33,483 bases of DNA. Source: Planctomycetia bacterium (GTDB taxonomy: Bacteria; Planctomycetota; UBA1135; GCA-002686595). The position numbers and the translations under genes were made by a program. Position 1 is the first letter of the stretch. Every line of letters starts with the position of its first letter. Shown one piece after another: positions 1 to 33,483 of the stretch. A model generated the notes under the pieces. That model was not told the DNA's origin and made no database searches. It saw only the letters and a program-made list of their open reading frames with translations. Location of the stretch: NCBI GenBank assembly GCA_005789645.1, contig SXXH01000260.1, positions 1 to 33,483 on the forward strand, given 5' to 3'.

Positions 1-506
1 ATGCAAGCACCATCTTTCTTCCCTACCTGGAGCGGATGGATCGGAGCACCTTGTGCATCGCCACGCCGGATACCGGAGGTACGAAGCGGGCAAACAGCTA
101 CGCAAAGGCCATGGGGGTAGATATGGCCATCTGCTACAAGCAGCGGAAGGTCGCGAACCAGGTCGAGCACATGACCGTCATCGGGGAGGTCGAAGGGAAG
201 GATGTGGTGCTGGTGGACGACATGTGCGACACAGCCGGCACCCTGACGAAGGCGGCATCCCTGATGATGCAGCACGGCGCGCGAAGTGTCCGGGCGATGT
301 GCACCCACGCCGTGCTCAGTGGCCCGGCGTACGAGCGCATCGAGGAAAGTGCCCTCGTGGAAATGATTGTTACAGACAGCATTCCGCTCGACCGGTCGCA
401 GCCATGCGGGAAAATCCGCGTGTTGCCGGTGCACGAGATGTTTGGCCAAGTGCTTACCTGCCTGATGGAAAACCGTTCCATCAGCTCAAGTTTAGAAATC
501 CATTAA
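1..506 (+). CDS. prs: ribose-phosphate pyrophosphokinase, C-terminal part (5' end outside window)
   Basis: The open frame enters at the window edge (codons from base 3) and ends with TAA at 504-506, so only about the last 167 residues are present. PRPP synthetase makes phosphoribosyl pyrophosphate from ribose-5-phosphate and ATP in the cytoplasm. Visible family marks are FLPYLE near the edge, TPDTGGTKRA, the CYKQRK segment, and the PRPP-binding loop VDDMCDTAGTL at about bases 215-250, which is the signature of the phosphoribosyltransferase-like fold. The end is ordinary for the family. It lies nine bases before the L25 gene, the prs-rplY pairing seen in Bacteroidota and Firmicutes. Base composition is lower in GC than everything after about 990, so this gene probably belongs to a different source genome from most of the window. 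Confidence 0.93.
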   Translation, partial: ASTIFLPYLERMDRSTLCIATPDTGGTKRANSYAKAMGVDMAICYKQRKVANQVEHMTVIGEVEGKDVVLVDDMCDTAGTLTKAASLMMQHGARSVRAMCTHAVLSGPAYERIEESALVEMIVTDSIPLDRSQPCGKIRVLPVHEMFGQVLTCLMENRSISSSLEIH

Positions 507-515
507 ACCCGCGTT

Positions 516-987
516 ATGAAAATTGCATCATTGAGCGGCTCCCCCCGTGGGAGCGTAGGGAAAAAAGATGCGAGCGAGCTGCGCAAGAGCGAACGGATCC
601 CCGGGGTGCTCTACGGACTCGGTCAGCAGCATCACTTCCATGTCGCTGAACTCGAACTGCACCGCCTGGTGTACAATCCGGAGGTGTTCCGCCTTCAGTT
701 CGGCCTTGACGGCAAGGTCCACGACTGCATCTTCAAGGAAGTGCAGTTTCACCCGGTGACGGACAAAATCATCCACATCGACTTGCTCGAGCTGGACGAA
801 ACCAAACCGGTGCGGGTAGAGCTGCCGCTGCGAACCACGGGCACGTCCCCGGGTGTGATGGCCGGTGGTCGCCTCGAGCTGCAGTACCGCCGGGTGCCGG
901 TGAGCGGGTTGCCGAAGGACTTGCCGGACTTCATTGCTCTCGACATTTCGCACCTGGAAATCGGTCAGAACGTGCGCGTTCGTGACC
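516..987 (+). pseudogene. rplY: 50S ribosomal protein L25/Ctc, broken at the 3' end
   Basis: The ATG at 516 starts a clear L25/Ctc protein, which binds 5S rRNA. KKDASELRKSERIPGVLYG, FKEVQFHPVTDKIIHIDLLEL and PGVMAGGRLE are typical of the TL5/Ctc form. Similarity runs to LEIGQNVRVRDL (about base 989) and then stops. The expected last ~30 residues of the C-terminal beta domain are missing; the frame runs on to 1232 but encodes only the out-of-frame reading of an APS kinase end and then intergenic DNA. The break coincides with a rise in GC content. It is therefore either a truncated gene at a recombination point or, more likely, half of a chimeric contig. The gene is probably intact in its real genome. 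Confidence 0.85.
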
Positions 988-1164
988 TTCAAGGGGCTCT
1001 ACAAGAAGGCGCGAGCAGGCGAGATCCCGGCCTTCACGGGCGTGTCCGACCCCTACGAGCCGCCGTTCGCGCCCGAGGTGGTGGTCAAGACCGGCGAGGA
1101 GTCGATCGAGCAGTCGGCCGCCAAGGTGCTGGCGCACCTCGCCGCCATCGGCGTCATCGTCTGA
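985..1164 (+). pseudogene. cysC: adenylyl-sulfate kinase (APS kinase), C-terminal fragment
   Basis: From about base 988, one frame away from L25, the sequence reads FKGLYKKARAGEIPAFTG followed by DPYEPPFAPE, and ends with TGA at 1162-1164. This is the C-terminal quarter of APS kinase (CysC or the CysC domain of CysNC), which phosphorylates adenylylsulfate to PAPS in sulfate assimilation. The KGLY(K/A)KAR lid-loop motif and the xxFTGxxDPYEPP stretch are diagnostic. The Walker A and catalytic N-terminal parts are absent because the upstream sequence switches to L25. Its GC-rich codon use matches the rest of the window, so this fragment is the true left end of the main contig. It is convergent with the next gene, whose stop is 36 bases away. 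Confidence 0.85.
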
Positions 1165-1200
1165 CCGCGAGTCGCTGTCAGGAAAACTTGACGATGTGCG

Positions 1201-2862
1201 TCAGTCGCCGTCTGCTTCGTCGCGGCGGATGAAGTCGGCCGGCGAGGGGCTCGAGGACGAGGCCGTCGTCGTGCGCGTCGTTGTCGGCGTCCCGCCCGAG
1301 AGGCGCGCGCGCCACAGGCCGCGCAGGTCCGGCAGCTCGAGGCGCGCGTCGGCCGGCACCAGCAACGAGCCGCGCACGCCGCCGTCGATGCGCAGGCGCA
1401 GCGCGGCGCCGGCGAGCTCCCTGGGCAGGTCCAGCACGAGACCGCGCTCCGCCGGCGCGATGGGATCGCCGAAGGCCTCCAGCGCCGGGCCGAGCTGCAA
1501 TCCGGTGCTGGCGCGCCCGCTGCAGGTGGTCCACCCCAGCAGCGCTCCGCGCTCGAGCAAGTGTCGCGGCGCGCACCAACGACCAGTCCCGTCGCCGCGC
1601 ACGCGCCCCGCGACGCCGATCGACGCGACGAGGCCCAGCCGGCCGGCCGCATGCGCGTCGAGGTCGTAGTCCTCGGCGCTCTTCTTCCAACGGTCCAGGG
1701 CGCGCCACGCGAGATGGTCGGGGCCATCGCATCCAGGTCGGCCGGCGAGCAGGTCGCAGGTGGGTCGCCCGAGCAAGAGCCGCGCGACGCGCAGCCTGCC
1801 GACGGGAAGGTCCACGATGGCGTGCTTGCCGCGTTGGCGCACGCCGTCGAGGTAGGGCACCACGATGTGGCGCCCGCTCGGCAACTGGCTGAGCCAATGC
1901 TTGTCGCCGCGCGCGAGGCGCAACGGCTCGAAGGTCCACCAAGGCACGGCGAGTTGGGTGTCGCTCGGGCCGCCCTTGGCGACCGAAGGCACGACGACGA
2001 CGACGAGTTCCGCGTCGCCAAAGTCGCCCTCCACCGACACCTCGACATGCGCGCCGGGCACGAGCTCGACCACCTTGTCGAGTTGCGTCGACGACTCGGG
2101 CTCGACCTGCAACGTGAAGCCTTGGCGCGCGTACTCGCCGTGGCTCGCCTCGCACCACGCCTTGCCTAGCGCTGCTTGCTCGAGGCGCGCGCGTCCATCG
2201 GCGTCGGTGGTCAGCTCGCGTCCGTCGAGGCGCAACTGCACGCCCTCGACCGGGTTCTTCAAGTGGTCGAGCACGCGCACGATCGCAGTACCGCTGGTTC
2301 TGAAATCGACCTCGAAGTGCTCCGGGACCGGGCCGGAGTTCGAAAGCTCGACCATGCGTTCGGCGACGTGCGCTCCGGCTTCGACGCGCACGACTACGCG
2401 ACCGGGATTGAGGTCATGCACCTCGAAGGACCCGTCATCGCCGATCGCGACGCGGCGTCCGGCGTCCACGCCCGAGCGCAGCGTCAGGGTCGCGCGCGCG
2501 CCGGGCGCCAGGACGCGGCCGTGCATGCTGCAGGTCGCCGAAGCGTCGAACGCAGGCGGCGGTCCGGCCGGCGGCGGGGAAGCAGCGGCTCCGTCGAGCG
2601 CCACGCTCGTCAGCGCCAGTTCCCATGCGCAATCCTGCGGCGCGGGCGCGGCCATGCGCGTCCGCGCGCCGACAGCGAAGGCCTCGTCGTGCTGCGTCAA
2701 GGCCACGCCGCCGCCGGACGCCGCGGTCGGTGCGTCGCTCGGCGGTGCATCGACGACGAAGACCGGCGCGCTCGTCCGCGGCTCGGCCAAGCGCGGCCAA
2801 GTCAACCAAGCGACTGCGCCCAACACAGGCATCAACACGCCCAGCATACTGCGCAGCTTCAT
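1201..2862 (-). CDS. membrane-anchored protein of unknown function with carboxypeptidase-regulatory-like repeats
   Basis: This 553-residue protein starts MKLRSMLGVLMPVLGAVAWL, an uncleaved anchor or signal sequence. A Pro/Ala-rich linker follows, then two or three beta-sandwich segments. The stretches around GRVLAPGARATLTLRSG, DDGSFEVHDLNPGRVVVRV and TTDADGRARLEQAALG resemble carboxypeptidase-regulatory-like (CarbopepD_reg) or Ig-like carrier domains common in planctomycete surface proteins. No catalytic motif is recognisable. The C-terminus is low-complexity (Thr/Ser run around TTTRTTTASSSS) and then acidic. It is the last gene of the minus-strand group, 46 bases after the SCO gene, so co-transcription with SCO is likely. 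No Shine-Dalgarno sequence is seen before the ATG at 2860-2862. Function unknown; an extracytoplasmic structural or binding role is inferred. Confidence 0.7.
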   Translation of the reverse strand: MKLRSMLGVLMPVLGAVAWLTWPRLAEPRTSAPVFVVDAPPSDAPTAASGGGVALTQHDEAFAVGARTRMAAPAPQDCAWELALTSVALDGAAASPPPAGPPPAFDASATCSMHGRVLAPGARATLTLRSGVDAGRRVAIGDDGSFEVHDLNPGRVVVRVEAGAHVAERMVELSNSGPVPEHFEVDFRTSGTAIVRVLDHLKNPVEGVQLRLDGRELTTDADGRARLEQAALGKAWCEASHGEYARQGFTLQVEPESSTQLDKVVELVPGAHVEVSVEGDFGDAELVVVVVPSVAKGGPSDTQLAVPWWTFEPLRLARGDKHWLSQLPSGRHIVVPYLDGVRQRGKHAIVDLPVGRLRVARLLLGRPTCDLLAGRPGCDGPDHLAWRALDRWKKSAEDYDLDAHAAGRLGLVASIGVAGRVRGDGTGRWCAPRHLLERGALLGWTTCSGRASTGLQLGPALEAFGDPIAPAERGLVLDLPRELAGAALRLRIDGGVRGSLLVPADARLELPDLRGLWRARLSGGTPTTTRTTTASSSSPSPADFIRRDEADGD

Positions 2863-2908
2863 GGTCGTGGATTCATCGCGGTCGGGATGCGTGCGACACG
2901 CGCGCGGT

Positions 2909-3610
2909 TCAGCTGTCGGAGCGGCGTTCCAGCAGCCGCAATCGGCGCAGCACAGCCTCCGAGAGGCGACGCGGATCGATCAGCACCGGCGTGACCGCCC
3001 ATGTGTCGAGCCGATCGTCTCCGTAGACGAGCGTGCCCGCATGCTGGTTCTTGTCGCGATCGACTTCCGGATCGGGGTCCCAGAGGCCCATGCTCTTCCT
3101 GATGGCCGTGATGTCCTCTTCGCGGCCGGTGCAATAGATCCAGTCGGGCTTGTTCGGTTCCTCGACGATGCCGTAGCGCTCGCGCATTTCGCGCAAGGCC
3201 GCGGGCGTGTCGTTCTCGGGGTCGATGCTGATGGAGACCATCAGCACGTCCTTGCCGACTCGTTGGGCGATCTGGTCGCGAACCTGCACGAGGTTCGCCG
3301 TGTTCTTGGGTCAAATGCCCGTGCAACTGGTGTACATGAAGTTCAACAGCACGGCCCGGTCGCGGACCAGGTCGGTGCGGAACTTCACGATTCGTTCGTC
3401 GTGAGTGGTCAGCTCGACGTCGGCGAAGCGATCGGCGCGGCGCTCGCCGGCCGGCATGGGCGTCACCAGCGTGGCGCGCGTGCTTTCGTCGAGCACCAAG
3501 GGCGACATGGAGGCTTGTCCGACGCCTTCGATCGGCTCCGCGGACTTGGGTGTCGCGCAGGCGGCGAAGAAGAGCAGCGCGGAGGTGGAGAGGAGCTTCG
3601 TGTGGCGCAT
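2909..3610 (-). CDS. SCO1/SenC-family copper chaperone with in-frame UGA in the CxxxC motif (candidate selenoprotein)
   Basis: Read through the UGA at 3313-3311, this is a complete 233-residue SCO protein. The chosen ATG (3608-3610) gives a lipoprotein signal, MRHTKLLSTSALLFFAAC, with lipobox FAAC, so it would be anchored in a membrane facing the periplasm. The thioredoxin-like core shows LLNFMYTSC, then T-G-I-UGA-P-K-N-T-A-N-L, then SISIDPENDTP. The family motif is CxxxCP, with both cysteines and a distal His binding copper. Here C96 is present, the second Cys (residue 100) is UGA, and the candidate His is H190 in QHAGTLVYG. Related MCO-associated SCO proteins read CTGICP at this place. Without readthrough the product is a 99-residue stub lacking the metal site. 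It sits downstream of two multicopper oxidases, fitting copper delivery to them. The alternative is a nonsense mutation or base error of a TGC/TGT codon. Confidence 0.8.
3278..3313 (-). promoter_or_regulatory. candidate bacterial SECIS: in-frame UGA plus downstream hairpin
   Basis: On the SCO mRNA the UGA (3313-3311) is followed after 12 bases by GCGAACCU (3298-3291), loop CGUGC (3290-3286) and AGGUUCGC (3285-3278). The stem is a perfect 8 bp. The loop begins 21 bases after UGA and its second base is G, followed by U. This agrees with the published bacterial SECIS consensus: apical loop roughly 16-37 bases after UGA, with a G among the first two loop bases. The hairpin is inside codons for ANLVQVRD, as expected for a bacterial element that must also be coding. 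Chance pairing in GC-rich DNA cannot be excluded, and there is no bulged U as in E. coli fdhF. Confidence 0.5.
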
Positions 3611-3764
3611 GATGGTGCTCGGGGTCGTCGAGGAGGAATGTCGACGCTCCCCGCCCGTGAACCATAGCCCATCGGGCATGGAATGGGCCCGCGCGATGGC
3701 CGCCTTGGTCGCTTGGCCGGAAGTTCGTTCCAGTCGCGCGCCAAGGCGGCCGCCAAACCGCTCG

Positions 3765-5453
3765 TCAGGGGAAGAACGCGCCGATCGGCGTCGGTTCGGG
3801 CGCGGGGGTCGAGCGCGGATCGAAGGCGAGCATCATGCGCATGTCCTCGTGTTCCACCGCGTGGCAGTGGAACACGAACGGACCCTGGAAGGTGCGGAAG
3901 CGGAGCTTCGTCTCGACCACGTCGTTGGGGCCGAGGATGGAGATGTCGTTCTTGAAGCGTTCCCAGCTGCGTGGCGCCTTGCCGTTGTGGCGCACGATCT
4001 GGTGGTGCTCGAGGTGCACATGCACGGGATGCCACCAGCCGCCCGAGCCGTTCTCGAAGATCCAGCGCTCGGCCGTGCCCAGGAGCGGCGTGGCCTCCGC
4101 CTGCATCTCGTCGAAGAACTTGTCGTTGATCTTCCAAGCGCCGTTCGAGCGATGGAATCGGAAGCGGCGCGTGGCGACGACCTCGGAATCGGCGATCTCG
4201 CGGTAGGGACGCAGCGGCGTGCCGACCACGACGGCGACGTCGTTCTGCACCGGCGGACCAACGACATCGAAGCGCAGCAGCGGCATGGGCGAGTCGAGCA
4301 GCCTGGGACGATCCCAGTCGCCATCGGGGCCGCGGCCGCTGTCTTGCTCGAGGTGGTTGCGCAGGAACACCGTGTCGGGGGCGTTGCGGAAGTCGATGAT
4401 CACGTCGGCGCGCTTGCCGGGCGACAAGAGGATCTCGCTGGCGGCCTGCGCGGCCGGCAACAACACGCCATCGTTGCCGATGCGCACCATCGTGCCCGCC
4501 GACAACCGCAGCAAGTAGTAGCGCGCGTTGGCGCCGTCGAGGAAGCGGAAGCGGTACTTGCGGCGTTCGACGCGCAATCGCGGTTGCGCGATGCCGTTGA
4601 CGGTCTCGATGTCGCCCAGGTACCCGTCGTGGTCGAGCGGATCGAAGTAGATCGTGCCGTCTGCGCGCAAGCGCCTGTCGGCGAAGCACAGCGGGACGTC
4701 CTGGTCGCCCGAGGGCAACACGCGGTCGGCGATCATCTGCGCTTCGAGCTCGTCGCACGCGAGGTAGAAGCCCGCCAAGCCCATGATCACGTTGTGCGCC
4801 GCGATGTCCATCGCGTGGTCGTGGTACCAGTTGGTCGACGAGCAGTCGCCGATGTCCACGCTGCCGTCCGGCAGGGTGGGCGCGAAGTTGGGGTAGTAGT
4901 AGTCGCGCGCCTCGCCTGGCTCGATGTAGAAGTTCGGGTAGCCGTCGGAGTGCGCCGGCGTGTGCCCGCCGTGCAGGTGCACGCTGGTCGGATGGTGCAG
5001 GCTGTTCTTGAAGCGCACCACGAACGGCTCGCCCAGCTTGCAGTGGAAGGTGGGTCCAGGCGCGATGCCGTCGTAGCCCCAGATGGGCGTTTGCACGCCG
5101 GGGATGATCTCCGACAGTCCTTCGCGTTGCTCGATCTCGTACAAGCACAAGGGATGCCGCTGCCACTGCGCGGGCCGTGTGCTGAACTCGGGCGCGATGC
5201 CGTGCAGGCAGTCGCCGGGGGTGAACGGCAGACCGGTGATCGGCAGGGCCCCCGCCAAGCGCGACGCCGGTTGCTTCACAGGTGGAAGCGGCAGATCGCG
5301 CGTGAACGGGGTGAAGGTGAAGGGGGAAGGCGGGCCCCCGTCGAGGGGGCGTGTGGCAGGAGACGCCGCGGGCACGACCCTGGACAGTCCGAGCAGCGAG
5401 CCCAGACCCAAGGCCATGCTCACGCTGCGCCGCGTGGGCATGTGATGTTGCAT
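3765..5453 (-). CDS. multicopper oxidase (CotA/bilirubin-oxidase type), Tat-exported, copy 1
   Basis: This 562-residue laccase-like protein has three cupredoxin domains and would oxidise a substrate at the type-1 copper while reducing O2 to water at the trinuclear centre. All copper-ligand motifs are present: SVHLHG (H159, H161), NWYHDH (H211, H213), HPVHVH (H475, H478, H480) and HCHAVEHEDMRM (H529, C530, H531, H535, axial M540). The axial Met and HCHxxEHED signature place it with CotA/bilirubin oxidase. The N-terminus MPTRRSVSMALGLGSLLGL is a twin-arginine signal. The ATG at 5451-5453 was chosen; 5439-5441 is equally possible, and neither has a Shine-Dalgarno sequence. It is a close paralogue of the next upstream gene. 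The SCO gene follows 154 bases downstream. The physiological substrate (phenolic, Mn(II), Cu(I) or other) cannot be told from sequence. Confidence 0.93.
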   Translation of the reverse strand: MQHHMPTRRSVSMALGLGSLLGLSRVVPAASPATRPLDGGPPSPFTFTPFTRDLPLPPVKQPASRLAGALPITGLPFTPGDCLHGIAPEFSTRPAQWQRHPLCLYEIEQREGLSEIIPGVQTPIWGYDGIAPGPTFHCKLGEPFVVRFKNSLHHPTSVHLHGGHTPAHSDGYPNFYIEPGEARDYYYPNFAPTLPDGSVDIGDCSSTNWYHDHAMDIAAHNVIMGLAGFYLACDELEAQMIADRVLPSGDQDVPLCFADRRLRADGTIYFDPLDHDGYLGDIETVNGIAQPRLRVERRKYRFRFLDGANARYYLLRLSAGTMVRIGNDGVLLPAAQAASEILLSPGKRADVIIDFRNAPDTVFLRNHLEQDSGRGPDGDWDRPRLLDSPMPLLRFDVVGPPVQNDVAVVVGTPLRPYREIADSEVVATRRFRFHRSNGAWKINDKFFDEMQAEATPLLGTAERWIFENGSGGWWHPVHVHLEHHQIVRHNGKAPRSWERFKNDISILGPNDVVETKLRFRTFQGPFVFHCHAVEHEDMRMMLAFDPRSTPAPEPTPIGAFFP

Positions 5454-5674
5454 TTGGGGAGGTGGAGATGAGTGGCCGTCCCATTCATGGGAAGAAGGGC
5501 CGGCGGGGAAATCCGTCGATGGGATGAAGGACTGCTTGGAACCCCAACCAAAGCGCAATTCTCTGTGTGCCCCATAGTGCAAGGGATGGGCAAGTCCTTC
5601 CCAGAACCGCCTGCGCGGGCAGTCAAGCAAGCCGGCGCGCGCTCGGACGGTGGCCAACAATGACGCAAAGCGAG

Positions 5675-5712
5675 GCGGGGCCGTCCTCCCCGGTCAGGGA
5701 GGACGGCCCCGC
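5675..5712 (-). terminator. strong hairpin between the two multicopper oxidase genes
   Basis: A 16-bp perfect stem (GCGGGGCCGTCCTCCC at 5675-5690 and its complement at 5697-5712) with a 6-base loop lies 33 bases after the stop of the upstream oxidase gene (5745). On the minus strand it is followed only by CTCGCTTTG, so the U-tract is weak. It may act as a terminator or as an mRNA 3'-end stabiliser. It implies that the downstream oxidase gene may be expressed separately, from the 5454-5674 spacer. Confidence 0.6.
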
Positions 5713-5744
5713 ATGGGACCGGACGCGAGCGGCCCGCGGACCCC

Positions 5745-7499
5745 TCAAGGGTAGTACGCCTGGATCGGTTGCGGCGCCTGCGTCGGCGAGACGCGCGGGT
5801 CGAAGACGAACATCATGCGCATGTCCTCGTGCTCCAAGTTGTGGCAGTGGAACACGAACGGACCGGTGAAGGTGCGGAAGCGCATGTGGATCTCGGCTGT
5901 GTCATTGGGGCCGAGGATGGCCACGTCGTTCTTGTGACGTTGGACGAGCGGGGGCAGTTGTCCGTTGAAGCGCACGATCTGGTGGGACTCCAAGTGAATG
6001 TGGATCGGGTGCCACCAGCCGCCGCCGCCGTTCTTCAAGATCCACTTCTCGGCGGTGCCCAAGGTGGGCGTGGCGTCGGCGCGGAACTCGTCGAAGAACT
6101 TGCCGTTGATCATCCACGCGCCGTTGGAGCGGTGGAAGAGGAACTCGCGCGTGGCGACGACGTCGGAAGCAGGGATGGGATGGCTGGGACGCAACGTCGT
6201 GCCGGGGGCCACGGTCGCGTCGTTGTCGACCGGCGCGCCCTCGACGATGAACTTGATCAGCGGCTGGCCGGGGTTGAGGCGTTGAGGGTTGGCGGAAGTG
6301 CCATGGGGCCCGCGACCGCTGTCCTGGCGCAGGACATTGACCAAGTACACCTCGTTGGGCGCATTGCGGAAGTCGACGATGACATCGGCGCGCTTGGCGG
6401 GGCTGAGCATCAGCTCGTTCGTCTCGACGGCCTGCGGCAGCAACCAGCTGTCGTTGCCGATCTGCGTGAAGTTGCCGGAGGTGAGCTTAAGCAGGTAGAA
6501 GCGCGCGTTGGCGCCGTCGAGGAAGCGCAGGCGGTACTTGCGGCGCTGGACGCGAATGAAGGGTTGGGCCACGCCGTTGGCGCATTGGATGTCGCCGAGG
6601 TACCCGTTGTGGTCGAGCGGATCGAAGAAGATCGTGCCGTTGGAGCGCAAGCGGCGGTCTTGCAGCACGATCGGGATGTCTTGCGCGTCCGAAGGCAGGA
6701 CATTGTCGGCGATGAGCTGTTCCTCGAGGTCGTCGGTGAACAGATGGAACCCGGCCAGTCCCATGATGCAGTTCTCGGCCGTCAGGTCCATGCCGTGGTC
6801 GTGGTACCACATCGTGGAGGGCGACTCGCTGTAGTCGAACTCGCCGCTGCCGTCGGCCTTGCGCGGCACGATGTTCGGGTAGTAGTAGTCGCGTTGCTGT
6901 CCGGGCGAGACGTAGAAGTTCGGATAGCCGTCGCCGTGCGCGGGCGTGTGGGCGCCATGCAGGTGCACGCTCGTCTCGTGGGGAATGTTGTTGGCGACGC
7001 GCACGACCATCGGTTGGCCGATGCGGCCACGGAACGTCGGGCCAGGATAGAGGCCGTCGTAGCCCCAGATCGGCGTCTGCACGCCCGGCAGGATCTCGGC
7101 GAAGCCGGGACGCTGGTCGAGCTCGTACAGATGCAGCGGACCGCGCTGCCAGTCGCTGGGATGGTTGAAGTACTCGGGCGCGATGCCGTGGTGCACGTTA
7201 CCCGGTTGCCACGGGAAGTTCGCGGCCGCGGGAGAGTTCGGATCGATGATGGCCACGGGAGCCTTCGTGCCAGGACGGGGCATCTCGCGCGTGAACGGCA
7301 CGAAGTTGAACGGGGACGAGGGCAGCGAGACGCCGTTGCCGTCGACGCCGCCACCGGGACCGCCACCGTTGCCGCGGCAGGCGCCACCCTGTTGACGCGC
7401 GCCGGCGGCGCCGGCCAAGCCGAACATGGCGCCGGCGCCGGCGAGGAGGTTGAAGCCGCGGCGCGAGAGGCCGGCTTCGTCGTTGCGGGACTTGCTCAT
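5745..7499 (-). CDS. multicopper oxidase (CotA/bilirubin-oxidase type), Tat-exported, copy 2
   Basis: This 584-residue paralogue of copy 1 aligns with it along its length, including long identical stretches such as GVQTPIWGYDG and DSGRGP. Ligand motifs are SVHLHG, MWYHDHG, HPIHIHL (H497, H500, H502) and HCHNLEHEDMRM (H551, C552, H553, H557, axial M562). The ATG at 7497-7499 gives MSKSRNDEAGLSRRGFNLLA, a twin-arginine signal with an Ala/Gly-rich h-region, followed by a Gly-rich linker (GGACRGNGGGPGGGVDGNG) not found in copy 1. The frame extends upstream to 7904, but that part is terminator and spacer sequence and has no signal-like start. No Shine-Dalgarno sequence precedes the ATG. Tandem duplication within the locus is the simplest origin; the differing N-terminal linkers suggest the copies are not recent. 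Confidence 0.93.
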   Translation of the reverse strand: MSKSRNDEAGLSRRGFNLLAGAGAMFGLAGAAGARQQGGACRGNGGGPGGGVDGNGVSLPSSPFNFVPFTREMPRPGTKAPVAIIDPNSPAAANFPWQPGNVHHGIAPEYFNHPSDWQRGPLHLYELDQRPGFAEILPGVQTPIWGYDGLYPGPTFRGRIGQPMVVRVANNIPHETSVHLHGAHTPAHGDGYPNFYVSPGQQRDYYYPNIVPRKADGSGEFDYSESPSTMWYHDHGMDLTAENCIMGLAGFHLFTDDLEEQLIADNVLPSDAQDIPIVLQDRRLRSNGTIFFDPLDHNGYLGDIQCANGVAQPFIRVQRRKYRLRFLDGANARFYLLKLTSGNFTQIGNDSWLLPQAVETNELMLSPAKRADVIVDFRNAPNEVYLVNVLRQDSGRGPHGTSANPQRLNPGQPLIKFIVEGAPVDNDATVAPGTTLRPSHPIPASDVVATREFLFHRSNGAWMINGKFFDEFRADATPTLGTAEKWILKNGGGGWWHPIHIHLESHQIVRFNGQLPPLVQRHKNDVAILGPNDTAEIHMRFRTFTGPFVFHCHNLEHEDMRMMFVFDPRVSPTQAPQPIQAYYP

Positions 7500-7550
7500 G
7501 GGAGTGGGAGTTGATTCGGGGGAGTCGGGGAGAGACGGGATGGGGTACGG

Positions 7551-7570
7551 GGGAAGTGGGTGGACTTCCC
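7551..7570. repeat. inverted repeat GGGAAGT-N6-ACTTCCC before multicopper oxidase copy 2
   Basis: A perfect 7+7 inverted repeat with a 6-base spacer lies 52 bases upstream of the oxidase ATG, a position suitable for an operator. A similar arrangement, GGAAGT-N7-ACTTCC, occurs at 24152-24170. A regulatory role is inferred only from symmetry and position. Confidence 0.4.
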
Positions 7571-7763
7571 GGACATGCGAACTCTCCCCCGGGGGCAAGG
7601 GCCGCGGGGGGCGGAATGTTGTCAAATTTCTTGGACAGCGACGGGCATGGAAAGGCGTTACTAGCCAGGCAGCGGCGGCTGTCGCGAACCCGGACGGAAC
7701 GTGGGAAGCGAATGCATGCAACGCCATTCGTTCCACTCGTCCGAACGCGCAGGAACGGCGGAA

Positions 7764-7804
7764 AAAGCAGGTGGCCGCCATCCTCGCGCGAGGATGGCGG
7801 CCAC
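7764..7804 (-). terminator. rho-independent terminator of the peroxidase/beta-helix gene
   Basis: A perfect 17-bp palindrome (GTGGCCGCCATCCTCGC at 7771-7787 and its complement at 7788-7804) is followed on the minus strand by CTGCTTTTTC. It starts 23 bases after the stop of the 7828-11733 gene. Hairpin plus U-tract is a classical intrinsic terminator and separates that gene from the oxidase gene downstream. Confidence 0.85.
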
Positions 7805-7827
7805 CGCCGTCTTGGATCTTGCGTCCC

Positions 7828-10800
7828 TCAGGAACCGACCACCGGGTGCGCGCCGATGTCGATGCGCGAACCATCGGGATCGTTCCCGGACGGATCGCCG
7901 CCATCGATCATCGGCGAGCCGTAGCGCGGACCGTGCTGGCCGCCCGCGGCGTCGAGGAACAGCGGATCCACCTGCAAGTAGCCCGTGGCCGCGAAGCCGT
8001 TCCAGTCGACGATCGAGTGCTCCACCACGCCTGGCAGGAGGTGCGACACGTTGGTGCCCAGCGCGTTGAGCGTGCCACCGCCCCAGATCACGGAGTTGTG
8101 GATCCACGCGTTGTTGGAGTTCATGAAGTACAGCTGCAAGCCGCTGTTCGTCGCGATCGTCGTGCTGCCGAAGTTGAGCACGCCGCCGTCGATGTACATG
8201 CCGCCCGCGCCGTTCTGCGCCGTGTTGTTGGTCACCTTGGCGCCGCGGAAGCTCATCACCACCGAGTTCTCGGCGTGGATGCCGCCGCCCGCCTGGTTCG
8301 ACGAGTTGTGCATCACGCGCACGTTGACGAAGTTGGTGGAGCCGCCGTTCAGGAACAGGCCGCCGCCGAACTGCCCGGCCTGGTTGTGGTCCAGCGCCGA
8401 GTTGTCGACCACCAAGGTCGCCGTGTTCATGGCGTGCACGCCGCCGCCCTTGTTGCCGGCGATGTTGTTGCGCACCCACGACAGGTCCAGGTCGGCGCGG
8501 CCGCCGTTGATGTACAAGCCGCCGCCATCCTGCAACGCGGTGTTGCCGTCGATGGTCGCGTCCTGGAAGGCGACCTTCGAGCTGTTGCGCACGTGCACGC
8601 CGGCGCCGTTCTGGGCCAGGTTCTGGCCGATGTAGCAGGCGTCGATCACCACGTCGGAGCTGTCGGTGACCAGCACCCCGCCCGCGACGGCGTTCTGGCC
8701 GCCGCCGTTGACGATGCGCAGGCCCACCAAGCGCGTGCCGCGGGTATGGCGTCCCGAGACCGTGATGGCCGGACCGTTCATGCCGCCGTCGATGGTGGCG
8801 CCGGCGTACGAACGCAGGATCACGTTCTTCTTCTGGATGTGGACGTTCTCCCGGTACGTGCCCCAGCCCACTTCGATCAAGGCTCCGGCCTCCGCGCACT
8901 CCAACGCCTCGGCGATGGTGTCGTACGGATTGGCGTAGCTGCCGTTCTCGAAGTTGGGGTTGGCCGTGTTCTGGTCGACGTAGACCACCTTCACCATGTG
9001 CGTCGAGTCCTGCACCGAGTAGTGCACATCCTCGACGGGCATGCCGTTGTAGCGCGGGTCGGCCGAGCTCGTGGCCGAAGTGACGACCGTCGCGACGGCC
9101 AGGCCGTCGTGGATGTCGTCCTGCAAGCCGTTGACGCGGATCTCCTGCGGGTGGAACCAGTCCTGCGTCGTGAAGACCAACTGCGACGGTTCGACGCTCA
9201 TCTGGTTGGGCGACGAGCTCGAGAGGTCGATCACCACGTCCGCCGTCGGGCGGGTGCTGAGCGACACGCGCACGTGGCGGTTGCTGTCGAAGGGCAGCGC
9301 GTACTGGCCGCAGCCTTCGTGGCCCGCTTCGTAGATCGTGTTGCCGCAGTGCACCAGCACCTCGACGCCGCCTTCGATGCGATCCTGGAACTCCGGCAAG
9401 GTCGTGGATCCGCCGGCCGCGCCCGTGGCCGGGATCTCGGTGATGCGGGCCATCGCTTCGCCCTGGCCGTTGTCGACCAGCACCATCTCGTTGCCGAGAT
9501 AGCCGTCCTTGAGGGGCAGCGACGGATGGCTGAACACGCCCGAGGAGTTGGCCACGCGCGGGTCCGTCAGGGCCTCGCGCAGGAACGCCGCCAGCGCGGC
9601 TTGCTTCTCGGGACTGTTGCGCAGCGTGCCGACGCCGTCGACATCGGCGTCGAGGTCCGCGTGGTTGGCCTCGGCGAAGTCGGCGCCGCGAGCGTAGAAC
9701 TGGATCACTTGCTCGAGCGTCGAGGCGCCGCCGTGGTGGAAGTACGGGCCCGTGAGCGCGATGTTGCGCAGCGAGGGCGTCTTGAACGTGCCGTTCACCT
9801 GCAGCCTGTCGCCGGGTCCGATGGGCGGATTCGGCATCAGGTGCGCCACGGTGGGATCGCCGCTCTTGAGGCGTTCGACGATCGAGGTCGGTCCGACGGC
9901 GCCATGCGTGCCGTTGCCCAGGTCCTCGAAGGTCGGGCGCGCGCCGAGGTTGTAGAAGCCGCGGTCGTACACGCCGACCGATTGCGGCGAACCCATGGTC
10001 ATCGACGCCACCACGACGCCATCAAGGAGCACTTGGTAGGCGCCGGCGGGCAGGCTGGGGTCGGGACCCCATTGCATGCCGACTTCGAGGGTCACGTTGC
10101 ACAGGCCGCTCGGCAAGGGCACTTCATTGACCTCGACCTCGACGGTGGCCGCGAACAGCGGTTCGAGTCCGGAACCTGCGGGCGGCACGGGAGCCACCGG
10201 GCCCGCCGCCAAGTCGACCGCTTGCTCGAAGATCTCGCAGGCGCCGGGCGTGCCCGGAACATCGCCGCGCGCGACCAAGTCGCCCTGCGGCGTGCGGATC
10301 TCGATGCGCTTGCCGCGCGGATCGGAGGCCAAGATGGTCTGCGTCGGGTCGGGGAAGGTCGTCAACACCACCTCGCCCTCGACCAGGGAGTCGGTCACGG
10401 CCATCTGTTCGGTCCAACCGTCGGCCGCGTACTGCGACCAGGTCGCACCGGCGAACTCGGGCGCCGTGTGGCACGCGTTGCAGGCCGCGCCGCCGCCCAT
10501 GTAGATGTTCAAGCCTTCCTTCTGCTGGTCGGTCAGCGCGTTCTGGTCGCCGGCCGCGTAGCGGTCCCACGGCGTCTGGTCGCTCACCAGGGTCGACTCG
10601 TAGCACATGATCGCGAGGCCCCAGAACAACGAGAAGTTGTTCTCGATCTGCGTGTAGCCGCCGAAGCGGCCCTTGCCCGTGTGCCACTGGTCGTGGAAGG
10701 CGGCACGCACCATGTCGGCGTAGGTCAAGGACGCCTGCAGGCCGCGATTGGGGAAGTCGGACAGCGCGCCCAAGTGGAAGTCGGTCGAGTCGACGACCTG

Positions 10801-11733
10801 GTCCTTCAGTGGTTGCATCGGGAGCATCTTGCGCCCGAGGTCCTTGAAGGCCTTGCCGGAGTAGCTCATCTCGACGTCCGACAGGGCCGGGCCGACCGCC
10901 TGGCTGGCGAGCGACGCGGGCTGGATGGCGACCGAGACCGGCTGGACGCTGCCATCGGCCATGCGCTTCAGCACGCGCGCCGCGGTGTCGCGCGCGCCGA
11001 GGTGGTTGACGCCGTTGAACACGCTGTCGGCGCGACCGTCCCAGAACGTGCGCACGTGGAAGATGGCGTTGTAGGTCGAGGGCGCGTTGCGTCCCGTGAC
11101 TCGACCGACATTCACGCCATGCATGGCGAAGGGGATGTCGTTGGCGACGACGACGCCTTGCTCCTGCGCGACGCCGGGCGTGACGCCGGTGAAGGTGCGT
11201 CGCTGGATGCCCGACGACCCGTACCTGTCGTTGCTGTCGCGCACCACCTCGGAGTCGTGGTCATTGGGGTCGGAGCGCTGCGTGAAGGGGAAGTCGCGAC
11301 CCTTGACCGTGTAGTTGACGCCTCCGCCACCCGAGCCCAGCAAGCCGAAGGTGTTGTCGAAGCCGGGGTGGAGCTGCGACATCGTCCGGTTGTCGGCGCC
11401 GGCGTTCCAGTGGCACGAAGCGCAAGCTGTCGCTCCGTCGGAACCGGCCTGGATGTCCCAGAAGAGCGCCTTGCCGAGACGCACCGCGGCGTCGAAGTCG
11501 CGCACGTACTCGGTCATCAGGTTCGCCGGCAGGGGAATGGGCAGGCTGGAGAGCGGCGGCGCGGGCGTCGCGTCCTCGGGGCCGCCGGCGACTTCGCCGT
11601 TGATGCCCGTGTTGCGCTTGGCGTTGCCGCCTTGCGCGTCGGCGTCGGGTAGCAAGAAGGCCGAAGCGGCCACGATGCCCAGGATCGTCGGGACGAAGCG
11701 GCTCGACGAGGGCGTGATGGATCGGGAGTGCAT
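7828..11733 (-). CDS. di-haem cytochrome c peroxidase (MauG/CcpA-like) fused to a parallel beta-helix
   Basis: The 1301-residue exported protein starts MHSRSITPSSSRFVPTILGI and has a cleavable signal ending near DADAQ. Residues about 75-720 are a MauG/CCP-type domain. The first haem motif is CASCH (C104, C107, H108) and the second CNACH (C418, C421, H422), with typical YNAIFHVRTFWDGRA, TPSLRNIALTGPYFHHGG and VIQFYARGAD segments. A spacer inside it (about 440-560) is longer than usual. Residues about 760-900 look like a beta-sandwich linker. From about 900, YVDQNTANPNFENGSYANPYDTI opens a right-handed beta-helix with short glycine-rich coils (GGGLYINGG, GGGVHAMN, GGGLFLNGG). Family members reduce H2O2 or oxidise protein or small substrates; beta-helices often bind or cleave polysaccharide. 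The fusion suggests a peroxidase tethered to a surface polymer, which is inference. A clear terminator follows. Confidence 0.88.
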   Translation of the reverse strand: MHSRSITPSSSRFVPTILGIVAASAFLLPDADAQGGNAKRNTGINGEVAGGPEDATPAPPLSSLPIPLPANLMTEYVRDFDAAVRLGKALFWDIQAGSDGATACASCHWNAGADNRTMSQLHPGFDNTFGLLGSGGGGVNYTVKGRDFPFTQRSDPNDHDSEVVRDSNDRYGSSGIQRRTFTGVTPGVAQEQGVVVANDIPFAMHGVNVGRVTGRNAPSTYNAIFHVRTFWDGRADSVFNGVNHLGARDTAARVLKRMADGSVQPVSVAIQPASLASQAVGPALSDVEMSYSGKAFKDLGRKMLPMQPLKDQVVDSTDFHLGALSDFPNRGLQASLTYADMVRAAFHDQWHTGKGRFGGYTQIENNFSLFWGLAIMCYESTLVSDQTPWDRYAAGDQNALTDQQKEGLNIYMGGGAACNACHTAPEFAGATWSQYAADGWTEQMAVTDSLVEGEVVLTTFPDPTQTILASDPRGKRIEIRTPQGDLVARGDVPGTPGACEIFEQAVDLAAGPVAPVPPAGSGLEPLFAATVEVEVNEVPLPSGLCNVTLEVGMQWGPDPSLPAGAYQVLLDGVVVASMTMGSPQSVGVYDRGFYNLGARPTFEDLGNGTHGAVGPTSIVERLKSGDPTVAHLMPNPPIGPGDRLQVNGTFKTPSLRNIALTGPYFHHGGASTLEQVIQFYARGADFAEANHADLDADVDGVGTLRNSPEKQAALAAFLREALTDPRVANSSGVFSHPSLPLKDGYLGNEMVLVDNGQGEAMARITEIPATGAAGGSTTLPEFQDRIEGGVEVLVHCGNTIYEAGHEGCGQYALPFDSNRHVRVSLSTRPTADVVIDLSSSSPNQMSVEPSQLVFTTQDWFHPQEIRVNGLQDDIHDGLAVATVVTSATSSADPRYNGMPVEDVHYSVQDSTHMVKVVYVDQNTANPNFENGSYANPYDTIAEALECAEAGALIEVGWGTYRENVHIQKKNVILRSYAGATIDGGMNGPAITVSGRHTRGTRLVGLRIVNGGGQNAVAGGVLVTDSSDVVIDACYIGQNLAQNGAGVHVRNSSKVAFQDATIDGNTALQDGGGLYINGGRADLDLSWVRNNIAGNKGGGVHAMNTATLVVDNSALDHNQAGQFGGGLFLNGGSTNFVNVRVMHNSSNQAGGGIHAENSVVMSFRGAKVTNNTAQNGAGGMYIDGGVLNFGSTTIATNSGLQLYFMNSNNAWIHNSVIWGGGTLNALGTNVSHLLPGVVEHSIVDWNGFAATGYLQVDPLFLDAAGGQHGPRYGSPMIDGGDPSGNDPDGSRIDIGAHPVVGS

Positions 11734-12159
11734 TGTGGGGATGGACGAGTGGGAGACGAGAGCGTTCCGCGGGCTGCGGATCGCCTGGCGCGCGCACCGA
11801 GGAGCGGCGCGCGCCTGACGGGATGGGAACGGACTCCCGCCGAGCGGGAATTCCACTCGAAAGCTACTGCCGGCGTTGGCTGCCCGAGCGCGCGAAACAA
11901 GCCTCGAAATCCAAGCGAAATTGCTTCCAAGTCGAAGCGGGAAGTCGCTTCGAGGCCGGCGTCCAAGATCGGGACGCGCAAGAAAAATAGACAGCGCCGA
12001 GCACCGGCAAGGGCGTGGCGGATCCAACCACGAACATGCTCGCCAACGACACGCGAACGCGTGGCGCGCAGGGATGCGACTCCGGGGAGGCGCGCGTCGC
12101 CGAACGGCTGGTCGCCGATGGCGCAAGGTGGTCGCGGGCGCGCGCGGCGCGCTGCGCGC
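11734..12159. other. intergenic stretch between the propeller and peroxidase genes
   Basis: The 426 bases contain no supported gene. A hairpin with 8-bp arms TCGAAGCG/CGCTTCGA (11932-11939 and 11946-11953) is nested in a larger GCCTCGA...TCGAGGC pairing (11901-11956). An AT-rich patch near 11980-11990 reads TCTATTTTTCTT on the minus strand. A GGAATTCC palindrome is at 11847-11854. The patch could be a U-tract for the upstream gene or part of the promoter of the peroxidase gene; I cannot decide. Confidence 0.5.
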
Positions 12160-14007
12160 TCAAGGCTGGATCACGAAGCGCAAGCCGTCCGACACCGAGA
12201 TGTTGTTCGGCAGCGGCAAGCCGTTGTCGCGGCCGTACCACTGGGCGTGCACGACGGTGCCGGGGAACAGCAGCGCGGGTGCTGGTTGCGGCCCCACTTG
12301 GCCCGCGAGGAAGGCGTTGAAGTCGAGCCGCAGCAGTCCGCTGCAGTCGTTCTGAGAGGCGGGGTTGCCGCCGGACATCATCGTCGGGCCGCGGTAGATC
12401 GTCGACTTGACGCACAACGTGCCCCCGAAGAACGGGCGCGCATCCGCGCCGGCGACCGAATAGACGAGTCGCCCGAGCTTCTGGTTGCGCCAGGCTTGGC
12501 CTTCGATCACGAAGCCGGAACCGGCCGAGAGGCTCGGCGTGCCGCTCCAAGCCATGCGCGGCACGCAACCGGCCGAGCTCAGCTTGCCTTCGCAATAGGT
12601 GGTGGTCTGCTGGCCGAGGTCGGCCATCCAGTCGATGCGGAACACGTCCGAGCAGCCGTTGGTGTCGTCCGGCACGAGGTTGCCCGCGTCCGACTCGTAG
12701 ACCACCCAGCGGCCCGATGCGCCGATGCGCGGCGCGCGGGCGTGGTTGCCGCTCTCGGTCATGTGGCGGCCGCGGCTGACGCGCGAGACGGCGTCGGTCT
12801 GCATGTCGCGCACGAACACATCCGCGAAGTTGTTCGTGTCGCCGGGCACGAGGTTCCACGACTCCGAGACGAAGCTCACGTGGCGACCGTCGGCCGACCA
12901 GCACGGCTCCCACGAGCGCATCTGGCCCTCGGCGCCGGTGGCCGAGACCGAGATGCGGCGCGTGATCTGGAACTGCAGATCGCGCACGTAGATGTCCGTC
13001 TGGTGGTTGTTGTCGGTCGAGATGAACGTGCTGGCGTTGCTCTCGAAGGCGACATGGCGGCCGTCGGGCGACAAGGTCGGGCGAGTCGACGGGCCGTTGC
13101 CTTCCGTGACGGTGCCGCCGAGGCTGGCGCGCCACAGTTGGTTGCCGGCGAGGTCGCGCACGAACACGTCCGCGTGGTTGTTCGTGTCCCAGAACACCAT
13201 GTTGGTGGCTTCGGTGTCGAAGGCCACGCGTCGGCCGTCGGCCGAGACCGCCGGGTTCCTGCAGTCGCGGTTGGCGTTCTGCGCCAGGTGCGTCAGGCTG
13301 CACAGGCGCACGGCGCCCGTGGCGCGCGTCCAGGCGTAGATGTCGAGCGAGCTGTTGGAGTCCGCCGGATCCAGGTTGGTGGCGCGGCTCTCGTAGACGA
13401 CCACGGAGCCGTCGGCGCTGATGCGCGCGTTGGCGCTGTCGCCATTGGCCTGGCCGCCGTCGCCGCGCACGCTGACGCGTTGGAGCGCGTTCGAGGCGCG
13501 ATCCCACAGGAAGATGTCCTGCGCGTTGTTGCCGTCGCCGGGCACCAGGTTCGTGGCCTGCGACTCGAAGACGACATACCGCCCGTCGGCGGAGATCGAG
13601 GGACGACGCGAGTCGCCGTTGGCGGCTCCCGTGGGCGTGGGCGCGGAGATGCGCCGCGTGTCCCCGAGCACGAAGTCGCGCACGAAGATGTCGCTCTGCG
13701 GTTGGAGGTCCCACGCGTCGAGGTTGGTCGCCGTGCTCTCGTAGACGGCGTAGCGGCCATCGCCGGAGATGTCCCCGGCGCGCGAGGACGAGTTGCCTTG
13801 CGTCTCGACGGGGTTGACGCTGGCGCGTTCGTTGAAGACGACGAACGCACCGCTCGATTGCGCGACCCCCAGGCCGCACACGAGCTGCACCATCAACAAG
13901 CACGCCAGCACCAAGGACGGGGATCCTCGGTGCCTCGCCCCCCCGGAGGGGTCGTGCGCGGCTCCCGATTTGGTCGGTCGCCGCCGGTGTCTGGGTCTGT
14001 CGTGCAT
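12160..14007 (-). CDS. exported TolB-like beta-propeller protein with Cys-rich C-terminal domain
   Basis: The 615-residue protein begins MHDRPRHRRRPTKSG, with a hydrophobic stretch SLVLACLLMVQLVCGLGVAQ further in, so it is probably exported with a long basic n-region. Residues about 70-480 are about seven blade-like repeats of the pattern SADGRYVVFES-x-ATNLVPGD-x-NN-x-DIFVRD, the WD40/PD40 type found in TolB. The C-terminal ~130 residues start YCEGKLSSAGCVPRMAWSGT and contain FGGTLCVKS, NDCSG and the ending SDGLRFVIQP. I recognise this tail as a recurrent module of planctomycete secreted proteins, from memory and not from a search. No catalytic residues are evident. The frame can be extended to a GTG at 14043, but the ATG at 14005-14007 is preferred. 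Role unknown; a binding or scaffold function is inferred. Confidence 0.75.
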   Translation of the reverse strand: MHDRPRHRRRPTKSGAAHDPSGGARHRGSPSLVLACLLMVQLVCGLGVAQSSGAFVVFNERASVNPVETQGNSSSRAGDISGDGRYAVYESTATNLDAWDLQPQSDIFVRDFVLGDTRRISAPTPTGAANGDSRRPSISADGRYVVFESQATNLVPGDGNNAQDIFLWDRASNALQRVSVRGDGGQANGDSANARISADGSVVVYESRATNLDPADSNSSLDIYAWTRATGAVRLCSLTHLAQNANRDCRNPAVSADGRRVAFDTEATNMVFWDTNNHADVFVRDLAGNQLWRASLGGTVTEGNGPSTRPTLSPDGRHVAFESNASTFISTDNNHQTDIYVRDLQFQITRRISVSATGAEGQMRSWEPCWSADGRHVSFVSESWNLVPGDTNNFADVFVRDMQTDAVSRVSRGRHMTESGNHARAPRIGASGRWVVYESDAGNLVPDDTNGCSDVFRIDWMADLGQQTTTYCEGKLSSAGCVPRMAWSGTPSLSAGSGFVIEGQAWRNQKLGRLVYSVAGADARPFFGGTLCVKSTIYRGPTMMSGGNPASQNDCSGLLRLDFNAFLAGQVGPQPAPALLFPGTVVHAQWYGRDNGLPLPNNISVSDGLRFVIQP

Positions 14008-14097
14008 GGAAAGCGTCGGCGGAGAGCCTCCCGAGGTCGTCACCTCGGAGGGATCTCATCCTGAAAGCTACCCCGGTGTCCGCCGTCGGGCGTCGGC

Positions 14098-14145
14098 GCC
14101 GGGAGATTCCCGGCGAGTCCGGGGGGTGGAAATTCCTTCCACCCC
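14098..14145 (-). terminator. paired hairpins after the cellulose synthase gene
   Basis: Immediately after the synthase stop, on the minus strand, come GGGGTGGAA/TTCCACCCC (14123-14145, 5-base loop) and then GCCGGGA-GAT-TCCCGGC (14098-14114). There is no U-tract, so this may be a rho-dependent or mRNA-protecting 3' end rather than a classical intrinsic terminator. Confidence 0.5.
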
Positions 14146-14155
14146 GCCCCGGTCC

Positions 14156-17100
14156 TCAGCGCCGCTTGGCGCTGCTGCGCACCACGCGCTCGGGCAGGAG
14201 GCCCGAGTAGATCGCGTCGGCGCGCTCGTAGTCGCCTAGTTCGTGCAGCGTGTCCGCCAGTTGCAGGCGGATCTGCTTGTCCTGGGGCGCCAGAGGCAGC
14301 GCGGCCTCGAGTTGGAGCGCGGCGCCGCGCGAGTCGCCCACGCGACGCAGCGCGCCGGCGAGCTTCAAGAGGAACTGCGGGTCGTTGGCCCCGGCTTCCT
14401 TGGCGCGCGCGGCGAGCGAGCGCACGGTGTGGGCGTGGCGGGCAGGCAGCAGGTCGGACCCGTTGGCCGAGTCGAGGAAGCCCTCGACCACGCGGGCGTC
14501 GCCGCAGCCCTCGTCCAGCAGCTGCTGGAATCCGTCGAGCGCTCCGTCCTTGTCCCCGGACCACAGGCGGGCCAACGCGACCTTCGTGCGCAGCTCGACA
14601 TCCTTGGGTGATTGCTCGAGCAGCTTCTCCCAGGCCGCGATGGCCGCGGGCCACTGGCGGCGCCAACCGAGGATCTCGGGCAGCAACCGACGCGCGTCGG
14701 CGCGCTCTGGCGCCGAGTCGAGCAGTTCGCGGCAGGCCTTCTCGGCCTTGGCGAAGTCCTCGCGGGCGCAGTGGATGCGCACGATCTCCATGCGCGTGTC
14801 GGCGTCGAGCGGCAGGCCGTCGAGCTGCGCCACGGCTTCGTCGTAGCGACCGAGCCCGGCCAGCAGGCCGGCGTATTCGCGTCGCAACGCAGCGTGCTCC
14901 GGGTGGGCCGCCACGAGGCGCGCATAGCGCTCGGCGGCCTCGAAGCGCAGATCCGCCTCGACCAGGTTGTGGATGAACAGGAGTTCGGCCTCGAGGCGCT
15001 TGGCGGAGTCCGCTCCCAGGCGGTCGAGCAGCTGGAACAGCCGCGCGCTTTCGGCGCGCGCCGCCTCGTGCTCGCCGTTCTTGGCGAGCGCGAAGGCCAG
15101 CGCCATGGACATGTCGGCGTCCTCGGGCGACAGCTCGACCAGCTTGCGCGTGGCCTTGGCCATCTCCGGCCAGCGCTGGGCGCGCTCGAGGCTGTCCTTC
15201 AGCAGCACCAGACGGAACTTGTCCGGCGCGGGCGACTCCATCGTCTCGCGGTAGATGCGCGTGAGTTCCTCGCCGTCCGACTTGGCCAGCGTCTGCTTGA
15301 GGTGCTCGCGCAGCGTCAGCTCGTCGGAGTAGGTGGCTTGGAAGACACCGTAGAAGATCGGCGCCATCGCCAAGGCCACGAAGGCGGCCGAGAAGGCCGG
15401 CGCCACCAGCGGACGCTCGCGCAAGCGACGTTCCGGGAGCATGGCGGGCGTCAGCGCCCCGCGTTCGCGGTCGGAGAGCAGCGACTGGACGATGCTGCGG
15501 CCCGTGCCATCGAACTTGGCGAAGTGCAAGGCGCACTCCCACAGGTCGGCGCCCTTCTGCTCGAGCTTCTCGCTGCGCAGCACCTTGGCGCGTCCGCGCA
15601 CGAGGCCGAGCGGCGTGGGCAGTTCGAAATCGAACTCGTCGACGCCGGTGGGGTCCTCGTGCAGGATGCAGCGCAGGCCGCCCGTGCACAGGTCGTGCGA
15701 CGTCGTGTGCCAGGTGCGCGGCGAGCCGTCGGTCGCCGCCAGGATGACGGGCAGGTTGAATTCGGGTCGATCGGTCTCGCGCTTGGCGCGCTCGGCGGAC
15801 GAAGGTCCGGAGCCCTTCTTGCGCTCGGCCTGCTCGAAGCGCGCGAACCACATCGGCACGGCGTACTCCATCGCCACGCGGTGCACCGCGTCGCGCGTGG
15901 CGTCGTCGGCCTCGCTGAACTCGAGGCCGTGGCGGAAGCACTGCGGGCCCTTGCCGTCGGCGTAGCCGACGCGACGCTCGCTCGAGCGCACCTTGCAGCG
16001 CGCCTCGATCGGATTGCCGAAGGCCATGAGGCGCACGACGGCGTCGCCGGCGGCGGGCAGCGGCGCGTAGGCGACGAGTCCGAGGCCTTGCTCGTTCAGG
16101 TCGGTGGTCACGCCCCAGCCCGAGCGCGTGGCGCCGTCCTCGTCGACGCACTCCCAGCGCGCCGGCAGGCCGATCAGGTGGCGGTACGAGAAGCGGCGGC
16201 TGGCCGGCGTCATGGCGCGACGCACGTAGTCCAACGCGAGCTTGGCGTGGTACAGCACGAGGCCGCTCGAGATGCCGAGGCCCAGCCAGTCGATCGAGTC
16301 CTTGAAGAAGACCTGCATCGACCAGCCCCAGGCCAGGGCCACGGCGCTCAAGCCGATCAGGAAGCACTGCGGACCGACCAGCGGCAACATGCTCGCCTTC
16401 TGGCTGCCGCGCTTGTTGGTCACGACGAACTTCGACTTCTTGCGGCCGAAGGCCGCGCGCCACGTGCTGCGGGCCTGCGTCCAGAAGCTCGCCATGTTGA
16501 AGAACTCGACGTGGCCCATCGAGGCTTGGCCATCGGTGGCTTTCCGCATCGTGAACACGATGGAGAGCATGTACGCCACGAAGATGGCGCCCATCGTCCA
16601 AGTGAACTCGCGCACGGGCGGGATGCCGGTGAACAGCATCAGGATCGGCGTCAGGTAGATCGCCATCTTGGGGATGCCGCCGGCCCAGTGGATGATCGAG
16701 GCGAGGTACGACAGGCGCTGCGACAGCGACAGGCCCTTCATCGCCAACGGATTGTCGTAGGCGAGGATCGACAAGTTGCCTTCGCCCCAGCGCAGGCGCT
16801 GCGTGTGGAAGGTCGTCACGTCGGAGGCGCCCTGGCCGGCGATCATGCGCTCGGACACGTAGGTCGACTTCCAGCCGCGCGAAGCGATCTTCATGCCCGT
16901 GTGCATGTCCTCGGTGATCGTCTGCACCGCGATGTAGCCGACCTCCTTGAGCGCCTCGCGGCGGAACATGGCCGCCGATCCGGCGAAGATGACCGAGTTG
17001 CTGCGGATCTTGCCGGGCTGCAGGACGCGGTAGAAGAGCTGTCCTTCGTCCCAGAAGCTGCCCTTGTCGTAGTCGACGACGCCCTGGAAGGTGTCGAAGT

Positions 17101-17677
17101 TGTAGAAGGCGTGCGGAGTCTGGACCATCGCCAGCTCCTCGTCGCGGAAGTACCCGATCAGCCGCTTGATGAAGTGGCGCGCCGGCACGTGGTCCGCGTC
17201 GAAGATGATCACGAACTCGCCATCGGTCTGCTCGAGGGCGTTGTTCATGTTGCCCGCCTTGGCGTGCAAGTTGTTGTCGCGGGCGATGTAGATGACGCCC
17301 AGCTCGTCGGCCAGCGCCTTGACTTCCGGTCGGCGGCCGTCGTCGAGCACGTAGGTGCGGTGCGGGTACTCCATCGCCACGCACGCTTGCAGCGTGCCGC
17401 GCAGGAGCTGCACGTCCTCGTTGTAGGTGGGCACGAACACGTCGACCGTGCGGCCTTCGAGCACGGGTTGCTCGGCGGGCTCTTCGACCTCCCAGACTTG
17501 CAGGAAGAACAACCCCAGCGACACGCAGCCCCAGACCTCGGCGAGGTACAGGAGCAGCGAGGCGAACACCGCGTAGGGGTTCTCGAGGTTGAGGGTGTAG
17601 AGCGCGCGGTAGACGAGGTACAGCACGCAGATCGCCAGGGTGGCGAGCATCAGCGGCTGGCGGAACTTGGACTTCAT
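14156..17677 (-). CDS. bcsA: cellulose synthase (BcsA-like GT2) with PilZ domains and a fused TPR C-terminus
   Basis: The 1173-residue inner-membrane glycosyltransferase would polymerise UDP-glucose and extrude the chain. Two N-terminal TM helices (about 10-28 and 38-60) precede the GT2 core, which has PTYNED (83-88), LDDG, the metal-binding FDADH (159-163), TED (255-257) and QRLRW (293-297). TM segments occupy about 325-480, with the gating-loop motif FVVTNK (417-422) between them. A first PilZ segment follows (R494-xxx-R498, then DLNEQG at 526-531), and a more decayed second one around HDLCTGGL (661-668). After a further TM helix (about 758-780), the last ~390 residues are TPR repeats, which ordinary BcsA (about 700-870 residues) lacks. 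The processivity motifs argue for cellulose or a related beta-glucan. It is divergent from a BcsC-like gene. Regulation by c-di-GMP is likely but weakened by the altered PilZ motif (Asn for Ser). Confidence 0.9.
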   Translation of the reverse strand: MKSKFRQPLMLATLAICVLYLVYRALYTLNLENPYAVFASLLLYLAEVWGCVSLGLFFLQVWEVEEPAEQPVLEGRTVDVFVPTYNEDVQLLRGTLQACVAMEYPHRTYVLDDGRRPEVKALADELGVIYIARDNNLHAKAGNMNNALEQTDGEFVIIFDADHVPARHFIKRLIGYFRDEELAMVQTPHAFYNFDTFQGVVDYDKGSFWDEGQLFYRVLQPGKIRSNSVIFAGSAAMFRREALKEVGYIAVQTITEDMHTGMKIASRGWKSTYVSERMIAGQGASDVTTFHTQRLRWGEGNLSILAYDNPLAMKGLSLSQRLSYLASIIHWAGGIPKMAIYLTPILMLFTGIPPVREFTWTMGAIFVAYMLSIVFTMRKATDGQASMGHVEFFNMASFWTQARSTWRAAFGRKKSKFVVTNKRGSQKASMLPLVGPQCFLIGLSAVALAWGWSMQVFFKDSIDWLGLGISSGLVLYHAKLALDYVRRAMTPASRRFSYRHLIGLPARWECVDEDGATRSGWGVTTDLNEQGLGLVAYAPLPAAGDAVVRLMAFGNPIEARCKVRSSERRVGYADGKGPQCFRHGLEFSEADDATRDAVHRVAMEYAVPMWFARFEQAERKKGSGPSSAERAKRETDRPEFNLPVILAATDGSPRTWHTTSHDLCTGGLRCILHEDPTGVDEFDFELPTPLGLVRGRAKVLRSEKLEQKGADLWECALHFAKFDGTGRSIVQSLLSDRERGALTPAMLPERRLRERPLVAPAFSAAFVALAMAPIFYGVFQATYSDELTLREHLKQTLAKSDGEELTRIYRETMESPAPDKFRLVLLKDSLERAQRWPEMAKATRKLVELSPEDADMSMALAFALAKNGEHEAARAESARLFQLLDRLGADSAKRLEAELLFIHNLVEADLRFEAAERYARLVAAHPEHAALRREYAGLLAGLGRYDEAVAQLDGLPLDADTRMEIVRIHCAREDFAKAEKACRELLDSAPERADARRLLPEILGWRRQWPAAIAAWEKLLEQSPKDVELRTKVALARLWSGDKDGALDGFQQLLDEGCGDARVVEGFLDSANGSDLLPARHAHTVRSLAARAKEAGANDPQFLLKLAGALRRVGDSRGAALQLEAALPLAPQDKQIRLQLADTLHELGDYERADAIYSGLLPERVVRSSAKRR

Positions 17678-18246
17678 GGCGGTGGATCCCTGGTGACAGG
17701 CGTCACGCCCTCGGGCCCGCGTGCAGCGGACCGCTCCGGGGGGTGGAGGGGCGTGGGATGGGGTTGGGCGTGTCGGATGTCGTCTGGGAGACCCCGTCCG
17801 GCGCGCGGCCACCATGGCCGGGCTGTCGGGTGCGGGAGGACGTTCACCGCTTCGTCGTCGCCTTGATCTTTCGACCAGCGCGGCAACGGAGTCGGAGTTC
17901 GGCCACGCAACTCTCCACCGTGGGGGTGTACCGCGCCTGCGGGTCGTCCTGCTCGGTGGCGATTTGGCCATGCCATTGGGCTGAATTTCGGAAGTTGCTT
18001 CCGTGCTTGGCGCGGCGCAGGGCCGCTGCGGAAAGGAGTTCGCATTGCCGGCGGGGGCCGTGGGGGCGGCGCTGCCCAAGGCGCCTGGCCCAGGCGGACG
18101 GCAAGTGTGGCAATGAAAGGAACTTCCAAATTTGGCGCCAGCGTGAGCGCGCTTGGCTAAAGGCCCCGGGCCCCGGCCTCCGATCACTGACACCGGCAGG
18201 AAGTCTGTCCCCGAAGCCGTCGCCCCACCGCGGCGGTCCAGCAACC
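17678..18246. other. divergent promoter region of the cellulose locus
   Basis: The 569 bases between the divergent bcsA-like and bcsC-like genes have no supported gene. They contain GGAAGTTGCTTCC (17990-18002) and GGAACTTCC (18119-18127), the latter followed by the palindrome TGGCGCCA (18133-18140). These are candidate operator sites for shared control. No confident -35/-10 pair is visible. Confidence 0.5.
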
Positions 18247-21200
18247 ATGCGTCCCCAACTGATCACCGAACGAACAGCGCGCTGGCTCTCCAAGTGCGCC
18301 TTGGCGTGCCTCGCCGTGCTGGCCCCCGCCTGCGCGCCCGACGAGGCATCCCCGACCGATGCGACGACATGGAAGCCCGAGAACCCTGTCTCGGCCGACT
18401 TCTTCGTCCAGGCGCCGATCCAGGCGCCGCCGCCCATGGCGCACCCCGCGCCCGAGCCCGTGGCCAGCGCCACGACGGAGGTCGACGAAGAGCCGCGCGT
18501 GGGTCGCGTCAAGTCCCGCACGCCCCGTCCGCGCGTCGATCCATCCGCCAAGCTCGGCGGAGGGCCCTCAGCGTCCGCGCAGGTGGAGGGCGCTGGCGTG
18601 GAGCGCGGCGACGAGCTGCAGCGCGACATCCTGCTGCGCACCGCGCGCAACGCGTACAAGCTCGGACGCCTCGACGAGGCGCTCTCGCTGCACGAGAAGC
18701 TCTTGAAGATGCATCCCGGCGACCGCGAGTCGCTGGTCGAGTACGCCGGCCTGCTGGTCGAAGCCGATCGCCTCAAGGAAGCGCGCCTGCGCTACGAGGA
18801 GCTCGTGCGCCTGTCGCCCTCCGACCTCGACGCGCGTCGCAACCTGGCCGACGCGTACATCAACGGCGGCTACTACGCCGAGGCGGCCGAGCAGCTCGAG
18901 ACGGTGGTGCGTCGCGACCCCGAGGACGTCGACAGCGCGGCGCTCTTGGCGCGCGTGCTGGCCTGGTCGCGCGACTATGTCGCCGCCGGCGAGATCTGGC
19001 GCATGCACCTGCAGACCTTGGACATGCGCGACGCGGAGAACCGCCGCCTCGCCGCGCCGGTGCTGCTCGACCTGCAACGGCCCAACGAAGCCCTTCCGCA
19101 CCTGGAGATGCTGGTCAAGGACCACCCCGACGAGGTCGAGTGGGGCCTGTACCTCGTGCGGTGCCAAGCGCAACTCGGCGACAGCGAAGGCGCCGGCCGC
19201 ACGGTGGCCGAGTTGGCCGAGGTCGAGCCCGAGAACACGACGACGCGCATCGAACTGGGCAACCAGATGGTGCTCTCGGGCCAGTACAAGCTCGCCATGG
19301 GCGTGTACGAGCAGGTGCTCGCGGTCGACCCCGACAACCAACGGGCGCGTCTCGGCACAGCCGAGATCGCGCTGGCTGGATACCAGCCGGCGCCGGCCAA
19401 GCGCGTGCTCGACGCGTTGCGCGGGGAGATGGACAAGGAGCGACCGTTCCAGAAGGCCAGCGCGCGCTACCACGGACTCGTGGGCGAACACGGCGCGGCC
19501 ACCGCGCAATGGGAGGATCTCCTGCGCGACAAGGAGGACGACCACGACGCGCGCATCGCCTACGGCGAGCTGCTGCGCCAAGCGGGCGAGCACGAGCGCG
19601 CCAAGAGCCAGTTCCAGAAAGTCGTGGGCGAAACACCGGCGGCCGTCGAGGCGCGCCTCGGCTTCGCGCGCGCCTTGTACGACCAAGGACTCCACGCGGA
19701 TGGTGTCGCGGTGTGCCAAGCGCTGGCCAAGGAAGAGGACTACGCGCCGGAGGTGCTGATCACCCTGTGCCGCGGCTTGCAGAAGCTCGGCAACGCCGAA
19801 CAGGCGGAGCGCCTGTGCCGCAGCTGGTTGGCCAAGAACCCCGAGGATACCGGCGCGCGCATCCAGGTGCGCATCGCGCTGGGACGGGCCCTGCAGGCGC
19901 GCGAGCGGCCGCTCGAGGCCGTGCGCGAGTTCCAGGAGGCGATGAAGCACCCGAGCGGCCGCACGCCGGAGTGCGCGTACTGGCTGTCGCGCTGCCATGC
20001 CGAGATCGGCAGCAAGCAGCGCGCGCAGACGGCCTTGCTGGCCGCGCCGACCAAGCAGATGGGCGACGATGTGCGCGCGTGGATCGAGTTGGGCGAGATC
20101 GCGCTCGGAGAGGGCGATTGGCAACGCGCCATCGCCGCGTTCGAGCACGTGCTGCGCTTCGAGCCGGAGAACCTCGCGGCGCGCGTGCGCCTCGGCGAGG
20201 CGCAGAACATCGCGTTGGCCCGCGGCGAGAAGGTCGATCCGCGGCGCACGCTGCAGCAAGTGATCGCGGCGAGCGAGCAAAACGCGCGTGCGCGCCTGGC
20301 CTTGGCGCGCACCTGCATCATCGAACGCGACTACGAGGCGGCCGGAACGCAGTACAAGTTGCTGATGGCGGCCGACGCCTCGAGCTCCGTCGCGCGACGC
20401 GAATACGCGCGCACGTTGTATTGGAACCACGACTACGAGGCCGCTTCCAAGGCCTACGACAAGGTGGTGGACGCGGATCTCGCCGAGATCGCGCCCGTCG
20501 ACCCGTTCGGCGACGCCAGCGCGGCCAGCGCCTACAACGGCGGACTCGACTACGAAGCGGCGCTCGCCACGGCGCGCGCCATCGAGCTCGAGAAGGAGGC
20601 CAAGGAGCTCAAGGACTACCGAGCGCGGCAGGCCGAGGACCGCTATCGCGAGCTGATCACGGCCGAACCGGCCAACTTCGAAGCGCGCTTCGACCTGGCG
20701 CAGCTCTACCACGGCGCGGGCCAGACGCAGAAGGCCATCGGCGAGTACGAAGAGATCGTCCGGTTGTCGCCGCTGCACCGCGAGGCGCCCTTGGCCTTGG
20801 AGCATGCGCGCACATTGACCAACCCGCGCGTGGTCGGCGGCATGTGGACCAGCGACGCTCGCGGCCGCGAAGGCCTGTACCAGATCGACTCGACCGAGCA
20901 GTTCCTGCTGTACCAACATCCGATCGGCGACGCCGACGAGTACATCGGCGCCGGCTACGGCTGGCGGCGCTACGAGCCCAGCGGCGCGGAGCCGTTGCTC
21001 GGCAGCCTGTTCATCGGCGAAGGTCGCAAGAAGATCGGCGACCACACGGCGCTGTTCGCGCGCCTCGAGATGCCCACCTGGGACGAGGATGACCAGTTCG
21101 ACTCGCGCCTGCTGTACCGGCTGGCGATGCAGCACGAGACCTATGGCGGATTGCGCATCTCGGCCGAGGTCTTCGAGGAGAACGTGGCCGAGAACGCCGA

Positions 21201-21777
21201 GACGCTGCGCAACGACATCCACCGCACGGGCTTCCGCGCCGGACTGGCCTACAAGGCTTCCAAGCGCTTCGACTACGGCGCCAGCGCCCTGTTGGCGGAG
21301 TACTCGCAGGCGGAAGACTACGACGAGGACACGGGCAACACGCGCTACGAGCTCAACGCCTTCGGATCGTACCTCGTGTCGTTCGCGCCCAAGCAGCTGC
21401 AGTTGCTCGCCAAGGCGGACTTCATCAGCTTCGACAGCGACAACGACGGCATCGTCGTGCCCGAGGATCCGAACAACTGGTCGGGCACGCTGAACCATCC
21501 CTACTTCGCCCCGGGTGGCTACTCGGTCTACTCGGCGGTGGCCGAATGGAAGCACTGGCTCAACGAGGACTACTTCGTCGGCGCCAACGAGTTCTGGTAC
21601 TCGATCGGCCTGCGGGCCGCCATCGACGAGGAATCCGAGATGTTCCAGGAGTTCTGGGTCGGCGCCCACTACGACTTCGCGGCGTGGGCCTCGATCGACC
21701 TGCGCACGCAAGCCTTGTCGAGCGATGTCATCGACACCTCGTCGACGCTAGCCTACTTGACGCTGCGCTGGCCATGA
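18247..21777 (+). CDS. bcsC: BcsC-like exopolysaccharide export protein: TPR superhelix plus outer-membrane beta-barrel
   Basis: The 1176-residue protein from the ATG at 18247 begins MRPQLITERTARWLSKCALA and ends its signal region in LAVLAPAC, a possible though imperfect lipobox. A disordered Pro-rich region follows (to about 115), then roughly 20 TPR repeats to about residue 870. Examples are AYKLGRLDEALSLHEKLLK and AAEQLETVVRRDPEDVDSA. The last ~290 residues alternate polar and aromatic residues in beta-strand fashion (YIGAGYGWRRYEP, YGGLRISAEVFEEN, AYLTLRWP) and end in an aromatic-rich terminal strand, as in the BcsC/PgaA porins. It would pass the nascent glucan through the periplasm and outer membrane. 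Its C-terminal TPR-barrel order matches BcsC, and the GH5 gene 49 bases downstream corresponds to BcsZ. The frame is open upstream to 17743, but no better start is seen. Confidence 0.85.
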   Translation: MRPQLITERTARWLSKCALACLAVLAPACAPDEASPTDATTWKPENPVSADFFVQAPIQAPPPMAHPAPEPVASATTEVDEEPRVGRVKSRTPRPRVDPSAKLGGGPSASAQVEGAGVERGDELQRDILLRTARNAYKLGRLDEALSLHEKLLKMHPGDRESLVEYAGLLVEADRLKEARLRYEELVRLSPSDLDARRNLADAYINGGYYAEAAEQLETVVRRDPEDVDSAALLARVLAWSRDYVAAGEIWRMHLQTLDMRDAENRRLAAPVLLDLQRPNEALPHLEMLVKDHPDEVEWGLYLVRCQAQLGDSEGAGRTVAELAEVEPENTTTRIELGNQMVLSGQYKLAMGVYEQVLAVDPDNQRARLGTAEIALAGYQPAPAKRVLDALRGEMDKERPFQKASARYHGLVGEHGAATAQWEDLLRDKEDDHDARIAYGELLRQAGEHERAKSQFQKVVGETPAAVEARLGFARALYDQGLHADGVAVCQALAKEEDYAPEVLITLCRGLQKLGNAEQAERLCRSWLAKNPEDTGARIQVRIALGRALQARERPLEAVREFQEAMKHPSGRTPECAYWLSRCHAEIGSKQRAQTALLAAPTKQMGDDVRAWIELGEIALGEGDWQRAIAAFEHVLRFEPENLAARVRLGEAQNIALARGEKVDPRRTLQQVIAASEQNARARLALARTCIIERDYEAAGTQYKLLMAADASSSVARREYARTLYWNHDYEAASKAYDKVVDADLAEIAPVDPFGDASAASAYNGGLDYEAALATARAIELEKEAKELKDYRARQAEDRYRELITAEPANFEARFDLAQLYHGAGQTQKAIGEYEEIVRLSPLHREAPLALEHARTLTNPRVVGGMWTSDARGREGLYQIDSTEQFLLYQHPIGDADEYIGAGYGWRRYEPSGAEPLLGSLFIGEGRKKIGDHTALFARLEMPTWDEDDQFDSRLLYRLAMQHETYGGLRISAEVFEENVAENAETLRNDIHRTGFRAGLAYKASKRFDYGASALLAEYSQAEDYDEDTGNTRYELNAFGSYLVSFAPKQLQLLAKADFISFDSDNDGIVVPEDPNNWSGTLNHPYFAPGGYSVYSAVAEWKHWLNEDYFVGANEFWYSIGLRAAIDEESEMFQEFWVGAHYDFAAWASIDLRTQALSSDVIDTSSTLAYLTLRWP

Positions 21778-21826
21778 CGGCCGGCGCCACCGCCGACCTT
21801 GGCACACACCCAGAACCACGCCGGAG

Positions 21827-22948
21827 ATGATGGATCGTCGCGCCTGCTTGGGCTTGTTCGCGCTGGGAACGGCGTGGCTGGCGTGCAGTTGCGGGCGGAG
21901 GCCTGACGCCATGGATGCGGCACCGACCAAGGGCGACGGCGGCGCGCTTCCGCGGCGCGGCGTGAACCTGGCGGGCGCGGAGTTCGGACACGACAAGCCC
22001 GGCTTCTGCGCCGAGGAGCGCGGCGCGTTCGGCAAGGACTGGACTCATCCGACCGAGGGCACGATCGCGTACTTCGCGCGCCATGGGCTGCGCCTCCTGC
22101 GCGTGCCGTTCCGCTGGGAGCGGCTGCAGCCACGTCTCGGCCACGAACTCGACCCGCACGAGCTCGCGCGCCTGAAGAAGACGCTCGACCTCGCCCGTGG
22201 CTACGGCTCGCGCGTGCTGCTCGACGCGCACAACTACGGCCGCTACGCGCTGAAGGTCGGCGGGGTGGCGCGCCTGTGCCGCATCGACGAGGAGATCGGC
22301 GGCCGCGTGCCCGTCTCTCGCGCGCACTTCGGCGACCTGTGGCGTCGCCTCGCCCAAGCCTTCGCGCGCCATGAGGCTCTCGAGGGCTACGGCTTGATGA
22401 ACGAGCCGCACGAGATGGGCGACAGCGACTGGAAGGCCGTCTCCAACGAAGCGGTGCGCGCCCTGCGCGAGGTCGACTCGACGCATTCGATCTACGTCGC
22501 CGGGGAGCATTGGTCGTCGAGCTGGAAGTGGACCACGGCCAACGGGCCGAGCGCGTGGATCGACGATCCCGCCGGGAAGGTGGTCTACGAGGCGCACTGC
22601 TACTTCGACGCCGACGGCAGCGGCACCTACACTCGCTCCTTCGAAGCCGAGCTGGCCGCCGATCCGGATCTGCTGGATCGCGGGGTCGCGCGCCTCGTGG
22701 ACTTCGCCGCTTGGTGCGAGAGGAACCGCGTGCGCGGCTTCCTCGGCGAGTACGGCGTGCCGCGCGACGACGCGCGCTGGCACGAGTTGGCCGAATGCTT
22801 CCTCGCGCGGCTCGACGCGCTGGGCATGGACAGCTGCGCCTGGGCCGCCGGCGAATGGTGGGGTTCCTATCCCCTGTCGCTGCAACCCGGCCACGCGTTC
22901 GTCACGGACGCGCCGCTGATGCGCAGGCTCAAGCGCAAGCGCGCTTGA
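21827..22948 (+). CDS. glycoside hydrolase family 5 endoglucanase (BcsZ-role), exported
   Basis: The 373-residue protein has an N-terminal signal MMDRRACLGLFALGTAWLAC followed by Cys residues, so it may be a lipoprotein. The GH5 TIM-barrel is well conserved: RRGVNLAGAEFG at the start, LRVPFRWERLQP, LLDAHNYGRY, the acid/base Glu in GLMNEPH (E193), YEAHCYFD, and the nucleophile Glu in FLGEYGVPRDD (E308). It would hydrolyse beta-1,4-glucan internally. In bcs operons a periplasmic endoglucanase (usually GH8 BcsZ) is needed for proper cellulose export, and this GH5 enzyme likely fills that place. Tandem ATGs at 21827 and 21830 are both possible; CCGGAG directly precedes them. The last 20 bases form an 8-bp hairpin ending in the stop codon. 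It is convergent with the next gene, nine bases away. Confidence 0.9.
   Translation: MMDRRACLGLFALGTAWLACSCGRRPDAMDAAPTKGDGGALPRRGVNLAGAEFGHDKPGFCAEERGAFGKDWTHPTEGTIAYFARHGLRLLRVPFRWERLQPRLGHELDPHELARLKKTLDLARGYGSRVLLDAHNYGRYALKVGGVARLCRIDEEIGGRVPVSRAHFGDLWRRLAQAFARHEALEGYGLMNEPHEMGDSDWKAVSNEAVRALREVDSTHSIYVAGEHWSSSWKWTTANGPSAWIDDPAGKVVYEAHCYFDADGSGTYTRSFEAELAADPDLLDRGVARLVDFAAWCERNRVRGFLGEYGVPRDDARWHELAECFLARLDALGMDSCAWAAGEWWGSYPLSLQPGHAFVTDAPLMRRLKRKRA
22929..22948. repeat. hairpin at the convergent gene ends
   Basis: TCAAGCGC-AAGC-GCGCTTGA forms a perfect 8-bp stem whose last three bases are the stop codon of the endoglucanase gene. It lies nine bases from the stop of the convergent gene at 22958 and may serve as a bidirectional end signal, though no U-tract is present. 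Confidence 0.35.
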
Positions 22949-22957
22949 CGCCACGCC

Positions 22958-24031
22958 TCAGTCGAGCCTGATCGCCCGTTCGTCGCCCGAGGCCAGGCGC
23001 AGCGGCAGGTCGCTGGTGGCCGTCCTGACCATGGCCGGACCCTCGGGCAGCTCGATGCGCGCGGTTTCGCCGGGCGCGAGCGCCAGTTCGACGCGGCGTC
23101 CGTCGGCGCCCAGCACGAGATAGCGCCCGCCGAGGTCGCTGGAGGCGACGAGGAACGCCGGCTCGTTCGCGCGCAGGGCGACCACGTCCCAGCCGATCGT
23201 GTACTCGCCCGAGGGGCCGTAGTCGGCCAGCAGTTGCCCGGCGAGCTTCGACTCGTTGGCGTGGTAGTTGAGCGTCGAGTAGGTGATGTGCGCGGGGAAG
23301 CCGTTCACTTCGAAGCTGCCGCCGGTGATGACCTGGCTGTCGTTGACGACCCCGAGGTAGCCGCGGCCATCGCTCGAGCCGATCTTGAACACGCCGCGTC
23401 GCGCGGGATCATTCGACTGCGCGATGGTCCACTCGAGCTCTTCCGCCGAGCCGGTCAGGGCTTGCAGCGGTCCGTTGGCGAAGGCCACGCGCTGGGTCGT
23501 GCTCCACGCGCCGCCGAGGTCGAATTGGGGCGGGTTGCCGATCTTGATCACGGTCGCGGCATGGAGCGACTCGCACGCAGCGGCGCCCGGCTGCGGGTTG
23601 GCCGGCGAATGCGTCATCGCGGCGGTGCCGCTCATCGAGCCCCAGACGATGTAGCGCAGGTCGAGCTCGAGGCCGACCACCTGGTCGCCTTGCGTCCACG
23701 AACCGGAGGCGCGCAGGCGCGTCGCGCCCACGGTGGCGGGAAGCTCGACGAGCTCGCTGAAGTCGCCATCGCCATCCGCGTCCACGTACACCGTGGCGTT
23801 CGAGCCTTCCTGCATGATGTTCAACACCAGCTCGCCGCCTGGACCGCCCAGCGACGTGGCGGGGCAACCAACCTCCAGATCGCGCAAGCCGACGATCCAG
23901 CTGCCCGCCACGGGCGCGGCGGACGACTCGCCATCGCCGATGGACGCGAAGTCCTTGCTGGTGTCGCAGGCGGTGCACAGCGCGGCCAGGATGCCGGCGG
24001 CGACGGGGGCGCGGAGGCGGAGGTTCTTCAT
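22958..24031 (-). CDS. lipoprotein of unknown function
   Basis: The 357-residue protein from the ATG at 24029-24031 has a lipoprotein signal MKNLRLRAPVAAGILAALCTAC with C22 as the lipidated residue. The mature part is predicted beta-rich: GSWIVGLRDLEVGCPATSLG, a DADGDGDFSELVELP stretch resembling a Ca-binding or dockerin-like acidic loop, and repeated SWTQGDQVVGLELDLRY-type strands that look like two copies of a lipocalin-like or beta-sandwich unit. No enzyme motif is recognised. It faces the endoglucanase gene convergently and follows the isocitrate-lyase-like gene on the same strand after a strong hairpin, so it is probably transcribed on its own. No Shine-Dalgarno sequence is seen. Confidence 0.7.
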   Translation of the reverse strand: MKNLRLRAPVAAGILAALCTACDTSKDFASIGDGESSAAPVAGSWIVGLRDLEVGCPATSLGGPGGELVLNIMQEGSNATVYVDADGDGDFSELVELPATVGATRLRASGSWTQGDQVVGLELDLRYIVWGSMSGTAAMTHSPANPQPGAAACESLHAATVIKIGNPPQFDLGGAWSTTQRVAFANGPLQALTGSAEELEWTIAQSNDPARRGVFKIGSSDGRGYLGVVNDSQVITGGSFEVNGFPAHITYSTLNYHANESKLAGQLLADYGPSGEYTIGWDVVALRANEPAFLVASSDLGGRYLVLGADGRRVELALAPGETARIELPEGPAMVRTATSDLPLRLASGDERAIRLD

Positions 24032-24116
24032 GCCCAAGGCTAGCGGGCGACGGACATGCGGGGCGCGCTCGGCGACGGGCGGATCGCGGGCGGGAAGCTT
24101 CCTCCCGGAAACGCTT

Positions 24117-24151
24117 GCCGGGCGCGAGGGCCAACGGCCCTCGCGCCCGGC
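24117..24151 (-). terminator. hairpin terminator after the isocitrate-lyase-like gene
   Basis: A 16-bp perfect stem (GCCGGGCGCGAGGGCC at 24117-24132, complement at 24136-24151) with a 3-base loop lies 26 bases after the stop at 24178. On the minus strand it is followed by AAGCGTTTCC, a weak T-tract. It lies between two same-strand genes and separates their transcripts. Confidence 0.65.
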
Positions 24152-24177
24152 GGAAGTGGAAGGAACTTCCGGCGCTG

Positions 24178-25383
24178 TCAAGCGCGCTTGACGGCGGCGC
24201 GGGCCGCCCTCGCCCACGATTCGGCTCCATCGCGTCGGTCGCGGGCCACGCCGTAGCCCTTGTCCTCGTGCGCCAGTTCGCGGTCGCGCAGTTCGGACCA
24301 CCCGCCCAGGCCTTGCAACCTCAGTCGCGTGCCGAGGTCGAAGGCCGCCGCGTTGCGAGCGTGGAAGGTGGCGCGCGGCAGGAACTGCAGCGAATAGCCG
24401 AGCCTCGCCAACTCGCGCTGCCACCCGTCGAGGTCCTCGTCGGGCACATGGCGCGCCCAATGCACCTCGGCCGGCACTTCGTAGGCGAGGATGCGGTTGG
24501 GGTGGCGCTCGCGCACGGCGGCGGCGAAGCGCGCGGCCTCATCCACCGAGGGCCGCTCGGCCTGCAGGCACACGACTTCGACCAGCGGAGCGACGGCGAG
24601 CGCCCTCGCCAGGGCGGACTCCAGCCCGCCGTGGAAGGGGAACATGCCGTGGTCGTCGCGGTCGCCGGCGACCTGCGCGCGATCGCGTTCGTCGTGGTCG
24701 CTGGTCAGGTGCGTGGCGCGGCCGGCCGCGCTCGAGGCGATCAGCACCAGCGGCACGCCCTCGACATCGGCCGACAAGCGCGCCGCGGCGATGCTGCCGA
24801 GGAAGCCCTTGGTGCTCGTGACGGCGAGGCGGCCGTCGATGCCGCCGGAGCTGCACCCCGCGCGGTCGTCGATGCGCACGGCGGCGGCGCCGGCCTCGAT
24901 GCGGGCCCGCACGGCCTCGACGACCTCGAGCGGTGCGCAGTTGGATACGGACACGTCCGCGACGATCGGCGCGAGCCAACGCACGGCGCGATTGCCGGCG
25001 AGATGCGCAGCGCGGTCGGCGTCGACCAGCGCGCGCTGCAGTCGGGCCACCACGCTGGTTTCGCACCAACCGCGCGCGGACCATGGTGCTTGCTGCAGGC
25101 CTTCGGGCGCGGCCAACAGCGTAGTGCACCCGGCGCGGATCAACTGCAGCGCCTCGTCGGGCGAGCCGGTGCCTGGCGCGACGAGGCAGTCGCCACGCCT
25201 CAGCAGGTCCCACAGGCGCTCGGCGCCGCGCGCACTCAGGGTGTGCTCGATGCGCAGCGTGCCGGCGAGGCGCGCCACCTCCTCGGGTGCGTGGAGGCGC
25301 TCGATGTCCTGCCAGCGTTCGTCGTGCGGGAGCCGGGCGTCGAAGTCGGGAAGGTCGATCACGAGGGTCCTTGCATGGGTCAT
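24178..25383 (-). CDS. isocitrate lyase/PEP-mutase superfamily protein lacking the catalytic motif
   Basis: The 401-residue protein from the ATG at 25381-25383 follows the isocitrate-lyase fold order. TLRIEHTLSARGAERLWDLL, an AGAAAVRIDDR strand, AARLSADVEGVPLVLIA, HLTSDHDERDR, AERPSVDEAARFAAAVRERHP, ILAYEVPAEVHW and GYSLQFLPRATFHARNAAAFDL all have clear counterparts in AceA. The catalytic loop KKCGH is replaced by AGCSSGG (175-181), and the metal-binding ADAEAGFGG by ADVSVSNCA (142-150). WCETSTP reads VCLQAERP, and the substrate Arg/Asp region SRTDAEA reads ASSAAGRA. So isocitrate cleavage is unlikely. It could act on another substrate or be a non-catalytic relative. The frame and codon use look intact, so it is not simply decayed. 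The C-terminus is basic. Its leader carries an attenuator-like hairpin. Confidence 0.75.
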   Translation of the reverse strand: MTHARTLVIDLPDFDARLPHDERWQDIERLHAPEEVARLAGTLRIEHTLSARGAERLWDLLRRGDCLVAPGTGSPDEALQLIRAGCTTLLAAPEGLQQAPWSARGWCETSVVARLQRALVDADRAAHLAGNRAVRWLAPIVADVSVSNCAPLEVVEAVRARIEAGAAAVRIDDRAGCSSGGIDGRLAVTSTKGFLGSIAAARLSADVEGVPLVLIASSAAGRATHLTSDHDERDRAQVAGDRDDHGMFPFHGGLESALARALAVAPLVEVVCLQAERPSVDEAARFAAAVRERHPNRILAYEVPAEVHWARHVPDEDLDGWQRELARLGYSLQFLPRATFHARNAAAFDLGTRLRLQGLGGWSELRDRELAHEDKGYGVARDRRDGAESWARAARAAVKRA

Positions 25384-25476
25384 GGGTCCGCGGAGAGGCG
25401 AGTCCACGAACCCTAGCCCCGAAGTGGCGCGCGGGACGGCAAACGGAGCACGGAGGCCCGAGCGACGTGTCGGCGA

Positions 25477-25507
25477 GGGAAAAAGCTTCGCAGGAGTCCT
25501 ACGAAGC
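25477..25507 (-). terminator. terminator-like hairpin in the leader of the isocitrate-lyase-like gene
   Basis: On the minus strand GCTTCGTAGG-ACT-CCTGCGAAGC (25507-25485) forms a 10-bp stem with one G-U pair, followed at once by TTTTTCCC. It lies about 95 bases upstream of the ATG at 25383, where a terminator could only attenuate that gene or stop antisense transcription from the divergent phosphodiesterase promoter. Confidence 0.55.
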
Positions 25508-25633
25508 ACATGCAAAGGCGCGGCTCGGGAGCGCGTCCGGGTGCGTCGCGGCGCAGGCGAGTCCACGCGCCGCTAACACCAACGCGCCCGGCTGGACGAT
25601 ACGATCAACTCGCGCCGGGCCGCGCGCCAACCC

Positions 25634-27754
25634 ATGCTCCCCAACTCGACGACGCGTCGACTGCTCGCGTGCGCCTGCGCCCTCGTGTCGCTGGGGGCGC
25701 CCGCGCACGCCTACATCGGTCCTGGCGCCGGCTTCGCCGCGGCCGGGTCCGTGCTGGTGCTGCTGGGCACCTTCCTGCTAGCCTTCGCCATCATCCTCGT
25801 GTGGCCGTTCAAGGCGGCCATCCGCATGGTCACGGCGCCGCGTCGCGGCAAGGCCAAGGTCAAGCGCGTGGTCGTCGTCGGGCTCGACGGTTTCGATCCG
25901 CGCAAGGCCAAGGAGTACATGGACGCGGGGCGACTGCCGCACCTGAAGAGGCTCGCGGAGGAGGGCAGCTTCGCGCCGCTCGCCACGGCTTGTCCTTCGA
26001 TCTCGCCCGTGGCCTGGTCGACCTTCGCCACCGGCACCGACGCCTCGCGCCACAACATCTACGACTTCCTCACGCGCGATCCGTGCTCGTACGCGCCGGT
26101 CCTGTCTTCGACGGACACCAAGGAGATCGAGAAGACGCTCAACCTCGGCTTCGGGCACATCACCGTCGGGCACAAGCACGTGCACCGTCCATTGCAGAAG
26201 AGCGTGCCGTTCTGGCACTACCTCGGCGAGGCGCGCGTGTGGTCGTCGATCCTGCGCGTGCCGATCACCTTCCCGCCCAAGCCTTTCAAGAACGGCACGC
26301 TGCTCTCGGGCATGTGCGTGCCGGACCTCAAGGGCACGCAAGGCAGCTTCTCGTTCTGGTCGACGCGGCCGCGCCCCAAGGACGCGCACATCGGCGGGCA
26401 GCAGTACCAGGTCGTCGCGCGCAAGGGCGTCGTGAAGACGCACATCCACGGCCCGCCCGGCAAGGACGGCCCGATGACCTGCCCGTTCACGGTCGACTTC
26501 AACGGCGCGAAGGCGCGCTTCGAGATCGGCGGCGAGTCCGTCGAGGTCGCGCGGGGCGAGTACACGCCGTGGCTCGTCGTCCCGTTCGACGGCGTGCAAG
26601 GCATCGTGCGCTTCTGCGTGCAGACCTGGGACGGCGACGACATCGGCATCTACGCGACGCCGGTCAACATCGACCCGAACGCGCCGGCGATGCCGATCTC
26701 GCACCCGTTCGTGTACTCGATCTACCTGGCGAAGACGCTCGGGCCGTTCGCGACGCTGGGCCTCGCCGAGGACACCTGGGCGTTGAACGAGCGCGTGATC
26801 GACGAAGAGACGTTCTTAAAGCAGGCTTGGATCTACTGCGACGAGCGCAAGGCGCAGTTGTGGAACGCGCTGGAGAAGACCGAGAAGGGCTTCGTGGCGT
26901 GCGTGTTCGACACGAGCGACCGCGTCAGCCACATGTTCTGGCGCACGCTGGATCCCACGCACCCCGCCAACGACGGCAAGGAGCTCGAGCGCTGGAGGAA
27001 CGTCGTGCCGGAGACCTACGAGCGCATGGACAAGCTGGTGGGCGAGGTGCGCGCGAAGCTCGGCGACGATCCCGACACGCTGCTGATGGTGATCAGCGAC
27101 CATGGCTTCGGCGACTTCCGCCGCGGCGTCAACTTGAACAGCTGGCTGCGCCAGAACGGCTACCTCGTGCTCAAGGACGGGCACGACACGAGCGGCGATT
27201 GGTTCGCACACGTTGATTGGAGCCGCACGAAGGCCTTCACGCTGGGCTTGACGGGGCTCTTCCTGAATCGGGTCGGGCGCGAGAAGCACGGCATCGTCGA
27301 ACGCGGGGAAGTCGCCGCGTTGGCCAAGGAGCTCAAGGACAAGCTGGAGGCGCTCGTCGATCCGAAGACGGGCGGGCGCTGCATTCGCGAGGTGTTCCTG
27401 ACGCACGAGATCCACGATGGTCCGTACGCGGACACGGCGCCCGAACTGCTGATCGGGTACTTCGAGGGTTGGCGCCACTCGTGGGACTGCGCGACGGGCT
27501 CGGTGACGCGCGAGGTGTTCAGCGACAACACGAAGAGCTGGTCGGGCGACCATTGCGTGGACCCGCGCCTCGTGCCCGGCGTGTTCTTCTGCAACAGGAA
27601 GATCGACGCGGCGCCGTCCTTGATGGACATCGCGCCCACCGTGCTCGACTTGTTCGGCCTCGAGGCGCCGCGCCACATGCAGGGCAAGGCGTTGTGGGCC
27701 GACGCGGACGCGCGTCGCGCCGCCGCCGGACGCTCCGCGGAGGTCCGCGCGTGA
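25634..27754 (+). CDS. alkaline-phosphatase-superfamily phosphodiesterase-like protein 1, membrane-anchored
   Basis: The 706-residue protein has a signal-like N-terminus ending in AHA, then YIGPGAGFAAAGSVLVLLGTF and a TM helix to about 58, placing the rest outside the membrane. The core is of the type I phosphodiesterase/nucleotide pyrophosphatase kind. VVVVGLDGFDP carries a metal-binding Asp, CPSISPVAWSTFATG holds the nucleophile region (Ser/Thr), and VISDHGFGDF gives the second metal-site Asp/His pair. The C-terminal MDIAPTVLDLFGLEAPRHMQG is the usual family ending. An insert with a beta-sandwich look (about 290-370) sits mid-protein. The substrate is unknown; related enzymes act on phosphodiesters, phosphonates or phospholipid head groups. 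Its last four bases overlap the start of the next gene, so they are translationally coupled. Confidence 0.85.
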   Translation: MLPNSTTRRLLACACALVSLGAPAHAYIGPGAGFAAAGSVLVLLGTFLLAFAIILVWPFKAAIRMVTAPRRGKAKVKRVVVVGLDGFDPRKAKEYMDAGRLPHLKRLAEEGSFAPLATACPSISPVAWSTFATGTDASRHNIYDFLTRDPCSYAPVLSSTDTKEIEKTLNLGFGHITVGHKHVHRPLQKSVPFWHYLGEARVWSSILRVPITFPPKPFKNGTLLSGMCVPDLKGTQGSFSFWSTRPRPKDAHIGGQQYQVVARKGVVKTHIHGPPGKDGPMTCPFTVDFNGAKARFEIGGESVEVARGEYTPWLVVPFDGVQGIVRFCVQTWDGDDIGIYATPVNIDPNAPAMPISHPFVYSIYLAKTLGPFATLGLAEDTWALNERVIDEETFLKQAWIYCDERKAQLWNALEKTEKGFVACVFDTSDRVSHMFWRTLDPTHPANDGKELERWRNVVPETYERMDKLVGEVRAKLGDDPDTLLMVISDHGFGDFRRGVNLNSWLRQNGYLVLKDGHDTSGDWFAHVDWSRTKAFTLGLTGLFLNRVGREKHGIVERGEVAALAKELKDKLEALVDPKTGGRCIREVFLTHEIHDGPYADTAPELLIGYFEGWRHSWDCATGSVTREVFSDNTKSWSGDHCVDPRLVPGVFFCNRKIDAAPSLMDIAPTVLDLFGLEAPRHMQGKALWADADARRAAAGRSAEVRA

Positions 27755-29838
27755 GGTTGCCGCGTTGGACCGTTTGGCCCGCGCTCGGCGTGTTGGCGGT
27801 GTTCGTCGCGCCCGCCGTGCCGATCAAGCCTTCCGTGGCGGACGACGCGTCCGCCGCGCGCATGGTGGTCTTCGGCATCGATGGGCTCGATCCGGATGTG
27901 CTGGCCGATGTGGTCGCGCGCCATCCGGAGGCGACGCGCAACTGGCGCCGCATCATCGCCACGAGCGGCATCCAACGCCTGGGCACCTCGATTCCGCCGC
28001 AGAGCCCCGTGGCGTGGTCCAACTTCATCACCGGACTGGATCCGGGCGGCCACGGCGTCTACGACTTCCTGCACCGCGACCCGACGACGCGCTTGCCGGT
28101 GTCGTCGATCACGAAGGGCGAGCCGGGCTCGATCATCCCGCTGTTCAACGGCTGGCAACTGCCGATCGGCGGCGACGAAGCGCCCAACCGCACGGGCAAG
28201 GCGTTCTGGACGCGCCTCGCCGAGCACGGGGTGCCGGCGGACATCTGGCGCATGCCGGCGAACTTCCCGGTCGAGCCCGCCGATGGCGTGAGCTTCTCGG
28301 GGATGATGACGCCCGCGGTGGATTCGGCCTACGGCCGCTACACGCTGTACACCACCAATGCCGCCGGCGGCGTGCTCGGTCGCGAGGGCAACATCGTGCC
28401 GGTGCGCGAGTCGCAGGGCCGCATCGACACGGCCTTGTCCGGTCCGCCCAACCCGTTTCGCTCGGGCGCCGCCACGCAGGAGACGACGCCGCTCCTGATC
28501 TACGTCGACCGCGCCGCGCAGGCCTGCGCCATCGAAATCGGCGGCGAGCGGGTCGTGGTCGAGCTGGGCGGGTGGAGCGAGTTCAAGCCGGCCACCTTCA
28601 GCTTGCTGCCGCTGTCGCTGTCCGATGTCTCGGGCATCGTGCGCTTCCACTTGAAGAGCTTGGAGCCGCACTTCGAGTTGTATGTCTCGCCTGTGAACAT
28701 CGACCCGCGCGCGCCGATCGCGCCCGTGTCCGAGCCCGTCGCGGCCAGCGCCGAGGTCGCCGACGCCGTCGGCTTGTACTACACGCAGGGCATGCCCGAG
28801 GACGTGAACGCCGTGAAGGACGGCGCCTTCGACGACCGCGAGTTCCTCGCGCAGGCCGACGTGGTGCACGACGAGGGCGTGCGCTTGATGGACCACGCCA
28901 TCGCGCGGTGGAAGGCCAATCCGCGCGGCGGGTTCATGTTCTTCTACATGTCCGGAGTCGACTTGTGCGGGCACATGTTGTGGCGCCACCACGACGACGC
29001 GCATCCGCACCACGATGCCGCGTTCGCGCGCGGCTCGACCGAGGATTGGTCCAAGCGCCCTGGGAGCACCTGGCGAGACATCGTGGAGGACTTGTACCTG
29101 CGCATGGACCCGCTGGTGGGGCGACTGCTCGACGCGGCCGGACCGAACGACGTGGTGGTCGTCATGAGCGACCATGGCTTCGCCAGCTACAGGCGCAAGT
29201 TCAGCCTCAACACTTGGCTGCTCGAGCGGGGCCATCTCGTGTTGAAGGAGGGCCGCGCCAAGGAGCTGCCCGAGGGCGATCCCGCGCGTTCGCCGGTGTC
29301 GTTCGACGCTGTCGACTGGTCGAAGACGCGCGCCTACGGACTGGGCTTCAACGGCTTGTACCTCAACTTGCGCGGACGCGAGCTGGACGATCCGGCGACG
29401 AGCGAGGACGAGTCGGGCATCGTCGCGCCCGGCGCGGAGGCCGATGCGTTGCTGGCCGAGCTGAAGGCCGAACTGGAGTCGCTGCGCGACGCGGATGGCG
29501 CCCAGGTCGTGTTGCGCGCCGATCTCGCCACGCGATGCTACAGCGGGCCGCGCGTGCCCGAGGCGCCCGACATCGTCGTCGGGTACAACGAGAACTACGG
29601 GAACTCGGACGAGGCGTCCTCGGGGCGCATTCCGCACGAGATCCTGTGCGACAACGACAAGGGAGGGACCTTCAACGGCAGCCACCTGATGGCGCCGGAG
29701 GTGGTCGAGGGCACGATCCTCGCCAACCGCCGCGTGCGTCCGGGAGCGCATCGCCTGGAGGACCTCACGGTCGAAGTGCTGCGGCGCCATGGCGTCGCCA
29801 TCCCGCCCGAACTCAAGGGCAAGCCAGTGCTGGAGTGA
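27751..29838 (+). CDS. alkaline-phosphatase-superfamily phosphodiesterase-like protein 2, exported
   Basis: This starts at GTG 27751 inside the preceding stop (GTGA overlap), giving 695 residues with signal VRLPRWTVWPALGVLAVFVA. It parallels protein 1: MVVFGIDGLDPDVL, SPVAWSNFITG (nucleophile region), GHGVYDFLHRDP, VVMSDHGFASY and a C-terminal LEDLTVEVLRRHGV ending. It also shares the mid-protein sandwich insert (about 250-330) and PVNIDPRAPIAPVS, matching PVNIDPNAPAMPIS of protein 1. The two are therefore diverged tandem paralogues, possibly with different substrates or forming a complex. The start could be later, but no ATG with a better signal is visible. The next gene begins six bases after its stop. 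Confidence 0.85.
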   Translation: MRLPRWTVWPALGVLAVFVAPAVPIKPSVADDASAARMVVFGIDGLDPDVLADVVARHPEATRNWRRIIATSGIQRLGTSIPPQSPVAWSNFITGLDPGGHGVYDFLHRDPTTRLPVSSITKGEPGSIIPLFNGWQLPIGGDEAPNRTGKAFWTRLAEHGVPADIWRMPANFPVEPADGVSFSGMMTPAVDSAYGRYTLYTTNAAGGVLGREGNIVPVRESQGRIDTALSGPPNPFRSGAATQETTPLLIYVDRAAQACAIEIGGERVVVELGGWSEFKPATFSLLPLSLSDVSGIVRFHLKSLEPHFELYVSPVNIDPRAPIAPVSEPVAASAEVADAVGLYYTQGMPEDVNAVKDGAFDDREFLAQADVVHDEGVRLMDHAIARWKANPRGGFMFFYMSGVDLCGHMLWRHHDDAHPHHDAAFARGSTEDWSKRPGSTWRDIVEDLYLRMDPLVGRLLDAAGPNDVVVVMSDHGFASYRRKFSLNTWLLERGHLVLKEGRAKELPEGDPARSPVSFDAVDWSKTRAYGLGFNGLYLNLRGRELDDPATSEDESGIVAPGAEADALLAELKAELESLRDADGAQVVLRADLATRCYSGPRVPEAPDIVVGYNENYGNSDEASSGRIPHEILCDNDKGGTFNGSHLMAPEVVEGTILANRRVRPGAHRLEDLTVEVLRRHGVAIPPELKGKPVLE

Positions 29839-29844
29839 CACGAC

Positions 29845-30042
29845 ATGTTCGGATCCGAGAACAAGGTGAAGTTGGACAAGGACCTGATCGCGCGCATCAA
29901 GAAGATCGCGGCGGTGGCGGGCTACGCCTCGCACGAGGAGTTCATCCAGCACGTGCTGGAGCGCGAGCTGGAGAAGTTCGAGGGCGCCGATTCCGACGCG
30001 GCCATCACGGAGAAGCTCAAGGGCCTCGGCTACATCTCCTGA
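29845..30042 (+). CDS. 65-residue ribbon-helix-helix-like small protein
   Basis: The 65-residue protein starts MFGSENKVKLDKDLIARIKK. The N-terminal strand plus two helices (KVKLDKDLIARIKKIAAVAG, then ASHEEFIQHVLERELEKFE) fit the ribbon-helix-helix fold of Arc/MetJ/antitoxin repressors. The C-terminal tail AITEKLKGLGYIS is unusual for a repressor. It sits six bases after a phosphodiesterase-like gene and 40 bases before a membrane protein gene, with codon use like its neighbours, so it is a real member of the operon. It may be an autoregulator, or it may instead be a partner protein. I cannot tell which. Confidence 0.65.
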   Translation: MFGSENKVKLDKDLIARIKKIAAVAGYASHEEFIQHVLERELEKFEGADSDAAITEKLKGLGYIS

Positions 30043-30082
30043 CGGTCGCCGCGCGCCCCGCGACCAGGGGTGCCGCCACTGC

Positions 30083-30937
30083 ATGAACGCGCTCAACCAA
30101 GCCACGACGGCGGTGTTCGACTGGCTGCTCTGGCTGCCGGAGCAGCTCGGGCGCGTCTTCGCGTTGTGCTTCGCCAGCGCGGTCTTCGGCGTGTTCGCGC
30201 TGTGGGTCTTCAAGCAGGTCTCGCCGCAGCGCCGCATCAAGGAAGCCAAGGAGCGCATCAAGGCGCACTTGATCGAGATCCGCATCTGGCAGGACGACTT
30301 GCGCATCGTCGGGATCGCCATCGGCAAGGTGCTGGGGCGCAACCTGCAGTACTTGGCGCTCAACCTGACGCCCTTCCTGCCGCTGTTCCTGCCCTTCGCG
30401 CTGGTCGTGGCGCAGTTCGTCGTGCGCTACGGCTTCGCGCCGGTGCCGACGACGCCGCCCGGCATGGAACGCCTCGCGGGCGCGGGAACGACCATCGACA
30501 TCGAACTGGCGGCCACCCACGCCTCGCGCGTGGGCGAGCTCGTGCTCGTGCTGCCGCCGGGCGTCGAGCAGGTCTCGCCGCTCGTCGTGAATGCGCGCGA
30601 TGGGCGCGCCTTCGTCGAGGTCGTGGCGCGCGAGTCCGGCGTGCACGAGCTCGCCTTCGAGCTCGATGGCGCCCGCGCGACCAAGCTCCTCGCGGCGGGC
30701 GCCGTCGCGCCGCGCACGATCCAAGGCGAACGCGGAACCGGCTTCGTCGACGCGCTCTTGTGGCCGGCGGAACCGGCCTTCGACGAAGGCTCGCCCTTCG
30801 TGCGCATCCGCCACGCGCAACCGGACGCCGACCTGGGCTTCTTGCCGGGCGGGCCGGGCGGCATCGTGTTGTCCTTTCTCGTGCTGTCGATGCTGGCGGG
30901 CGCCTTGGCCATCAAGCCGCTCAAGGTCCAGATCTGA
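30083..30937 (+). CDS. membrane protein of unknown function
   Basis: The 284-residue protein has an N-terminal amphipathic part, TM helix about 22-42, a basic cytoplasmic helix pair (SPQRRIKEAKERIKAHLIEIRIWQ in two parts), a second TM about 95-118 (FLPLFLPFALVVAQ), a periplasmic beta domain (about 120-250) and a C-terminal TM about 256-277 before KPLKVQI. The first half recalls the coiled-coil-plus-TM layout of YidC/DUF106-type insertases, but I see no decisive motif, so this is only a weak resemblance. Location between phosphodiesterase-like genes and a peptidase implies an envelope function. Confidence 0.65.
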   Translation: MNALNQATTAVFDWLLWLPEQLGRVFALCFASAVFGVFALWVFKQVSPQRRIKEAKERIKAHLIEIRIWQDDLRIVGIAIGKVLGRNLQYLALNLTPFLPLFLPFALVVAQFVVRYGFAPVPTTPPGMERLAGAGTTIDIELAATHASRVGELVLVLPPGVEQVSPLVVNARDGRAFVEVVARESGVHELAFELDGARATKLLAAGAVAPRTIQGERGTGFVDALLWPAEPAFDEGSPFVRIRHAQPDADLGFLPGGPGGIVLSFLVLSMLAGALAIKPLKVQI

Positions 30938-30986
30938 CGCTGCGTCCGCCTCCGCCGCGCGCGGCGCGGTGGTACAAGAGTGGGGC

Positions 30987-32570
30987 ATGCGCTCCCTCCT
31001 CCGCATCCTCCACCTGCCTGTGTGCTTCGTGCTGCTCGCCAGTCTCGCCGCGGCCCAAGGCTGGACGACCGAGAAGCGTCCCGACCTCGGCCTCGAGTTC
31101 CAGGTGCCCAAGACCTGGGAAGGTCTGCCGGCGCAACCCGACGAGCAATGGGTGGTGCTGATCTACCAGGAGAAGGTCGATCCCAAGAAGCCCAAGCGCG
31201 CGCAGCGCCCCACCATGTCGGTGGTGTGGATCGAGCACGCGACGCAAGGCGCGCAAGGCGCGCAAGGCGAGGAGCAGGCCGACGAGCAGCCCGGCGAGCG
31301 ACGCCAGAAGGCGCGCGCCGTGGAACCCATCACCAGCCTCGAGAGCTGGACTCGCCAGCAGATGACGGGCTGGACCGTCGGCAAGGCGCAGGGCGAGCCG
31401 AAGAAGGCGAAGGAGTGGACCGGGCAAGAGCATGCGTTGCTGCCGGGCAAGGGTGCCATCGCGGGCCTCGAAGGTTGGGCGTGGGAGTGGCGCAACGAGG
31501 CGCGCACGATCGCCTTCGTGGCCACCTGCCCCAAGGAGGATTGGGAAGCCAACGCGGTGCTGTGGCGCAAGATGGCCGCCGACGCGGTCATCGCCGAGCC
31601 CGAGGACAAGGACGCGGGCAAGCTGGAGCGCATGTACGCGGGCAAGAAGCTGGTCGATCCCGCCTACCGCATCGAGGTGCGCAAGAAGCTGATCCGCGGC
31701 TGGCGCGCCGAGGACGCCGAGCACTACATCCTGGCCACGAATTCGGCGGACAAGCCGCTGATCAAGCGGGTGCTGTCCGACCTGCCCGTGATCCGCAAGG
31801 AGTACGAGAAGCTCTTCCCGCCCGTCGCGCCCATCACGCGCGCCTCGACCGTGCGCGTGTGCAAGAGCCGCGACGAATACCTGCAGTACGGCGGCGCGGA
31901 GCGCACGGCGGGATACTGGAACTCCGGTTCCGAGGAGCTGGTCCTGTACGACAACGCCGCCGACCAGAAGGCGCTCAAGCGCGCCGACGACCTCGACACC
32001 TTCGTGGTGCTGTACCACGAGGCCTTCCACCAGTACATCCACTACAGCGCGGGCGAGCTGCCGCCGCACACCTGGTTCAACGAGGGCTACGGCGACTACT
32101 TCAGCGGCGCGGTCATCGTCAACGGCAAGTTGAAGGAGATCGGCGTCAACAGTTGGCGTTGCGACACGATCCGCGAGGCGGTGTCGCTCGAGAAGCACAT
32201 CCCCTGGCGCGAGATCGTCAAGTACGAGCAGCGCGAGTACTACGACCCGACGAAGGTCTACATCTGCTACGCGCAGGGTTGGTCGATGGTCTACTTCCTC
32301 AACAAGAGCAAGGATGTCGCCAAGAACCCGGCGTGGAAGAAGATCCTGCCGACCTACTTCGACACGCTGAAGTCGGCCTTCAAGGAGGAGCTCGAGTCCA
32401 TCCCCGAGGCGGCGCGCAAGCCCGGCCTGCGCGGCTTCGAGGAGGCCGGATACCGGGCGCGCACGCGCGCCAACGAAGCGGCCTTCGAGGGCGTAGACAT
32501 GGACCAGATCGAGGGGGCGTGGAAGATCTTCGTGCTCGACCTCGTCTGCCCAAAGCGCGAGGCGAAGTGA
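30987..32570 (+). CDS. exported gluzincin-type metallopeptidase-like protein
   Basis: The 527-residue protein has the signal MRSLLRILHLPVCFVLLASL with cleavage near AAAQG. Residues about 25-205 form a domain of unknown type interrupted by a low-complexity charged insert (AQGAQGAQGEEQ, coded by a 9-base tandem repeat at about 31243-31269). The C-terminal half has YHEAFHQYIH (HExxH: H344, E345, H348) and, 18 residues on, WFNEGYGDYF with the third zinc ligand E366, the gluzincin arrangement. This resembles DUF1570-type peptidase-like proteins common in planctomycetes, an assignment from memory. Zinc binding and proteolysis are likely from the intact triad; the substrate is unknown. It begins 49 bases after the membrane protein gene. 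Confidence 0.78.
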   Translation: MRSLLRILHLPVCFVLLASLAAAQGWTTEKRPDLGLEFQVPKTWEGLPAQPDEQWVVLIYQEKVDPKKPKRAQRPTMSVVWIEHATQGAQGAQGEEQADEQPGERRQKARAVEPITSLESWTRQQMTGWTVGKAQGEPKKAKEWTGQEHALLPGKGAIAGLEGWAWEWRNEARTIAFVATCPKEDWEANAVLWRKMAADAVIAEPEDKDAGKLERMYAGKKLVDPAYRIEVRKKLIRGWRAEDAEHYILATNSADKPLIKRVLSDLPVIRKEYEKLFPPVAPITRASTVRVCKSRDEYLQYGGAERTAGYWNSGSEELVLYDNAADQKALKRADDLDTFVVLYHEAFHQYIHYSAGELPPHTWFNEGYGDYFSGAVIVNGKLKEIGVNSWRCDTIREAVSLEKHIPWREIVKYEQREYYDPTKVYICYAQGWSMVYFLNKSKDVAKNPAWKKILPTYFDTLKSAFKEELESIPEAARKPGLRGFEEAGYRARTRANEAAFEGVDMDQIEGAWKIFVLDLVCPKREAK

Positions 32571-32652
32571 GCACTTGCCCCCGCGCGGCGAGGGATCCAT
32601 ACTCGGAGGCGTGGCGAGCGAGAGAAGCCGTGCGAGCGACGGGCGCTGAGCG

Positions 32653-33483
32653 ATGCGCTTCGATTCGGTAGTCTTCCTCGCCTTCTTCGTCGTCGCCTGG
32701 TCGGTCTGGCGTCTGCTGCCGCTGCGCGCGGCCAAATTCGGCACGCTCGCGCTGAGCCTCGCCTTCTACGGTTGGTGGCGCTGGGAGTACCTGGCGCTGA
32801 TCCTGTTCTCGGCGATCGTCGACTACTGGGCCGCGGCGAGGATCGACGCCACCGAAGACAAGGCGACGCGGATGCGCTGGCTCCTCGTGTCGCTGGTCTC
32901 GAACCTCGGGCTCTTGGCGTTCTTCAAGTACACGCCGCTCATCGTGCGCACGGTGCTGATGCTCGACGCGCCGCCAGAGCCGACGCCCGGCTGGGTGGAT
33001 GACTGGATCGTGCCCGTCGGCATCAGCTTCTACACCTTCCAGACGCTCAGCTACACGATCGACGTGCACCGCGGGACGCTCAAGCCGTGCCGCACCTTCG
33101 TCGACTTCTTCTTGTTCGTGTCGTTCTTCCCCCAGCTCGTCGCCGGTCCGATCCTGCGCGCGAGCGAGCTCCTGCCGCAGCTCGAGCAGAGGGCCGCCTT
33201 GTCGTGGCCATGCGTGCAGATCGGCCTCTATCGCGTGGTTTCGGGTCTGTTCTGGAAGATCGTGGTGGCCGACGGCCTCGCCATGTCGGTCGAGCGCATC
33301 TACAGCCCCGCGCGCGCCGCCGGCGCCTCGACGCTCGACGCATGGCTGGCGACGGCCTGCTTCGGCGGCCAGATCTACGCGGACTTCGCCGGGTATTCGG
33401 GCATCGCCATCGGCCTCGCCCACCTGATGGGCCTGCGCTTCCCCGAGAACTTCCGCTATCCCTACATCGCCGCCAGCCTCTCG
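32653..33483 (+). CDS. AlgI-like MBOAT O-acyltransferase (3' end outside window)
   Basis: The first 277 residues of a polytopic membrane protein are present, from the ATG at 32653 to the window edge. AlgI-family hallmarks are the N-terminal SVVFLAFFVVAWSVWRLLPL, LALSLAFYGWWRWEYL, VPVGISFYTFQTLSYTIDVH, FVSFFPQLVAGPILRASELLPQ (read in parts) and QIYADFAGYSGIAIGLAHLMG. These proteins move acyl (usually acetyl) groups across the membrane onto exopolysaccharides such as alginate or cellulose, together with an SGNH/AlgJ-type partner, which would be expected just downstream. The catalytic His lies beyond the window. It is the last visible gene of the plus-strand string and links it to the polysaccharide locus by likely function. 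Confidence 0.88.
   Translation, partial: MRFDSVVFLAFFVVAWSVWRLLPLRAAKFGTLALSLAFYGWWRWEYLALILFSAIVDYWAAARIDATEDKATRMRWLLVSLVSNLGLLAFFKYTPLIVRTVLMLDAPPEPTPGWVDDWIVPVGISFYTFQTLSYTIDVHRGTLKPCRTFVDFFLFVSFFPQLVAGPILRASELLPQLEQRAALSWPCVQIGLYRVVSGLFWKIVVADGLAMSVERIYSPARAAGASTLDAWLATACFGGQIYADFAGYSGIAIGLAHLMGLRFPENFRYPYIAASLS

Follow-up and report, generated by a model that had tools for sequence, protein, structure and literature searches.

A gene of the SCO/SenC copper chaperone family in a planctomycete genome very likely (probability about 0.9) encodes a selenocysteine (Sec) protein made by standard recoding of an in-frame UGA, and the likeliest job of this protein is maturation of a multicopper oxidase (MCO). 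This reading is held in the absence of expression, mass-spectrometric or selenium-labelling data. The window, as we call the whole stretch of DNA analysed here, comprises the 33,483 nucleotides of contig SXXH01000260.1 of a Planctomycetia bacterium. Its initial annotation, made without database searches, had proposed the gene as a candidate for a selenocysteine protein. Our results support the proposal, and none of the outcomes named there as refuting it (no Sec machinery in the genome, read data showing TGC or TGT, random disruptions of the gene in close relatives) was met.

The gene, of 233 codons, occupies positions 2909..3610 of the minus strand, a strand that the initial annotation had not stated; an ATG at 3610 opens it and a TGA at 2911..2909 terminates it. 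Translated with TGA as U, it reads ...LLNFMYTSCTGI-U-PKNTANLVQVRDQIAQRVGKDVLMVSISIDPENDTP...QHAGTLVYG. The sole internal stop of the frame is the TGA of codon 100 (3311..3313, minus strand), read here as Sec, and alignment with solved SCO proteins puts it in the column of the second cysteine of CxxxCP. The earlier claim that a UGA on this cysteine is the only interruption in 233 codons was thus upheld by both alignment and translation. Cys96 and Pro101 of the motif are present and position 100 is the UGA (CTGIU-P); the CxxxCP criterion for SCO membership is met only on condition that Sec is taken as the equivalent of Cys. The Pfam SCO1-SenC profile (PF02630) matches residues 67-173, spanning the UGA, at 5.1e-16 and above its cut-off, while no NCBIfam model matches the protein, and Rfam and tRNA scans of the window gave no hits. 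The third SCO copper ligand, assigned by conservation, is His190 of the QHAG segment (3041..3043, minus strand). At the N-terminus there is a lipobox-like LFFAAC (3557..3574, minus strand), in which the predicted lipidation cysteine, residue 18, is invariant in an alignment of six Sec members. An AlphaFold model built from 52 homologues has a mean pLDDT of 84, with block averages above 90 over residues 61-220; its best PDB matches by Foldseek are Sco1, ScoI and YpmQ structures, and a profile search against PDB sequences returned SCO-type entries only. We infer from these predictions that the protein is exported, probably lipid-anchored, and has a thioredoxin fold of the SCO type.

The UGA is not a peculiarity of this contig. 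Together with the window's gene we count 25 distinct UGA-bearing SCO genes, after collapsing identical copies, in 24 planctomycete genomes of several families. Within the order there are five further distinct ones in four genomes (two in G013 and one each in G056, G065 and G081), and a phylum-wide search added 20 genes from 19 more genomes belonging to four other families. The interruption is TGA in all 25 genes, never TAA or TAG. The initial annotation had suggested aligning homologues to see whether some carry UGA and others Cys, and this is what is observed: 122 homologues, from Planctomycetota, Acidobacteriota, Myxococcota, Nitrospirota and Pseudomonadota, have Cys at the UGA column, and relatives show either Cys or UGA there, without random disruptions. 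Both the conservation of the UGA and the existence of Cys homologues are thus shown. The first motif cysteine is kept in every one of the UGA genes, and the distal copper-ligand histidine in 25/25 Sec genes and 115/122 Cys genes. The same TGA is found in separately deposited MAGs, for example NYUD01000026 (CPC51), JAJDEW010000016 (OFTM43) and JAUIEE010000045 (8_bin.21), our loci L101, L121 and L127, which represent three of the four other carrier genomes within the order. In the stretch after the UGA, dN/dS between closely related carriers is about 0.05-0.19 where dS is measurable; elsewhere dS is saturated. Purifying selection on the sequence past the UGA is therefore established for close carriers with unsaturated dS. 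Three other genomes (G143, G142 and G039) were rejected as carriers: the TGA counted there is the native terminal stop, and the motif codon is TGC.

A search for a SECIS, also suggested earlier, yielded a SECIS-like hairpin just after the UGA. It lies at 3278..3298 (minus strand; MFE fold), has an 8-bp stem closed by the loop CGUGC (GCGAACCU-CGUGC-AGGUUCGC), and begins at the 13th nucleotide after the UGA. A bacterial SECIS element is a short hairpin that closely follows the UGA and carries a G in its apical loop. The stem common to the family pairs nucleotides 18-23 with 29-34, where position 1 is the U of UGA. In this fixed place 25/25 UGA genes, versus 6/122 Cys genes, can form a stem of 6 bp or more. 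The Fisher value for these counts is 6e-19, which overstates the strength of the association because related sequences are not independent. The peptide pattern Asn-Leu-x-x-Val cannot explain the excess, since among genes encoding it the fixed stem is found in 24/24 UGA genes versus 4/73 Cys genes. The apical loop is x-G-U-x-x in all 25 UGA genes because residue 108 is Val in each of them; this residue varies widely in Cys homologues. The stem also needs GTT at Val110, a codon that makes up 2.9% of the window's Val codons; it is used by 24/25 UGA genes versus 20 of the 103 Cys genes with Val there, and the one that does not use it, from G013, combines GTG with TGC instead of AAC and retains the stem.

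In a set of 21 thinned UGA genes the stem codons 106 and 110 show 90% pairwise identity, compared with 20-35% for codons 101, 104, 117 and 119, of which 101, 104 and 119 are neighbouring four-fold codons with 30-35%. From the frozen stem codons and the GTT preference we infer selection on the RNA. When codons are replaced at random by synonyms, the fixed stem arises with a probability of 0.0045-0.034 per gene (six genes), and the synonymous-codon test for the window's own gene gives P = 0.013. It should be noted that, compared with dinucleotide shuffles, the MFE of the hairpin is not exceptional (z about –1). As such z-scores are uninformative, the fixed-position stem and synonymous-codon tests were used instead, and the case for the hairpin rests on conservation. 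The conserved hairpin itself is shown; that it is a SECIS-type element remains putative, with recognition by SelB inferred. The six Cys-type genes able to form the fixed stem come from Acidobacteriota (L095, L111, L116 and L155) and Planctomycetota (L073 and L190). In the acidobacterial genes the stem may have come about by chance from the NLxxV codons, or it may be left over from an ancestor with Sec.

Sec machinery, another point that the initial annotation had left to be checked, is present in the genome. The assembly is 3.6 Mb in 330 contigs and 71.6% complete. One contig, C241, holds tRNA-Sec (76 bits, anticodon TCA), part of selA (416 bits, split between C94 and the start of C241) and selD. 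The latter has an in-frame UGA of its own (L009:1764-1766, NCAG-U-AAK), from which we infer a selenocysteine-type SelD; a short GC-rich inverted repeat follows this UGA. SelB was not found in this incomplete and fragmented assembly, and the top candidate was rejected as its sequence is that of translation initiation factor IF2. The SelB search gives, in most genomes of the order, a second, weaker match of the strength expected for EF-Tu. Since a match of this strength is apparently missing from the window's genome too, the selB gap is most likely technical. Across the order, tRNA-Sec is found in 138 of 154 genomes and selB over the cut-off in 139 of 154, the latter including all other carriers (G013, G056, G065 and G081). 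Among all carrier genomes 23/24 have tRNA-Sec, the exception being G296, which is 84% complete. UGA serves as an ordinary stop in the window, where 14 of the 15 genes with stops read, the SCO gene included, end in TGA; the earlier statement that the code is not reassigned thus held. A genome of the same genus as the window's, G068 (88% complete, fragmented), yielded neither tRNA-Sec nor a Sec-SCO, and its SelB matches stayed below the cut-off; this counts against the Sec reading but possibly reflects a recent loss of Sec decoding.

Directly upstream of the SCO gene, about 158 nt from the SCO match, lies an MCO gene (3765..5660, minus strand; PF07732/PF07731), the likely client. Its best PDB match is bilirubin oxidase (9.7e-65), and it also resembles CotA. 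A second MCO gene, a tandem paralogue, lies farther upstream at 5745..7904 (minus strand; PF07731/PF07732). An MCO gene is found upstream on the same strand in 25/25 UGA SCO genes, and also upstream of most Cys homologues, in Acidobacteriota, Myxococcota, Nitrosomonas, Methylobacter and others. With this distribution the linkage is shown and the arrangement is no local accident. The simplest reading, likely but inferred, gives this SCO subfamily a role in maturing the adjacent oxidase, either as copper donor or as reductant of the copper-site cysteine. SCO proteins do not serve every MCO: in Rhodobacter capsulatus the MCO CutO did not need SenC (PMC8456105). Upstream of both oxidases the window encodes a 1432-aa ORF (7828-12126, minus strand) that combines a di-haem cytochrome c peroxidase/MauG domain with a right-handed beta-helix region.

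The mechanism that we propose is as follows. SelA and SelD would produce Sec-tRNA-Sec, and SelB would recognise a hairpin, starting 13-15 nt past the UGA, that has a stem of 6-8 bp and G-U in its apical loop. The UGA would then specify Sec in place of the second cysteine of an exported SCO/SenC lipoprotein with a thioredoxin fold, whose site would consist of CTGIU-P and His190. This SCO may hand Cu(I) to the MCO encoded upstream or keep its copper-site cysteine reduced, and the selenolate may bind the copper, serve as a redox residue of low potential that resists oxidation, or do both. Insertion of Sec at codon 100 is inferred and very likely; copper binding through selenium and the oxidase as client are inferences as well. 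The altered redox potential and metal affinity expected earlier for a CxxxU site are plausible, again by inference and without measurements. The retained histidine favours a copper role over pure redox chemistry for the selenium, though this too is inferred and sequence cannot decide it. One may go further and envisage a Cys-Sec-His copper site in a chaperone dedicated to loading a periplasmic MCO, with the choice between Sec and Cys varying within the family; we would put no more weight on this bolder version than on its negation.

Of the alternatives, the one that survives best accepts the Sec protein and makes it a peroxidase or a general thiol-disulfide oxidoreductase rather than a factor of copper delivery or oxidase maturation. 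SCO proteins share the peroxiredoxin/thioredoxin fold, the protein has a weak AhpC-TSA match, and peroxiredoxin structures appear among the lower fold hits. Besides, Sec usually improves redox catalysis. Against this stand the copper-ligand histidine, present throughout the Sec genes, and the copper oxidase gene adjoining each carrier gene, so that we consider this alternative the weaker of the two without being able to set it aside. It is very unlikely that the gene gives only a short 99-residue product, or a split SCO of two ORFs with internal restart. A 126-aa ORF does start with a GTG at 3289. However, it is precisely the catalytic codon that is interrupted, and in 25 genes only ever by TGA; a split would also cut a single thioredoxin-fold domain where the motif helix starts in the AlphaFold model, and it leaves unexplained the association with tRNA-Sec and the frozen hairpin codons.

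An error of sequencing or assembly, or a pseudogene arising from a single nonsense mutation, could be suspected in a genome so fragmented and incomplete, but either is all but excluded. Separate assemblies contain another 24 distinct genes with TGA at this codon, and the recurrence of the TGA in separately deposited MAGs rules out sequencing error as the source of the pattern; in close carriers the part after the UGA, with its conserved histidine, is under purifying selection. Reassignment of UGA to Trp or Gly in the lineage, for which only the position of the UGA inside an open frame speaks, is likewise all but excluded: almost every window gene checked, the SCO gene itself among them, terminates in UGA, Sec machinery is present, and homologues show Cys at the column rather than Trp or Gly.

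The Sec-containing SCO is, then, very likely a real and conserved selenoprotein family, undescribed in the literature that we searched. The initial annotation knew of no described Sec-containing SCO, and this held: we found no description in the open-access literature, subscription papers and preprints being outside the scope of the search. That Planctomycetes have selenoproteins is known in general terms (PMC4807772). Among the 119 prokaryotic selenoprotein families or subfamilies listed in a 2026 review (PMC13188914), SCO/SenC does not occur, nor does a CxxxU motif. With the known SCO1/SenC chaperones (PF02630; human SCO1, B. subtilis BsSco/YpmQ, Bradyrhizobium ScoI) the protein shares the profile and the predicted thioredoxin fold, the first Cys, the Pro and the distal His, as well as predicted export and probable lipid anchoring; unlike them, it has UGA/Sec as second cysteine and its gene is linked to an MCO gene. 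Copper-related prokaryotic selenoproteins include CopZ-type (2Fe-2S) proteins, an E1-E2 cation ATPase and the SO_0444 Cu/Zn efflux transporter (PMC13188914, Table 1). These also handle metal and have Sec at or near a metal or redox motif, but they belong to other families, none of them SCO and none with CxxxU. Selenoproteins of the thioredoxin fold (Prx, TlpA UGC type, DsbG/DsbA-like, redoxin UxxC; PMC13188914, Table 1) resemble the Sec-SCO in fold, in Sec at a redox cysteine and in standard bacterial recoding; their motifs, however, are of types such as UxxC, CxxU or TxxU, not CxxxU, and to our knowledge no distal His copper ligand occurs among them. In gene arrangement, sequences not having been compared, the closest parallel is the iodide oxidase (iox) cluster, in which the MCO IoxA is accompanied by the SCO1/SenC homologues IoxB, IoxD and IoxF (PMC9415286). 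It likewise places SCO genes next to an MCO gene, but has three of them, and its SCO homologues were not reported as selenoproteins.

If true, our reading adds a new family to the prokaryotic selenoproteome and gives a copper chaperone an active-site selenocysteine. Whether SCO proteins are copper donors or thiol reductases has long been debated. Selenium in some members and sulfur in their relatives would allow this question to be approached directly by comparison, through redox potential, affinity for copper and spectroscopy of selenium at the copper site. Standard gene calling would truncate Sec-SCO genes in planctomycete genomes.

The origin of Sec in the family is less clear. A quick tree with long branches has four changes between Sec and Cys, while a single Sec clade is not rejected (p-AU 0.204) on a tree of 119 sequences, from which the 20 later-found UGA genes were left out. 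It is possible that Sec arose more than once; the tree does not resolve this. Two SCO homologues, L046 (G003) and L086 (G107), lack both motif cysteines and have Gly and Tyr in their place; they appear to be non-redox relatives.
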